Source: Sphingopyxis sp. 2PD
Lineage (GTDB): Bacteria > Pseudomonadota > Alphaproteobacteria > Sphingomonadales > Sphingomonadaceae
DNA: 64,000 nt
NCBI RefSeq assembly: GCF_005503695.1
Contig: NZ_SCMU01000013.1
Location: 1-64,000, forward strand
Direction of reading: 5' to 3'
Part shown: piece after piece, positions 1 to 64,000 of the stretch
How positions within the stretch are numbered: the first letter of the stretch is position 1
Layout of the letters: each line of letters opens with the position of its first letter
Translations under genes and position numbers: made by a program
Notes under the pieces: model-generated
The model's database searches: none
Seen by the model: the letters and a program-made list of their open reading frames with translations, nothing else
Told to the model about the DNA's origin: nothing

Positions 1-2
1 CC

Positions 3-800
3 CCACCACCCGCCGCCGCTCCCGCCGAAACGGCCAAGCCGCCGGTCGCGCTGCAATATCTCTATGGTTCGGCCGAGGCGGCGATTGCCGTTCGCGCGAC
101 CAATGCGCGGATTGCGGATTATGCCGCAGCGCGGGTCAAGCAGCGCCCGACCGACAGCGTCATCCTTGCCGCCGGAGCGACAATGGACGCGCCGCGCTTT
201 GAACCGTGCGGCAACAAGCCGTTCGCGGCGGTGTTCGACGCCGACGAGACGCTGATCTGGAACCTTGGCCCGATGCGTTATTTCGCCGAAAAAGGTTCAT
301 CATATGACCCCAAAATCTGGGACCAGTGGGAAAAGACCGGCGCGGGCAAGGCGGTCGCGATGCCCGGCACGGTGGAGATGCTGGCCAGGCTGCGCGCGGC
401 GGGCATCACCGTCGTCGCCAACACCAACCGCAGCGCCGCCAACGCCAAGGGCAGCGAGGATACGCTGCGCGCCGCCGGACTGGGTGATTTCAAGCATGGC
501 GAGACCCTGTTCCTGATGGGCGACGACGCCAGCGGCTCGAGTAAGGACGCACGCCGCGCGACGATCGCATCGCGTTACTGCATCATCATCCTCGCGGGCG
601 ACCAGCTCGGCGATTTCAGCCAGCAGTTCAATGTCAAGGACCTGCCCGCCGCGCAGCGCACGGCGCTCGCGACCGGCCTCGGCGCAACCGCGCTTTGGGA
701 CAAGGGCTGGTTCCTGTTCCCCAACTCCGTCTATGGCCCATGGGAAAAACTGGGCTGGGACGACACCTTCCCCTCCGACACCAATTGGGAGCCGAAATAA
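3..800 (+). CDS. Class C acid phosphatase, HAD superfamily (5' end outside window)
   Basis: The frame is open from base 3, so the start codon and any signal or lipoprotein sequence lie to the left of the window; about 265 residues are visible. The last 205 residues show the e(P4)/class C form of the HAD fold: VFDADET supplies the paired catalytic Asp residues, TNR is the second motif, and AGDQLGDFS is the late acidic motif. [11 protein letters not shown] near the visible start also fits this family, whose members are exported and remove phosphate from nucleotides and other monoesters. The stop shares one base with the following ATG (TAATG), so the gene is translationally linked to the CoA-transferase. 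The family is well supported; the substrate cannot be told. Confidence 0.85.
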
Positions 801-1435
801 TGCCTTGGACCCGCGATGACATGGCGGCGCGCGCCGCAAAGGAACTGCAGGACGGCTATTACGTCAATCTGGGGATCGGCATCCCGACCCTGGTCGCGAA
901 CCATATCCCGGCAGGGATGACGGTGACGCTCCAGTCGGAAAACGGCATGCTCGGCATCGGCCCCTTTCCCTATGAGGGTGAGGAAGATGCCGACCTGATC
1001 AATGCGGGCAAGCAGACGATCAGCGAGCTGCCGCAGTCGGCCTATTTCAGCTCGGCAGACAGCTTCGCGATGATCCGCGGTGGCCACATCGACCTCACCG
1101 TGCTCGGCGCGATGGAGATCGCTGAAAATGGCGACATCGCCAACTGGATGATCCCCGGCAAGATGATCAAGGGCATGGGCGGCGCGATGGACCTAGTCGC
1201 CGGGGTCAAGAAGATCATCGTCGTGATGGAGCACAACGCCAAGGACGGCAGCCCGAAGTTCATCCCCGAATGCACCCTGCCGCTGACCGGCCAGAACGTC
1301 GTCGACATGATCATCACCGACCTCGCGGTGTTCAAGCGCGACGACCACAGCAGCCCGTTCAAGCTGATCGAGCTCGCGCCGGGGGTGACGGCGGAAGATG
1401 TTGCTGCCAAAACGACGGCAAGCTACTTGTCCTGA
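800..1435 (+). CDS. scoB: 3-oxoacid CoA-transferase, subunit B
   Basis: A 211-residue protein with the full beta-subunit pattern of family I CoA-transferases: [13 protein letters not shown] near the N-terminus and SENGMLG with the catalytic Glu at residue 47. With its A subunit it moves CoA from succinyl-CoA to a 3-oxoacid such as acetoacetate in the cytosol, for ketone-body or branched-chain/aromatic breakdown. The ATG at 800 was chosen because homologues begin shortly before the AARAAKEL helix and because it overlaps the phosphatase stop. The A subunit, normally adjacent, is not in the window and may lie left of the phosphatase. PcaJ or AtoA are alternative names; the exact 3-oxoacid is not certain. 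Confidence 0.88.
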
Positions 1436-1855
1436 ATGGATGACAAGCCACCGCCCCGTTCCCGGCTCCGTCTGGACAATTTTTCGCGGGCCTTGGCGGG
1501 CCTGAGAGAGGCAGTCGAACTGCGCCAGAGCCGTCCGCTGAGCGAACTGGAAAAGGCGGGGATGGTCCAGCGTTTCGAGATTGCATGGGAATTGGGCTGG
1601 AAGCTGCTGGCCGATCGGCTTGCGGAAGAGCTGGCACCACCCGAAGCGCTGACCCCGGCATCGACCATTCGCGCCGCGCATGCTGCCGGGATGATTGTGG
1701 CCGCCGACGAATGGCTGGCGATGGGCAAGCTGCGCAACCAACTGTCGCATACCTACAGCGAGCCAATCCGCGATCAGGGTTTAAAACTGATCGCCGAGCA
1801 ATTCCTTGCGATACTGACCGCGCTAGAACGGGATGCCGATGCGCGTCGAGTATGA
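1436..1855 (+). CDS. hepT: HEPN toxin-like protein, HepT/HI0074 family
   Basis: A 139-residue, mostly helical protein of the family first named nucleotidyltransferase substrate-binding protein (HI0074). It carries the HEPN RNase motif R-x4-H-x-Y as RNQLSHTY, with R100, H105 and Y107. In the characterised HepT/MntA systems the HEPN protein is an RNase toxin, and the Tyr of this motif is AMPylated by the partner. Its ATG directly follows the scoB stop with no intervening base, and its end overlaps the MNT gene by 23 bases. That order, toxin first and nucleotidyltransferase second, is typical. The family is sure; toxin activity is inferred from the intact motif. Confidence 0.85.
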   Translation: MDDKPPPRSRLRLDNFSRALAGLREAVELRQSRPLSELEKAGMVQRFEIAWELGWKLLADRLAEELAPPEALTPASTIRAAHAAGMIVAADEWLAMGKLRNQLSHTYSEPIRDQGLKLIAEQFLAILTALERDADARRV

Positions 1856-2180
1856 CGCCATCGGCCTGTCGGTCGATGATATACGCATCGTCGCCAAGGT
1901 TCTCTCGCCGTACGCCGATCAGATCGACCGGGTGAGCCTCTATGGCTCGCGCGCGGCGCGGACGTCGCGGCCCGGCTCCGATCTCGACCTTCTCTTGAGC
2001 GGACCGATCGATTTGCGCGCCATGCTGAATCTCGGCGTTGCGTTTGAAGAAAGCGACCTCTCGGTAGCGGCCGATCTGAAACATGAGCGGGATCTGATCG
2101 ACCCGCGCGTTCGCGACGAGATTTTGAAGCAGTGCCAGCTGCTCTTTACCCGCGACGACTTGTTGAACCTCGAACAATGA
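1833..2180 (+). CDS. mntA: MNT-type minimal nucleotidyltransferase (MntA antitoxin-like)
   Basis: A 115-residue protein with the polymerase-beta-like minimal nucleotidyltransferase signature G-S-x10-D-x-D: GS at 38-39 and the DLD metal-binding pair at 50-52. Proteins of this type neutralise HepT toxins by adding AMP to the toxin's Tyr. The start could be 1833 or the second ATG at 1839, both inside the end of the HEPN gene. The catalytic motif is complete, so it is predicted active. The pair has no recognisable palindromic operator of its own and appears to ride on the phosphatase-scoB transcript. Confidence 0.85.
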   Translation: MPMRVEYDAIGLSVDDIRIVAKVLSPYADQIDRVSLYGSRAARTSRPGSDLDLLLSGPIDLRAMLNLGVAFEESDLSVAADLKHERDLIDPRVRDEILKQCQLLFTRDDLLNLEQ

Positions 2181-2207
2181 ATGCGCCGCGAACAGAGGTG
2201 AACGCGC

Positions 2208-2657
2208 ATGTCTGACGTTGCCGCCAACCCCGGTTCGACGTGGCTGCTCATCGGGGGCGGGCTGTCGGTTGTGGCGGCGCTGCTCCATATCGCGTGCATT
2301 TTCGGCGGTCCCGACTGGTATCGTTTCTTTGGTGCCGGAGAGGGCATGGCGCGCGCGGCGGCGCGGGGTGACTGGACCCCGACGCTGATCACCCTGGCAA
2401 TCAGCGCAGTGCTGCTGATCTGGGCTGCTTACGCCTTTTCGGGCGCGGACGCCCTCCCGCGTCTGCCGCTGCTGCGCACCGGGCTCGTGACCATCACCGC
2501 CATCTACCTGATCCGCGCGCTGATCTTTGTGCCGCTCCACCTGTGGCGACCGCAACACAGCGACGCTTTCGCGATCTGGTCGTCGGCGATCGTTCTCCTC
2601 GATGGGACAGTCTATGCCATCGGTACGGTCAAAGCCTGGCGTTATCTGGCGACCTGA
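2208..2657 (+). CDS. Small four-helix membrane protein, unknown function
   Basis: A 149-residue protein with four hydrophobic segments at about 12-33, 58-78, 88-110 and 120-142, joined by short loops. The first loop contains GGPDWYRFFGAGE, which recurs in small alphaproteobacterial membrane proteins of unknown role. I do not recognise a catalytic motif. It starts 27 bases after the MNT gene on the same strand and ends 51 bases before the serine hydrolase, so it may share a transcript with either. An inner-membrane location is inferred from composition only. Confidence 0.7.
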   Translation: MSDVAANPGSTWLLIGGGLSVVAALLHIACIFGGPDWYRFFGAGEGMARAAARGDWTPTLITLAISAVLLIWAAYAFSGADALPRLPLLRTGLVTITAIYLIRALIFVPLHLWRPQHSDAFAIWSSAIVLLDGTVYAIGTVKAWRYLAT

Positions 2658-2708
2658 GACCCTCCGGGGGTGACGACGGGGACAGCAGCGGCTAAGACAG
2701 CCGCAACT

Positions 2709-4016
2709 ATGAGGTCGCAGCTCAAACCAGTTTCCATGTCGCGCGTCGTCCTGATCCTGATTGCGGTTACTGCATTGGGATTTTCGGGCTGGTTCGGCAT
2801 TCACGCGATCGGCGGGAAGCAGCCGCTCGACAGCGTTCCTATTCCGATGACCGCGCCGGAAAACCTGCCACAGACCCCGGCGCAGTGGCGCGGGCGGATC
2901 GATTATCGCGCGCTCGACCGGCAGCTCACCGACCTTGCGCAACGGCCCGAAATGGCAGGGTTGGCGGTGGCAGTCGTCGAAGACGGCGAGCTGCGCTTTG
3001 TCCGCGCCTATGGTGTTTCGGACGTAACAACGGGGGCGCCGGTGACCGCGCAAACGCTGTTCCGCTGGGCTTCGGTTTCGAAAACCACGACCGGGGTGAT
3101 GGCGGCAGCGCTCGCGAAAGACGGCACTCTCGATCTCGACCGCCCGGTCGCCGCCTGGCGCACGTCGCTGCGCTTGCCCCGCGGCGCCGAGGCGCAGGTG
3201 ACCCTGGACGACCTGCTCGCCCAGCGCACCGGGCTCACCAAAAACGCCTATGACGAGAAGCTGGAGGAAGGGCAGAACCCGGCGCAGATCCGCACCGGCC
3301 TCGCCGCGGCGCCGCTCCAATGCGACCCCGGCACGTGCCACACCTATCAGAATATCGCCTTCGACGCGGCGACCGAGATTTTGAGTGCGGCGGCGGACAA
3401 GCCCTTTTCCAGCGCCGTCGAGGATCGGTTTTTCCTGCCGCTTGGCATGGTGAGCGCCGGTTTCGGGATGGAGCGGCTGACCGGCGCTGCCGACTGGGCC
3501 AAGCCGCATCGCGGCCATCGCGTGCTCCCGGTCAAGGAGGCCTATTGGCGCGTCCCCGCCGCCGCCGGGGTCGAAAGTGACATCGTCGATTTCGCGAAAT
3601 GGATGCAGGCGATGATGGGCGCGCGCCCCGACGTGCTGCCGCAATCGGTGTTGCAGCTCGCCCACCGCCCCCGCATCGGCACCGCGAAACTCTATGGGGG
3701 TAATTTGCGCCAGGCGATGGGCGATGCCGCCTATGGGCTCGGCTGGCGCAGCTTCACCTATGGCGGTCACCGGCTCGAAGGCCATTCGGGCGCCGTTGCG
3801 GGTTACCGCGCGACGATGATTTTCGAACCCGCGACGCGGACCGGCGTCGTCGCGATGTGGAACAGCGACTGGGGTTTCCCCTTCCGCATCCCGTTCACGG
3901 TGATCGACAGCTATCACAAGCGCGACGACGCGGGGTGGCTCGACCTTAGCGAACTGCCGCCCGCAAGGAACGTCGCCGCGGCAGCGGCGCCGGTCAACGG
4001 AATTCCGAAAGGCTGA
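2709..4016 (+). CDS. Serine hydrolase of the class C beta-lactamase / penicillin-binding-protein-like family
   Basis: A 435-residue protein with an N-terminal membrane anchor at about 11-31 and the three motifs of the AmpC/DD-peptidase fold in order: S-V-S-K (Ser122, Lys125), Y-Q-N (Tyr213, Asn215) and H-S-G (358-360) in place of K-T-G. HSG is common in the esterase and peptidase members rather than in true cephalosporinases, so an exported esterase or D-amino peptidase is as likely as a beta-lactamase. The ATG at 2709 is preferred; a GTG at 2670 and an ATG at 2736 are also in frame. No AmpR regulator is adjacent. The C-terminal 20 residues are Ala-rich and probably unstructured. Confidence 0.82.
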   Translation: MRSQLKPVSMSRVVLILIAVTALGFSGWFGIHAIGGKQPLDSVPIPMTAPENLPQTPAQWRGRIDYRALDRQLTDLAQRPEMAGLAVAVVEDGELRFVRAYGVSDVTTGAPVTAQTLFRWASVSKTTTGVMAAALAKDGTLDLDRPVAAWRTSLRLPRGAEAQVTLDDLLAQRTGLTKNAYDEKLEEGQNPAQIRTGLAAAPLQCDPGTCHTYQNIAFDAATEILSAAADKPFSSAVEDRFFLPLGMVSAGFGMERLTGAADWAKPHRGHRVLPVKEAYWRVPAAAGVESDIVDFAKWMQAMMGARPDVLPQSVLQLAHRPRIGTAKLYGGNLRQAMGDAAYGLGWRSFTYGGHRLEGHSGAVAGYRATMIFEPATRTGVVAMWNSDWGFPFRIPFTVIDSYHKRDDAGWLDLSELPPARNVAAAAAPVNGIPKG

Positions 4017-4090
4017 CGCGCGGGATCTGGTTGCGCGCCGGCGTGCCGCTTGGCTACGGCGCGCGCGCAACAGCAAGAGGAGGATCATCG

Positions 4091-5068
4091 ATGCGCGTGC
4101 TGCTCACCGGATCGTCGGGCTGGCTGGGGCGCTATCTCGCTCCCTTGCTCAGCCAGAATGGACATAGGGTCGTCGGAGTCGACGTTGTACCGGGTACCCA
4201 CACCCAGGTTGTCGGCACGGTTGCCGACCGTGCCCTCGTCGATCGGACCATGGCTGACCATGGCATCGAAGCGATCATCCACGGCGGCGCGCTGCATAAA
4301 CCCGACATCGTCCGCTATCCGCGGCAAGCCTTTATCGACGTCAATGTGACCGGTACGCTGAACCTGATCGAAGCCGCGGTCGCAGCGGGCAATGATCGCT
4401 TCCTGTTCACCTCGACCACCTCGCTGATGGTGCGCGCCGACGTCCGCGCGGGCGCGGGCGACGCGGGCGCGTGGTGGATGGACGAGGATTTCGGTCCGCT
4501 GGAGCCGCGCAATATCTATGGCATCACCAAGCTCGCCGCCGAGCAGGCCTGCCGCCTTGTCCACCGGGAGCATGGCATCAATGTCGCGATCCTTCGCACC
4601 GGGCGCTTCTTTCCCGAGGATGACGACACCCATGCGGTGCCTAGCGGGCCGAACCTCAAGGCGAACGAATTGCTCCACCGCCGCCTGACGGTGGAGGATG
4701 CGGCGGCGGCGCATCTTGCCGCACTGGAAGTGGCGCCAACCATCGGCTGCGACACCTTCATCCTCTCTGCGCCGCCGCCGTTCGGGCGCGAGGACGCCGC
4801 CGAAATCGCCCGCGACGCGCCCGCGGTCATCGCGCGCTATTTTCCCGATGCGGCCCGGCTTTATGCGCACGCGGGCTGGGTGCTTCCCGACCGGATCGAG
4901 CGCGTTTACGACCCGTCGCGCGCCGAACGTCGGTTCGGCTGGCGGGCGCGGACCGATTTTGGCAGCGTGCTGACGGCACTCGCCAAGGGGGGGCCGCTGC
5001 CCATCGCACACGACCCGGCCTACACCTCCCCCATCATCCGTCAGGAGCGCGAAGCATGTACGAGCTGA
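4091..5068 (+). CDS. NAD-dependent epimerase/dehydratase (extended SDR)
   Basis: A 325-residue extended short-chain dehydrogenase. The dinucleotide loop is TGSSGWLG at the very N-terminus and the catalytic pair is Y-x3-K in IYGITK. A strong AGAGGAGG ribosome site ends about seven bases before the ATG at 4091, which fixes the start; the frame extends upstream but without a better start. Members act on nucleotide sugars or related alcohols; the substrate here is unknown. The last 13 bases overlap the GST gene, so the two are translationally coupled. Confidence 0.82.
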   Translation: MRVLLTGSSGWLGRYLAPLLSQNGHRVVGVDVVPGTHTQVVGTVADRALVDRTMADHGIEAIIHGGALHKPDIVRYPRQAFIDVNVTGTLNLIEAAVAAGNDRFLFTSTTSLMVRADVRAGAGDAGAWWMDEDFGPLEPRNIYGITKLAAEQACRLVHREHGINVAILRTGRFFPEDDDTHAVPSGPNLKANELLHRRLTVEDAAAAHLAALEVAPTIGCDTFILSAPPPFGREDAAEIARDAPAVIARYFPDAARLYAHAGWVLPDRIERVYDPSRAERRFGWRARTDFGSVLTALAKGGPLPIAHDPAYTSPIIRQEREACTS

Positions 5069-5736
5069 TCACCGCCAACCGCAATTATTCGAGCTGGTCA
5101 TTGCGCCCGTGGGTGCTGATGACCGCGCTCGGCATCGCGTTTCGCGACCGGGTGGAGCCGTTCACGAAGCCCACCAATTACAAGGATTTCCGCAGCTTCT
5201 CGCCGACCGGACAAGTGCCTGCGCTGCTACACGAAGGGCGCACCGTCTATGACTCGCTCGGCATCACCCTCTATCTCGCCGACCGGCACGCGGGGGTGTG
5301 GCCGACCGACCCCGATGCGCGCGCGTGGGCGCAATGCGCCACGGCCGAAATGCACAGCGGCTTTGCGGCGCTGCGTAACGATTGCACGATGAATGTCGGG
5401 GTCCGCGTGACGCCCAAGCCGATGTCGGACGCACTCCAGGCCAATGTCGCGCGGATCCGCGAGCTGTTCGAGGAGGGGCTGACGAAGTTTGGCGGGCCGT
5501 GGCTCGCCGGGCCGGATTTCACCGCGGTCGACGCCTTTTTCGCGCCGGTCGCGTTCCGTATCCGTACCTATGGCCTCGACGTCGGTGCCGGGCAGGCGTG
5601 GGTCGATCAGATTCTGGCGCACCCTGCGATGCTGGAATGGGAAAGGCAAGCGCTCGCCGAAAGCTGGCGCGAGGTCGGGCATGAGGAAGAATTGCGCGCG
5701 TGCGGCGCGATTACCGCGGATTACCGGACGGCTTAG
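5056..5736 (+). CDS. Glutathione S-transferase family protein
   Basis: A 226-residue cytosolic GST. The thioredoxin-like N-terminal domain has SSWSLRPWV at the position of the glutathione-activating Ser, followed by the GQVPALLHEG cis-Pro strand and the YDSLGITLYLAD glutathione-binding turn. The C-terminal all-helical domain has PDFTAVDAFFAPV. The start is supported by CAGGAG 8-13 bases upstream and by the overlap with the epimerase. The physiological electrophile is unknown. It is followed by a palindromic repeat and then a convergent gene. Confidence 0.85.
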   Translation: MYELITANRNYSSWSLRPWVLMTALGIAFRDRVEPFTKPTNYKDFRSFSPTGQVPALLHEGRTVYDSLGITLYLADRHAGVWPTDPDARAWAQCATAEMHSGFAALRNDCTMNVGVRVTPKPMSDALQANVARIRELFEEGLTKFGGPWLAGPDFTAVDAFFAPVAFRIRTYGLDVGAGQAWVDQILAHPAMLEWERQALAESWREVGHEEELRACGAITADYRTA

Positions 5737-5740
5737 AAGC

Positions 5741-5834
5741 ACCGTCGCCCCCGCGGAGGCGGGGGCCGCAAGCGGTTTACGCGGCGATGCCCGGCAATGC
5801 CGACAACGGCCCCCCGACTTCGCGGGAGCAACGG
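5741..5834. repeat. Intergenic palindromic repeat
   Basis: An imperfect inverted repeat fills the whole space between the convergent GST and crtZ genes. The left arm has CGCCCCCGCGGAGGCGGGGG and the right arm CCCCCCGACTTCGCGGGAG. The centre contains GCGGTTTACGCGG, shared with the copy at 6373-6463, so the two belong to one dispersed family. No T-run follows, so an intrinsic terminator is not supported. Confidence 0.6.
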
Positions 5835-6353
5835 TCAATCCACCAGCGCCTCGCGCACGACCGCAATCCCCGCCGCGCGCTGCGCCTTCAATTCGGCCTT
5901 CAGCTTCGCCGGATCGCGCGCAAAGACGAAGCCGAAGCTGACCCCGCCTTCCTTGCCGATTGTCGCATGGTGCAGCTTGTGCGCCTGCACCAGCCGCTTT
6001 GCATAGCCGCGCCGCGGCACCCAGCGGAAATAGCGTTGATGGACCAGCCCGTCGTGCACGACGGTATAGATGACGCCGTAAAACAGCACCCCCAGCCCGA
6101 TCCACGTCCCCGGTTCCCACGCACTGGCGCCCATGATCATCGGGCTGCCCACCGCGAACATCGAAATGCTCAATGCTGCACCGAACAGTCCGAACAAGTC
6201 GTTCTTTTCCAGCAACTTGTCATGCGGTTCATGATGGTCGCGGTGCCAGGCCCAGCCAAAGCCGTGCATGATATATTTGTGGCTGCCCCAAGCGACGAAT
6301 TCCATCGCGATGACTGTGGCGAGGATGAGCGCGAGGATGGCGAGCGTGGTCAT
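5835..6353 (-). CDS. crtZ: Beta-carotene hydroxylase (fatty acid hydroxylase superfamily)
   Basis: A 172-residue integral membrane di-iron oxygenase with the CrtZ histidine boxes in order: HKYIMH, HRDHH, HDGLVH and HKLHH. Bacterial CrtZ enzymes are about 160-180 residues and hydroxylate the beta-rings of beta-carotene to give zeaxanthin. Nonpolar segments at about 1-20, 55-75 and 83-100 fit the family. The gene stands alone, with no crtB, crtI or crtY beside it, and is flanked on both sides by copies of one palindromic repeat. Yellow carotenoids such as nostoxanthin are usual in this order. Confidence 0.9.
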   Translation of the reverse strand: MTTLAILALILATVIAMEFVAWGSHKYIMHGFGWAWHRDHHEPHDKLLEKNDLFGLFGAALSISMFAVGSPMIMGASAWEPGTWIGLGVLFYGVIYTVVHDGLVHQRYFRWVPRRGYAKRLVQAHKLHHATIGKEGGVSFGFVFARDPAKLKAELKAQRAAGIAVVREALVD

Positions 6354-6372
6354 GCGGGCATTATAGACTATC

Positions 6373-6463
6373 TCGTCGCCCCTGCGAAGGCAGGGGCCGC
6401 TGTCGGTTTACGCGGCCAAGCTGATCAAGGCCGACTACGGCCCCTGCCTTCGCAGGGGCGACG
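6373..6463. repeat. Intergenic palindromic repeat, second copy
   Basis: A near-perfect inverted repeat with arms TCGTCGCCCCTGCGAAGGC and its complement near 6440-6463. The centre contains TCGGTTTACGCGG, as in the copy at 5741-5834. It lies in the divergent space between crtZ and leuC, close to where both promoters must be. Confidence 0.7.
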
Positions 6464-6538
6464 ACGCTCAACGACCGAAAATTGCGTTTTGGATCGCCAC
6501 TCGCTTGCATTGTTATCCTACAGGCTTAAGTGAACCGC

Positions 6539-7969
6539 ATGACTCGCTCCCGCACCCTGTATGAAAAAATCTGGGACGCGCATGTTGTCGAACAGCGCCC
6601 CGACGGCACCTGCCTGATCTTCATCGACCGCCACTTGGTCCATGAAGTCACCAGCCCGCAGGCGTTCGCCGGGCTACGCGCGAGCGGGCGCACCGTGCGC
6701 CGCCCTGACCTCACGCTTGCGGTTCCCGATCACAACTTGCCGACGACGCCGCGCCGCGATGCGAGCGGCAACCGCCTGCCGATCGCCGACGCCGAAAGCG
6801 CGGCGCAGCTTGCGGCGCTGGAAACCAATGCCCCCGCATTCGGCATCCGCTATATCGATGCGGTCGCGCCCGAGCAGGGGATCGTCCATGTCGTTGGTCC
6901 CGAACAGGGATTTTCGCTGCCCGGCACAACGATCGTCTGCGGCGACAGCCACACCGCGTGTCACGGCGGCATCGGCGCGCTGGCGTTCGGGATCGGCACC
7001 AGCGAGGTCGAGCATGTGCTGGCGACGCAGACCCTGCTGCTCCAGCCTGCCAAAACCATGGAAGTGTGCGTTGAGGGCGAAGTCGGCCCGGGCGTGACCG
7101 CCAAGGACATCATCCTCCACATCACCGGCGTGATCGGCGCCGCGGGCGGCACCGGTCATGTCATCGAATATACCGGCAGTGCGATCCGCGCTTTGTCGGT
7201 CGAGGGCCGCCTGACGGTCAGCAATATGGCGATCGAGGGCGGCGCACGCGCCGGACTGATCGCGCCCGACGACGTGACGTTCGAATATCTGAAGGGCCGT
7301 CCCTATGCGCCGAAGGGCGCCGACTGGGACGCCGCAGTCGCCTATTGGACCAGCCTCGCGACCGATCGGGGCGCGACTTACGACAAGACCGTCGTCATCG
7401 ACGCCGCCGACATCGCGCCCAGCGTCACGTGGGGTACCAGCCCCGAGGATGTCGTGCCGATCACCGGCACCGTCCCCGATCCGGCGAGCTTCGCCGATCC
7501 GTCGAAGCAGGCCGCCGCCGCCAAGTCGCTCGCTTACATGGGCCTCGAACCCGGCACCCGGATGCAGGACGTTCAGGTCGAGAATATCTTCATCGGCAGC
7601 TGCACGAACAGCCGCATCGAGGATCTGCGCGCCGCCGCCGCCGTGCTGAAAGGGCGCCACAAGGCGGCGGGGGTCAAATGGGCGATCGTCGTCCCCGGAT
7701 CGGGGCTGGTGAAAGCACAGGCCGAAGCCGAGGGGCTCGATCGCATCTTCACCGACGCGGGGCTGGAGTGGCGCGAGCCCGGCTGTTCGGCCTGTCTTGG
7801 CATGAACCCCGACAAGGTGCCCGCTGGCGAACGCTGCGCCAGCACCAGCAACCGAAATTTCGTCGGTCGCCAAGGTCCGGGCAGCCGCACCCATCTGGTA
7901 TCGCCCGCAATGGCGGCGGCGGCGGCGGTCACCGGGCGGCTCACCGACGTGCGCGAACTGATCGACTAA
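6539..7969 (+). CDS. leuC: 3-isopropylmalate dehydratase, large subunit
   Basis: A 476-residue aconitase-family protein, the usual LeuC length. With LeuD it isomerises 2-isopropylmalate to 3-isopropylmalate in leucine synthesis. The start [12 protein letters not shown] is characteristic, and the three Fe-S cysteines are visible in GSCTNSR and in [10 protein letters not shown]. An ATG at 6539 is preferred over a GTG at 6530; neither has a strong ribosome site. leuD is separated from it by an unrelated exported hydrolase gene. leuA and leuB are not in the window. Confidence 0.97.
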
Positions 7970-7994
7970 GCGTGAAAAGAAGGAGCGGAATGGC

Positions 7995-8843
7995 ATGATC
8001 TGGAAAGCTATCGCATCGGCCGCAGCGGCATTGGCGCTGGCGACGCCCGTCCTGGCGCAGGACAAGCCCGCCGCTGCGAAGGTGAGCCTGACCCGCCTCG
8101 ATTGCGGCACGGTGCGCGTCAACCGGCTCAATGCCTTCTCGGACACCCAAGCCTATCCAGGGCAAAGCCGCGACCTGACCGTCGGTTGCTACCTGATCCG
8201 CCACGGCGACCAGCTGATGCTATGGGATCTGGGCCTGCCTTCGGCACTGAAGGGCGCGGCGTTCACCGCGACGGGCGACATGTCGGCCTCGGTTAACCGC
8301 ACCCTCGTCGAACAGCTGGCCGAACTTGGCATCACGCCGGGCGACATCGACGTCGTCGGTATCAGCCATTTCCATTTCGACCATATCGCCCAGCTTCCCG
8401 ATTTCCCCGGCGCAAAGCTATACATCGGCAAGCACGATTGGGATTTGCTTACCCAGAACCCACCACCCGCCTTTGTCAATCCGACCCCTTTCACGCACTG
8501 GATCAGCGGCGGCGGCAAGGTCGAGCCGGTGGCGCGCGATCAGGACATTTTTGGTGACGGCAGCGTCGTGATGCTCGACATGCCCGGCCATACCCCGGGT
8601 CATCACAGCTTGCTGGTAAAGCTGGCGGGAATGGGGCCGGTGCTGCTGACCGGCGATCAGGCGCATTTTCAGGAAAATTACGACAGCGATGGCGTGCCGA
8701 CATTCAACACCAACCGCGCCGACACGTTGGCGTCTTTTGGCCGGTTCAAGGCGCTAGCCAAAAACCTGAAAGCCACCGTGATCATCCAGCACGAACCGCG
8801 CGATGTCGGTAAGCTGCCCGCATTTCCGAAGGCCGCCGAATAG
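7995..8843 (+). CDS. Exported metallo-beta-lactamase-fold hydrolase (AHL-lactonase-like)
   Basis: A 282-residue protein with a signal peptide of about 21 residues ending ATPVLAQ. The zinc motif H-x-H-x-D-H is complete as HFHFDH at 125-130, and the second His lies in MPGHTPGHH. The pattern is that of the N-acyl-homoserine-lactonase-like branch, but many members have other esters or lactones as substrates. The ribosome site GAAGGAG lies upstream of the ATG at 7995. It sits between leuC and leuD, 25 bases after the first and one base before the second, so it is almost certainly cotranscribed with them. A role in leucine synthesis is not known. Confidence 0.85.
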
Positions 8844-8844
8844 C

Positions 8845-9438
8845 ATGACGCCGATCGAAAAAGTCGAAGGCCGCGCGATCCCGTTCGGGCTGAAGAATGT
8901 CGATACCGACGTCATCATCCCGGCGAAATGGCTAAAGACGATCAGCCGCGAAGGGCTGGGCCGCGGCGCGTTCGAGACGCTGCGCGCCGACCCCGACAAT
9001 CTGTTCGACAACCCCGAATTTGCGGGCGCGCCAATCCTGATCGCGGGCGACAATTTCGGTTGCGGGTCGAGCCGCGAACATGCCGCTTGGGCGCTCGGCG
9101 ACCTTGGCATCCGCGTTGTCATCGCGCCGAGCTATTCGGACATTTTCTCCGGCAATGCGGTCAAGAACGGCATCCTGCCCGTCGTGCTGCCGCAATCGGC
9201 CATCGACCGGTTGATGGAGGTAGCGGCGACCGATCCGATCCATGTCGATCTCGACACCCAGACGGTGACGACGCCGTTTCAGGACCGCTTCCGCTTCGAC
9301 ATCGACCCGTTCCGCAAGATGTGCCTGCTGAACGGGCTCGACGAGATTTCCCTGACCGAAAAAAGCGAAGCGGCGATTGCCGCGCATGAGAAAAAAATGG
9401 CGACGGACCAGCCCTGGCTGATCCCCGCGACACTATGA
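8845..9438 (+). CDS. leuD: 3-isopropylmalate dehydratase, small subunit
   Basis: A 197-residue swivel-domain subunit of isopropylmalate isomerase. It shows [15 protein letters not shown], the substrate-recognition loop and the [13 protein letters not shown] motif that holds the nucleophile-positioning region. The ATG at 8845 lies one base after the upstream stop and gives the usual family start ([15 protein letters not shown]). It forms the active heterodimer with LeuC, encoded 0.9 kb upstream. Confidence 0.96.
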
Positions 9439-9445
9439 GGAGAAG

Positions 9446-10444
9446 ATGATGAAGGCTCTCTTGTCGACCGCCACCGGCGGCCCCGAAACGCTGGTTCTTG
9501 GCGAGCTGCCGCGGCCGACCGCGGGCGCGGGCCAGATCGTCATCGACGTCAAGGCCTGCGCGGTCAATTTCCCCGACACGCTGATCATCGAAGACAAATA
9601 TCAGTTCAAACCCGCGCGCCCCTTCGCCCCCGGCGGTGAGGTCGCGGGCCTGGTGGCCGAAATCGGCGAAGGCGTGACCGGGTTCAACATCGGCGACCGC
9701 GTCATCGCGGGCTGCGGCAATGGCGGCATGGCCGAAGCCGTCGCGGTCGGCGTCCACAATGTCTATCACCTCCCCGAAGGCCATGACTTTGCGGGCGGCG
9801 CCTCGCTGCTGATGACCTATGGCACCAGCATCCACGCGCTCGTCGATCGGGGGCATATCCAGGAAGGCGACACTTTGCTCGTGCTTGGCGCGTCGGGCGG
9901 GGTCGGCATCGCGGCAGTCGAGCTGGGCAAGGCGTTCGGCGCGCGAGTCGTCGCGGGCGTGTCGAGCGAGGAGAAGGCCGATATCGCGCGGCAGGCCGGC
10001 GCCGACGAGGTGGTGATCTACGGCCGTCAGCCGTTCGACAAGGACCAGTCGAAGGAGCTCGCGAACAAGTTCAAGGAAGCCGTCGGACCGGGCGGCGCCA
10101 ATGTTATCTATGACGCGGTTGGCGGCGACTATGCCGAACCCGCGCTGCGTTCGATCGCGTGGGAAGGCCGTTATCTCGTCGTCGGCTTCCCCGCCGGCAT
10201 CCCGCGCCTGCCGCTCAACCTGACCTTGCTCAAAAGCTGCGACGTCGCGGGCGTGTTCTGGGGCGCCTTTGTCGCGCGCGAGCCCGAACGCAACCGCGCG
10301 CATGTCGCGCGCCTGTTCCAGCTGTGGGAACAGGGCAAGATCAATCCGCGCGTCACTGGCACCTATCCCCTCGCCGACGGCGGCCAGGCGATCGCCAAGC
10401 TCGGCGATCGCAGCGCGGTCGGCAAGCTGGTCATCACGATCTGA
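9446..10444 (+). CDS. NADPH:quinone oxidoreductase, zinc-independent MDR family
   Basis: A 332-residue medium-chain reductase. The GroES-like N-terminal domain runs to about 120 and contains FPDTLIIEDKYQFKP in place of zinc ligands. The Rossmann domain has GASGGVGIAAVELG, binding the dinucleotide. Members reduce quinones or enoyl compounds with NADPH in the cytosol. A GAGGAGAAG ribosome site lies just before the ATG at 9446 (a second ATG follows at once). It begins seven bases after leuD and is probably read through from the leu operon. Confidence 0.88.
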   Translation: MMKALLSTATGGPETLVLGELPRPTAGAGQIVIDVKACAVNFPDTLIIEDKYQFKPARPFAPGGEVAGLVAEIGEGVTGFNIGDRVIAGCGNGGMAEAVAVGVHNVYHLPEGHDFAGGASLLMTYGTSIHALVDRGHIQEGDTLLVLGASGGVGIAAVELGKAFGARVVAGVSSEEKADIARQAGADEVVIYGRQPFDKDQSKELANKFKEAVGPGGANVIYDAVGGDYAEPALRSIAWEGRYLVVGFPAGIPRLPLNLTLLKSCDVAGVFWGAFVAREPERNRAHVARLFQLWEQGKINPRVTGTYPLADGGQAIAKLGDRSAVGKLVITI

Positions 10445-10722
10445 AATATCGGCCCGATCCCGCGCTGACGGCGGCGCTGCGCGATCTCGCGGCGTCGACC
10501 GGACGGCTGGAGGTGCGGGTGACGCCGGGCGCCGGACGCGACGACGTGACGATCGACGGACCCACGGTTCGCCTGCGCGTCATGGCACCCCCTGCCGACG
10601 GCGCCGCGAACGAGGCGGTCATCGGCCTGCTCGCTGCGGCGCTCGGCCGCCCGCGCCGCGACCTGACCCTGCTGCGCGGGGCGACGGCACGGAAAAAACT
10701 GATCGCTATCGCGCCCGATTGA
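10441..10722 (+). CDS. DUF167 (YggU-family) protein
   Basis: About 93 residues with the family core: LEVRVTPGAGRDDV, then VRLRVMAPPADGAANEAVI and LLRGATARKKLIAI. Structures of the family show a small alpha/beta fold; the function is unknown. No ATG, GTG or TTG exists where homologues begin. Candidates are a CTG at 10441, overlapping the previous stop, and a GTG at 10513 that would cut into the first strand. I placed the start at the CTG, with low certainty. Cotranscription with the oxidoreductase is implied by the overlap. Confidence 0.72.
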   Translation: MKYRPDPALTAALRDLAASTGRLEVRVTPGAGRDDVTIDGPTVRLRVMAPPADGAANEAVIGLLAAALGRPRRDLTLLRGATARKKLIAIAPD

Positions 10723-10763
10723 TCGGCGCGAATTAACGGTTTCGCAGGGGCTGTGCCCTATGA

Positions 10764-10788
10764 CTGACCACAGGACTATCTTGGTCAG
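10764..10788. promoter_or_regulatory. Inverted repeat upstream of a small membrane protein
   Basis: CTGACCA and TGGTCAG form perfect 7-base arms around an 11-base centre. It ends 9 bases before the ATG at 10798, so it could be an operator or an mRNA hairpin. No binding protein is suggested by the sequence. Confidence 0.35.
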
Positions 10789-10797
10789 GGTACAACC

Positions 10798-11085
10798 ATG
10801 GCGACTCGCCGCGTAAAGGCTGACGAAAGTAACGCGAGCATCGCGAATATTTCGCGCACCCGCCGCGCACAGCTGGTTGCCGAGTTCGAAGGCGAACTGG
10901 GCATCGATTACAAGGCGCGCGCAAAGGCGGCCGAGGCCGAACGCCGCTGGCAAGCCCGCAAGACCTTCATCGTCTGGACGATCGCGCTGATCTTTTTTAG
11001 CATCGCGTGCCAAAAACTGTGGATCATGGGTCAGGACGTCGACCAGCCCTTCTCGGACGTCAACCTGTTCGAAAGCTGGTTCTAG
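10798..11085 (+). CDS. Small single-pass membrane protein, unknown function
   Basis: A 95-residue protein: a charged N-terminal half rich in Arg, Lys and Glu (with RARAKAAEAERRWQ-like helix at about 40-55) followed by one membrane span at about 59-75 and a short tail ending in FESWF. No known family is recognised. An upstream inverted repeat and the gene's regular codon use suggest it is real. Confidence 0.6.
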   Translation: MATRRVKADESNASIANISRTRRAQLVAEFEGELGIDYKARAKAAEAERRWQARKTFIVWTIALIFFSIACQKLWIMGQDVDQPFSDVNLFESWF

Positions 11086-11091
11086 ACCGCA

Positions 11092-11108
11092 TTACCAAAT
11101 TTTGGTAA
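11092..11108. promoter_or_regulatory. Probable ParD/ParDE operator
   Basis: TTACCAAA-T-TTTGGTAA is a perfect 17-base palindrome with 8-base arms, ending 9 bases before the parD ATG. Ribbon-helix-helix antitoxins of the ParD type repress their own operon at such palindromes, and this AT-rich site stands out from the surrounding GC-rich sequence. That ParD binds it is inferred from position. Confidence 0.6.
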
Positions 11109-11117
11109 ACTCGGGCC

Positions 11118-11360
11118 ATGGCAATCAAGAACACCTCGGTCGCCTTGAGCGACGAATTGGCTGACTATGCGCGGAGCAAGGTTGCGTCGGGCGAGTTCGG
11201 ATCGGTCAGCGATGTCGTTCGCGATGCCTTGCGTCGTGCCGCCGAACGCGACCTTCGCATTGCGCGTCTCAGGCAGCTCGTTCAGGAAGGCGAAGAAAGC
11301 GGCCCGGCGCGTCCGTTCGACTGGGATGCCTTTATGGCCGAAAAATTCCCGAATGCTTGA
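11118..11360 (+). CDS. parD: ParD-family ribbon-helix-helix antitoxin
   Basis: An 80-residue protein starting MAIKNTSVALSDELADYARSKV, with SGEFGSVSDVVRDALR forming the second helix of the ribbon-helix-helix fold. The C-terminal 30 residues, ending ARPFDWDAFMAEKFPNA, match the toxin-binding tail. Its last 8 bases overlap the parE start. It normally neutralises ParE, a gyrase-poisoning toxin, and represses the operon. Confidence 0.88.
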   Translation: MAIKNTSVALSDELADYARSKVASGEFGSVSDVVRDALRRAAERDLRIARLRQLVQEGEESGPARPFDWDAFMAEKFPNA

Positions 11361-11712
11361 GATTGTGCTGCGGCCACGCGCCAAAGCCGACCTTTTGGAT
11401 ATCGCCGATTACACCATTATCGAACATGGCGAGAAACAGGCGAAGCAATATATCGACGACATCCGCCGACAAATCGGGTCCGCCGCACGATTTCCGGGGA
11501 TCGGGAGTGGCGCGTTCGGATTGCCCCAAGCTTATCGCAAGATCAGATCAGGGTCGCACCGGGTAATCTATCGCTACAATGAAACCGAACTTATCTGGTC
11601 CGCATCCTCCACCAGCGCGAGGACGTCCCCGACGAGATTGAGGACTTTTCATAGGGCGAGGACAAATTGGCCATTATCTGGCGACAACCCGACGCCGCGC
11701 TTCCATCAATAA
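11353..11712 (+). pseudogene. parE: ParE-family toxin, frameshifted near its C-terminus
   Basis: Residues 1-81 read as a normal RelE/ParE toxin: MLEIVLRPRAKADLLDIADYT, RQIGSAARFPGIG and SHRVIYRYNETELI. From about 11595 the expected last strand LVRILHQRED is found in the -1 frame, ending at a TAG at 11652-11654. The actual frame instead runs through 38 unrelated residues to 11712 and overlaps the end of sdhA. Loss of a single C in the run around 11594-11596 explains it. The conserved core is otherwise intact, so this is either a recent inactivating deletion or a base-calling error. Confidence 0.8.
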
Positions 11713-13520
11713 ACCCGCGCCTTCGGCTTGATATACTCGACGTCGTCCGACAGCGTATATTCGTGCACCGGCCGGTAATCGAGGCGGACGCCGCCGCCCT
11801 TGCCGCCCCAACCGTCGAACCACGCCACGGTGTGCTTCATCCAGTTCGCGTCGTCGCGGTTCGGGAAATCTTCGTGCGCGTGCGCGCCGCGGCTTTCCTT
11901 GCGGTTGTATGCCGAATGCATCGTCACCGTAGCCTGGCTGATCAGATTGTCGAGCTCGAGCGTTTCGACAAGGTCGGTGTTCCAGATCAGGCTGCGGTCG
12001 GTGACGCCGACGTCGTTCATCCGCTGATAGGTCTTGGTCAGCTTTTCCTTGCCCTCGGCCATCAGCTCGTCGGTGCGGAACACCGCGGCGTGCGCCGACA
12101 TCGCGCGCTGCATTTCGGTGCGGATTTCCGCGGTCGGCGATCCGCCCTTGGCATGGCGGAAATGGTCGAGGCGGCCGAGCGCCAGGTCGGCGCTGTCGGC
12201 TGGCAGCGGCTGCTGTGCTGCGCCCGGCTTGATGATGTCGCGCAGGCGATGCCCGGTGGCGCGGCCAAATACCACGAGGTCGATCAGGCTGTTCGACCCG
12301 AGGCGGTTCGCGCCATGCACCGACACGCACGCCGCTTCGCCGACCGCGAACAGGCCCGGCACCACGGTGTCGGGGCCATCCTTGCCCAGCGTCACGACTT
12401 CGCCGTGATAGTTACAGGGGATGCCGCCCATATTATAATGGACCGTCGGCACCACGGGCAGCGGCTGGCGCGTCAGGTCGACGCCTGCGAACACCTTGCC
12501 GCTTTCGGTGATCCCGGGCAGCCGCTCGGCCAGCACCGCGGGATCGATATGATCGAGGTGCAGGAAGATATGGTCGCCGTGCGGGCCGACGCCGCGGCCT
12601 TCGCGGATCTCAAGTGCCATCGAACGCGACACAACGTCGCGCGACGCCAGATCCTTCGCCGACGGGGCATAGCGTTCCATGAACCGCTCGCCTTCGGAAT
12701 TGGTGAGATACCCACCCTCGCCCCGCGCGCCTTCGGTGATCAGCACCCCGGCACCATAAATGCCGGTCGGGTGGAACTGGACGAACTCCATGTCCTGCAG
12801 CGGCAGCCCCGCGCGCAGTACCATGCCGCCGCCATCGCCGGTGCAGGTATGCGCCGACGTCGCGGTGAAATAGCTGCGGCCATAGCCGCCCGTCGCGAGC
12901 ACGACAGCCTGCGAACGGAAGCGGTGGATGCTGCCATCGTCCATGCACAGGGCAATGACGCCGCGGCACACCTTGCCGTCGGGGCCGTCTTCCATGATCA
13001 GGTCGAGCGCGAAATATTCAATGAAGAAGTCGGCGTCATATTTCAGCGACTGCTGATACAGCGCGTGGAGCATCGCATGGCCGGTGCGGTCGGCCGCGGC
13101 GGCGGTGCGCTGGACCGGCGGGCCTTCGCCCATATTCTGCATATGGCCACCGAACGGACGCTGATAGATCGTGCCATCGGCATTGCGGCTGAACGGCACG
13201 CCGGCATGTTCCAGCTCGTACACCGCGGCGGGTGCCTCGCGGACCATATATTCGATCGCATCCTGGTCGCCGAGCCAGTCCGACCCCTTGACGGTGTCGT
13301 ACATGTGCCAGGTCCAGTGGTCGGGCGAATTATTGCCCAGACTGGCCGCGATGCCGCCCTGCGCCGCCACCGTGTGGCTGCGCGTCGGGAACACCTTGGT
13401 GATGCACGCGGTCTTCAGCCCCGCTTCGGCAGAGCCCATCGTGGCGCGCAGGCCCGAACCCCCGGCGCCGACGACGACGGTGTCATAGATATGGTCGATA
13501 ATCTTGTAAGCGTCGGTCAT
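11706..13520 (-). CDS. sdhA: Succinate dehydrogenase, flavoprotein subunit
   Basis: A 604-residue protein of the usual SdhA length. FAD binding is shown by [15 protein letters not shown], and the His for covalent FAD attachment lies in [11 protein letters not shown]. The active-site region [21 protein letters not shown] and the C-terminal YIKPKARVY are also typical. It oxidises succinate to fumarate as part of complex II at the inner membrane and belongs to the citric acid cycle. It is the last gene of sdhCDA; one base separates it from sdhD. No sdhB follows it, which is unusual. Confidence 0.97.
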
Positions 13521-13521
13521 C

Positions 13522-13923
13522 TCACATGCCCCCCGGGCCGGCCGTCACGGGCGCAAGCGCAATCCGGGCGATCGTGAAGATCCCGTAAGCGGCGCCGCCG
13601 ATGGCGTAGAAATTGAGCAGGACGAGCGCCAGCAGCAGCATCGGCCCGTGGACATAATCCTCGATCAGCACCTGCAGCCCCAGCCTCAGGTGCCAGAATA
13701 CGCTGACGACCATCAGGATCAGCGCCAGCGCGACCATCGGGTCCGACGCCCAGCGCAGCACCGCGGCATGATCGCCGAGCGGCAGGCGGATCAGCGACAC
13801 GAACAGGAAGCCGACGAGCAGGATGTTGCCGAGTGCGGTCAGTCGCTGTTGCAGCCAGTGCTGCGACCCGTGCCCCGACGAGCCAAGCCCGCGGACCTTG
13901 CCGAGATGCGTGCCATCGCCCAT
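13522..13923 (-). CDS. sdhD: Succinate dehydrogenase, membrane anchor subunit D
   Basis: A 133-residue protein with three membrane spans at about 32-50, 62-82 and 99-122. [18 protein letters not shown] precedes the first span and [20 protein letters not shown] carries the haem-ligand-like His and the quinone-side residues of SdhD. Starting at the ATG at 13923 makes a 4-base overlap (ATGA) with the sdhC stop. It anchors SdhAB and helps form the ubiquinone site. Confidence 0.92.
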
Positions 13924-14366
13924 CAGAGTGCCTCCGCCATGATATAGAGCCAGGTCGCAGCGGTCGCGAATACGCCCGCGGCGATCACGACGGTCGACCA
14001 CAGCTTGTTCGATTTGAGTTCATAGCCCGCGCCGGTGTCGAGCACGAAGTGACGCAGCCCCGAAAACAGGTGCTGGAAAAATGCCCAGGTCAATCCGACA
14101 AGGACGATCTTGCCCAGAATATTGGTGATCTGGTGGAACAGGCTGATTTCGGGGCTGGGATCATGCCAGATGCACGCAACGAACGCCGCATAAGCCTCCG
14201 GCCCCGCGGCGATCGCGCCCAGCCACCACAGGAACAGACCCGCGCCGACTATAGCCAGCCCGTCACCGCTCGCGCGGTGCAGGATCGACACCGCCATATG
14301 CGGCCCCCATTTATACACCTGCAAATGCGGTGCGCGCGGGCGCGCGCTCGGTTCGTTTCCAGCCAT
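13923..14366 (-). CDS. sdhC: Succinate dehydrogenase, cytochrome b556 subunit C
   Basis: A 147-residue protein with three membrane spans. RAPHLQVYKWGPHMAVSILHRASG is the SdhC opening (shown here in two overlapping parts: APHLQVYKW and SILHRASG), with Ser and Arg of the quinone site. FQHLFSGLRHFVLD contains the haem-binding His. First gene of sdhCDA; the 286-base region upstream holds its promoter and a palindromic repeat. Confidence 0.93.
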   Translation of the reverse strand: MAGNEPSARPRAPHLQVYKWGPHMAVSILHRASGDGLAIVGAGLFLWWLGAIAAGPEAYAAFVACIWHDPSPEISLFHQITNILGKIVLVGLTWAFFQHLFSGLRHFVLDTGAGYELKSNKLWSTVVIAAGVFATAATWLYIMAEAL

Positions 14367-14496
14367 ATCAGCCCCGTTCCTGACTCTGTTCGGTCGATGC
14401 GCGCCGGTTTAGCGCGGCGCGCGCGATATGCAATTGCTTAGGCGCGTGGGGGTGCAATTGGGTCGGCTAACGACCAGAACACGACATTCATAGCAT

Positions 14497-14599
14497 CGTC
14501 ATCCTGAACTTGTTTCAGGATCCATGGCCGGTCGGTTCCTTCGACGCCGCGCCAAATTCGAGCTCAGGCCATGGATGCTGAAACAAGTTCAGCATGACG
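14497..14599. repeat. Intergenic palindromic repeat (CGTCATCCTGAACTTG type)
   Basis: CGTCATCCTGAACTTGTTTC on the left is mirrored by GAAACAAGTTCAGCATGACG on the right, with CCATGG-bearing inner arms (GGATCCATGGCC and GGCCATGGATG). This is the familiar dispersed repeat of sphingomonads. It fills the space between sdhC and the small membrane protein gene. Confidence 0.8.
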
Positions 14600-14652
14600 A
14601 ACGATCGTGAACGCACGTCCGCTCCCCACCTAACGGCGGCCATTTCGCCGCC

Positions 14653-14880
14653 TTACTTGATCTTGTCGCGGTTCGCGTAAAGCAACGCCGCGATTACCGC
14701 CGCCGACCCGATCCCCAGCCCCGCCGCCGCGGCCGTTTTCCAGCCGCGCTTGCCGCCCTTTGCCGCCGCTTCGGCGGCGTCGGCGGCTTCCTTCTGCTGG
14801 CGCTGTTCGCGCGCGGCGCGCAGCACTTCATTTTCCTCGGGCGCGTCGTCGTGCGGCGGCGGGGGAGTCTGGTCGGTCAT
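14653..14880 (-). CDS. Small C-terminally anchored membrane protein, unknown function
   Basis: A 75-residue protein starting MTDQTPPPPHDD. It has a Pro/Asp-rich N-terminus, a charged Ala/Glu helix at about 16-40 and a single C-terminal span at about 50-67 ending ANRDKIK. The shape resembles the small tail-anchored proteins common in this order. No family with a known role is recognised. The ATG at 14880 was preferred because upstream residues are compositionally unlike a protein. It follows ald by 22 bases on the same strand. Confidence 0.65.
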   Translation of the reverse strand: MTDQTPPPPHDDAPEENEVLRAAREQRQQKEAADAAEAAAKGGKRGWKTAAAAGLGIGSAAVIAALLYANRDKIK

Positions 14881-14902
14881 TCTTGCACCTATGTCCTTGT
14901 TA

Positions 14903-16018
14903 TCAGGCGAGTGCCTGCTCCACAGGCACATAATCGGTTCCGATCGCTTCCGCTACGGCTTCGAACGTCACCTTACCATTCCAGACGTTCAGACCCTGCG
15001 CAAGATGCACGTCGCGCTTCAACGCTTCCTTCCAACCCAGGTCGGCGATGCGCAGCGCGTGCGGCAGGGTGACGTTGTTGAGCGCATAGGTGCTGGTGCG
15101 CGCGACCGCGCCCGGCATGTTGGCGACCGCATAATGGACGATGCCGTCGACGACATAGGTCGGGTCGGCGTGCGTTGTCGCATGGCTCGTTTCAAAACAG
15201 CCGCCCTGGTCGATCGCGACGTCGACGAGCACCGAGCCTGCCTGCATCGTCGCCAGCATGTCGCGGGTGACGAGCTTGGGCGCTTCGGCGCCGGGGATCA
15301 GCACCGCGCCGATGACCAGATCGGCCTCGGCCACGCATTCGGCGAGGTTGGCGCGGTTCGAAAAGCGCGTCTTGGCACGCGATTCAAAGAAGGTGCCGAC
15401 GCGTTCGAGCACTTCGGGATCGCGGTCGAGGATGGTGACGTCGGCGCCGAGGCCCGCGGCCATCTGCGCCGCGTTGAAACCGACGACGCCGCCGCCGATC
15501 ACGCATACCTTGCCCGGCGCGACGCCCGGAACGCCGCCCAAAAGCACGCCGCGACCGCCATGCGCCTTTTCGAGCGCGGTCGCGCCGGCCTGGATCGACA
15601 TGCGCCCCGCAACCTGGCTCATCGGCTTCAGGAGCGGCAGGCCGCCGTGCGGGGAGGTCACGGTTTCATAGGCGATGCACACCGCACCCGATTTCATCAG
15701 GTCGCGCGTCTGGTCGGGATCGGGCGCGAGGTGGAGGTAGGTGTAAAGGATCTGCCCTTCGCGCAGCATCGCGCGCTCACCGGGCTGCGGCTCCTTGACC
15801 TTCACCACCATGTCAGCGGTCGCGAAAATTTCCTCGGCGGTCTGGACGATCTCGGCGCCCGCTTCGACATAAAAACGGTCGTGCGCGCCGATGCCCTCGC
15901 CGGCGCCGGTCTGCACCAGCACGCGGTGGCCGTGCGCGCTGAGTTCGCGGGCGCTTTCGGGCGTCAGCCCGACGCGATATTCGTGATTCTTGATTTCCTT
16001 GGGGGTGCCGATGATCAT
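14903..16018 (-). CDS. ald: Alanine dehydrogenase
   Basis: A 371-residue protein, the standard length. It begins [20 protein letters not shown]. The substrate-binding HLAPD motif and the Rossmann motif [22 protein letters not shown] are both present. It interconverts L-alanine and pyruvate with NAD in the cytosol and is used mainly to catabolise alanine. A divergent Lrp-type regulator starts 160 bases away, the arrangement expected for alanine-induced control. Confidence 0.96.
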
Positions 16019-16178
16019 TGTCGCTCTCCATTAGTTCGCCGCCGGTCGCGCTGGTCCGGCGCCGCGTCGTTCATGGCTCTGCCCAATAGCAGGTTTGGGG
16101 CGCGAGGTGCTTGCATATCGTCGCTGGTTTCGCGACAAATGCGCACAAATCACGCGCAAAACTGATCAAGGACGCACA

Positions 16179-16652
16179 ATGATTGATCGAATCGATCGTA
16201 AGCTTCTCGACATGCTGCAACGCAGCGGTCCGCGCCCCGCCGCCGAACTGGGCGAAGCGGTCGGGCTGTCGGCGTCGGCGTGCCACCGGCGCATCCGCGC
16301 GCTGGAGGCGGCCGGGATCATCACCGGCTATACCGCGCGCCTCGCCCCCGATCGCATCGGCCTGGGGCTTGACGTGTTCGTCGACATCAGCCTGACCTCG
16401 CAAAGCGAAGAGGCGCTGACCGCGTTTGAAAGCGCGGTCAAAAGCTTTGACGAAATCCTCGAATGCCAGCTGCTTTCCGGTGCCTCCGACTACCGACTGC
16501 GCGTCGCGGCGCGCAACGTCGCCGATTTCGACCGGCTTCACCGCCACTGCCTGTCGCGCCTGCCCGGGGTCGCCGCGATGCACAGCGCCTTCGCGCTCCG
16601 CACGATCAAGGCGTTCGAGGGGTATCCGGTCCCTGCCAGCGAAGCGTCCTAA
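16179..16652 (+). CDS. Lrp/AsnC-family regulator, probable ald regulator
   Basis: A 157-residue protein. The N-terminal helix-turn-helix spans about 3-60 (IDRKLLDMLQ, then VGLSASACHRRIRALEAAGII) and the C-terminal effector domain has the DYRLRVAARNVADFDRLHR strand-helix. The ATG at 16179 has AAGGA upstream, at 16168-16173, and gives the family start. It is divergent from ald, so it most likely activates ald in response to alanine. The 160-base gap contains GTCGC-N7-GCGAC at 16120-16136, a weak candidate site. Confidence 0.9.
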   Translation: MIDRIDRKLLDMLQRSGPRPAAELGEAVGLSASACHRRIRALEAAGIITGYTARLAPDRIGLGLDVFVDISLTSQSEEALTAFESAVKSFDEILECQLLSGASDYRLRVAARNVADFDRLHRHCLSRLPGVAAMHSAFALRTIKAFEGYPVPASEAS

Positions 16653-16778
16653 CCACGAAAATCGCAGCGCTGGTTAACGCGCAATTTACCAAAAGCACCG
16701 CATAGCCCGGTCCTGTGTTTTGCGGATGACAGGCGGGCGACAGACTCGCGCGTCAGGATCGATCAGGGAAGCAGGATC

Positions 16779-18131
16779 ATGGTGAAGGAAAATCCGATTC
16801 ATAAGCAGCAAATCGACCCGATTTCGATGGCCGACCGCTTCCCCTATTATGACCTCGACGGCCAGCTGGCCGCGCACGCCGCCGACATTCATACGATCAT
16901 CGCCGGACGCGAGGACGCCGTTGCGCGCGCCTATTGGGATGCGTTCAACGCGCTGCCCAGCGTCGAACGCGCGGTCGAGGGCGAGTTGCTCGAATCCTAT
17001 GTGCGCGGCAGCGCGCGGCACACCGAAACCAAATATGCCGACGCCGCCGGACAGGAAGTCGCGACGATCGCCTGCCAGAACGCGCATATGGCGCGCCGGG
17101 TTAAACTGCCGCTCGCGTCGGTGATGTCGTGCATCGCCGAAAGCCAACGGCTGACGATCGAATATGTCGTCGCCGCCTGCATCGACGATGCGCCGCGGCT
17201 CGCGCGGCTGACGAGCGCGATCAACCGGCTGGCGCTGCTCGAATTCGACATCATGCAGCGCTATGCAGAAAAGCTCGACCGTGCGGTGATTTCCAGCGAA
17301 CGCCAGACGCTGGCAGGCGATTTCGATCGCTCGATCGCCTCGTTGGTCCAGGACACCGACGGGGTGCGCGAACAATTGGCCAAGCAAGCCGCCTCCGCCG
17401 ATCAGGCGGCCAAGGGCATGATCGCCAAGACCAGCGAAGTCGCCGCCGCATCCGAACAATCGGCGATGGCGATGCGCGAGGCCGCCTCGACCGCCGCCGG
17501 GCTGATCCGCGCGATCGAGGATGCGCGCAGCGAGGTCGAGGCATCGGCCAGCGTGGCCACCCGCGCGTCGGAACAGGCGGGCGAGGCGGTCGCGATGTCC
17601 GAAACGCTATCGCACCACGCCGAATCGATCGAGTCCATTTTGGGCCTGATCCGGGAGATTGCGGGCCAGACCAACCTGCTCGCGCTGAACGCCACGATCG
17701 AGGCAGCGCGCGCCGGCGAATCGGGCCGCGGCTTCGCCGTCGTCGCGCAGGAAGTCAAAAGCCTGGCCAACGAAACCGCGCGCGCCACCGACGATATTGC
17801 GGGCAAGATCACCGCGATCCAGCAGGCGACGCGCGGATCGGTGAGTGCCAACCAGTCGATCCAGCAGACGATCGTCGAGGTCCAGCGCTCGGCGCAACGC
17901 ATCCGCGACGCGATGGACGCGCAGGCGCAGACCGTCACCTCGATCACCGCCGCGGTCGACGAAACCGCGCTTGCCGCCGACAGCATGTCGTCGACGATCG
18001 CCAGCATCCGCAACGATTCGGGGATGGTCGCGAACGAAATCAGCGTGCTCAGCCAGGAATTCGGCAAGATGGGCGGGCGGCTTCAGCAGCTGGAACAAGC
18101 CGCGAGCGAGTTCAGCCGCCGGGTGGCGTAA
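16779..18131 (+). CDS. Soluble methyl-accepting chemotaxis-type receptor with a globin-like sensor domain
   Basis: A 450-residue protein without any membrane span. Residues 20-165 are helical and look like a protoglobin/HemAT sensor, with His103 in [13 protein letters not shown] at the position of the haem-binding His. Residues 185-440 form the signalling coiled coil, with the highly conserved hairpin tip [19 protein letters not shown] and [20 protein letters not shown] at 291-330. It is expected to signal oxygen or another gas to CheA/CheW from the cytoplasm. No che genes are nearby. Chemoreceptor identity is sure; haem binding is an inference. Confidence 0.87.
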
Positions 18132-18146
18132 GGGTACAAATTTGAT

Positions 18147-18225
18147 CCGTTCGTGTCGAGCGAAGTCGAGACACGCGAGGCCATGCACAAACGCAACGTG
18201 TCTCTACTTCGCTCGACACAAACGG
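18147..18225. repeat. Intergenic palindromic repeat (TCGAGCGAAGTCGAGAC type)
   Basis: CCGTTCGTGTCGAGCGAAGT on the left is mirrored by CTTCGCTCGACACAAACGG on the right, around a 25-30 base centre. It is the first of four copies in the window (others near 19984, 39624 and 61674). Confidence 0.85.
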
Positions 18226-18300
18226 AACGAGGAAAGTCCTGACGCTATGGGTCGCGGTTTGGCGGTTGGACTGCCGCCATTGCATCGCTAAAGCCGCTCC

Positions 18301-18993
18301 ATGCAAACCCACATCCTGATCACCGGCGCCAGCCGCGGCATCGGCGCCGCGATCGCCGCCGCGCTGACCTCGGACGCCACTAGGACGGTCGCGCTGTCGA
18401 GCGCCGACGGCGACCTTGCGGACCCGGCAGTCCCGGCCCGTCTGTGGCATCAAAGTATCGACCAACTCGATGGCCGCATCGATGTGCTGGTCAACAACGC
18501 CGGAATCTTTGAAGCCAGCCCGCTCGATGACGACGATGACGTCTGGCTCGCCAGCTGGAACCGCACGCTTCAGATCAACCTGACCGCCAGCGCCGACCTC
18601 TGCCGCCGCGCTGTCCTCCACTGGCAGGACCACAAAGCCTCAGGCCGCATCGTCAACATCGCCAGCCGCGCCGCGCACCGCGGTGACAGCCCCGCGCACT
18701 GGCATTATGCCGCATCGAAAGGCGGGATGGTCGCGATGACCAAGACAATCGCGCGCGCCTATGCCGCCGAGGGCATCCTTGCCTTTGCGATCTGCCCGGG
18801 CTTCACCATGACCGGTATGGCCGACGACTATCTCGCCAGCCGCGACGGTGACAAGCTGCTCGCCGACATTCCGCTGGGCCGGGTCGCACTGCCGAAGGAG
18901 GTCGCCGAAATGGCGCGCTGGTGCGCGCTCGATGCGCCCGCGTCGATGACCGGCGCGGTGCTCGACATCAATGGCGCCAGCTATGTGCGCTGA
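18301..18993 (+). CDS. Short-chain dehydrogenase/reductase
   Basis: A 230-residue classical SDR: TGASRGIG cofactor loop at residues 8-15, NNAG, catalytic Ser in NIASRAAH and Y-x3-K as YAASK. The C-terminal LGRVALPKEVAEMARW and GAVLDINGASYVR are the usual end. Oxidoreductase substrate unknown. The ATG at 18301 directly follows a leader without an obvious strong ribosome site. Three bases separate it from prmA, so the two are probably cotranscribed. Confidence 0.88.
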   Translation: MQTHILITGASRGIGAAIAAALTSDATRTVALSSADGDLADPAVPARLWHQSIDQLDGRIDVLVNNAGIFEASPLDDDDDVWLASWNRTLQINLTASADLCRRAVLHWQDHKASGRIVNIASRAAHRGDSPAHWHYAASKGGMVAMTKTIARAYAAEGILAFAICPGFTMTGMADDYLASRDGDKLLADIPLGRVALPKEVAEMARWCALDAPASMTGAVLDINGASYVR

Positions 18994-18996
18994 CCG

Positions 18997-19968
18997 ATGA
19001 GCTGGATCGTCTCCCTCCCCTGCACCCGCGCCGAGGCCGAGGCGCTGTCGGGCGAAATTCATGAACTCGATGCGCTGCCCGAGGCGCCCGTCATCGTCAC
19101 GCGCGAAATCGACGAGGAGGCCGGACTGTGGCAGCTCGACGCCTATGTCGATGACAAGCCCGACGCGGCGTTGCTGGCGCTGCTCCAGTCGCTCGTACCA
19201 AGCGCAAAGGGAGTGAAGCCCACCGCCGAACAATTGCCCGAGGAGGATTGGGTCACGCTGTCGCAGCAGGGGCTCGAACCCGTGCAGGCGGGGCGCTTTT
19301 TCGTCCATACGAGCAGCCACGCCGACCGCATTCCGCCCGGCACCACCCCTTTTCTGATCGACGCGAGCCAAGCGTTCGGCACCGGCGGCCACGACACGAC
19401 CGCGGGGTGCCTAGCGATGCTCGACCGCCTTGCGCGGCAGGGCGCCAGTCCGCGCAATATTGCCGACATCGGCACCGGCACCGGACTGCTCGCCTTTGCC
19501 GGGCTGGCGCTGTGGCCGCGCGCGAAAATGATCGCGTCCGACATCGATCCCGCGAGCATCTTCGTCACCCGCGACAATGCCGCGATCAACCGCGTGCCGC
19601 TCGGCCGCGGCGGCGGACGCCTCGCGCTCGCGGTGGCGCCGGGGACCAACCATCCCGCGATCCGTCACCGCGCGCCTTATGATCTGGTCATCGCCAATAT
19701 CCTTGCCGGGCCGCTGATCACCCTTGCTCCCGACATCGGCGCCGCGACCGCGCCGGGCGGCCACGCCATCCTCGCAGGGTTGATCGCGCGGCAGATGGAA
19801 CCAGTGCTCGCCGCCTACCGCGCGCAGGGCTTTCGCCTGGTGGCGCGCGGGGGCAGCGCCGAATGGCCGTGCCTGCTGCTCGTCAAGCGCCGCCGCTATG
19901 GCTGGCGCCGCAAGGAACGCGCCTTCCACCGCGCCGACCCGGCGGACGCAAGTTTCGGGAGCTGGTAG
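18997..19968 (+). CDS. prmA: Ribosomal protein L11 methyltransferase
   Basis: A 323-residue protein. The N-terminal substrate-recognition domain runs to about 110. Then come PGTTPFLIDASQAFGTGGHDTT, here seen as ASQAFGTGGHDTT, the S-adenosylmethionine loop DIGTGTGLLAFAG and the catalytic-pocket NILAGPL. It trimethylates ribosomal protein L11. The C-terminal tail (residues 297-323) is basic and longer than in E. coli PrmA, as is common in this order. Confidence 0.92.
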   Translation: MSWIVSLPCTRAEAEALSGEIHELDALPEAPVIVTREIDEEAGLWQLDAYVDDKPDAALLALLQSLVPSAKGVKPTAEQLPEEDWVTLSQQGLEPVQAGRFFVHTSSHADRIPPGTTPFLIDASQAFGTGGHDTTAGCLAMLDRLARQGASPRNIADIGTGTGLLAFAGLALWPRAKMIASDIDPASIFVTRDNAAINRVPLGRGGGRLALAVAPGTNHPAIRHRAPYDLVIANILAGPLITLAPDIGAATAPGGHAILAGLIARQMEPVLAAYRAQGFRLVARGGSAEWPCLLLVKRRRYGWRRKERAFHRADPADASFGSW

Positions 19969-19983
19969 AAGACCGCCGCCGTG

Positions 19984-20063
19984 CCCGTTCGTGTCGAGCG
20001 AAGTCGAGACACGCATGAGTGGCGCGAGACTTCACGGTGTCTCGACTTCGCTCGCCACGAAGG
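19984..20063. repeat. Intergenic palindromic repeat (TCGAGCGAAGTCGAGAC type), second copy
   Basis: CCGTTCGTGTCGAGCGAAGT on the left and CTCGACTTCGCTCGCCACGA on the right. It fills the space between the convergent prmA and phhA genes and stops just short of the phhA stop codon. No T-run is present. Confidence 0.82.
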
Positions 20064-20066
20064 GGT

Positions 20067-20942
20067 TCAGGCGGTTTGCTTGCCTAGCGCATAATCCTGC
20101 GTGCCGCGCGTGATCACCTCATCACCCGGCAAGATATCCGCGATCGCGATCGGCGGCAGCGCGTCATTCGCGGCATAAAGCGGCGCAAAATCGGTGTTCA
20201 CCGTTGTGTCGAGCAGCTGGTCGAGGCTGTCGATGACGAAATAATTCTGCTGGAAATCGTCGATTCGATAATCGGTCCGCATCACCCGCGCGAGGTCGAA
20301 ACCGATGCGATTGGGGCTGTCGCTGTCGAGCGCAAACACGCTTTCGGCATAGGAGGACACGATCCCGGCGCCATAAATCCGAAGACCGCCCGCCTCGCGG
20401 ATCAGCCCGAACTCGACCGTGTACCAGTAAAGCCGTGCCAGCTGTTTCAGCGCATCGAATTGCAGGCTGCGCAGCCCGCCCTCGCCATAAGCGACCATAT
20501 AATCGGCGAACACCGGGTCGGCGAGCATCGGGACATGGCCGAACACGTCGTGGAACACGTCGGGTTCCTGAAGATAGTCGAGCTGATCGGGCGTGCGGAT
20601 GAAATTGCCCGCCGGGAAACGCCGGTTGGCGAGATGGTCGAAAAACACATCATCGGGAACCAGCCCCGGCACCGCGACGACCTGCCACCCCGTCGCGTCC
20701 ATCAACCGCGCGTTGAGCTCGCGATAATCGGGAATCCCCGGCTTTTCGAGGCGCAGCACGTCGATCCCGCGCAGAAACGCCTCCGACGCGCGGCCGGGCA
20801 GCATCGCCGACTGGCGCGCGAACAGCCTGTCCCACATCGCATGTTCGGCGGCGGTGAAGGCGTCCCAATTTTGCGAAATCGTCCAGTCGGACGCGGCACC
20901 CGGCGGCGGCGTTTCGTGGACATGGGTAAAGCCGTCTTTCAT
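20067..20942 (-). CDS. phhA: Phenylalanine 4-monooxygenase
   Basis: A 291-residue bacterial phenylalanine hydroxylase. The iron ligands are H131 and H136 in HDVFGH and E177 in YWYTVEFGL, and the pterin-binding region precedes them. It converts phenylalanine to tyrosine using tetrahydropterin and oxygen, the first step of phenylalanine breakdown. A Crp/Fnr-type regulator gene lies just upstream on the same strand (25 bases), which suggests joint transcription. No pterin dehydratase (phhB) is adjacent. Confidence 0.95.
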   Translation of the reverse strand: MKDGFTHVHETPPPGAASDWTISQNWDAFTAAEHAMWDRLFARQSAMLPGRASEAFLRGIDVLRLEKPGIPDYRELNARLMDATGWQVVAVPGLVPDDVFFDHLANRRFPAGNFIRTPDQLDYLQEPDVFHDVFGHVPMLADPVFADYMVAYGEGGLRSLQFDALKQLARLYWYTVEFGLIREAGGLRIYGAGIVSSYAESVFALDSDSPNRIGFDLARVMRTDYRIDDFQQNYFVIDSLDQLLDTTVNTDFAPLYAANDALPPIAIADILPGDEVITRGTQDYALGKQTA

Positions 20943-20967
20943 GAGAACCGTCTAGCATAAAAAAGTT

Positions 20968-21621
20968 TCAAATGAAACCGTCTCGACCGGGCCGCAGCAG
21001 CCGAATCTGGCCATAGCCGCGTTCGACCTCCCCGGCCCCGGCCAATATACGCAGCGCCGCACCCAGCGTCACCCGCGAAACGCCGAGCAGGTCCGCAAGC
21101 TGCTGCTGCGTCGCGGTCACCCGGTCGCCCTCGTCACTTTCGCGCGCCATCGTGCGCAGCAGGCCGAGCAGCCGGTCGGGGGTCGACAGCCGCCGCTCGG
21201 CGTCGATTGTGTCGAGCGTCGCCGCAAGCTGACGCGACAGGCTCCGCAGCAACAGCTCGGCCCAGCCAACGTCGGCGGCCATCAGCTGGCGCAGCAAGGG
21301 GCGGTCGATCGCCACCAGCCGCGCCGGACCGCTGGCGAGCGCATCGACCTGGCGCGGCACTCCGGTGAAAAAGGCAAGCTCGCCGAACAGGTCGCCCGCG
21401 CCGAGCACGCCGAAATGCGTAAATCCGCCGTCAGCGGCAAAGCGCCCGACGGTGACATGGCCCTCGACCACCGCCCAGAATTCCCGACCCGGATCGCCCT
21501 GATACTGGATAAACTGGCCGTCGGCGAAATCGCGCACCCGCGCGCGCGCCGTCAGCTGCGCCAGTTCGCGCGGCGACAGCGTCGAGCGTTCGGCCATCGC
21601 AAATTGATAAGTTCTTTGCAT
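20968..21621 (-). CDS. Crp/Fnr-family transcriptional regulator
   Basis: About 217 residues. The cyclic-nucleotide-binding beta-roll spans about 15-120 (DGQFIQYQGDPGREFWAVVEG, split here as DGQFIQYQGD and REFWAVVEGHV, then GAGDLFGELAFFTG), and the C-terminal winged helix has TQQQLADLLGVSRVTLGAALRIL. It lacks the Fnr cysteine cluster, so an iron-sulfur oxygen sensor is unlikely. ATG at 21621 is preferred; GTG 21636 and ATG 21597 are alternatives. It lies ahead of phhA and is divergent from a hydroxylase gene 76 bases away, so either may be its target. Confidence 0.85.
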   Translation of the reverse strand: MQRTYQFAMAERSTLSPRELAQLTARARVRDFADGQFIQYQGDPGREFWAVVEGHVTVGRFAADGGFTHFGVLGAGDLFGELAFFTGVPRQVDALASGPARLVAIDRPLLRQLMAADVGWAELLLRSLSRQLAATLDTIDAERRLSTPDRLLGLLRTMARESDEGDRVTATQQQLADLLGVSRVTLGAALRILAGAGEVERGYGQIRLLRPGRDGFI

Positions 21622-21697
21622 TTCGAGGCGCGACACTGTGGCAAACAGCGGGGCATGGCAAGCAACGACTTGTCACTGGCCATGGGAGTGCCGCGAC

Positions 21698-22573
21698 ATG
21701 CATCTGACCACCGCCCAGTCGAGCGCGATCGTCGCGGCGATCTTTCTCGGCTTCTGCCTCATCGAGCTGATCCGCACCCGCCTGTTCGCGAAGGACGAGC
21801 AGGCGCGCCACGACGGGATCATCGAAATCATCAGCACCTTCATGCTGCTGATCGTCACCCAGCCGACGATCCTGCTGGTGGTCGGCGCGCTCGGCCACCG
21901 CTTCTTTCCGCAATATGAGGGGGCGCTTGCGAATGCGCCCTTCTTGGCCGCGCTCGCGCTGTTCCTCGTCTTCGAGGATATGATGCAATATTGGTGGCAC
22001 CGCGCGAGCCACAGCTTTGCGTGGCTCTACAACCTCCACCGCGCGCACCATAATGCGCGCTATATGAGCGTACGGCTCGTCTATCGGAACAACATCATCT
22101 ATTATGCGATGATGCCGAGCATCTGGTTCGCGGGCGTGCTCGTCTATCTCGGGCTCGGCTGGTTCTATGCGGGCTATCTGGTGGTCAAGATGGCGGTGAT
22201 CATCGGCGCGCACAGCGATGTCGCGTGGGATGCGCCGCTCTACCGGATCAAGGCACTGTCGCCGCTGATGTGGGTCGTCGAACGCACGATCAGCACCCCG
22301 GCGACGCACCACGCGCACCACGGCCGCCACGCCGACGATCCGGCGGTGAACTACAAGGGCAATTTCGGGAACCTGCTGTTCTTTTGGGACGTGCTCTTCG
22401 GCACCGCGAAGATCACGCGGCATTATCCGGCGAGCTACGGCGTCGAAAATCTGCCGCCAGCGACGCTGGGGCAGCAGCTCCTGTGGCCGATCTTTCCCGA
22501 GAATAAGGACATGAACGCACGCGTCCCCGGCGCCGTGCCGTCGGCGCCGGGGACGGCGGCGGCAACGACCTAG
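21698..22573 (+). CDS. Sterol desaturase / fatty acid hydroxylase superfamily membrane protein
   Basis: About 291 residues with four hydrophobic spans and the di-iron histidine boxes of the superfamily: HRASH, HRAHH and HHAHHGRH. Such proteins hydroxylate or desaturate lipids, sterol-like molecules or carotenoids in the inner membrane using oxygen. ATG at 21698 has GGGAG upstream and starts MHLTTAQSS before the first span. Its stop overlaps the convergent PepSY gene's stop. The lipid substrate is unknown. Confidence 0.85.
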   Translation: MHLTTAQSSAIVAAIFLGFCLIELIRTRLFAKDEQARHDGIIEIISTFMLLIVTQPTILLVVGALGHRFFPQYEGALANAPFLAALALFLVFEDMMQYWWHRASHSFAWLYNLHRAHHNARYMSVRLVYRNNIIYYAMMPSIWFAGVLVYLGLGWFYAGYLVVKMAVIIGAHSDVAWDAPLYRIKALSPLMWVVERTISTPATHHAHHGRHADDPAVNYKGNFGNLLFFWDVLFGTAKITRHYPASYGVENLPPATLGQQLLWPIFPENKDMNARVPGAVPSAPGTAAATT

Positions 22574-23922
22574 ACCGCGACTCCGAGCCAGCGCGCCGCG
22601 CGCGGCAGGCGCGGGAGCAACAGCCGATCGACGACCCATAGCAAGATCAGCGACGCGGCGAGCAGCGGTAGCAGCGCGGCGAGCAACAGGATGATCGCCG
22701 TCAAGCCTTTCAGCTTCGCCGGGTCGCGCGGCAGCGGCGGGGCGCCCAGCGCATCGCCGGGCTTGCGGCGGCGCCACATCAGGAAACCCGACACCGCAAG
22801 CGTCATCAGCATCAGCGCGGTGAGCACCCCGATCAGCTGGCTGACGATCCCGAACAGCGCGCCCTCGTGCCACGCGATGCCGATGCCGACGATACGGTCG
22901 ATGACATGTTTGTCGGCAAAGCCGCTGCGCGACACCTCGATCCCGGTGACGACGTCATAACTCACCTTGCGCACGAGCGGGCGGTTCTGCGTCTGGGTGG
23001 TCAGCGTCCAGGTGTCGCCATTGGGCGGCCCGAACATGTTCGGCGCCCCCGGCGGCTGGATGATCACCGGCGCGGGCAGGTTTTCGTTTTGCGCGCGCAG
23101 GACGATGCGGTCGAGCGGGACGCGCGGCGCATCGCTGACCGCGACTGGCGCGGGCATCGCCTTTGCCATCGCACTGTGGTCATGTGCAGCATGGTGGTTG
23201 GCATGGCCGCCGCTTTTCCAGTCCTGCGCGCCCTGCACCCACCCCATTTCGGCGCGCGCCGCACGAAAGCCCTGCGCCCAGACATCGGTCCACGGCAAGG
23301 CAGTGAGCAGCAGCACCAGCGCCAGTCCCGACACCCAAAAGCCGGTGACGGCGTGAAGGTCGCGCAGTGCGGTGCGCCGGCCGAGCGACAGGCGCGGCCA
23401 CACGACCCCTGCCGCCCCGCGCCCGCGCGGCCACCACAGATACAGGCCGGTCAGGATCATCACGATCGCCCAACTCGCGGCGAGTTCGACGATGATCCCG
23501 CCCGCGCGCCCGATCAGCAGGCTGCCGTGGATTTTTGCCAGCCACGCCGAAATCCGGTCGTCGGGATTGGCCGACCCGATCACCTCTCCCCGCGGCGCCA
23601 CCGCCACATCGCGCATCGTGCCATTTGGCAGCCCGACATGGACGATCGCCGCATCGCCCGGCGCCTCGGGCACCCGGTAATAGTGAAAGCTCGCGCCCGG
23701 AAAAGCGGCGAGCGCCGCCGCGACCTGCGCGTCGGCATCGACCCGCTCGGCGGTCGGCAGATCGCGCCATCCGCGCTCCTGCCACCGGTCAAGCTGCGGC
23801 TTGAACAGATAGGCCGCGCCCGTCACCGACAGCAGCAGGATGAAGGGGATGACGAACAGCCCGGCATAAAAATGCCAGCGCCAGATCGTGCGATAGAGCG
23901 GAATCCGGTTGATGTCGGTCAT
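22570..23922 (-). CDS. PepSY-associated transmembrane protein (siderophore/iron-uptake type)
   Basis: A 450-residue inner-membrane protein starting RIPLYRTIWRWHFYAGLFVIPF. Membrane spans lie at about 12-36, 145-168, 200-222, 350-380 and 400-435, with PepSY-type periplasmic loops between. The stretch HANHHAAHDHSAMAK is a His-rich, probably metal-binding loop. Family members accompany TonB receptors and are thought to help reduce or release the imported metal. It follows the TonB receptor by 15 bases. AGGGG precedes the ATG. Confidence 0.85.
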   Translation of the reverse strand: MTDINRIPLYRTIWRWHFYAGLFVIPFILLLSVTGAAYLFKPQLDRWQERGWRDLPTAERVDADAQVAAALAAFPGASFHYYRVPEAPGDAAIVHVGLPNGTMRDVAVAPRGEVIGSANPDDRISAWLAKIHGSLLIGRAGGIIVELAASWAIVMILTGLYLWWPRGRGAAGVVWPRLSLGRRTALRDLHAVTGFWVSGLALVLLLTALPWTDVWAQGFRAARAEMGWVQGAQDWKSGGHANHHAAHDHSAMAKAMPAPVAVSDAPRVPLDRIVLRAQNENLPAPVIIQPPGAPNMFGPPNGDTWTLTTQTQNRPLVRKVSYDVVTGIEVSRSGFADKHVIDRIVGIGIAWHEGALFGIVSQLIGVLTALMLMTLAVSGFLMWRRRKPGDALGAPPLPRDPAKLKGLTAIILLLAALLPLLAASLILLWVVDRLLLPRLPRAARWLGVAV

Positions 23923-23937
23923 CCCCTGTCCTTTCGC

Positions 23938-25947
23938 TTAAAAGCGCGCGCGAATACCGGCGGACACCGCGCGGCGCTCGACCGGATAATAGACCGCCGA
24001 TGCCGGGGTCACGGTGATCGCCGCGCTAATATCGCCGATCGCTTTCTTGCCGGTGATGTTGCGGACATCGACGAACGCGTCGATCCCTTCGGCGATCCGC
24101 GCCCCGCCGGTCACGCCCAGCAGGGCATAGCCGGGTGTCTGGACGAGGTTGCGGTAATCGGCGAACGGCCCATCGGGCACCCACTCGACATTCGGCGCGA
24201 TATGCAGCGCGTCGCTACCGATTCGCGCCTCGGCCCGATAAACATGCTTCGGCACCACCGGCAGCCGGTTGTCGCCGAACTCGCTGTCGTTCCGGAAGCG
24301 AAAGTCGCTGTAGGTGTAAACCTGCCGCAGCCGCAGCCAGTCGGTCGGCGCAACTTCCAGCGCCGCCTCGACCCCCTGGTGCAGCGTCCGGTCGGCGTTG
24401 AAGGTCGCCGCCGGGATGCTGACATTGGTGGTGAACTGCAGCAATTCGCCCTTCAGCGTCGAGCGATAGAGCGCCAGATCCCAGTGGACGATCCCCGCCT
24501 TACCGCGCGTCCCGACCTCAGCCGTCCACGCGCCTTGCGGACGGATCGTCGAGACGACCTGACTGATCGGAGGCGTGCCGATATTCTGGAACACTTCGCC
24601 AAAGCCCGGAAATTCCGCCGAGCGGCTGTAGTTGGCGAAGAACTGCACGTCGGCGCTCGGTTCGAACAACAAGCCGAGCTTGGGCGAAAAGGCGTCGAAG
24701 TCGATCCGCCCGTCGCGCGACGTGGAGACGTTGACGCGCCGCTTGCGGAAGCCATCGGCATAGACGCCGCCCGCGATCAAGGTCAGCTGACGGGTCGGCC
24801 GCACCCGCACCTCGCCATACATATTGGCGGTGCGCGCGGTCTGGTCGGCATCGAACACCAGCGCGCCGCGCCGCCCGTCGATATTGACGAACTGTCGTGC
24901 GTCGGTGCTGCCGCGCCGCAGCTCGCCGCCCAGCGTCACCTCGACAGGCCCACTCGCATAATCGGCCCGGAAGAAGCCGCCGACATCGAGCGAATCCTGA
25001 TCGATCACCTGAAAGATCGGGTGGTACAGCGACTTGGCGTTGACGAACCCGCCAACGTCAAGCTTGAACGCGCCCCAATCGAACGAGGTCCGGTTCTGCA
25101 GCCGCAGCGACACAATGTCGCGCGCCTGATCGCCCGCCACCGCCGCCGGGCTGGCGATGCGCGGCGTGGTGAGCGCCTGGTCAAAGGTCAGCGCGCCGGG
25201 AATTTCCTGCTTGATGTCGTTGTAGCTGGCATAAATGCGCGTCGACACGACGTCGCTGAGCTTCAGCCCGACATTGCCGTGAAAGCGAAAGCTGCGCCGG
25301 TTGACATGGTCGCGGTCGCCGCTCGACGTGTCGGCGCTGACCGCCGCCCACGCATCGACGCGCTCGCCCGCCACGCCCGCCGACACCAGCCCGCGATAGC
25401 TGTCGAAACTGCCGACATCGCCGCGCAGGTAGAAGCCTTCAGCGGTGCGCCCGGTCGGCGTCACGCCATTGACCGCGCCGCCCAGGGTACCCGACCCGAA
25501 GCGCAAGGCGTTGGCGCCGTGATAGACCTCAAGATGATCGAAAAAGATCGGCTCGAGCTCCTGGAAGTCGCCATTGTCGTCGGCCAGGTTGATCGGCACC
25601 CCGTCCTGCAGCAGCGTCAGGCCGCGCATATGGAAACCGCGCGACAGTCCCGATCCGCGGATCGAAATGCGTACCTCCTGCCCGTAACGCGGCTGGAGAT
25701 AGACGCCGGGCGAAAAGGCCAGTGTGTCGCGCAGCGAAACGATCGATTTGTCGGCATAATCCTGATGGCTGACGACGTCGGCACCGCCCGCGGTCTTTTG
25801 GGCGCGCGTTTCAGCGTCGTTAGTCAGTTCGGGGGCGGTGACGATGATCGTCGGATCGGCTTCGGCCTCGGCGGCCTGAGCCGCGGCAGGGACGAGCGAG
25901 AGGACGAGCGCGAGCAAAGGCGCCGCCCGATAGGCAGTTTTGGTCAT
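23938..25947 (-). CDS. TonB-dependent receptor (metal or siderophore uptake)
   Basis: A 669-residue outer-membrane receptor. The signal peptide ends around AAAQAAEAE (about residue 25). The plug domain has LRDTLAFSPGVYLQPRYGQE, IRGSG and GSGTLGGAVN. The barrel follows and ends in the typical C-terminal aromatic (ARF). The plug resembles FecA-like ferric-citrate or copper (NosA/OprC-like) receptors. It sits between a DUF2946-like gene and the PepSY gene, a set commonly tied to iron or copper uptake. The exact ligand is not known. Confidence 0.88.
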   Translation of the reverse strand: MTKTAYRAAPLLALVLSLVPAAAQAAEAEADPTIIVTAPELTNDAETRAQKTAGGADVVSHQDYADKSIVSLRDTLAFSPGVYLQPRYGQEVRISIRGSGLSRGFHMRGLTLLQDGVPINLADDNGDFQELEPIFFDHLEVYHGANALRFGSGTLGGAVNGVTPTGRTAEGFYLRGDVGSFDSYRGLVSAGVAGERVDAWAAVSADTSSGDRDHVNRRSFRFHGNVGLKLSDVVSTRIYASYNDIKQEIPGALTFDQALTTPRIASPAAVAGDQARDIVSLRLQNRTSFDWGAFKLDVGGFVNAKSLYHPIFQVIDQDSLDVGGFFRADYASGPVEVTLGGELRRGSTDARQFVNIDGRRGALVFDADQTARTANMYGEVRVRPTRQLTLIAGGVYADGFRKRRVNVSTSRDGRIDFDAFSPKLGLLFEPSADVQFFANYSRSAEFPGFGEVFQNIGTPPISQVVSTIRPQGAWTAEVGTRGKAGIVHWDLALYRSTLKGELLQFTTNVSIPAATFNADRTLHQGVEAALEVAPTDWLRLRQVYTYSDFRFRNDSEFGDNRLPVVPKHVYRAEARIGSDALHIAPNVEWVPDGPFADYRNLVQTPGYALLGVTGGARIAEGIDAFVDVRNITGKKAIGDISAAITVTPASAVYYPVERRAVSAGIRARF

Positions 25948-26012
25948 GGGCAATTTCTTCCCGATATGTAGATGATGGAGCCGCGCGGCAGGACCAGCGC
26001 GACAATTCAAGT

Positions 26013-26089
26013 CGTCATCCCGGCGCACGCCGGGATCTCACCGTCGCATCAATGCGCAGCGGCGAGGCTCCGGCCTCCGCCGGAACGAC
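26013..26089. repeat. Intergenic palindromic repeat (CGTCATCCCGGC type)
   Basis: CGTCATCCCGGCGCACGCCG near the left and GGCCTCCGCCGGAACGAC on the right form an imperfect inverted repeat in which each arm is itself a small hairpin. It lies between the DUF2946-like gene and the TonB receptor gene. Confidence 0.65.
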
Positions 26090-26092
26090 ACA

Positions 26093-26485
26093 TCATGCGT
26101 GGGAAGGCGGCCCCGTACTCGGCGGCAGCGGCGAGGCGATGCCGGGGGCAAAACCCAGCGATCGTACCGCAACCGGCGTCGGCGCCGCCACCATTGGCGC
26201 GGCGGCCAAAATCGGCTCATCGGGAACGATCGGCGCATTCGCCAGCGCCCCCCACGGGCAATGTTGTTGCGTCTCGCCCGCATCATGGCTGCCCGCTTTT
26301 TCCAGCGGGATCGTCACCGTCTTGCCGGGGTCGGTCGGGTCCGAACAGATGCGCACCGTGATCGACCCACCCGCATCGCTCTCGATCATCCACCCCGGCG
26401 CCACCAACACCCGCGCGCCGAGCGCGAGCAGCAGCGGCAGCAGCAGCAAAATACCGGGACGGCGAAAGGCGGCGAGCAGGCTCAC
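26093..26485 (-). CDS. DUF2946-like small exported/membrane protein
   Basis: About 131 residues: a hydrophobic N-terminal segment (about 11-28) and a periplasmic part with an ICSDP cysteine and a HCPWG cysteine, spaced as in the DUF2946 family (which usually reads HCPxC). Such proteins lie next to TonB receptor and PepSY genes and have been linked to copper or iron handling; the function is unproven. GTG at 26485 with AAGG upstream is preferred over a TTG at 26521. It is the first gene of the set ending in PepSY. The second Cys of HCPxC is absent here (Trp), so the family assignment is tentative. Confidence 0.55.
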   Translation of the reverse strand: MSLLAAFRRPGILLLLPLLLALGARVLVAPGWMIESDAGGSITVRICSDPTDPGKTVTIPLEKAGSHDAGETQQHCPWGALANAPIVPDEPILAAAPMVAAPTPVAVRSLGFAPGIASPLPPSTGPPSHA

Positions 26486-26530
26486 GCGGCGGCCTTTATG
26501 GCCACGGGGCGGGCGTGGCAAGTATGGAAC

Positions 26531-26595
26531 CGTAGCCCTGAGCCTGTCGAAGGGCGCTTCACTGAGAAGCGCCCTTCGACAGGCTCAGGGCTACG
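26531..26595. repeat. Perfect inverted repeat, 30-base arms
   Basis: CGTAGCCCTGAGCCTGTCGA begins a 30-base arm whose exact complement follows after a 5-base loop (ACTGA) at 26561-26565. This CCTGAGCCTGTCGAAGGG-type element is another dispersed sphingomonad repeat. It lies between two minus-strand genes and could fold as a very stable RNA hairpin, but lacks a following T-run. Confidence 0.9.
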
Positions 26596-26611
26596 GCAGA
26601 AAAGGCTCAAA

Positions 26612-27781
26612 TCACTCCGCCGGCGTCTCGTCGATCTTCTTCCCCGTCCGCCGCCACGGATACAGGAACTGCCCCCAATAATGTTTCGGCACATCCTCGG
26701 GAATGCCATAATTCTCCGGCCAGCGGTCCTTCGGCAGATGAAACGTCCCGAAAATCTTGTCGAGCCACGGAAAGTGGATCGCAAAATTGACGTCGAACGC
26801 CTCGCGCTCCAGCCCGTGGTGCCAATGATGAAAGCGCGGCGTCGCGATCCAGTGGCCGAGCCGGTTGAAATTGCCCCCGACATTGGCGTGGAGCAGCGAC
26901 GACCACACATAGACAAAGCCGATATAGGCCTGCATCACTGACGGGCTGAACCCGAGGGTGAACAGCGGCAGCGAAGTGATCGAGCGGAGCAGGATGATCT
27001 CGACGAAATGCATCCGCGACCCCGCCAGCCAGTCCATCGATTTGGCGCTGTGGTGGATCGCGTGAAAGCCCCACAGGAACGGTATCTTGTGGAACAACCG
27101 GTGGTACCAATATTGCGCGAGGTCGGAGGCGACGAGGACGATCGCGAACTGAACCAGCCACGGCAGCGACGCGACGGTGGCGCGGAACGTATCCCAGCTG
27201 TTCGTACTCTCGTTGATGATCGTCGACGGCGCGAGCGCCAGAAAGCCCAGCACCTGCACGAACATCGTGCTGACCAGATAGTAGAACAGATCCTCGCGCC
27301 ATTCGGTGCGGAACAGGCGCTGCGAGCGGCGGTGCGGGAACAGGCGTTCGAGCGGCGCGAACATGAAGCCGGTGATCAGCAGGTTGACGACGAAAAAGTC
27401 GAGCCCGAAGAAAATCCCCCAGCTTCGCGTCTCCTCGGGCTGGACATTGGCGCCGCCGAACAGCGTTGCGGCGAGCGCAATCATCAGCGCGGTCGCACCC
27501 AGCACCTTGCGCGGGCGGAGCAGCAGGCTGAGCAGTGCGAGCCCATAGCTCGCCAGCAGCACCAGATGCACCAGCCCGCGAAACCCGCCCCAATCCTTGA
27601 TGATCGCCAGTTCCGGCGTCGCAAACCAGTCGGGAAAGCGCAGCGCGACGACCATGCCGAAGCCGACGATGGCAAACAGCAACGCGAAGAACCCCGACAG
27701 CCACCCGCTGCCAAAGCGCCGCACCTCGGTATGCGATTCCAGATCGCGCATCAGGTTGGTCAGATAGTCACGCTTGGCCAT
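26612..27781 (-). CDS. Sterol desaturase / fatty acid hydroxylase superfamily membrane protein
   Basis: A 389-residue protein, longer than the one at 21.7 kb. After about 40 charged residues there are some six membrane spans. The histidine boxes are HRLFH, HAIHH, then HHWHHG. It is expected to act on a membrane lipid with oxygen and a di-iron centre. The ATG at 27781 has GGGGGACC just upstream on its strand. The C-terminal part LPKDRWPENYGIPEDVPKHY, here cut as PENYGIPEDVP, is a conserved tail of this sub-branch. Substrate unknown. Confidence 0.85.
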   Translation of the reverse strand: MAKRDYLTNLMRDLESHTEVRRFGSGWLSGFFALLFAIVGFGMVVALRFPDWFATPELAIIKDWGGFRGLVHLVLLASYGLALLSLLLRPRKVLGATALMIALAATLFGGANVQPEETRSWGIFFGLDFFVVNLLITGFMFAPLERLFPHRRSQRLFRTEWREDLFYYLVSTMFVQVLGFLALAPSTIINESTNSWDTFRATVASLPWLVQFAIVLVASDLAQYWYHRLFHKIPFLWGFHAIHHSAKSMDWLAGSRMHFVEIILLRSITSLPLFTLGFSPSVMQAYIGFVYVWSSLLHANVGGNFNRLGHWIATPRFHHWHHGLEREAFDVNFAIHFPWLDKIFGTFHLPKDRWPENYGIPEDVPKHYWGQFLYPWRRTGKKIDETPAE

Positions 27782-27866
27782 TTGGTCCCCCAACCCCATT
27801 TGCGCGGCGTCGTCTGTGACGGCGCGCACGCGACAATAGCCGATCCTCCCCCACCGGGGAGGATCA

Positions 27867-31047
<3,181 letters not shown>

Positions 31048-31051
31048 TGGC

Positions 31052-31711
31052 TCAGCCTCCTTCCATCGCCAGCGTTGCCGTCGCCGGAATCTTCATCCCC
31101 TCGAACGCTTGCGCCGCATACGGTCCTGCGGGGTCGACCCAGTGCAGGAACAGATGCGCCGACCAGCGATTGGGGTTCGGCATCATCCGCCCGTGCAGAC
31201 GGTGGACCCCCTGATACAGCACCGCATCGCCGGGCAGCATCGGCACCGACCCATAGGCCTCGGCGCCGAAATCGGCGTCGGCGCGTTCACGCGGCGTTTC
31301 GATATGCTGCGATCCGACCTCAAGCGGCCAAGGCTTGTCATCGCTCGCGGCGAGCAGCAGCGACAGGCTATGCTCGCACGCGTGGCGGTCCGAATGGACG
31401 CGGCAGATGTCGCCCGCGCGGTACATGCGGAAATAGCAATAGGTCGGGCGCAAATCATGCCCGACCAGCGCGCTGATCGCCGGGGTCATTCCCCATAAAA
31501 AAGTCGCAAGCGGCGGATATTGCTGGCCATAGACCTCGACCGCCTCGGTCTTGAGCAGCGCCGATCCGCGCTTCAAGGCATCGAACGACACCCCGCCCCG
31601 GATCAGGTCGGATTTCAGGGTCGCCAGCAACGCGTGGGTGACGTCGATCGGGACAAAACCCGGCAGCGCCAGATAGCCCTCGCGTCGATATTGCTCCGCC
31701 CCGCCGGTCAT
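31052..31711 (-). CDS. 2-oxoglutarate/Fe(II)-dependent oxygenase-like protein
   Basis: A 219-residue protein with a jelly-roll metal motif: H106-x-D108 in RVHSDRHACEH, and a distal His at 170 or 173 (QGVHRLHG) followed by R182 and S184 in NRWSAH for 2-oxoglutarate. MLPGDAVLYQGVHRLHG is characteristic of the superfamily (for example SM-20/PHD- or PiuC-like proteins). Likely hydroxylates an unknown substrate. Its start overlaps the recN stop by four bases, so it is translated with recN. Confidence 0.75.
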   Translation of the reverse strand: MTGGAEQYRREGYLALPGFVPIDVTHALLATLKSDLIRGGVSFDALKRGSALLKTEAVEVYGQQYPPLATFLWGMTPAISALVGHDLRPTYCYFRMYRAGDICRVHSDRHACEHSLSLLLAASDDKPWPLEVGSQHIETPRERADADFGAEAYGSVPMLPGDAVLYQGVHRLHGRMMPNPNRWSAHLFLHWVDPAGPYAAQAFEGMKIPATATLAMEGG

Positions 31712-33375
31712 ATCGTCTCCAACAGCCTTTCCGCCTGCGCCCGCGCCTCGGCGGTCACCTCGGCGCCCGACAGCATCCGCGCGATTTCCTCGCGGCGGCC
31801 TGCTTCGTCGAGCGCGTGGACGCTGGTGCGCGTGACAATGCCCTCGCTCGATTTGGCGATGATGAAATGCGCCGCACCCTTCGCCGCCACCTGCGGGCTG
31901 TGCGTCACCGCGAGAAGCTGTTTTCCGGCGCCCGCCAGCCGCGCCAGCCGTTCGCCGATCGCGCTCGCCACCGCGCCGCCGACGCCGCGGTCGATTTCGT
32001 CGAAGATGATCGTGTCGGCGCCGCCCTCTTCAGCCAGCGCGACCTTGAGCGCCAAAATGAAGCGCGAGAGTTCGCCGCCCGACGCGATCTTGGCGAGCGG
32101 CGCGAAGGGCGCGCCGGGGTTGGTCGAGATGAGGAATTCGACGCGGTCCATGCCGTCGGGACCCCACCGTTCGGCGGGCAGCCGTTCGACGAGCGTCTGG
32201 AAGCGCGCGGCGTCGAGTTTCAGCGGCACCAGTTCGCCCGCGACCGCGGCATCGAGACGGACGGCGGCCTTGCTACGCTGGTCGGAGAGGGCGCTCGCCG
32301 CATGGGTGTAGGCGGCGGCGGTCTCAGCAACCGCGGCTTCGAGCTTCGCCAGCCCCGCGCTGCCGCCCTCGATCGCGTCGAGCCGCGCTGCGAGCGTCCC
32401 GGTGAGTTCGGTGAGCTCGTCGGGCTGGACGCCATGTTTGCGCGCCATGGCGCGCAGTTCGAACAAACGCGTCTCGGTCGCCTCGAGCCGGTCGGGATCA
32501 TATTCCATCGCGCGCGCCGCTTCATGGAGCTTGCCCTCGGCCTCGTCGGCCTCGATGATCGCGCGGTCGAGCGCCGCCAGCGCTTCGGCGAGCAGCGGGT
32601 GGTCGCCCGCCAGCCGGTCGAGCCGCCGCGCCGCGCCGCGGAGCTGCGCGGGGCCGCTCTCGCTGCCCTCGAACGCTTCCATGATCGCGCCCAGATCGCC
32701 CGCGAGCCGCTCGCCCTTTTGCATCGCGGTGCGCGCTTCCGAAAGTTCGGCATCCTCGCCGGGCAGCGGGCCGAGCGCCTGCAATTCGGCGACACAATGT
32801 TCGAGCCACTCGCGGTCGCGCTCCGCCTCCGAAATCGCGGCGCGCGCGGCGGCAAGCCGTGCCTCGGCAGCGCGCCATGCAACATGCGCCGCGGCGACCG
32901 CACCCGTGTTCGCGCGCGCATAGCTATCGAGCAGCGCGCGGTGGCCTGCGGGCGCGAGCAGGCCGCGATCATCATGCTGGCCGTGGATTTCGACCAGATG
33001 CGCGCCAACTTCGCGCAGCAGCGCCGCCGAACAGGGCTGATCGTTCAAAAAAGCGCGGCTGCCGCCATCGGCTTTCAGGGTGCGGCGGATCAGCAAAGGC
33101 TCGCCCGGTTCGGGCGCCATCTCGTTTTCGGCGAGCAGCGCGGCCAGCGGCGTTCCCGCCGCGGGCGCGACAAAAGTGGCGGTGACCTGCGCCTGTCCGC
33201 TTCCCTGCCGCACCAGCGCGCTGTCGGCGCGCGCGCCGAGCGCAAGTCCCAGCGCGTCGAGCAGGATCGACTTGCCCGCCCCAGTCTCGCCCGTGAGCAC
33301 CCCCAGCCCGCGCGTGAAATCGAGGTCGAGCCGTTCGATCAGAACGATATTGGCGATGGACAAAGCGGTCAGCAC
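31708..33375 (-). CDS. recN: DNA repair protein RecN (SMC-like ATPase)
   Basis: A 555-residue protein of RecN length. The Walker A motif GETGAGKS is at 29-36, the central coiled coil spans roughly 170-370, and the C-terminal half has SGGELSRFILALKVALAE, followed by Walker B (IIFDEIDRGVGGAVA). It acts on double-strand break ends during recombinational repair. No LexA box search is possible by eye with confidence. It lies 47 bases after bamD, the usual alphaproteobacterial order. Confidence 0.96.
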   Translation of the reverse strand: MLTALSIANIVLIERLDLDFTRGLGVLTGETGAGKSILLDALGLALGARADSALVRQGSGQAQVTATFVAPAAGTPLAALLAENEMAPEPGEPLLIRRTLKADGGSRAFLNDQPCSAALLREVGAHLVEIHGQHDDRGLLAPAGHRALLDSYARANTGAVAAAHVAWRAAEARLAAARAAISEAERDREWLEHCVAELQALGPLPGEDAELSEARTAMQKGERLAGDLGAIMEAFEGSESGPAQLRGAARRLDRLAGDHPLLAEALAALDRAIIEADEAEGKLHEAARAMEYDPDRLEATETRLFELRAMARKHGVQPDELTELTGTLAARLDAIEGGSAGLAKLEAAVAETAAAYTHAASALSDQRSKAAVRLDAAVAGELVPLKLDAARFQTLVERLPAERWGPDGMDRVEFLISTNPGAPFAPLAKIASGGELSRFILALKVALAEEGGADTIIFDEIDRGVGGAVASAIGERLARLAGAGKQLLAVTHSPQVAAKGAAHFIIAKSSEGIVTRTSVHALDEAGRREEIARMLSGAEVTAEARAQAERLLETI

Positions 33376-33422
33376 AGGCCGTCCTTACCGCAGAACAAAG
33401 GCAGAATCTATTCCCGGCGCAA

Positions 33423-34214
33423 TCAGGCGCTCGGCGCGTGCTTCTGCATCAGCTTGTACGCGCGCTCATACCATTCGTTGCCCGGATAGTTGGCGCCCAG
33501 CACCGCCGCCGACTTCTTCGCCTCGGCGGGAATGCCGAGCGACAGATAGCATTCGGTCAGGCGGTACAGCGCCTCGGGCGCGTGGCTGGTCGTCTGATAT
33601 TTGTCGACGACTTCGCGAAAGCGGATCGACGCCGCCAGCCAGTTCGAGCTGCGCTGATAGAAGCGACCGATTTCCATTTCCTTGCCCGCCAAATGGTCCT
33701 GCACCAGGTCGATCTTCAATCGCGCGTCGGCGGCATAGCGGCTGTCGGGATAGCGGCGGATCACCTCGCCCAGCGCGTTCGACGCCTGCTGGGTGATCTT
33801 TTGGTCGCGGGTGACATCGCTGATCTGCTCATAATAGCTGAGCCCGATCAGATAATAAGCGTAGGGCGCGTCCTTGTTGCCCGGATGGATCGCCAGGAAT
33901 CGCTGCGCCGCTTCGATCGCGGGCGTATATTCGCGGTCCATATAGTAACTGAAGCTGCTCATCAGCTGCGCACGGCGCGCCCAGGGCGAATAGGGATGCT
34001 GACGCTCGACCTCGTCGAACAGCGCCGCAGCAACGCCATATTGCTCGCGATCAAGCCGATCCTGCGCGGCGCGGTACAGCGTGTTGACGTCGCGCGCGAC
34101 ATAGCGCGTGTCTTTCTTGACCCCGGCGCCGCCACAGGCCGCCAGCATGGGGGTAATAACCAGAGCGGCAGCGAGCAGGCGCACGGTGGCGCGCGAAGGG
34201 GTGCGATGAGTCAT
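33423..34214 (-). CDS. bamD: Outer-membrane assembly lipoprotein BamD
   Basis: A 263-residue lipoprotein. The signal peptide ends with the lipobox LAAC at about 24-27. TPR-like repeats follow (NTLYRAAQDRLDREQYGVAA, HPYSPWARRAQLMSSF, EVIRRYPDSRYAADAR). BamD is a core part of the BAM complex that folds beta-barrel proteins into the outer membrane. ATG at 34214 was chosen for the signal sequence. The order bamD-recN is conserved across Alphaproteobacteria. Confidence 0.95.
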   Translation of the reverse strand: MTHRTPSRATVRLLAAALVITPMLAACGGAGVKKDTRYVARDVNTLYRAAQDRLDREQYGVAAALFDEVERQHPYSPWARRAQLMSSFSYYMDREYTPAIEAAQRFLAIHPGNKDAPYAYYLIGLSYYEQISDVTRDQKITQQASNALGEVIRRYPDSRYAADARLKIDLVQDHLAGKEMEIGRFYQRSSNWLAASIRFREVVDKYQTTSHAPEALYRLTECYLSLGIPAEAKKSAAVLGANYPGNEWYERAYKLMQKHAPSA

Positions 34215-34276
34215 GCGCGCGGTATAGCCACAGCGCCGATGAACGCAAAATAAATGATGGGTGGTTCGCCGCAGAT

Positions 34277-34993
34277 TTACGGCGCCTTTACCACGCACCC
34301 TTTCAGCGCATCGGCGGGCGCGGGAACGCGGCGCGCGGTCTTGATCGTGACCTGCGGCTCCAGCATCTGGCCCTTCATCACCCCCTCGCCGGCCGTGGGC
34401 GAGATGGGCGCGTTGAAGATCGCCGCCGCGACATCGGCGCCGCTGACGATTTCGCCGAACACTGCAAAGCCCGCCCCGTCGCCGCCCGGTGCATCGCTGT
34501 CGAACCCCTTGATGTCCGACAGCAGCAGGAAAAAATCGGTCGTGGCATCGCCGGGGTTCAGCCGCGCCATCGACAGCGCGCCCTTGCAATTGGTCAGCCC
34601 GCTGGTCTTCGTCGGCTCGTGCGCGATCGGCGGAAAATTCTTGCGCGCATCGCCGCGATTGCCCGCCTGCACCAGCTGGTTCGCCGGCCCCCAGCTTTTG
34701 GTCGAACGATAGAATTTGAACCCGTCCATCCGCTTGGCATCGACATAGCGGAGGAAATTGGCGCTGGTCACCGGCGCGCGTTTGTTTTCAAGCCGCACGG
34801 TGATCGTGCCAAGGTCGGTGACCAGCGCAACATAGGGCCGCGTGTCGGGCGCGACGACCGGCACCGGCAAGGGTGGCGGCGGGGGCGGAGGTGCCATCAT
34901 CGGCCGGACGGTCGGGCCGGTACCCGGCGGCGTGGTCATGACGGCGGGACCAGCCTGCGCCGTCAGGGCGAGCGAAAGAAGGATCGTCAACAT
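34277..34993 (-). CDS. Exported cyclophilin-type peptidyl-prolyl isomerase
   Basis: A 238-residue protein. It has a short signal-like start MLTILLSLALTAQAG, a Pro-rich linker at about 25-50 and a cyclophilin domain beginning VALVTDLGTITVRLENKRAP, with TDFFLLLSDIKGFD and GFAVFGEIVSGADV at the active-site end. It should assist folding of proteins in the periplasm, fitting its place before bamD on the same strand. Some canonical residues of the human cyclophilin active site (the Arg and Phe) are hard to align by eye, so activity is not assured. Confidence 0.82.
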   Translation of the reverse strand: MLTILLSLALTAQAGPAVMTTPPGTGPTVRPMMAPPPPPPPLPVPVVAPDTRPYVALVTDLGTITVRLENKRAPVTSANFLRYVDAKRMDGFKFYRSTKSWGPANQLVQAGNRGDARKNFPPIAHEPTKTSGLTNCKGALSMARLNPGDATTDFFLLLSDIKGFDSDAPGGDGAGFAVFGEIVSGADVAAAIFNAPISPTAGEGVMKGQMLEPQVTIKTARRVPAPADALKGCVVKAP

Positions 34994-35185
34994 ACCCCGC
35001 TTATGATCCGATCGCCCATGGCACGAAAGCCGAAATTTGCCGCGCCCCGGCGGGGGCATCGCCCCCTGTGCGCCGACGCCGCGCCATTCCCGATCTCAGG
35101 GGTCGTTGGAAAGGAACCGGAATCCGGCTAGATGACGCGCCAACCGCGCCACATAGGTCAGACATGGGCCAGACAGGGGAAAAGC

Positions 35186-35860
35186 ATGACCGATACGCCC
35201 GACCATGATCCAGCCCCCAGCGCCGCCGCCGCGACCGAGACGGCATCGCGCCTGCTCCGCTATCTGCCGCTGATCACGATCGCGCATTTCCTGATCGGCC
35301 TGCCCGCGCTGATCGCGTCGCTCGCGCTCGCCTGGTTTGCCTTTGTCCAGGCCGATGCGACGCAAAAGATGCAGACCGGCGGGGTGATGCCCTTCGTCAC
35401 CTTTGGCACGAGCAACGGCGACGCGGACGGCAATCAGGATATTGCGCTGTCGCTGACGAACAATGGTGTCGGCCCCGCGATCCTCGGCCCGATCGAAATT
35501 CGCTATGAAGGCAAGCCGATCGCCACGCCGCTCGAACTGCTGCGGGCGTGCTGCACCAACACCCCGGCGCAGGCGCTGCGTTTTTCCACCTCGCCGTCCA
35601 GCGGGGTGGCGGTACGCCCGGGCGAGACGCTCGAATTCATCAGCTTTCCGCGCAGCCCGGCGTCCGAACAGGTGTGGCAGAAGTTCAACCGCGAACGGTG
35701 GAAGCTCAAGGTCCGTTCCTGCTATTGCTCGATCTTCAACGATTGCTGGGTGACCGAGGGTATGCAGGGATTGCCAAGGGCGGTGAACACATGCCCCGCC
35801 GACTGGACGCCCTACCGCGAAGACGCCGGAAACCGGATTGCCGGGATCGACGTCAAATAA
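35186..35860 (+). CDS. Single-pass membrane protein of unknown function
   Basis: A 224-residue protein. The N-terminal 25 residues are low-complexity, followed by a membrane span at about 30-52 and a 170-residue outer part. The latter has a beta-rich stretch (VTFGTSNGDADGNQDIALSL, TNNGVGPAILGPIEIRYEG) and seven cysteines, including CC at about 114 and CYC at about 180, which may form disulfides. AGGGGA precedes the ATG at 35186. I do not recognise the family. Confidence 0.65.
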   Translation: MTDTPDHDPAPSAAAATETASRLLRYLPLITIAHFLIGLPALIASLALAWFAFVQADATQKMQTGGVMPFVTFGTSNGDADGNQDIALSLTNNGVGPAILGPIEIRYEGKPIATPLELLRACCTNTPAQALRFSTSPSSGVAVRPGETLEFISFPRSPASEQVWQKFNRERWKLKVRSCYCSIFNDCWVTEGMQGLPRAVNTCPADWTPYREDAGNRIAGIDVK

Positions 35861-35861
35861 T

Positions 35862-35877
35862 TCAACCAATCGGTTGA
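35862..35877. promoter_or_regulatory. ArsR operator, site 1
   Basis: TCAACC-AATC-GGTTGA, an inverted repeat whose right arm overlaps the -35 hexamer TTGACA. It has the same arms and 4-base spacer as the site at 35900-35917; their centres are 39 bases apart. Confidence 0.75.
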
Positions 35878-35901
35878 CAATAAAATTGGTCAGGTCATAT
35901 T
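35874..35901 (+). promoter_or_regulatory. Promoter of the arsR-SRPBCC operon
   Basis: A consensus -35 TTGACA at 35874-35879 and a -10 CATATT at 35896-35901, 16 bases apart. The start of transcription should fall at 35907-35909, which is the A of the arsR ATG or within two bases of it. The mRNA would then be leaderless. Both flanking operators overlap promoter elements. Confidence 0.55.
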
Positions 35902-35917
35902 CAACCACATGGTTGAA
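35900..35917. promoter_or_regulatory. ArsR operator, site 2
   Basis: TTCAACC-ACAT-GGTTGAA, a perfect inverted repeat that covers the -10 end, the presumed transcription start and the ATG at 35909. Confidence 0.78.
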
Positions 35918-36286
35918 CATGATTCGCTCGCTCTCGATACGGTCTTCCACGCGCTCGGCGACGCAACACGGCGCGCCATGCTCGGCGAGCTTGCCGCCGG
36001 CGAGCGCAGCGTTGGCGACCTCGCCGCGCCCTTCGCCATGTCGCTCGCCGCGGCTTCGAAGCATATCAAGGTGCTCGAGGGCGCGGGGCTGATCCGCCGC
36101 GACGTCCGCGGCCGCACCCATATCTGTAGCCTCGATCCGGCGCCGCTGATGTCGGCCGACCAGTGGCTCGGCATCTACCGCCGTTTCTGGACCGACCGCC
36201 TCGACACGCTCGAAGCGCTACTGCGCGCGCCCAATTCGGGGACGCCTCCCGTCAAACCACCCCTCCCCGGGAAAGAAGGAGAATGA
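35909..36286 (+). CDS. ArsR-family transcriptional regulator
   Basis: A 125-residue winged-helix protein: DTVFHALGDATRRAMLGELA, then MSLAAASKHIKVLEGAGLI (the recognition helix) and RDVRGRTHICSL (the wing). It has none of the classic CxC metal-binding motifs, so it belongs to the non-metal group that pairs with SRPBCC (AHSA1) proteins. Two operators with identical arms surround its promoter, so self-repression is very likely. The stop overlaps the SRPBCC start (ATGA). Confidence 0.9.
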   Translation: MVEHDSLALDTVFHALGDATRRAMLGELAAGERSVGDLAAPFAMSLAAASKHIKVLEGAGLIRRDVRGRTHICSLDPAPLMSADQWLGIYRRFWTDRLDTLEALLRAPNSGTPPVKPPLPGKEGE

Positions 36287-36822
36287 TGATGGCCACAATG
36301 ACGCCCGCCGACGCTTATGGCGTCGTTCGCGAGGATGCGACGCTGACGCTCGAACGCCTGCTGCCCGGCCCGATCGAGCGCATCTGGTCCTATCTCGTCG
36401 ACAGCGACCTCCGCCGCCAGTGGCTCGCCGCGGGAGCGATGGAGGAAAAGGTCGGCGCCGCGGTCGAACTGGTGTGGCGCAACGACGAGCTGACCGATCC
36501 GCCCGGCACCCGCCCCGAAGCCATGGGCGACGAACATCGCATGACCTGCGAAGTCCTCGAATGCGACGCCCCGCACCGGCTGGCGATCAGCTGGGGCAGC
36601 ACCGGCGGGGTAACCTTCACCTTGGAACCGCGGGGCGACGAGGTGCTGCTGACGATCACCCACCACCGCGTGACCGACCCCGCCGTCCTGCTCAACGTCA
36701 GCGCCGGCTGGCACGCGCATGTCGATGTGCTGGAGGCAAAGCTCAGCGGCACGCAAGCCACCCCGCACTGGGACAATTTCGTGCGGCTGCGCGAGGTATA
36801 TGCGGCGCGGCTGGCAGGCTGA
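36283..36822 (+). CDS. SRPBCC (AHSA1-like) ligand-binding protein
   Basis: A 179-residue START-like protein: LTLERLLPGPIERIWSYLVD, then SDLRRQWLAAGAME and GDEHRMTCEVLECDAPHRLA and the C-terminal GWHAHVDVLEAKLSG. This fold binds hydrophobic ligands, and in the ArsR-paired group its ligand is thought to be sensed or processed; the ligand is unknown. ATGs at 36283, 36286 and 36289 are in frame with GAAGGAG upstream. The first overlaps the arsR stop. Confidence 0.85.
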   Translation: MMMATMTPADAYGVVREDATLTLERLLPGPIERIWSYLVDSDLRRQWLAAGAMEEKVGAAVELVWRNDELTDPPGTRPEAMGDEHRMTCEVLECDAPHRLAISWGSTGGVTFTLEPRGDEVLLTITHHRVTDPAVLLNVSAGWHAHVDVLEAKLSGTQATPHWDNFVRLREVYAARLAG

Positions 36823-36843
36823 TCGCCATGCACTAGTACAAAT

Positions 36844-36869
36844 GGGGCCGTGCGAGCGGCCCCTTTTTT
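36844..36869 (+). terminator. Rho-independent terminator of arsR-SRPBCC
   Basis: GGGGCCG-TGCGAG-CGGCCCC is a perfect 7-base-pair GC stem with a 6-base loop, followed directly by six Ts. It is the clearest intrinsic terminator in the window. Confidence 0.9.
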
Positions 36870-36926
36870 GTCGCCAATCCGGAAACTGTTCTATATGGAT
36901 AATACAGTTCGACGGGAAGGGCGACG

Positions 36927-37922
36927 ATGAAACGCAAATGGAAAATCACGCTTGGACTGCTGGGTGCGCTGGTTGTTGTCGGCGCGGGCGGCGCGGCGTG
37001 GATGATCGTCCAGCCGCCGAAACCGGCGCGGATCGTCGATGCGGGGCCCACCGGCCAGCGCGTGGCGAACAACGGCATTCTTGCCAATTATTTCCCCGCT
37101 CAGGGGTCCGGTCCCTCGCCCGCCATATTGCTGCTCGGCGGCTCCGAAGGCGGGCTGGGCAAGGACATGCACGCGCTGGCGCTGTTGCTGCAAGCGCAAG
37201 GCTATCACACGCTGCAACTCGCCTATCACAACGCTCCCGGCAAATCGGCGAAGCTGAAGAATATCCCGCTGGAGGACTTCTACAAAGCGCTCGACTGGCT
37301 CAAAAGGCAGCCGCAGGTCGATCCGAACCGGATCGGCATTGTCGGCTATTCGAAAGGTGCCGAGGCGGGGCTGGTGGTTGCGACGCGCTATCCGGGCATT
37401 CGCGCCGCAGTGCTTGGCATGCCGTCGAGCGTCGTGTGGGACGGCATGTCGGGCGAAAACTATCTGTTAGGATCGTTCAGCTCCTCCTGGAGCGAGAAGG
37501 GCGAACCGCTGCCGCACCTCGCCTATAAGGGCCGACCTGGCGCCGACGGGCTGATGCCGGTGTTTGTGAACGGCCTCAAGGAAGTGAGCGCCAATCCCGC
37601 CGCCGTCATCCCGGTCGAGAAATTTCAGGGCAAGCTGATGCTGATCTGCGGCGAGGCCGAAAAACTGTGGCCCAGCTGCCCGATGACCGACCAGATCGTC
37701 GCGCGCGCCGCCAAGAATGCAGCGCCCGCGCCGATCGTGCTGCGGTACAATGATGCCGGACATGGCGTGATGGGGGCGCCCTTTACCGACGCCAAGACGC
37801 GCCGAAACTGGGCACAGCTCGGCGGCACCGAAGTCGGCAATGCCGCGGCGCGCGCCGACAGCTGGACCAAGATCAGCGCCTTCCTGCGCGCCGAGCTGGG
37901 ACCACAAGCCGCACCCGACTGA
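36927..37922 (+). CDS. Exported or membrane-anchored alpha/beta hydrolase (BAAT-C-like)
   Basis: A 331-residue protein with an N-terminal membrane segment at about 7-28 and a catalytic domain of the bile-acid-CoA:amino-acid acyltransferase C-terminal group. The nucleophile elbow is GYSKGAE (G-x-S-x-G). The third-strand region is ILLLGGSEGGLG and the catalytic His is in DAGHGV near 270. It is probably a periplasmic esterase or thioesterase; a true acyltransferase role is unlikely without the N-terminal domain. GGGAAGGG precedes the ATG. Confidence 0.82.
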   Translation: MKRKWKITLGLLGALVVVGAGGAAWMIVQPPKPARIVDAGPTGQRVANNGILANYFPAQGSGPSPAILLLGGSEGGLGKDMHALALLLQAQGYHTLQLAYHNAPGKSAKLKNIPLEDFYKALDWLKRQPQVDPNRIGIVGYSKGAEAGLVVATRYPGIRAAVLGMPSSVVWDGMSGENYLLGSFSSSWSEKGEPLPHLAYKGRPGADGLMPVFVNGLKEVSANPAAVIPVEKFQGKLMLICGEAEKLWPSCPMTDQIVARAAKNAAPAPIVLRYNDAGHGVMGAPFTDAKTRRNWAQLGGTEVGNAAARADSWTKISAFLRAELGPQAAPD

Positions 37923-37979
37923 CGGGAGTTACCGCAAACCCGCCTTGCGGACACCGCCCCGCCCGATTACCCCTCGGCC

Positions 37980-38555
37980 ATGACCGCCGACAAGATCTTC
38001 ATCAGCGCCAACGACCTCCTCGCCGATTCGCTGCGGCTGGGGATGCAGGTCATCGACAGCGGGTTCAAACCGACCCACCTCGTCGGCATCTGGCGCGGCG
38101 GCGCGCCAGTCGGCATCGCGGTGCAGGAATTGCTCGATTATCACGGCCAGCATTGCGACCATATCGCGATCCGCACCTCATCCTATCACGGCATCGACCG
38201 CCAGGATCCCGAGGTGAAGGTGTTCGCCTTGGGCTATCTGATCGACACGCTCGACCCCGACGACCGGCTGCTGATCATCGACGATGTGTTCGACAGCGGG
38301 CGCAGCATCCGCGCCTTCATCGCCGAGCTGAAAGCCCGCTGCCGCCACAATATGCCGCGCGACATTCGTATCGCGACCGTCTGGTTCAAACCCGGGCGCA
38401 ACGTCACCGACCTCCACCCCGATTTCTTCGTTCACGAAACCGACCAGTGGCTGATCTTTCCGCACGAAATCGACGGGCTGACGATCGACGAAATCCGCCA
38501 GCACAAGCCCGAAGCGGCCATCATCCTGCGCGAAGAGGGGCATACCAATGGCTGA
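37980..38555 (+). CDS. Phosphoribosyltransferase, probably hypoxanthine-type
   Basis: A 191-residue type I PRTase with the PRPP loop LLIIDDVFDSGRS and the N-terminal IWRGGAPVG strand-loop. Hypoxanthine and xanthine PRTases have this pattern, and the overlapping downstream adenine deaminase strengthens it: adenine is deaminated to hypoxanthine, then joined to PRPP to give IMP. The ATG at 37980 lies 57 bases after the hydrolase. The base specificity is inferred from context. Confidence 0.85.
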   Translation: MTADKIFISANDLLADSLRLGMQVIDSGFKPTHLVGIWRGGAPVGIAVQELLDYHGQHCDHIAIRTSSYHGIDRQDPEVKVFALGYLIDTLDPDDRLLIIDDVFDSGRSIRAFIAELKARCRHNMPRDIRIATVWFKPGRNVTDLHPDFFVHETDQWLIFPHEIDGLTIDEIRQHKPEAAIILREEGHTNG

Positions 38556-39573
38556 CGGTTTTGCTTCGGCTGCCGAGCGCGCTGCGTTCATCGCGGGCCT
38601 GCCCAAGGCCGAGCTCCATCTGCATATCGAAGGCTCGCTCGAACCCGAGCTGATGTTCGACCTCGCGCAGCGCAATGGGGTCGCCATCCCGTTCGCCAAT
38701 GTCGAAGAGGTCCGCGCCGCCTACGCCTTCTCGAAACTCCAGGATTTTCTCGACATCTATTATCAGGGGATGGGCGTCCTCCACACCGAGCAAGACTTCT
38801 ACGACCTCACCGCCGCTTACCTCGCTCGCGCGCATGCCGACGCGGTGCGCCACGTCGAAATCTTTTTCGATCCGCAGGGCCATACCGCGCGCGGCGTCGC
38901 GTTCGGTACCGTCATCACCGGCATCACCCGCGCGCTCGACGATGCGCAGGCGCGCTATGGCATCACCTCGAAACTGATCATGTGTTTCCTCCGCCACCTC
39001 AGCGAAGCCGACGCCGAGGCGACGCTCGACGAAGCATTGCCATATCTGGGCCGCATCGACGGCGTCGGTCTCGACAGCTCGGAGGTCGGCCACCCGCCCG
39101 CCAAGTTCGAAGGCGTCTTCGCCCGCGCCCGCGACCTTGGCCTGAAGCTTGTCGCGCATGCAGGCGAGGAAGGTCCGCCCGTCTATGTGTATGAAGCGCT
39201 CGACCTGCTCAAGGTCGACCGCATCGACCATGGCAACCGCAGCCTCGAAGACCCCGCCCTCGTCGCGCGCCTCGCCGCCCGGGGCATCACGCTCACCATC
39301 TGCCCGCTGTCGAACCTGAAGCTCTGCGTCGTCGACAACATCGCCGCGCATCCGCTGAAAATCATGCTGGACGCGGGGCTGCATGCCACGGTGAACAGCG
39401 ACGATCCCAGCTATTTCGGCGGCTATGTCAACGCCAACTATCAGGCCGTCGCCGACGCGCTCGACCTGTCGAGAGGCGACCTGCTGACCCTCGCGCGGAA
39501 CAGCTTCACCGGGTCGTTTCTGGATGATGCCGCAAAGGCGGCGCACCTCGCCGCGATCGACGCTTACGCCTGA
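38548..39573 (+). CDS. Adenine deaminase (adenosine/AMP deaminase superfamily)
   Basis: A 341-residue zinc deaminase: LHLHIEG with H24 and H26, GLDSSEVGHPP, VAHAGEEGPP, VDRIDHG and VNSDDPSYFGGY. The GLDSSEVGHPP and SDDPxYFGGY forms are those of the adenine-specific group (fungal Aah1 and its bacterial homologues), not of classic adenosine deaminase, which is normally annotated here. It overlaps the PRTase gene by 8 bases. Together they route adenine through hypoxanthine to IMP. Confidence 0.88.
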   Translation: MADGFASAAERAAFIAGLPKAELHLHIEGSLEPELMFDLAQRNGVAIPFANVEEVRAAYAFSKLQDFLDIYYQGMGVLHTEQDFYDLTAAYLARAHADAVRHVEIFFDPQGHTARGVAFGTVITGITRALDDAQARYGITSKLIMCFLRHLSEADAEATLDEALPYLGRIDGVGLDSSEVGHPPAKFEGVFARARDLGLKLVAHAGEEGPPVYVYEALDLLKVDRIDHGNRSLEDPALVARLAARGITLTICPLSNLKLCVVDNIAAHPLKIMLDAGLHATVNSDDPSYFGGYVNANYQAVADALDLSRGDLLTLARNSFTGSFLDDAAKAAHLAAIDAYA

Positions 39574-39623
39574 CTGAAGAAGGTCAGATACCGATGGTTT
39601 GTGGGCAAGCTGTCGTTTGAAAT

Positions 39624-39702
39624 CCGTTCGTGTCGAGCGAAGTCGAGACGCGCTGACATCGTGCATGACCTCGCGTGTCTCGACTTCGCTCGACACGAAC
39701 GG
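39624..39702. repeat. Intergenic palindromic repeat (TCGAGCGAAGTCGAGAC type), third copy
   Basis: CCGTTCGTGTCGAGCGAAGT on the left and CTTCGCTCGACACGAACGG on the right. It lies between the convergent adenine deaminase and mreB genes. Confidence 0.88.
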
Positions 39703-39758
39703 GAATAGAGGGCAGCCTGGAAACCTCCCCCTATCGGCCCATCGGCGTCCAGCCAAAA

Positions 39759-40892
<1,134 letters not shown>

Positions 40893-41024
40893 TTAAATCA
40901 GGTCAACGCCGCTGGCGCAGACCGTTGGTTTATCAGGCCCGGTCGAGCCGCACGCGCCACTTGCCGCCGCGAAGCAACGCTTCGTCGTCCAAAGCCGCCA
41001 TTGGTCGGCGATCGCCGCGCGGCG

Positions 41025-41501
41025 CTAGGCGCTGCCGGGAACGATGAATTTCAGGCCCTGCAATTTGACGATCGCGCCATCGGCGCACAGCGGCGCGGCG
41101 ATCAGGCGCATCCAGCGCGGCGGCGCCGCGGTCGGCCGGATTTCGACATCGAGCGTAAAGCCGCGGCGATGCTTGATCGCATAGGCACGCAATTTTTCCA
41201 TCGCCGCGCGCGATCCCTCCTCGTACAGCGCGGCGGCCTCGGCGCGCGTCACCGCGGCGCCGCGCGGCAGGCCGAAAATATCAAAGACCTCGTTCGACCA
41301 GCTCAGCCGGTTGCCCGCCGCCAGGTCGCATTCCCACCAGCCCGGCAGCCCCGGTCCGAACCGCTCCACCGTCGCGATATCGCCGCTATTCGCCACCGCG
41401 TCGAGCGTATCGGCGCCGTGCAGCCGCCCCAGCTCGAAATAGCGTTCGCGTTCATACAGCGGCCAGCTGTGATGCACGGGCAAGGGATGGGTCGGCTTCA
41501 A
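41025..41501 (-). CDS. PAS-domain protein without output domain
   Basis: A 158-residue protein. Residues 50-155 form a PAS/PAC fold: WWECDLAAGNRLSWSNEVFD, IFGLPRGAAVTRAEAAALY and the strand FTLDVEIRPTAAPPRWMRLI. There is no kinase, GGDEF or DNA-binding part, so it must act through a partner. TTG at 41501 is the only start I can place, with an AGAACGG weak ribosome site. A TATAAT on its strand at 41516-41521 suggests a promoter very close to the start, giving a short leader. The start is uncertain. Confidence 0.7.
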   Translation of the reverse strand: MKPTHPLPVHHSWPLYERERYFELGRLHGADTLDAVANSGDIATVERFGPGLPGWWECDLAAGNRLSWSNEVFDIFGLPRGAAVTRAEAAALYEEGSRAAMEKLRAYAIKHRRGFTLDVEIRPTAAPPRWMRLIAAPLCADGAIVKLQGLKFIVPGSA

Positions 41502-41515
41502 CGCACCGTTCTTTC

Positions 41516-41521
41516 ATTATA
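41516..41521 (-). promoter_or_regulatory. Candidate -10 element of the PAS gene
   Basis: A perfect TATAAT read on the minus strand, standing out in a GC-rich region. No matching -35 lies at the right distance. Transcription would start about 8 bases before the assumed TTG. Confidence 0.35.
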
Positions 41522-41595
41522 TTGCATCGGGATAGCCACGCTTCCCCTTGCAAGAACTAGTACAGATTTGCAACCCGATCGGATGCTATCGCGGG

Positions 41596-41970
41596 TCAGC
41601 GCCGCGCCAGCGCAATGCCCGCCAGATTCTGGCTGCGCTTGACATGACGGACGCGCGGGGCCGGGCCGTCGCCGACCAAGCCCCGGAATACCGCCAGATG
41701 CGCCGCGGCGCCATGGCGCGCCGCAACCGCGCCATTCGCCTGCGCCACCACCGCCGCCGCATCGCCCAGCAAGACAAAGTCGCTGAGCCCGCGCGCTTGC
41801 GCCAGCCGCAGCGCCGCGATCAGCGCCAGCCATTCGGCGTCCATGCTGCTGCCTGTCCCGGCCGCGCGGTCGATCGCCGCGACCCCGCCGATCACGACGG
41901 CAATCTCCATCGCACCGGGATTGGGGCGGCACCCGCCGTCGAAATAGATTTTGGTGCGGCGGGGTTTCAT
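41596..41970 (-). CDS. RNase H-like protein, last catalytic Asp missing
   Basis: A 124-residue protein of the reverse-transcriptase-like/RNase HI fold. IYFDGGCRPNPG gives the first Asp, MDAEWLALIAAL the Glu and VLLGDAAAVVAQANG the second Asp. The last motif reads SQNLAGIALARR where RNase H has N-x3-D-x-LA, so the fourth metal ligand is replaced by Gly. It may be weakly active or have a binding role only. ATG at 41970 is preferred (41982 possible); longer versions would run into the repeat at 42011. Confidence 0.72.
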   Translation of the reverse strand: MKPRRTKIYFDGGCRPNPGAMEIAVVIGGVAAIDRAAGTGSSMDAEWLALIAALRLAQARGLSDFVLLGDAAAVVAQANGAVAARHGAAAHLAVFRGLVGDGPAPRVRHVKRSQNLAGIALARR

Positions 41971-42010
41971 CGCGCCGGGCATAGCGCGAAGGACCGAACG
42001 CTGGAACCAC

Positions 42011-42149
42011 ATCCTCCCTGTCGCGCAGCGATGGGGAGGTGGCAGCGCGAAGCGCTGACGGAGGGGCTTTGGCACTACCCTCGCAAAGCCCCTCCACCAT
42101 CCGCTTGGCGGACGGTCCCCCTCCCCATGGCTGCGCCACAGGGAGGATC
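42011..42149. repeat. Long intergenic palindromic repeat (ATCCTCCCTGTCGC type)
   Basis: ATCCTCCCTGTCGCGCAGCG on the left is mirrored by CTGCGCCACAGGGAGGAT on the right, with GATGGGGAGG and CCTCCCCAT as inner arms and a variable centre. The same element recurs at 47291-47436. The two copies flank the blaI-blaR1-TonB operon on both sides. Confidence 0.8.
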
Positions 42150-42158
42150 ATGTCCCCC

Positions 42159-44252
42159 CTAAAACGTCCCGCGCGCCGAGAAGGAGAAGATCGGGCCGAT
42201 CAGCCGGTCGCGTTCTTCGACAAAGGCGATCGGACTCGCACCGCGCACCCCCGTGTAAACGGAGCGATCGCGCTTCGACCTGGCGTTGGCGATGTTGCGG
42301 ACCTGCGCGCGCACGGTCAGCCCCATCACATTCTTGTGCTCGACAAAGACCGTCGCCCACACCGGCCCTTCCCAGATCTTGTCGCTCTGGTTGCGCCGGT
42401 AACTCGGCTGGTTGTGCGTATATTCGGCGTCAGCGCCCCATGCCCAATCGGTACCCGCGACATCGTGCCGAACACCGACATAGGCGACCGTATCGGTGAA
42501 GCCGTTCCACTGGCGCTTTTCGCCGGTAAAGGGATCGCGGAGCGACGATTTCTGGAGCAGCAGCCGCGTGTCGAGCTTGACCCCCTTCAGCCCCGCAGGG
42601 TCGAGGTTGATCGTCGCAGTCCAGTCGATCGCGCCTGCCTTTGCCTTGGCGATATTGCCGACCGCCTCACCGTTCGCACCGACCGGCACGACATCGACGC
42701 GGTCCTCGACATCGCGATAAATCAGGATCAGCTTGGTCGATCCCCACGCGCCGAACTTCTTGTTGATCTCGGCCTCATAGGTCCAGTCCTGCTGCGGGCG
42801 CAGGTCGTTGTTGCTTTCATTCTGGTTGCCGTCGTTCAGGAACGCGCGCGCCAGAAAATCATAGAAGGACAGTTGCAGCACCCGGCGACGCAGTTTCGCC
42901 GACACGTCGAAATCGGACGACGGCGTCCATGCCAGCGAGATCGAGCCCTTGGGGCGGAAAAAGCTGCGCGTCAGCCCGTTCATTCCGGTCTGGGTGATCG
43001 TCGAATGTTCGGCGCCGCCGATAATCTGGAAATTGAGCGTATCGGTCAGCTTGCGACCGAAGCTCAGCAAGCCTTCGTAGCGATCTTCCTTCACCCCGCC
43101 AGTGCCGCCGACAAACGGTTGTTCGATAAACACTCCGTTCGCATCGAGCACCGCGATCGACGCAACATTGTCGAGCTTGTTGAACGCTGCCTCGCCCGAC
43201 AATTGCCAGTCGCCGCCCAGCATCTTCCACTGATATTCGCCGCGTCCGATCGTTTCGCCGATGTCGCCGGTCTGCGCAAAGCGATCGCCCGTGGCGGCGC
43301 CGCCGATGGGGGTGGTGACGATCTCCTGCACATAAGGTTCGTGACTGAAGCGGCGCAGCCCGATCAGCTTCAGCCTGCCCGGCCCCACCCCGAACTGATA
43401 ATCGCCGTTGACCTCGTAATTCCAGGCATCGTCGGTCTGGCGGACGATACGCTCGCGGTCGGGTTGGCCCGGCGACACGCGGACGCCATCCTCGTCATAG
43501 CGGTCATATTCGCGCTGATAATGTCCGCCGATGTTCACCACCGTGTCACCCGCCGGATCCCAGGTCAGCCGCCCCGACAGCTTCGGCGCATCGAAATGGG
43601 TGTTCCAGACGTCATGGCGCCGTTCGGTGACCTGCCCCGCGCCGTCGGTAATAATCGTCGGCCCGCCGGCGCCGCTGCGCCGGGCGCTGTCATTGCTGAG
43701 CGCAACCTCATATTCGACCGTTCCGCTGCGCCCGCGAACCGACACGTCGGCGCGGGTAAACAGCGGGTCGGTATGATGCGCCCGAAATTCGGGTTTCCAG
43801 GAAAACTGCCCCGAAAAACTGTCGGCGCGATAGACGATATTGGCGACCTGCCCCGAAAGGCCGGGAATATCCAGCGTCGCGCCATCGACAATCTCGATCC
43901 GTTCGACATTTCCCGCCGGGATGCGCGACAGCTGGGTGTACATATCATCACCCTTGTTCGATGGCCGCTCGCCGTTGAACAGCACATTGCCCGTCGCCTG
44001 CCCCAGCCCGCGCAGATTTTCATTGTCGCGGATCGAAAAGCCGGGAACCTGGTTCAGCATGTCATAGGCGTTTGTCGGTGCGTAACGGGCGAAATCGGCG
44101 GCGGTGAAGACCTGCCGCGCGCTGCCGTCCGCGCCCGTCGCCGCCGTCGCTGCTGCAGCGGGCGGCGGCGCTTCGCCGGTCGCCGCGGTTTCCTGCGCCA
44201 GCACCGGCGATGCGATCGCGGCGGACAATGCGCAAAGGCTGATCAGCCGCAT
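42159..44252 (-). CDS. TonB-dependent receptor of the BlaI-controlled operon
   Basis: A 697-residue outer-membrane receptor. The signal peptide ends at SPVLAQ (about 19). The plug has TNAYDMLNQVPGFSIRDNEN, NVLFNGERPSNKGDD and RIEIVDGATLDIPGLSGQVA. The barrel ends in FSFSARGTF. It belongs to the type with a PGF-type plug and no clear TonB box at the start of the mature form, close to outer-membrane receptors that handle peptides or polysaccharides. The ATG at 44252 shares its A with the stop of the repeat-protein gene (TGATG). It is the last gene of the operon. Ligand unknown. Confidence 0.86.
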   Translation of the reverse strand: MRLISLCALSAAIASPVLAQETAATGEAPPPAAAATAATGADGSARQVFTAADFARYAPTNAYDMLNQVPGFSIRDNENLRGLGQATGNVLFNGERPSNKGDDMYTQLSRIPAGNVERIEIVDGATLDIPGLSGQVANIVYRADSFSGQFSWKPEFRAHHTDPLFTRADVSVRGRSGTVEYEVALSNDSARRSGAGGPTIITDGAGQVTERRHDVWNTHFDAPKLSGRLTWDPAGDTVVNIGGHYQREYDRYDEDGVRVSPGQPDRERIVRQTDDAWNYEVNGDYQFGVGPGRLKLIGLRRFSHEPYVQEIVTTPIGGAATGDRFAQTGDIGETIGRGEYQWKMLGGDWQLSGEAAFNKLDNVASIAVLDANGVFIEQPFVGGTGGVKEDRYEGLLSFGRKLTDTLNFQIIGGAEHSTITQTGMNGLTRSFFRPKGSISLAWTPSSDFDVSAKLRRRVLQLSFYDFLARAFLNDGNQNESNNDLRPQQDWTYEAEINKKFGAWGSTKLILIYRDVEDRVDVVPVGANGEAVGNIAKAKAGAIDWTATINLDPAGLKGVKLDTRLLLQKSSLRDPFTGEKRQWNGFTDTVAYVGVRHDVAGTDWAWGADAEYTHNQPSYRRNQSDKIWEGPVWATVFVEHKNVMGLTVRAQVRNIANARSKRDRSVYTGVRGASPIAFVEERDRLIGPIFSFSARGTF

Positions 44253-44983
44253 CACTTGACCCCCTGCGTCGCGCGGTTCATCGCCACGGCATATTCGCCG
44301 GTGACCCCCATCGCCTTCATCCCCACGACATCATGGGCGCTCAGCTTGCGATACCCCGCCGCGGCCAGCCCGCGCACATAGGCGCCGTCAACCCCCAGCG
44401 CCTTGCACGCGATCGCATCGTCGACGTCGGTCAGCACCAATGCTTCGGATTTCAGGTCGCGAAGATAGGCAGGGGTGACCTCCAGCGCTGCTGCGGCGAT
44501 CAGCTCGTCGGCGTCTTTCGGCTTCGCTCCGGCATCGGTCAGCCCATCGGCCAGCGCGATCGTCGCGTCGACCATCAGCATCGACAGCATGTCGCTGCGC
44601 CGCTCGGGCACCAGCGCGCGCGACGCCAGCGCCGCCTCGAACGCGGGGTCAGAGGTAAAGCGGCAACGCCCCGTCCCTTCAAACGCGCGCGTCAGCGTGC
44701 CGGTACAGGCGAGCGTTCCCGCCTCATGTTCCACCGTAAAGGCCACCGGTCCCGCCGCGCCCTGCAGCGCATCGCGGGCGGGCGCCAAGGCGGCGCGCGC
44801 GCTGCCCAGCGACAGATCGCTGCTCGACCGCCCGTGGCTCACCCGCAAATGCGGCTGGCCTTTTCCGGGCTGCGCTTTCCATTCGATGTCGGTCATCACC
44901 AGCGGGTCGGCGGCATTGCTCGGCGCGGCGCAGGCGATGACGGTCATCAGCGCGGCGGTTGCGGCGATCATGGGGGTTTTCAT
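44252..44983 (-). CDS. Exported protein with 28-residue helical repeats
   Basis: A 243-residue protein. A signal peptide ends around APSNAADP. The N-terminal domain (about 27-145) is beta-rich with two cysteines, C93 and C107 (TLACTGTL, GRCRF), that may pair. From about 156 to 240 there are three copies of a ~28-residue repeat (core D-x-D-E-L-I-x4-A-L-x-V and GVDGAYV), the same repeat as in the outer domain of BlaR1 encoded upstream. It is likely periplasmic and may bind BlaR1 or the same ligand. No family is recognised for the N-terminal domain. Confidence 0.78.
   Translation of the reverse strand: MKTPMIAATAALMTVIACAAPSNAADPLVMTDIEWKAQPGKGQPHLRVSHGRSSSDLSLGSARAALAPARDALQGAAGPVAFTVEHEAGTLACTGTLTRAFEGTGRCRFTSDPAFEAALASRALVPERRSDMLSMLMVDATIALADGLTDAGAKPKDADELIAAAALEVTPAYLRDLKSEALVLTDVDDAIACKALGVDGAYVRGLAAAGYRKLSAHDVVGMKAMGVTGEYAVAMNRATQGVK
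44264..44518 (-). repeat. Three coding 28-residue repeats (repeat-protein gene)
   Basis: Three tandem units, at residues about 156-183, 186-213 and 214-240. Each has the pattern D-(x)-D-(E/D)-(L/A/V)-(I/V), then A-L-(G/E)-V and a Tyr two or three residues later, as in BlaR1's C-terminus. Confidence 0.75.
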
Positions 44984-45094
44984 GGCAGCACTCCTCTTGC
45001 CGACGCTGGACGAGCGTCATCGCTCGCCCCCGCAGCGGCGTTTCAAAACAAGGCTTCGATCAACGATATTCAGGCTTGGACGAATGTCCGGGCG

Positions 45095-46816
45095 TCAGCT
45101 GGTTGGCGGCGCCGGTGGTTCGGGGGGTGCGGACGGTTCGGCCATTTCGATCCGCGCGACCCGGCCATCGCTGCTGCGCGCTTCCATCGTCATCCCGTCC
45201 GCGCTCATGCGGACCGTGGGGCCGCTTGCCGACCGCGCCACCGCCGACTTCGACCTGACGGTCGGTCGGGCTTTCGACGTCGCACGCAATTCGATCGCGT
45301 CGTCGGCGCTGCGCATCCGCACCCCGGCCTTCCGCATGTCGGTGACGAAGTCGCAATCGACCCCCATCGCGCGCAGCGCGATCACATCGTCGATACCGAT
45401 GTCGGGGAAATGCGATTTCATGTCGCGGGCAAAGGCGGGTTCGATGTGCAACGCCGAGGCGCCGATCAATTCGTCGACGTCCACGTTCGGAAAGATGTGG
45501 CGCATCTGCCGGATATAGGCGGGATCGACGCCGCTTGCGCGCGCCGAGATCAGCTCGTCCACATCCATCGACGCCCCCTCGGCGCGCATCTCGGCGGCAT
45601 ATTCGGCGGTGACCCCGACGGCGCGCAGGTTGATCAGCTGCTCGGCGCTCAGCTTCTCGGTCGATGCGGTCGCGGCGGCCTGATCCTCGGCATCGCCTTT
45701 CGCTGCTCCGGCAACGCGCGCCGACGCGATCGCCGATTTCCGTTCGGCTAGCGCCGCGGTCCGGTTATCCTTTGCGGCGATCTTTTCTTCGGCTGCGGTC
45801 GCCGAAAAGGCGGCCAGCGGCGCGGTTACGCCGGCCAGCACGACCAGGCTCATCAACACCCAGCTCGCGCTTGCCGGCCCGCGCTTCAGACTGGCGTCGA
45901 GCACGCGGGTGATCCGGCGTTTCAGGCTGCTCTTCGACGGCGCGACGCCATGCGCCGCCATCAGCGCCGCCTTATTGTCATGCCGCGCCGCGCCGACCAG
46001 CAGCGTCGCATAGTCGGGACCGTCGATGTCGGCCATCAGCACCGCGTCGTCGGCCGCCTCTTCGCGCAGCTGATGGCTCTCGCGCGCCAGCATCCAGACC
46101 AGGGGATTGAACCAGAAAATCGCGCAGGCGATGCGCGAGGCAAGCAGCTTGGCCCAGTCGAGCCGCGCGATGTGCGCCAGCTCGTGCGCGATGATCGCCT
46201 CTGCCTCGCCGACCGCCTGCGCCGCCTTCGGGCTCAGCACGATCGTCGACCGCAGCAGTCCCCAGCTGATCGGCGAGCGCAGTTCGTCGCTGACCAGCAA
46301 CGCTGTGCCATGTTTGAAGCCCATCCGCCGCTGCGCCTCGGCGAGCGCCGACAGCCACGACCCGTCGACCAGAATTTCGGCGCGTCCGCGCATCGCGAAC
46401 AGCCGCACCACCGCCAGCAACATCACTCCAAACAGCAGCGCGAGCGGGACAAGGTAGAGAAAGGGCGCAAGGTCGGCCCCCACCGACCAGCTGATCGGCG
46501 GCGATCCGGCGGTATCCGCCACGACCGGGACGGATGTCGTCGCGGCCACCGGATCGACCGCCGATCCCCCCGTCGCGTTGCTCGAAACGGCTCGGGGTGC
46601 TGCCTCGGCGACCCAGCTCGCGGGCAGCGGCTGCCATATCGGCAGCGCCAGCGAGGCGGCCGGCAGCACCAGCAGCGCCAGCAGGCCGACATGCGCGACC
46701 AGCGACCGCTCGCCCGCCGAACGCGTCCGCGCCAGCCGCAGCAACGCCAGCGTCAGCCCGGCGATCAGCACCGACTTCCAGGCGAGCCCGATCAACATCG
46801 AAGCGGTGATCATCAT
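45095..46816 (-). CDS. blaR1: BlaR1/M56-family membrane protease with a repeat outer domain
   Basis: A 573-residue inner-membrane protein. Membrane spans lie at about 8-27, 38-60, 117-140 and 318-338. The cytoplasmic M56 zinc protease has HELAH at 211-215 and the third ligand in REEAADDAV at about 251-258. In classical BlaR1 the C-terminal outer domain is a penicillin-binding sensor. Here residues 341-573 lack any S-x2-K/SDN/KTG set and instead carry four 28-residue repeats (389-500) followed by a Pro-rich tail. The family logic is signal reception outside, then cleavage of BlaI. The start overlaps the blaI stop (ATGA). Ligand unknown. Confidence 0.88.
   Translation of the reverse strand: MMITASMLIGLAWKSVLIAGLTLALLRLARTRSAGERSLVAHVGLLALLVLPAASLALPIWQPLPASWVAEAAPRAVSSNATGGSAVDPVAATTSVPVVADTAGSPPISWSVGADLAPFLYLVPLALLFGVMLLAVVRLFAMRGRAEILVDGSWLSALAEAQRRMGFKHGTALLVSDELRSPISWGLLRSTIVLSPKAAQAVGEAEAIIAHELAHIARLDWAKLLASRIACAIFWFNPLVWMLARESHQLREEAADDAVLMADIDGPDYATLLVGAARHDNKAALMAAHGVAPSKSSLKRRITRVLDASLKRGPASASWVLMSLVVLAGVTAPLAAFSATAAEEKIAAKDNRTAALAERKSAIASARVAGAAKGDAEDQAAATASTEKLSAEQLINLRAVGVTAEYAAEMRAEGASMDVDELISARASGVDPAYIRQMRHIFPNVDVDELIGASALHIEPAFARDMKSHFPDIGIDDVIALRAMGVDCDFVTDMRKAGVRMRSADDAIELRATSKARPTVRSKSAVARSASGPTVRMSADGMTMEARSSDGRVARIEMAEPSAPPEPPAPPTS
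45317..45652 (-). repeat. Four coding 28-residue repeats in the BlaR1 outer domain
   Basis: Residues 389-416, 417-444, 445-472 and 473-500 align without gaps. Constant features are (D/S)-x-(D/E)-(E/Q/D)-(L/V)-I at 2-7, then A at 11, V or I at 14 and (Y/F) at 18. A fifth, shortened copy (SADDAIELRA) follows at about 503-512. Two helices per unit are predicted. Confidence 0.85.
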
Positions 46817-47190
46817 TTCGCTCTCCCTTCGCGCGCCTGCCCGATCAGCTTTTCCAGCTCGTCGAGCTCATCCGCGCTCATTTCCTCCTGCATCCCCAGC
46901 AAGGCCGCGGCGGCGCTGGTCGCCGATCCGTTGAAAAACACCCGCACCACCTGGCTCAGCGCCGATTTGCGCGCGGTCTTGTCCGATACGCTCGGCGCAT
47001 AGACAAAGCCGTTGTCCGACGCTTCGCGCGCCACAAACCCCTTCGCCTCCAGCCGCTTCAGCATCGCGCGGATCGCCGAGCCCGACAGTTCGTCGCTCAA
47101 TGCCTCGCCGATCTCGGTCACGGTCGACGCGCCGCGCTCGTACAGAATATCGACAATTTCGCGTTCCCGCGGCGGCAAACTGGACAACAT
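46813..47190 (-). CDS. blaI: BlaI/MecI-family transcriptional repressor
   Basis: A 125-residue winged-helix repressor: LPPREREIVDILYERGASTV, then GSAIRAMLKRLEAKGFV and the SQVVRVFFNGSATSAAAALL dimerisation end. It is cleaved by its BlaR1-type partner to release the operator. An ATG at 47190 with GAGGTGAG just upstream on its strand is preferred over a GTG at 47199. Its own operators lie 17-46 bases upstream of the start, so it represses its own four-gene operon. Confidence 0.9.
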   Translation of the reverse strand: MLSSLPPREREIVDILYERGASTVTEIGEALSDELSGSAIRAMLKRLEAKGFVAREASDNGFVYAPSVSDKTARKSALSQVVRVFFNGSATSAAAALLGMQEEMSADELDELEKLIGQAREGRAK

Positions 47191-47206
47191 GCGACTCACC
47201 TCATGC

Positions 47207-47220
47207 GCTACATTTGTAGC
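47207..47220. promoter_or_regulatory. BlaI operator, proximal site
   Basis: GCTACA-TT-TGTAGC contains TACA-N2-TGTA, the core recognised by BlaI/MecI repressors. Site arms are perfect. Confidence 0.85.
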
Positions 47221-47222
47221 GT

Positions 47223-47236
47223 GCTACATTTGTAGC
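47223..47236. promoter_or_regulatory. BlaI operator, distal site
   Basis: An exact second copy of the 14-base site, 16 bases centre to centre from the first. Two such sites side by side fit binding of two repressor dimers, one and a half helical turns apart. Confidence 0.85.
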
Positions 47237-47290
47237 GCCTGTTTGGCAAGGGGTTTTATTCAGGTAACACAGGTGGGCAGGCGCCGACGA

Positions 47291-47436
47291 TCCTCCCTGT
47301 CGCGAAGCGATGGGGAGGTGGCAGCCCGCAGGGCTGACGGAGGGGCCGACACCGATGAGGCCCGACGCAAGGCCGCTGCCTCTCCACCCCCGCTTCGCGG
47401 CGGTCCCCCTCCCCATGGCTGCGCCACAGCGAGGAA
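47291..47436. repeat. Long intergenic palindromic repeat (ATCCTCCCTGTCGC type), second copy
   Basis: ATCCTCCCTGTCGCGAAGCG on the left and GGCTGCGCCACAGCGAGGA on the right, with the same inner arms as the copy at 42011-42149. It lies between the BlaI operators and the CHAT gene. Confidence 0.82.
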
Positions 47437-47650
47437 TCGCGTCCATTACCGTCGCACGCGCCCACCCCAAATGTACCGGGTCATCATCTCGCCGTCTGCC
47501 AGTGATCCCCGTCACACCCCCGCAAATCCGCCCCTTTTAAACCCCAATTGCCACCCACCCGACGCTCCACCTGTGTGATCGCGCAAGGCCACCACTGCCA
47601 ATATCCAGATTTATCATTATCTTGACACAAGACAGGGAATACGCCGTCCC
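47437..47650. other. Non-coding remainder between the blaI operon and the CHAT gene
   Basis: About 210 bases with no supported gene. It contains an AT-rich segment at about 47600-47625 and a TTGACA at 47622-47627, too close to the ATG at 47651 to serve as a -35 for that start. The promoter of the CHAT gene should be here but I cannot point to it. Confidence 0.5.
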
Positions 47651-50600
47651 ATGACCGACCGACGCCATCGCTTGTTTGCGCTGCTCCTCGCCGCCCCCAT
47701 GTGGACCGCCGCGCCCGCCGCCTTTACGCAGGACACGGCCCCCGCCAGCGCCGCCGCCCCCGAGGCCAAGCCGCTCGACGCCGATCAGCAAAAGATGCTC
47801 GACCTGATCAACCGCGGCATGGAACTTGAACGGGCAGGCAAGCTTGGCGAGGCGGGCGACGTCTATCGGCGCTGGATCGACGAAGCGACGAAACGCTATG
47901 GCGCCGACAATTTGATTACCAGCCTTGGTTATCGCGCGCTGGCATTCAACCTCGAGGAACAAAACCAGCTGAAGGATGCCGAAGCCAATTGGCGCCGCCT
48001 CCTCGCGATCAATAGCCGATACCTTGGGGCGCAGGACGATCAGACGCTCACCGCCACCGGCTTCCTCGCCACCAACCTCGCCAAACAGGGTCGCCCGGCC
48101 GAGGCGCTGCCACTCCGCCGCGACCTGCTCGCCGCGCGCACCGCGCAATTTGGCCAGCAGCATGCAACGACGATAGCGGCGACCGGCAATCTCGCCGGAC
48201 TGCTGGTCGAGCTGGGCGACATGCGCGGCGCGGAGAAATTGTTCCGTCAGGCACTTGCCGCCAATCTGGCGCTCCACGGCGAACAGCACCGCGAAACCGC
48301 GTCGCAATACGCCAATCTGGCGGTCACGTTGCGCAGTCTGGGGCAGTTCGAAGAAGCCGCGACGATGCTCGACAAGGCGCTGGCGATCGACGAGGCGATG
48401 ACCGGCCCGAACGGCCCCGACGTCGCGCTGCATCACTATAACCGCGCGGTGAACTTTACCGAACTCGGGCGTTATGCCGACGCCGAAACCGCCGCGAACC
48501 GCGCGCTCGCGATCTGGCGCGCGACCAAGGGCGACGACAGCGTTCAGGCGGCGCTCGGCTATACCGTGCTCGGCTATAGCTACGGGCTGACCGGCCGCTT
48601 TGGCGAAGCCGAAACCGCCTATCGCAAGGCGCTGGACAACCGCACCCGGCTGCTCGGCGCGGCGCACCCGCTCACCGCCGAGGCGACGAACAACCTTGCG
48701 CTCAACATGGAAAATCGCGGCTTGCCGCCCACCGCCATCGAACCCTTGCTGCGCCAGGCACTCGACAGCACGCGCCGCGCCTATGGCGACAACAGCGAGC
48801 GCACCGCGACGATGTACGCCAATGTTGCGCATAACCTGAACCGGCAGGGCCGCTATGCCGAGGCCGAACCGATGTATCGGCGCGCGCTGGACATTCAGGG
48901 CGGCATCGCGGGCCGCGACCATCCCTCCTACGCCGCGACCCAGATCAATCTTGCCTATAATTTGCGCGACGGCGGCGACGCGGCACGCGCCGAACCGCTG
49001 ATGCGCGAGGCGCTCGCCGTCTATCGCGCGAAGTTCGGTGAGGATAATCCCGAAACCGCCTGGGCCTATCTCAGTCTCGGGACGACGCTCGGCGGGCTCG
49101 GGCGCCATGCCGAGGAGGCCGAGATGACCGGCAAGGCGCTCGCCATCCGTCGCCGCCTGCTGGGCGAAGATCACCCGCTGACCGCCGTCGCCTACAACAA
49201 TGTCGGCGCGGCGCTGGTCCGCGGCGACCGCAGCGGCCCCGGCGACCGCGCCGCCGAACCCTATTATCGCCAATCGCTCGACATCCTGCGCCGTAACCTT
49301 GGCGAGACGCATATCGATACGGCACGCGCCTATGAAAATCTGGCGCTGACCCTGCTGCGCCAGGGCAAGGCCGCCGAGGCCGAGCCGCTGGCCGCCAAGG
49401 CGGTCGCGATCCTGCGCCGCCTGAACGAACAAAGCGCCGCGGGCAGCGGCGCGGTCGGGCTCGCGGCGCTCGACCGGCAGCAGGCCGCCCCCGACCGCGG
49501 TATTTTCACCACCTATCTGAACACCGCGTTCGGACTGATGGAGGCCACCCCCGACGCCGCGCAGCAGGCGGAGATTCAGGACCGTGCCTTTCGCGCCGCG
49601 CAGGATGCGATTGCGTCCGCTTCGGGCCGCGCGGTGCTGCAAACCGCAGCGCGCAGCGCCGCCAAGACGCCGCAAATGGCCGAAGCGGTACGCCAGGAAC
49701 AGGATCTTGCCGCCAAGGCGAACCTCATCGACAAAAATCTCCTCCGCGCTCTCGGCGGGCGCAAACCGGTCGAGGCGGCACGGCTGCGCGGCGAACTCGA
49801 CACGGTACAGGCTGAGCTGGCCAAGGTGAGCGCGCTGATCGACAGCAAATATCCATCCTATCGCCAGCTCGTCGCGCCGCGCCCGATCAGCCTGGCCGAA
49901 GCGCGGCAGGCGCTGAAGCCGGGCGAAGCGCTGCTGCTCATGACCGAAGCGGCGAACGCGCTGCACCTGTTCGTCGTCACCCCGACATCGGTCGGGTGGA
50001 GCCGTCCGGGCAAAGAGGTCGCGGTTGTCCTGAAACAGATTTCCGATCTACGCTGCGACGTCGATTTCGCCACCTGTTCGGCGGCGCGCAAGGCCGAGCT
50101 CGACGCGCTGCCGATGTCGGCGCTCGAACTCGAAGGCCATCGCCGCTTCGATCTCGACACCGCCAACGCGCTCTACAAACTGTTGATCGAACCGGTCGAG
50201 CCGCTGCTGAGGGACAGCCAGCGCATCTATGTCGCCAGCTCGGGCAAGCTTGGCGACCTGCCGCTGGCGATGCTGTCGGCGACCGCGCGGCCCGCGGGCG
50301 CCGACATCGCCGATCCCGACACGCTGGCGCGCGCCGCGTGGCTGTCCGACCGTTTCGCCTTCACCAGCTTGCCTGCCGTCGCCGCGCTGACCTTGACCCG
50401 CGATCCGCCGCGCGATCGCCGCCGCAACAGTTTCCGCGGTTACGGCGCCCCGGTGCTGGTCGGCGGCGACACCGGATCGCGCGCCGCGCGCGGCATCGCG
50501 GTATTCGACGCCGTGTCGCCATCGGGCGCGCCGCTCGCCGACCCCGACGTACTACGCCGCCTCGCGCCGTTGCCCGGGACCAAGGTCGAGCTGGCGGCAA

Positions 50601-51193
50601 TGGCACGTTTGTTCGGCGTCGCGCCGGGCAGCCTGACGATCGACGGCAAGGCGACCGAGACGGCGCTGCGCCAGGACCCCGCGCTCGCGACCAGCGAAAT
50701 CGTCGCGATTGCCACCCACGGGCTGCTCCCCGACCCGTCGATCGGCTTCAGCGAGCCGGGGCTGGTGCTGACCCCGCCACCCACGGCCAGCGACATCGAC
50801 GACGGGCTGCTCACCGCGACCGAAGCGGCGCGCTTGACCCTGTCAGCCGACTGGGTGATCCTGTCGGCGTGCAACACCGCGTCGGCGGAAAATTCGGGCG
50901 GCGGCGACAGCCTGTCGGCGCTCGCGCGCGGTTTTCTCTACGCCGGGGCCGACGCGCTGCTCGCCAGCCACTGGCGCGTGTCGGACGATGCGACCGCGGT
51001 GCTCACCGTCGAAACGCTGCTGGCGCGGCGCAACAACCCGGCGCTGTCGCGCGCGCAAGCGCTGCAACAGGGCATGGCCGCGGTGCGCAGCGGCAAGCGC
51101 GCCGACGGCAGCGCGATCGCGGGCTGGAAAGCCGAATGGGCGCACCCCGCCGCCTGGGCGGCCTTCACCAACATCGCCAACCGCGACGATTGA
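47651..51193 (+). CDS. Exported TPR-CHAT domain protein (caspase-like protease fold)
   Basis: An 1180-residue protein. The signal peptide is about 26 residues (RRHRLFALLLAAPMWTAAPA). Residues 45-600 are tandem TPR units of about 42 residues (kinesin-light-chain type). A helical linker follows to about 860. The C-terminal CHAT domain runs about 870-1175, with His1023 in ATHGLL and Cys1074 in LSACNTA as the caspase-like dyad. LARGFLYAGADALLASHWRV is the usual end. It is probably a periplasmic or surface protease whose TPR part selects a partner. The partner or substrate gene is not evident nearby. Confidence 0.9.
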   Translation: MTDRRHRLFALLLAAPMWTAAPAAFTQDTAPASAAAPEAKPLDADQQKMLDLINRGMELERAGKLGEAGDVYRRWIDEATKRYGADNLITSLGYRALAFNLEEQNQLKDAEANWRRLLAINSRYLGAQDDQTLTATGFLATNLAKQGRPAEALPLRRDLLAARTAQFGQQHATTIAATGNLAGLLVELGDMRGAEKLFRQALAANLALHGEQHRETASQYANLAVTLRSLGQFEEAATMLDKALAIDEAMTGPNGPDVALHHYNRAVNFTELGRYADAETAANRALAIWRATKGDDSVQAALGYTVLGYSYGLTGRFGEAETAYRKALDNRTRLLGAAHPLTAEATNNLALNMENRGLPPTAIEPLLRQALDSTRRAYGDNSERTATMYANVAHNLNRQGRYAEAEPMYRRALDIQGGIAGRDHPSYAATQINLAYNLRDGGDAARAEPLMREALAVYRAKFGEDNPETAWAYLSLGTTLGGLGRHAEEAEMTGKALAIRRRLLGEDHPLTAVAYNNVGAALVRGDRSGPGDRAAEPYYRQSLDILRRNLGETHIDTARAYENLALTLLRQGKAAEAEPLAAKAVAILRRLNEQSAAGSGAVGLAALDRQQAAPDRGIFTTYLNTAFGLMEATPDAAQQAEIQDRAFRAAQDAIASASGRAVLQTAARSAAKTPQMAEAVRQEQDLAAKANLIDKNLLRALGGRKPVEAARLRGELDTVQAELAKVSALIDSKYPSYRQLVAPRPISLAEARQALKPGEALLLMTEAANALHLFVVTPTSVGWSRPGKEVAVVLKQISDLRCDVDFATCSAARKAELDALPMSALELEGHRRFDLDTANALYKLLIEPVEPLLRDSQRIYVASSGKLGDLPLAMLSATARPAGADIADPDTLARAAWLSDRFAFTSLPAVAALTLTRDPPRDRRRNSFRGYGAPVLVGGDTGSRAARGIAVFDAVSPSGAPLADPDVLRRLAPLPGTKVELAAMARLFGVAPGSLTIDGKATETALRQDPALATSEIVAIATHGLLPDPSIGFSEPGLVLTPPPTASDIDDGLLTATEAARLTLSADWVILSACNTASAENSGGGDSLSALARGFLYAGADALLASHWRVSDDATAVLTVETLLARRNNPALSRAQALQQGMAAVRSGKRADGSAIAGWKAEWAHPAAWAAFTNIANRDD

Positions 51194-51251
51194 TTTCCCT
51201 TCGGTGTGGCGCCCATTATAGCGGCGCCACACTGAACGGAGTAACCCGCCG

Positions 51252-52223
51252 ATGCCGATCATGGCCGCCCGCGTTTATCATGACGGCAAGCTCGTCCGCG
51301 ACATCGGTCCCGACGAGGAACTGCCCGACGATTGCGCCGAGGGCGATTTCTTCTGGCTTGGCCTCTACGAGCCGACCCCGGGCGAGCTCGAGGGCATCGC
51401 CAAACGCTTCGGCCTCCATCCGCTCGCGGTCGAGGATGCGACCAAGGCCAAGCAGCTGCCCAAGGTCGAAGTCTATGGCGACCAGCTGTTCATCATCGCC
51501 AGCACCGGCAATCTTGGCGGCGGGACGATCCAGTCGGGCGAGACGGCGATCTTTGTCGGGCGCCACTTCATCGTCACCGTCCGCCACGGCTCCGCCCGCA
51601 CCCACAGCGAGGTGCGGGCGCGGCTCGAAACCCTGCCCGCCAAGCTCGCGCACGGCCCCGATTATGTCCTCTATGCCATCCTCGATTTCATCGTCGACGG
51701 CTATTTCCCGCTGATCGACGCGATCGAGGACCGGATGCTGCTGGTCGAGGACAGCGTGATGGACACCCCGCTCGACGCCGCCGAAATCCGCCAGCTTTAT
51801 GCCCAGCGCCACGAAGTCATCCGGTTTCAGCGGCTGGCCGGATTGATGAAAGACGTCGCCGGGCGCCTCGCGGGCGAGGATGACCTGCCCTGTATCGACC
51901 CCGCGGTGCGTCCCTTCTTTCGCGACATCTGGGATCATGTCCAGCGTGCCGAGTTCCGCCTCACCGGCCTCCGCGATGTCGCCGCGTCGGTGATCGAAAC
52001 CAACGGGATGCTCGAACAGCAACGCCAGGGCGTCATCACCCGCCAGCTCGCCGCCTGGGCCGCGATCCTTGCGGTGCCGACCGCGATTGCAGGGATTTAC
52101 GGCATGAATTTCGAATTCATGCCCGAACTCGACTGGGCCTTCGGCTACCCCTTTGCGCTGGCCCTGATTTTCGGCGGCTCGGGGCTGGTCTTCTGGCGCT
52201 TCAAAAGCATCGGCTGGCTTTAG
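51252..52223 (+). CDS. corA: CorA-family magnesium/cobalt channel
   Basis: A 323-residue protein with a large cytoplasmic domain (1-260) and two C-terminal membrane spans. The signature YGMN lies between them, followed by FEFMPELDW, the outer loop that guards the pore. MTPxx-type starts vary; ATG at 51252 follows GGAG and a second ATG at 51261 is in frame. It conducts divalent cations, most often magnesium, across the inner membrane. Confidence 0.93.
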   Translation: MPIMAARVYHDGKLVRDIGPDEELPDDCAEGDFFWLGLYEPTPGELEGIAKRFGLHPLAVEDATKAKQLPKVEVYGDQLFIIASTGNLGGGTIQSGETAIFVGRHFIVTVRHGSARTHSEVRARLETLPAKLAHGPDYVLYAILDFIVDGYFPLIDAIEDRMLLVEDSVMDTPLDAAEIRQLYAQRHEVIRFQRLAGLMKDVAGRLAGEDDLPCIDPAVRPFFRDIWDHVQRAEFRLTGLRDVAASVIETNGMLEQQRQGVITRQLAAWAAILAVPTAIAGIYGMNFEFMPELDWAFGYPFALALIFGGSGLVFWRFKSIGWL

Positions 52224-52268
52224 AAACCCGGCTTGACAGCGCGGCGTGCCTTCGATGATAGGCGGGGT

Positions 52269-52292
52269 AACGGGCCGACGCGGACGCCCGTT
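52269..52292 (+). promoter_or_regulatory. Hairpin in the chrA leader
   Basis: AACGGGC-(10 bases)-GCCCGTT makes a perfect 7-base-pair stem about 75 bases before the chrA ATG. A TTGACA at 52234-52239 upstream could be the -35 of the promoter. I do not recognise a known riboswitch. Confidence 0.3.
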
Positions 52293-52366
52293 CAGACGGC
52301 CAAGAACAGTTCGGCGCCGTCCAAGTCCGCTCCACCCGCCGCATCCGCGGCGCTCGGAGCGTTGAT

Positions 52367-53569
52367 ATGAGCCTTCTCCCCACCCCCACCGAACCGTCGC
52401 AGCTCAGCCTGCCCGCGCTGTTCCTCAAATTCCTGCGTTTTGGCGCGCTCGCCTTCGGCGGCCCGGTCGCGCAGATCGCGATGATCCGCCACGCGCTCGT
52501 CGATCAGGAACGCTGGATCGATTCGGCGCGCTTCAACCGCCTGCTCGCGGTGCTGCAGGTCCTGCCCGGCCCCGAAGCGCATGAACTGTGCGTCCATTTG
52601 GGGATGATCGCGCGCGGGCGGATCGGCGGCCTGCTCGCCGGGCTCGGCTTCATGCTCCCCGGCCTCTTGCTGATGCTGCTTGCGGGCTGGCTCTATGTCA
52701 CCTGGATCGCAGGCGACCCCGGGCTGACCGGCGTCCTGCTCGGGGTGCAGATCGCCGTACTGGCGATCATCCTGCGCGCCGTCGTCCGCATCGGCCAGCA
52801 CATCATCGAAGATCACCTGCTCGCCGGAATCGCCGTCGCCAGCCTGCTCGCGACCCTCGCTGCGGTGCCCTTCTGGATCCCGCTCATCGCGGGCGGGCTT
52901 GTCTATGCCGCGGCGCAGCGCCAGCTCGTCGCGCTCGCCGTCGGCATTGCCGCGATCGGCGCCGCCTTCGCCGCGCACCAATTTGCGATCCCCAACCCCG
53001 GCGCGGCGCTCGTCGCCGGTACCGCGGATGCGCCGATCACCCTGCTCGCGCTGTTCATCGCAGGATTGAAGGGCGGCCTGCTGACCTTCGGCGGCGCCTA
53101 TACGGCGATCCCCTATGTCCGCGCCGACACCGTCGGGCGCGGCTGGATCGACGATGCGGCCTTCCTCGACGGCGTCGCGCTCGCCGGGATACTGCCCGCG
53201 CCGCTCGTCATCTTCGCGACCTTCGTCGGCTATGTCGTCGGCGGCCCCGGCGGCGCGCTCGCGATCACCGTGGGGATGTTCCTGCCCGCCTTCGCTTTCT
53301 CATTGATCTTCTTCGAACGGCTGGAGGCGGTGGTCGAAAACCCCGCGCTCCACCGCCTGCTCGCCGGGGTCGCCGCCGCCGTGGTCGGTGTCATCGCCGC
53401 GACCTTCATCCAGCTCGGCGAAGTCACCGCCGCGCGCGTTACCGGGCCGCTGCCCGCGATCCTGATTTTCGCACTCGCGCTCACCGCCGTCTGGCGGATC
53501 AAGGGCGCGTGGGTGACCCCGGCGATCATCGCCGCCGCGGCGCTCGCGGGGTGGCTGCTCGCGTTATGA
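52367..53569 (+). CDS. chrA: Chromate efflux transporter, ChrA family
   Basis: A 400-residue, two-domain ChrA: an internal duplication with FLRFGALAFGGPVAQIAM in the first half and GLKGGLLTFGGAYTAIPYV in the second. Both halves carry the FGG-x-x-x-Q/A pattern and PGP-like VLPGPEA and ILPAPL motifs. There are about ten membrane spans. It exports chromate by homology; native substrates may be other anions. The last 6 bases overlap the convergent GST gene. No chrB regulator is present. Confidence 0.9.
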   Translation: MSLLPTPTEPSQLSLPALFLKFLRFGALAFGGPVAQIAMIRHALVDQERWIDSARFNRLLAVLQVLPGPEAHELCVHLGMIARGRIGGLLAGLGFMLPGLLLMLLAGWLYVTWIAGDPGLTGVLLGVQIAVLAIILRAVVRIGQHIIEDHLLAGIAVASLLATLAAVPFWIPLIAGGLVYAAAQRQLVALAVGIAAIGAAFAAHQFAIPNPGAALVAGTADAPITLLALFIAGLKGGLLTFGGAYTAIPYVRADTVGRGWIDDAAFLDGVALAGILPAPLVIFATFVGYVVGGPGGALAITVGMFLPAFAFSLIFFERLEAVVENPALHRLLAGVAAAVVGVIAATFIQLGEVTAARVTGPLPAILIFALALTAVWRIKGAWVTPAIIAAAALAGWLLAL

Positions 53570-54220
53570 CGCGGGGGCCAGCACCCGCGCCATCATCCGT
53601 TCTTCCTTGGCAATCCACGGCGCGATGCTCGGGCGCGACAGGATCGCCTCGCTCCACGCCGCCGCCTTCGGATAGGCCGCGGCATCGACCCCGCAGCCGC
53701 AGTGGCGCAGGTTCATCAGCGGCGACGCGACCGCCAGGTCGGCAAGGGTCAGCCGGGCGCCGACCAGAAACCCCGACGCCGGGATCGCGCTTTCCAGATA
53801 GGCAAGCAGCTTGGGCAGTTCCTCGCTCTCGGCCAGCGCCGCCGCCGCCAGATCGCCCTCGCGCCCCAGGAATTTCGGCGCGACGATGCGGTTGAAGAAC
53901 ATCTTGCCGCCGCACGCGGCCAGCACCGTGTCGCCAAATTCGTCCCACCAGATCACCCGCCCGCGTTCTTGCGGATCGGCGGGGATCAGCGCGGGTTCGG
54001 GATATTTCGCCTCCAGATAGTGGATGATCGCGCTCGAATCGGCGAGCGTGAAACCATCGTCATCCATCGCCGGCATCTTGCCCAGCGGCGACGCAGCGCG
54101 GAACCCCGGGTCGGGATCGCCGATACCGACGCCCTTCAGCTCGAAATCGATCCCCTTTTCGCCCAGATACGCCAGCAATTTGCGCACGAACGGCGACACC
54201 AAAGATCCGTAAATAATCAT
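53564..54220 (-). CDS. Glutathione S-transferase family protein
   Basis: A 218-residue GST starting MIIYGSLVSPFVRKLLAYLGEKG with Ser as the possible catalytic residue (SPFVRK). KMPAMDDDGFTLADSSAI gives the glutathione site, and the C-terminal domain has LTLADLAVASPL. An AAGGAG site lies 7-8 bases upstream. A GGTTGC/GCAACC palindrome at 54262-54278 lies in its promoter region. The substrate is unknown. Confidence 0.87.
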   Translation of the reverse strand: MIIYGSLVSPFVRKLLAYLGEKGIDFELKGVGIGDPDPGFRAASPLGKMPAMDDDGFTLADSSAIIHYLEAKYPEPALIPADPQERGRVIWWDEFGDTVLAACGGKMFFNRIVAPKFLGREGDLAAAALAESEELPKLLAYLESAIPASGFLVGARLTLADLAVASPLMNLRHCGCGVDAAAYPKAAAWSEAILSRPSIAPWIAKEERMMARVLAPAS

Positions 54221-54261
54221 CGCGCCACGCTCCTTTTTTGTTGCTGACAGCATAGAGAAAA

Positions 54262-54278
54262 GGTTGCTGTCCGCAACC
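54262..54278. promoter_or_regulatory. Palindromic site in the GST promoter region
   Basis: GGTTGC-TGTCC-GCAACC, 6-base perfect arms, 42-58 bases before the GST ATG and 116 bases before the histidine kinase ATG. It resembles operators of small aromatic-responsive regulators, but no regulator gene is adjacent. Confidence 0.45.
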
Positions 54279-54393
54279 CATTCAAGCGAATTTCACCGCC
54301 TCGCGAAATATTCTTGCCAACGACCGCGCCGCGTGGAACATCGACGATTGCGAGGGGGGCGCTGCCGCGGCAGCCAGCAGGCAGGAATATTGA

Positions 54394-55996
54394 ATGCGCC
54401 CTAATTCTTGGGCAGATCGGCTGTTGGCGCTGCTGGTCCGGTTCGTCGGGCTGGTCATCCTTTTGGCAACGCTCGCCGCCGCGACTGCAAGTTTCCTCTA
54501 CAACCAGTCCGAAGAGGCCGATCGCGCCGAGCGCGTGGCAGCGCAAGTCAACATGCGCCTGCACGATCATGTCGCGGTGCTGAAAGGCGTCCGCGCGCTC
54601 TATCAATCCGACGCCGCCGCCAGCGGCCCCGGCATCCGCGCCTATCTCGCCGCGCTCCAGCCGCAGGTGCAGGCGCCGGGGATGGAGGGTGTGGGCATTG
54701 CCGCTGCAATGCGCGCCGACACCCCCGCCGCGGTCGAGGCAAAGCTGCGCGAAAATTACGGCCGCGACATCAAGGTATGGCCAATGACCGACCAGCCCGT
54801 CGGCTTTGTCGTCGTCCTCGTCGAACCTTTTACCCCGCGCCGCAACGCCGCGCTGGGGTTCGACATGTACAGCAATCCGACGCGCCGCGCCGCGATGCGC
54901 CGCGCCTGGCAAACCGGACAGCCGGCGGCGAGCGGCATCGTCCAGCTCGCGCAGGAAAAGGGCGTGAAGGTCAAACAGCCGGGATTTCTGATTTACGTGC
55001 CCGTCTATGCGCGCGCTCCGGCAGGGACGAACCCCGAAACTATCGCGACCTCGGGCGACAGCCGCCCGATCGAAGCCTTCGTCTATGCCCCGTTCCGTAC
55101 CAACGACATGATGAAGGCGGTGCTCGGAACGCAGCTCGACGCCATCGACGGCATCGAAATCTTTGCCGGGGAAGGCCCGTCGGCCCCGCTCGTATTTCGC
55201 AAGGGAACGATGGGCTGGGACGCGCAGGAACAGATATTGCGCGTCGCCGACCGGCAATGGACGATGCGAATCTCCTATGGCCGCCTGCTCGAACGGCTCG
55301 GGCGCCCGATCGCTATCCTGATCTTCGGCATCGCGCTCGCGCTGCTCGCAACCCAGCTCCACCGCGTCCAGCGGCGCCGCATCGACGCGTTTCAGGCGCT
55401 CGCCGCCGAAAAGGCGCGCCATGCCGAAGACCGCGAGCTGATGATCGGCGAGATGGCGCACCGGATGAAAAACGCCTTTGCGCGCATCGGCGCACTGGCG
55501 CGCATCACCTTGCGCGAATCGGCCAGCCTCGACGAGTTTGAAACCAAATTCGACGGGCGGATGCGCGCGCTGTCTGATGCCAAGCAGATGCTGGTCACCG
55601 GCGCCGTCGACAATGTCGAACTTGGCAAGATCGTCCGCCGGGAACTCGAACTCGCCGGCTGGCCCTCCGACCGGCTCGCCGCGACCACCGGCCCCGACGT
55701 CCGCCTCGACGACGAGGGCGCGCAGGCGCTGTCGCTCGCGATCCACGAATTTGTCACCAACAGCATCAAATATGGCGCACTGTCCGGGCAGGGCGACCTT
55801 GCCGTCGCCTGGCGCCGCGATGGCGGCGACGTCGAATTCAGCTGGATCGAAACGGGCCTGCCCGAAACCCCGCAGATCGACAGCGAAAGTTTCGGCACCC
55901 ACTTCATCCGTTCGCTGATCGAGCGGCAGCTGAAGGGGCATTGGCAGCGCCGCGCCGCCGACCACGGCCTTTCGATCACCATCCGCTGGCCCGACC

Positions 55997-56013
<17 letters not shown>
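54394..56013 (+). CDS. HWE-family sensor histidine kinase with CHASE domain
   Basis: A 539-residue inner-membrane kinase. Span one is at about 11-34, followed by a periplasmic CHASE domain (40-300, with GVRALYQSD and FDMYSNPTRR) and span two at about 304-322. The HWE transmitter has the phospho-acceptor His356 in EMAHRMKN, the N-box HEFVTNSIKYG (451-461) and the W-x-E pair W484/E486 (SWIETG) that names the family. No G boxes are obvious, as usual for HWE. No response regulator is adjacent. The last 17 bases overlap the oxoprolinase start. Confidence 0.9.
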
Positions 56014-59821
<3,808 letters not shown>

Positions 59822-59840
59822 TCGACAGCCCCGCTTTGCC

Positions 59841-59926
59841 GTTCCCCGGCGAAAGCCGGGGCCCAGGGCGTGGTAAAGCCAGCCTTGCGTCCGGCAGCCC
59901 TTGGACCCCGGCTTTCGCCGGGGAAC
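59841..59926. repeat. Intergenic palindromic repeat (TTCCCCGGCGAAAGCCGGGG type)
   Basis: GTTCCCCGGCGAAAGCCGGG on the left and CCCCGGCTTTCGCCGGGGAA on the right. It occupies the 131-base gap between the oxoprolinase and DUF969 genes. No T-run follows. Confidence 0.85.
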
Positions 59927-59952
59927 AGTTTTGCTGATAGGGAAACCCAGCC

Positions 59953-60627
59953 ATGCTCGTCCTGATCGGCATCCTCTTCATCATCGCGGGCTTTGTGCTG
60001 CGCTTCAATCCGCTGCTCGTCATCATGGCCTCGGCGCTCGCCACCGGCCTCGCCGCGGGGCTCGACATCGCCGCGATCATCGCCGCCTTCGGCAAGGCGT
60101 TCAACGACACCCGCTATGTCAGCATTATCTGGATCGTCCTCCCCGTCATCGGCCTCCTCGAAGCTTATGGCCTCCAGCAACACGCGCGCACCCTGATCGG
60201 CCGCATGAAGGGCGCGACGCTCGGGCGGCTGCTTACCGGCTACCTGCTGCTCCGTCAGGGCATGGCCGCGATCGGTCTCACCTCGGTCGCGGGTCATGCC
60301 CAGACCGTCCGCCCGCTCGTCGCTCCGATGGCCGAAGCCGCCGCCGAGGCCGCCAACCCCGCGCTCACCGACGACCAGCGCGAAGAGGTCAAGGCGCACG
60401 CCGCCGCGACCGATAATATCGGGCTGTTCTTCGGCGAAGACATCTTCCTCGCGATCGGTTCGATTCTGCTGATGAAGGGCGTCCTCGAAGGCTATGGTTA
60501 TCAGATCGAGCCGCTGCATTTCTCGCTCTGGGCGATCCCGACCGCGATCGCCGCCTTCCTGATCCACGGTTTTCGCCTCCGCCGCCTCGACCGGCGCATG
60601 GCGGCCAAGACGGAGGCGGCGGCATGA
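59953..60627 (+). CDS. DUF969 membrane protein, predicted 5-oxoproline transporter subunit
   Basis: A 224-residue integral membrane protein with about five spans (1-15, 20-45, 55-70, 90-110, 150-170, 190-205 as hydrophobic stretches). The family is found beside DUF979 and 5-oxoprolinase genes and is thought to form the transporter for 5-oxoproline. GLTSVAGHAQTVRPLVAPMA is a conserved loop. It overlaps the DUF979 gene by four bases. Confidence 0.87.
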   Translation: MLVLIGILFIIAGFVLRFNPLLVIMASALATGLAAGLDIAAIIAAFGKAFNDTRYVSIIWIVLPVIGLLEAYGLQQHARTLIGRMKGATLGRLLTGYLLLRQGMAAIGLTSVAGHAQTVRPLVAPMAEAAAEAANPALTDDQREEVKAHAAATDNIGLFFGEDIFLAIGSILLMKGVLEGYGYQIEPLHFSLWAIPTAIAAFLIHGFRLRRLDRRMAAKTEAAA

Positions 60628-61562
60628 TCACCCTCGGCTTCGTTTACGTCCTCGCCGGCCTGACCTTCGCGCTGTTCGCGCTGCTCGGCGCGATGGACCG
60701 CAGCAACCCCAAACGCCTCGGCAACGCCGCCTTTTGGGGATTGCTGGCACTGTCGATGCTTGGCGGCGGTTATCTCGGCGATTTCGGCAACGGCCTCCTC
60801 GTCCTCGCGCTCGTCGCGATCGCGGGCACCGGCCAGATCGGCCGCGCCCCCAGCGGCGACATCACCGCCGATGTACAGGCGGAGCGCGCCGCCAAGCATG
60901 GTCCCTTCCTCTTGTTCGTCGCGCTGATCATCCCCGCCGCCGCGCTCGCGGGTACCTTTTTGTTCAAATGGCTCCCCGGCCTCGCCGACCCCAAGCAGGC
61001 AACGCTCATCTCGCTCGCGCTCGGCGTGCTGATTGCGCTCGCCGTCGGCATGGCGCGCCTCAAGCCGCCGCTCCTCCTTCCCGCGCAGCAAGGTCGGCGG
61101 CTGCTCGATTCGGTCGGTTGGGCCGCGATCCTGCCGCAGATGCTCGCCAGCCTCGGCGCGGTGTTCGCCCTCGCCGGGGTTGGCGAAGTCGTCGGCGATC
61201 TCATCGGCACCGCCATCCCGCAGGGCAGCCTGTTCGGCGCGGTGCTCGCCTTCGCGCTCGGCATGGCGCTGTTCACGATGGTGATGGGCAACGCCTTCGC
61301 CGCTTTCCCGGTGATGCTCGCCGCGGTCGGCATGCCGCTTTTGATCAAGCAATATGGCGGCGATCCCGCGGTCGTCGCCGCGATCGGCATGCTCGCCGGG
61401 TTCTGCGGCACGCTGATGACCCCGATGGCGGCGAACTTCAACCTCGTCCCCGCCGCGCTGCTCGAACTCAAAAATCCCTATGGCGTGATCAAGGCGCAAA
61501 TCGGCACCGCGCTGCCGCTGCTCGCGGTGAATATCGTCTTCATCTGGATTTTTGCTTTCTGA
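60624..61562 (+). CDS. DUF979 membrane protein, predicted 5-oxoproline transporter subunit
   Basis: A 312-residue protein with eight to nine spans. MGNAFAAFPVMLAAVGMPLL and GFCGTLMTPMAANFNLVPAA, near the C-terminus, are the conserved core and resemble other carboxylate transporters. It is the partner of DUF969, with which it is co-translated (ATGA). Confidence 0.88.
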   Translation: MITLGFVYVLAGLTFALFALLGAMDRSNPKRLGNAAFWGLLALSMLGGGYLGDFGNGLLVLALVAIAGTGQIGRAPSGDITADVQAERAAKHGPFLLFVALIIPAAALAGTFLFKWLPGLADPKQATLISLALGVLIALAVGMARLKPPLLLPAQQGRRLLDSVGWAAILPQMLASLGAVFALAGVGEVVGDLIGTAIPQGSLFGAVLAFALGMALFTMVMGNAFAAFPVMLAAVGMPLLIKQYGGDPAVVAAIGMLAGFCGTLMTPMAANFNLVPAALLELKNPYGVIKAQIGTALPLLAVNIVFIWIFAF

Positions 61563-61563
61563 C

Positions 61564-61648
61564 CGTCATTGCGAGGAGCCGAAGGTGACGCGGCAATCCA
61601 GAGCCTGCGTAAACCGCTCTGGATTGCTTCGCTTCGCTCGCAATGACG
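61564..61648. repeat. Intergenic palindromic repeat (CGTCATTGCGAGG type)
   Basis: CGTCATTGCGAGGAGCCGAA on the left and CGCTCGCAATGACG on the right, with GGCAATCCAGAG and CTCTGGATTGC as inner arms. It starts two bases after the DUF979 stop codon. Confidence 0.85.
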
Positions 61649-61673
61649 AAATTTCAGCGACGATCCAAAATCT

Positions 61674-61753
61674 CCGTTCGCGTCGAGCGAAGTCGAGACA
61701 CCCTGAAGGCGCGCACAGCCGATGGGTGTCTCGACTTCGCTCGACACGAACGG
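61674..61753. repeat. Intergenic palindromic repeat (TCGAGCGAAGTCGAGAC type), fourth copy
   Basis: CCGTTCGCGTCGAGCGAAGT on the left and CTTCGCTCGACACGAACGG on the right. It ends 13 bases before the DUF2891 ATG, so the ribosome site AGAGAGG directly abuts it. Confidence 0.85.
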
Positions 61754-61766
61754 TTAGAGAGGTCTT

Positions 61767-62762
61767 ATGACCCTCACCCCCGACCACGCGACCCGCTTCG
61801 CCACCACCACCCTGTCGCACCTCGGCCGCGAATATCCCTACAAGATGGACCTCGTCCTGAACGGCCCCGAGGACGCCAAACCCCCGCGCGAGCATCACCC
61901 GATCTTCCACGGCAGCTTCGACTGGCACAGCTGCGTTCATGGCTGGTGGCAAATCCTCCGCCTCGCGCGCCGCTTCTCCGATCTCGCCATCGCCGCCGAC
62001 ATCCGCGCCCGCGCCGACGCCATGCTCGTCCCTGAAAAGGTCGCAGGCGAACTTGCGTTTCTCGGTCGTCCCTATGCCGCCGGGTTCGAGCGACCCTATG
62101 GCTGGGCATGGCTGCTCGCGCTCCATGCCGAAGCCGAGCGACACGACGCCCCCTGGGCCGACGCGCTCGAACCGCTCGCGCTCGCCTTCGCCGCGCGCTT
62201 CCACGCCTTCCTGCCGAAGCTCACCTATCCGCTGCGTGTCGGCACCCATTTCAACATCGCCTTCGCGCTGCTCCTCGCGCGCCACTGGGCCGAGACCCGC
62301 GATCCCGCCCTCGTCGCCCTCATCGACACCCGCGCCCGCGACTGGTTCGGCGCGGACCGCGACTGCCAGGCATGGGAACCCGGCGGCGACGAATTTCTCT
62401 CCTCGGCGCTCAGCGAAGCACAGCTGATGGCCGCGGTCTTGGGCACCGATTTCCCCGCCTGGTTCGACGCTTTCCTCCCCCGCGCCGCCGACCAGCAACC
62501 CGCCACCCTGTTCACCCCTGCCACCGTCTCCGACCGCAGCGACGGCAAGATCGCGCATCTCGACGGCCTCAACCTCAGCCGCGCGTGGAACTGGCGCACG
62601 ATCGCCGCCGCGCTCGGCTCCACGCACCCCGTCACCCCGGTCGCCGAGGACGCCGCCGACCGCCACCTCGCCGCCGCGCTGCCGCATGTCACCGGCGACT
62701 ATATGGGCGAACATTGGCTCGCGACCTTCGCGCTGCTGGCACTTGATGGCCTCGCCGATTGA
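61767..62762 (+). CDS. DUF2891 protein
   Basis: A 331-residue soluble protein. The family start DHATRFATTTLSHLGREYPY is followed by HPIFHGSFDWHSCVHGWW, a His- and Trp-rich site, and RPYGWAWLLALHAEA. It has the look of an alpha/alpha-toroid enzyme, with unknown reaction. It follows the 5-oxoproline transporter genes on the same strand, and members of this family are found in such clusters. AGAGAGG lies upstream of the ATG. Confidence 0.87.
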   Translation: MTLTPDHATRFATTTLSHLGREYPYKMDLVLNGPEDAKPPREHHPIFHGSFDWHSCVHGWWQILRLARRFSDLAIAADIRARADAMLVPEKVAGELAFLGRPYAAGFERPYGWAWLLALHAEAERHDAPWADALEPLALAFAARFHAFLPKLTYPLRVGTHFNIAFALLLARHWAETRDPALVALIDTRARDWFGADRDCQAWEPGGDEFLSSALSEAQLMAAVLGTDFPAWFDAFLPRAADQQPATLFTPATVSDRSDGKIAHLDGLNLSRAWNWRTIAAALGSTHPVTPVAEDAADRHLAAALPHVTGDYMGEHWLATFALLALDGLAD

Positions 62763-62812
62763 CAACCCCCGCCCCCCCGGCGAGAGAAAGCGCCAAGGGG
62801 AGAGAGGCCGCC

Positions 62813-63829
62813 ATGACCGCAAAGATGCTGCGCCCGACATCGTTCGACGTCGCCGAACGCGCCGGCGTGTCGCAGTCGACCGTCTCGCGCGCACTCCGCA
62901 ATTCGCCCGGCGTCAACGCCGAAACCCGCGCCCGTGTCGCCACCGCCGCGCGCGAGCTTGGCTATGTCGTCGATCGCCACGCCTCGTCGCTGCGCCTCAA
63001 AAGCAGCGAGACCATCGCGCTCGTCACCATCTGCCGCCCCGGCGAGGATCGCAGCGCGATCAACCCCTTCTATTTCGCGCTGCTCGGCAGCATCGCCGCC
63101 GCGACCTCGGCGCGCGGGTTCAACCTGCTGGTGTCGTTCCAGGAAAGCGAAGCCAATTTTCGCGCCGATTTCGTCGCCTCGGGGCTCGCCGACGCGATGA
63201 TCGTGATCGGCACCACCAGCAACCGCGCCGCCTGGGACTATTTCGCCGCCGCGCAATCATCGGGTCTCGACTTCGTTTGCTGGGGCAGCCCGGGCAGCCC
63301 GTTCCACTGGATGCGCAGCGAAAATGACGAGGGCGGCCAGCTTGCCGCCGAACATCTCGTCAAACTCGGCCGCCGCCGCATCGCCTTTGTCGGGCCGCAG
63401 CAATCGCCGCAGCGCCAGTTCGACGAACGCCGCGACGGCTTTACCGCAACTCTGGCCGCGCACGGGTTGACCGCGATCATCGCCGAGCCTCCCGCTGCCG
63501 CCGATCGCCATGCACAAGGCGTCGCAGCGGTGCAGGCGCTGCTCGAAGCGCACCCCGACACCGACGCGATCTTTGCGGCGTCTGACATGCTCGCGCTCGG
63601 CGTGCTCCAGGGGCTGAAGGACGCGGGCCGCCGCGTACCGCACGATGTCGCGCTGATCGGGTTCGACGGCATCCGCGCCGGAACGCTCGCCGACCCGGCG
63701 CTGACCACGCTCGAACCCGATCTTGACGCCGCGGGCGAAGCCCTCGTCGCCATGGCGCTCGAAGATGACGAACGCACCCGCAGCGGTACCCGCATCCCGG
63801 TTCATCTCGTCGTGCGCGGAACCGCCTGA
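62813..63829 (+). CDS. LacI-family transcriptional regulator
   Basis: A 338-residue regulator: the helix-turn-helix at 10-30 (SFDVAERAGVSQSTVSRALR, with the hinge NSPGVNAETRARVATAARELG) and a periplasmic-binding-protein-like sensor domain with LKSSETIALVTICRPGEDRS, AIFAASDMLALGVLQGLK and ALIGFDGIRAG. It is probably the control gene of the transporter/oxoprolinase cluster. AAGGGGAGAGAGG precedes the ATG at 62813. The ligand is unknown. Confidence 0.9.
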   Translation: MTAKMLRPTSFDVAERAGVSQSTVSRALRNSPGVNAETRARVATAARELGYVVDRHASSLRLKSSETIALVTICRPGEDRSAINPFYFALLGSIAAATSARGFNLLVSFQESEANFRADFVASGLADAMIVIGTTSNRAAWDYFAAAQSSGLDFVCWGSPGSPFHWMRSENDEGGQLAAEHLVKLGRRRIAFVGPQQSPQRQFDERRDGFTATLAAHGLTAIIAEPPAAADRHAQGVAAVQALLEAHPDTDAIFAASDMLALGVLQGLKDAGRRVPHDVALIGFDGIRAGTLADPALTTLEPDLDAAGEALVAMALEDDERTRSGTRIPVHLVVRGTA

Positions 63830-63927
63830 CAGTTCGGGGCTTTTACCTCACTGTGACCTAAGGCACAGAAAAGTAAGACATCGTTATCCATATCGCTGCT
63901 ACCTTCCGGGGGCAGAGAGGCAGAAAT

Positions 63928-64000
63928 TTGTCGGGGCAGTTCTTCATCCAGTTGCTCAATCCAGGCATCGGCCTGCTGTTTGCGGCTGCCTTTTTCCTGC
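63928..64000 (+). CDS. N-terminus of a membrane protein (3' end outside window)
   Basis: A TTG start with AGAGAGG upstream opens a frame of 24 residues to the right edge: LSGQFFIQLLNPGIGLLFAA, then AFFL. It is a hydrophobic N-terminal segment such as begins membrane-bound diguanylate cyclases in this order, but too little is visible to assign it. Confidence 0.4.
   Translation, partial: MSGQFFIQLLNPGIGLLFAAAFFL

Follow-up and report, generated by a model that had tools for sequence, protein, structure and literature searches.

A repeat-bearing M56 protease and an exported partner with related repeats in a BlaI-type operon of Sphingopyxis

Related systems and layout of the locus

BlaR1 and MecR1 are the textbook M56 receptors, known for beta-lactam sensing, and FecA/FecR/FecI exemplify cell-surface signalling. 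As described in the excerpts of PMC9834060 and PMC7593790, the BlaR1/BlaI and MecR1/MecI systems of S. aureus join a four-span HExxH M56 protein to a BlaI-type repressor and TACANNTGTA-kind operators, and BlaR1 and MecR1 have a C-terminal outer domain past the last span and a loop, EL1, that links span 2 to span 3. The operon investigated here shares these traits. It differs in that its M56 protein has no penicillin-binding domain, having instead a string of repeats and a separate exported partner with a beta-domain, and in that its presumed output is a TonB-dependent receptor and not a beta-lactamase or PBP2a. The CopY/CopR copper repressors have the repressor family, the operator core and the pairing of operators in common with this locus (excerpt of PMC7253601). 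In cell-surface signalling a TonB-dependent receptor is likewise encoded with a transmembrane signalling protein, and periplasmic contacts are plausible (excerpt of PMC7593790), whereas the operon described here has no sigma or anti-sigma genes, a receptor recognised in Pfam by its plug domain only, and BlaI/M56 as regulator. M56 proteins with repeats in Bacteroidota (L086-L089, L188-L199) are also alike in having a BlaI gene, the M56 part, the beta-domain and the repeats, but there the parts are usually fused into a single chain and the units are more numerous. A search of the open-licence literature found no description of such a repeat-bearing M56/partner system. In the excerpt of PMC10470040, BlaI and M56 genes of Porphyromonas are merely tabulated; PMC12864828, also seen as an excerpt, was retrieved solely through the author name Blair and was set aside.

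The window, a stretch of 64,000 nucleotides, is from the genus Sphingopyxis, and all features given below by position lie on its minus strand. Four genes follow one another: a BlaI/MecI/CopY-family repressor gene (46813..47199; PF03965, 82.6 bits against a cutoff of 22.6), a gene for a BlaR1-type M56 membrane metalloprotease of 573 aa (45095..46816; PF05569, 99.9 bits against a cutoff of 31), the gene of the exported partner of 243 aa (44252..44983), and a TonB-dependent-receptor-type gene of 698 aa with a plug domain (42159..44255; PF07715, 41.7 bits against a cutoff of 23.9), which is the last of the presumed operon. The blaI stop and the M56 start overlap in ATGA, the partner stop and the receptor start overlap in GTGA, and M56 and partner genes are spaced by 111 bp. 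We infer that the four genes are carried on one transcript. The same-strand neighbours of the M56 gene at the locus are the partner and the receptor, with no beta-lactamase or PBP gene, and the divergent neighbour of the operon is a TPR-CHAT protein. Beyond the plug PF07715 the receptor had no Pfam match at E <= 1, and a signalling domain was not detected. The preliminary description of this DNA made no mention of blaI and its tandem operators, of the receptor gene with its overlap, or of the beta-domain in the partner.

Upstream of blaI, two tandem palindromes GCTACAAATGTAGC placed 2 bp apart (47207..47236; 12-base cores 47208-47219 and 47224-47235) are presumed to be BlaI operators. Matches to CTACANNTGTAG with at most one mismatch numbered two in the window, both of them these operators, against 0.13 expected. 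The sequence at blaI's own putative promoter holds two copies of the TACANNTGTA type looked for with PF03965 repressors, an operator that the excerpt of PMC7253601 reports for CopY and ascribes to BlaI/MecI. Two copies were found in all 36 Sphingopyxis-type named loci that include that stretch, and the operators were kept in 21/21 aligned upstream regions (34 available) whose farther flanks fail to align. Throughout its own genome the 12-base pattern was no commoner than its backward-read control. The blaI gene starts with GTG, or perhaps with the ATG at 47190 that follows GAGGTGA. The repressor matched MecI structures at E of about 1e-5. It differs from CopY/CopR in being encoded alongside a membrane protease and in containing no cysteine at all, hence no CxC metal motif of the C-terminal CopY kind, and in TIGR02698 it scored 38.9 bits, below the cutoff of 121.95.

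The M56 protein and its outer repeats

The preliminary description had called this protein an M56 protease with HELAH at 211-215 and four spans, and the PF05569 match, the alignment and the topology all agree. The zinc motif lies at 46172..46186 and the hydrophobic spans at about residues 5-29, 36-64, 110-145 and 313-342. Residues H211, E212, L213, A214 and H215 were invariant across 28 aligned rows, and H211-H215 together with E252 across 27; as read from the alignment to BlaR1, E252 is probably the third zinc ligand. An HExxH motif with a downstream glutamate and four spans, with a protease domain that the charge pattern would place in the cytoplasm, is consistent with membership in the M56 family. 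The predicted periplasmic loop between spans 2 and 3 (residues 61-115; 46472..46636) is by topology the positional counterpart of the EL1 loop of BlaR1 (excerpt of PMC9834060). When the structural model of the M56 protein was compared by Foldseek, the hits at E <= 0.001 were only six S. aureus BlaR1 chains (hits 1-6), two of which consist of the transmembrane and protease part alone, and the modelled core resembles that of BlaR1. The score for the NCBIfam equivalog blaR1_generic was 71.4 bits, below the cutoff of 400.

Four gap-free units of 28 residues and a short fifth one had been described past the last span, and these stood up to analysis. The units are residues 389-416 (45569..45652), 417-444 (45485..45568), 445-472 (45401..45484) and 473-500 (45317..45400), as seen in the self-comparison and the model, and the short unit is residues 501-513 (45278..45316), with a modelled helix at 504-513. 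Self-comparison of residues 385-505 peaked at offset 28, and the summed BLOSUM62 score between units was 257, a value reached by none of 20000 same-residue shuffles. All 28 aligned full-length homologues from the genus had the repeat; its loss from related M56 proteins, which would have spoken against the preliminary description, was not seen.

The outer part had also been described as lacking a penicillin-binding sensor, and this was supported. In Pfam only the protease region of the M56 protein was matched, with no penicillin-binding or beta-lactamase family at E <= 1, the outer part is predicted to form helical hairpins, and neither Pfam, model nor Foldseek gave a penicillin-binding fold for residues 341-573. 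The accompanying claim that the S-x2-K, SDN and KTG residues are missing held in part: [SY]xN and [KH][TS]G do not occur beyond residue 340, but a single SxxK (STEK, 385-388) is found in a poorly conserved linker, where STEK occurs in 2/37 aligned rows. Scattered SxxK past residue 330 was seen in 17/36 homologues and all three motif types jointly in 1/36, so motif counting alone is a weak argument against a penicillin sensor and the fold evidence is the better one. Taking Pfam, the helical-hairpin model, Foldseek and the motif survey together, a penicillin-binding sensor in the outer part was rejected.

The exported partner and its occurrence

The partner consists of a beta-domain (about residues 26-125; 44609..44908), delimited by hhalign and the model, and three repeat units, identified by unit scoring and the model, at residues 156-183 (44435..44518), 185-212 (44348..44431) and 214-241 (44261..44344). 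Against the four M56 units these scored 169, 166 and 129, respectively, whereas no more than 84 was reached in 500 shuffles. Three units of the same type in the neighbour had thus been recognised correctly, although they are set 29 residues apart and not 28. A loose lipobox pattern within the first 30 residues was present in 29/38 partners, and from its sequence the partner may be located at the outer membrane. At E <= 1 neither the beta-domain nor the repeats of the partner had a Pfam match, and the repeats and beta-domain of the window proteins fall outside any named Pfam family. Of 1160 Foldseek matches to the partner model none reached E <= 0.001, the best being 0.047. For the repeat profile A2 all PDB matches had E values of 0.37 or higher; a match of profile A5 to PDB chain 8v2d_J (O43_129 component A) at E 0.0026 was taken as chance. 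Some unrelated Pfam models exceeded their cutoffs in long relatives from Bacteroidota, but only as sums of weak repeated stretches, no single stretch being enough.

The beta-domain of the partner was matched by a domain fused in Bacteroidota M56 proteins (hhalign probability 95.5, E 1.4e-8, 22% identity, 91 columns). The order in the fused chains is M56, beta-domain, repeats, linker, repeats, with the beta-domain directly after the last membrane span, which is the sensor position of BlaR1, and these chains likewise terminate in a short unit. A Bacteroidota profile matched the window partner with positions 49-207 (E 2.4e-22) and the window M56 repeats with positions 207-369 (E 6.5e-21). This division is not general: the M56 protein of a close relative (G029) matched 120-193 and 293-352, and the partner of G456 matched the second block too. 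In seven two-block Bacteroidota chains both repeat profiles matched both blocks, the M56-type profile more strongly on the second block in 6/7 and the partner-type profile more strongly on the first in 6/7. A split M56 and beta-domain partner with BlaI upstream was found in 2/12 Bacteroidota regions, and repeat proteins of 227-316 aa without a nearby M56 in 18/29 Bacteroidota loci (L111-L128; judged from the listing).

Among 35 other same-genus genomes, 28 contained both M56 protein and partner, seven neither and none one alone. Of 39 Sphingopyxis-type loci, 36 had the four genes in this order and the remaining three were cut by contig ends. Repeat-bearing M56 proteins occur across Bacteroidota and several Sphingomonadaceae genera, not always with a partner, and partner-like proteins are in some cases solitary. 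In 19 regions from other Sphingomonadaceae genera the four-gene set was complete in five and partial in the others; seven had a partner-like protein without a nearby M56 and four had BlaI and a repeat-bearing M56 without the partner, so neither always needs the other. The receptor gene is absent near some M56-partner pairs, e.g. L168. An even draw of Pseudomonadota genomes gave 3/398 with either profile, all Sphingomonadaceae, in a loose first look that may miss diverged repeats. Similar repeats are presumably present in Acidobacteriota. Comparison with plasmid and phage collections gave one plasmid record for P0001, in the protease region only, five plasmid records for the L089 chain, in its protease part, no match for the L085 partner, and for the L106 partner no phage match and a single weak match to Rhizobium (21.7% identity).

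Covariation was explored over 34 loci, L084 being excluded as its M56 match covers residues 1-314 only. Of 28 segments taken from the three other proteins, the M56 loop 61-115 showed the strongest covariation with the partner beta-domain (0.50), and none of 231 null pairs, partly built from control proteins and biased low, reached 0.48. Partner repeats against M56 repeats gave 0.36, which is not above the repeat-receptor values of 0.37 and 0.42, the latter for receptor barrel against partner repeats. No covariation was seen for M56 units 1-2 (389-444; 0.01 with the partner repeats, -0.23 with the beta-domain). The comparison being post hoc, on short fast-evolving stretches and with a low-biased null, it was not accepted as proof of contact between partner and M56 and was kept just as a hint.

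A candidate mechanism and its alternatives

We lean slightly towards a proteolytic switch of the BlaR1/BlaI style with a two-chain sensor, which would govern the operon that encodes it, TonB-dependent receptor included. A BlaI-like dimer on the tandem operators would repress blaI, M56, partner and receptor. The M56 protein would hold its zinc-protease domain in the cytoplasm and extend its repeat string into the periplasm, where the exported partner would supply a beta-domain equivalent to that in the sensor position of the fused Bacteroidota chains, together with repeats of the same type that would join it to M56. The beta-domain may contact the EL1-like loop, by analogy with the penicillin-binding domain of BlaR1. 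Either a ligand or some change in the receptor of the outer membrane would shift the complex, the protease would cut BlaI, and the derepressed operon would yield more receptor.

That the shared repeat binds receptor and partner to each other or to one ligand had been suggested in the preliminary description. A link between partner and M56 is supported by their co-occurrence, by the Bacteroidota fusion and by the covariation hint, and from these we infer contact of the partner with the M56 outer part; the repeat itself is not peculiar to this operon. The repeats may instead be a general periplasmic binding module by which M56 and partner bind the same ligand, e.g. a cell-wall or outer-membrane component, without touching, the partner tuning the signal as a scavenger or buffer. 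Such a role would suit the repeat proteins lacking a nearby M56 in Sphingomonadaceae and Bacteroidota, as well as the M56 proteins lacking a partner, but we consider it unlikely in view of the single chains that fuse beta-domain and both repeat blocks to M56, the perfect co-occurrence in the genus and the covariation of beta-domain and loop.

It is more doubtful still that the partner is a product of the operon, e.g. a protein that assists the TonB-dependent receptor in the periplasm or at the outer membrane, with repeats gained by duplication of the receptor's domain and M56 sensing alone. The overlap of its gene with the receptor gene, the 111 bp between its gene and M56, the frequent lipobox with the outer-membrane location it might imply, and a covariation of the partner repeats that is as strong for the receptor barrel as for the M56 repeats are in favour; the fused beta-domain at the sensor site of BlaR1 argues against it, as do at least four of the 19 regions, where M56-type genes or the partner are paired without the full set. 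A degenerate or true beta-lactam receptor, its outer part still penicillin-binding, is highly improbable: the BlaR1/BlaI-like core and repressor and the one SxxK of the linker would fit, but that SxxK is unconserved, SxN and KTG are missing from the window protein, and the Pfam result, the hairpin model, the low blaR1_generic score and the other genes of the operon all speak against it.

Returning to the switch with a two-chain sensor, the preliminary description had proposed a new class of signal-transducing protease; it is better viewed as a variant of M56/BlaI signalling that is widespread and not unique to this locus. Tentatively, and at somewhat less than even chances, it may represent a separate, widespread non-beta-lactam branch of BlaR1-type proteins, defined by the beta-domain and hairpin repeats of 28-29 residues and built as one chain in many Bacteroidota or as two in sphingomonads and some Bacteroidota. 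With two chains, the repeats would dock a detachable sensor on EL1 of the protease, and events in the periplasm or at the outer membrane would thereby be coupled to cleavage of BlaI and to TonB-dependent-receptor expression. If this is true, the same protease-repressor switch would in two phyla have been given a sensor unrelated to that of BlaR1, and in sphingomonads it would be linked to a receptor of the outer membrane. The sensor would be open to study as two soluble parts and in a bacterium that is harmless, and the one-chain and two-chain forms would make testable the question posed by EL1 of BlaR1, namely how events outside are relayed to the protease inside. It would also call for caution in labelling such genes as regulators of beta-lactam resistance.

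Gene layout and presumed operators

The source genome belongs to Sphingopyxis, and its nearest named relative in the scan was Sphingopyxis microcysteis Z10-6 (L046), the M56 and BlaI proteins of which were 97.0% and 100% identical to those of the window. Four genes lie on the minus strand: a BlaI-family repressor gene (46813-47199), the gene of the 573 aa M56 membrane protease (45095-46816), that of a 243 aa exported partner protein (44252-44983) and a TonB-dependent-receptor-type gene encoding 698 aa (42159-44255). The blaI and M56 genes overlap by 4 bases, as do the partner and receptor genes, the M56-to-partner gap is 111 bp, and we infer a single transcript for all four. The true start of blaI is probably the ATG at 47190, which follows GAGGTGA, rather than the GTG at 47199. 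Divergent from the operon, on the plus strand (47651-51193), lies the gene of a 1180 aa TPR-CHAT protein; it is probably outside the system, since the genes upstream of the operon vary among the other loci listed.

The repressor matches PF03965 and MecI structures, and the locus is built as a BlaI/BlaR1-type system. Two palindromes, GCTACAAATGTAGC, presumed to be BlaI operators, precede blaI and have no other match in the window at up to 1 mismatch (expected 0.13). Both operator copies were found in all 36 Sphingopyxis-type named loci that include this stretch (39 such loci in all), and they aligned in 21 of the 21 upstream regions compared (34 available), where sequence farther upstream was unalignable. 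PMC7253601 gives TACANNTGTA as the core reported for CopY and ascribes it to BlaI and MecI. The whole genome contained four sites of this pattern: two at the operon, one unassigned, and one of the same 12 bases located approximately 18 bp upstream of blaI in a second BlaI-M56 pair (L002; contig C49, 138-2218), whose 564 aa M56 protein has a different, repeat-free C-terminus. A backward-read control pattern was equally frequent in the genome, and therefore the placement of the operator is meaningful but not its frequency.

The repeat domain and the penicillin-sensor question

The M56 protein carries four gap-free 28-residue units (389-500) and a short fifth, as first described, with a summed unit score of 257 that none of 20000 shuffles reached. 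The exported neighbour was also said to hold three such units; these scored 129-169 against the M56 units (shuffle maximum 84), but at a spacing of 29 rather than 28 residues. The partner model (mean pLDDT 88.6) displayed a six-strand beta-domain followed by the units, each a pair of short helices. The M56 model was poorer overall (pLDDT 65.7), and its repeat stretch was likewise predicted as helix pairs, with pLDDT 73-90 per ten-residue block. Mean identity of 36 M56 homologues to the window was 0.66 in the repeats, 0.89 in TM3 plus protease, 0.29 in the linker and 0.39 in the tail. An extra repeat unit was present in 4 of the 28 partners in alignment A4 (L023, L024, L025 and L029).

A penicillin-binding sensor, as in BlaR1, was considered and rejected. 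M56 was the sole Pfam family found in the receptor protease, which scored 71.4 against NCBIfam blaR1_generic, under the cutoff of 400. All six Foldseek matches of its model at E <= 0.001 were S. aureus BlaR1, two of them (8exr_A and 8exr_B) covering the transmembrane and protease part only. The preliminary description had the outer part devoid of S-x2-K, SDN and KTG; SxN and KTG are indeed absent from the protein, but it has one unconserved SxxK (STEK, 385-388; present in 2 of 37 rows). The partner matched no Pfam family, and none of its 1160 listed Foldseek matches reached E <= 0.001. The sensor matches no Pfam family or solved structure among those searched.

Distribution in Sphingomonadaceae and Bacteroidota

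Among 35 other Sphingopyxis genomes, M56 and partner were both present in 28 and both missing in 7, two of the latter being less than 90% complete. The named collection, whose records overlap with this genome set and are not an independent sample, yielded 46 loci: 39 Sphingopyxis-type, 3 from other sphingomonads and 4 from Bacteroidota. Of the 39 Sphingopyxis-type loci, 36 hold all four genes and the remaining 3 are interrupted by contig ends; in L070 a contig end interrupts the receptor gene. In Sphingopyxis sp. PET50 (L084:3685-5445) the M56 frame matches window residues 1-314 only, and the gene may be disrupted.

The repeats are not peculiar to this operon, for repeat-bearing M56 proteins or partner-like proteins also occur in other sphingomonads and in Bacteroidota. 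The partner profile matched 21 of 298 Sphingomonadaceae genomes (11 of 96 genera), including four of the window's own genus. Nineteen regions from other genera were scanned. Five (L163-L166, L171) contained BlaI, repeat-bearing M56, partner and a receptor of the same type; L168 had the first three without the receptor, L170 had the same three close to a contig end, beyond which a receptor gene may lie, and L167 had partner and receptor before its contig end. Four (L178-L181) had BlaI and repeat-bearing M56 without a partner; L180 has the receptor gene, and in L181, a Sandaracinobacter record also found as L090, a different TonB-dependent receptor comes next. The other seven (L169, L172-L177) had a partner-like protein without M56. 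The operator was detected in 9 of the 11 regions holding both blaI and M56. L172-L177 come from a single genus (g302), and by eye four of them are flanked by a gene resembling aspartate-semialdehyde dehydrogenase.

Profile A5, built from four Bacteroidota chains (L086-L089) with the order M56, beta-domain, repeats, linker, further repeats and short last unit, matched 44 of 296 Bacteroidota genomes. The beta-domains of these chains and of the partner are related (hhalign probability 95.5, E 1.4e-8, from two shallow alignments). In the window genome, profile positions 49-207 of A5 matched the partner and 207-369 the M56 repeats, as if the two were halves of one chain. By the same profile matches this pattern is not uniform: the M56 of genome G029 matched at 120-193 and 293-352, and the partner of G456 additionally at 244-344. 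Of 12 Bacteroidota regions taken, 7 had fused chains, 2 (L188 and L189) a repeat-bearing M56 followed by a separate beta-domain-repeat protein, 2 a repeat-bearing M56 alone and 1 a repeat protein without M56. The L188 M56 also shows a weak beta-domain match, and in L190 (754-6411) two further beta-domain-repeat genes in a row follow the fused gene. BlaI was upstream in all 11 regions with M56, and PF05569 was found in 5 of 5 M56 chains scanned. Eighteen Bacteroidota loci (L111-L128) lack M56 and code for proteins of 227-316 aa in which diverged copies of this repeat occur; by eye, many of these proteins show a hydrophobic span at the N-terminus and their genes adjoin a response-regulator-like gene.

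Covariation and a proposed mechanism

Covariation was computed over 34 loci, with the shared tree signal removed by rank regression. The partner beta-domain covaried most with M56 loop 61-115, which at 0.50 led the 28 windows of the other proteins (0.23-0.72 on dropping taxa, 20 of 34 in 30 draws); M56 116-165 came next (0.46). Conversely, the best three of 30 windows for this loop were partner 26-75, 76-125 and 126-155 (0.48, 0.42 and 0.40), and under other controls the pair was again the highest of 21 (0.50). The partner repeats covaried most with M56 317-340 (0.40) and then with units 3-4 (0.36), showed 0.01 with units 1-2, and under other controls were equally strong with the receptor barrel (0.42). 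These values hint at a contact between partner and M56. PMC9834060 places EL1, the loop that joins spans 2 and 3 of S. aureus BlaR1, in the sensor active site and proposes that beta-lactam displaces it. The parallel with BlaR1 is suggestive: in the fused Bacteroidota chains the beta-domain follows the last span and so takes the position of the BlaR1 sensor. The same paper describes a signal-peptidase site releasing the BlaR1 sensor; the nearly invariant PLAAFSAT at the end of the last M56 span (residues 318-342; window 45791-45865) could, speculatively, be a similar site.

The system might then work as follows: BlaI would sit on the tandem operators and hold the operon repressed, and the partner, docked via the repeats, would rest its beta-domain against the M56 loop. 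A periplasmic or outer-membrane signal would alter this contact, whereupon the protease would cut BlaI and switch on the operon, including the TonB-dependent receptor. The partner may be a lipoprotein, judging from a loose lipobox near the N-terminus in 29 of 38 partners, the cysteine of which is not invariant. Searches of open-licence papers gave no account of the repeat, the beta-domain or the operon. The preliminary description suggested a possible new class of signal-transducing protease; the protease and repressor are of known families, and the system is better called a widespread and apparently undescribed variant of M56/BlaI signalling.
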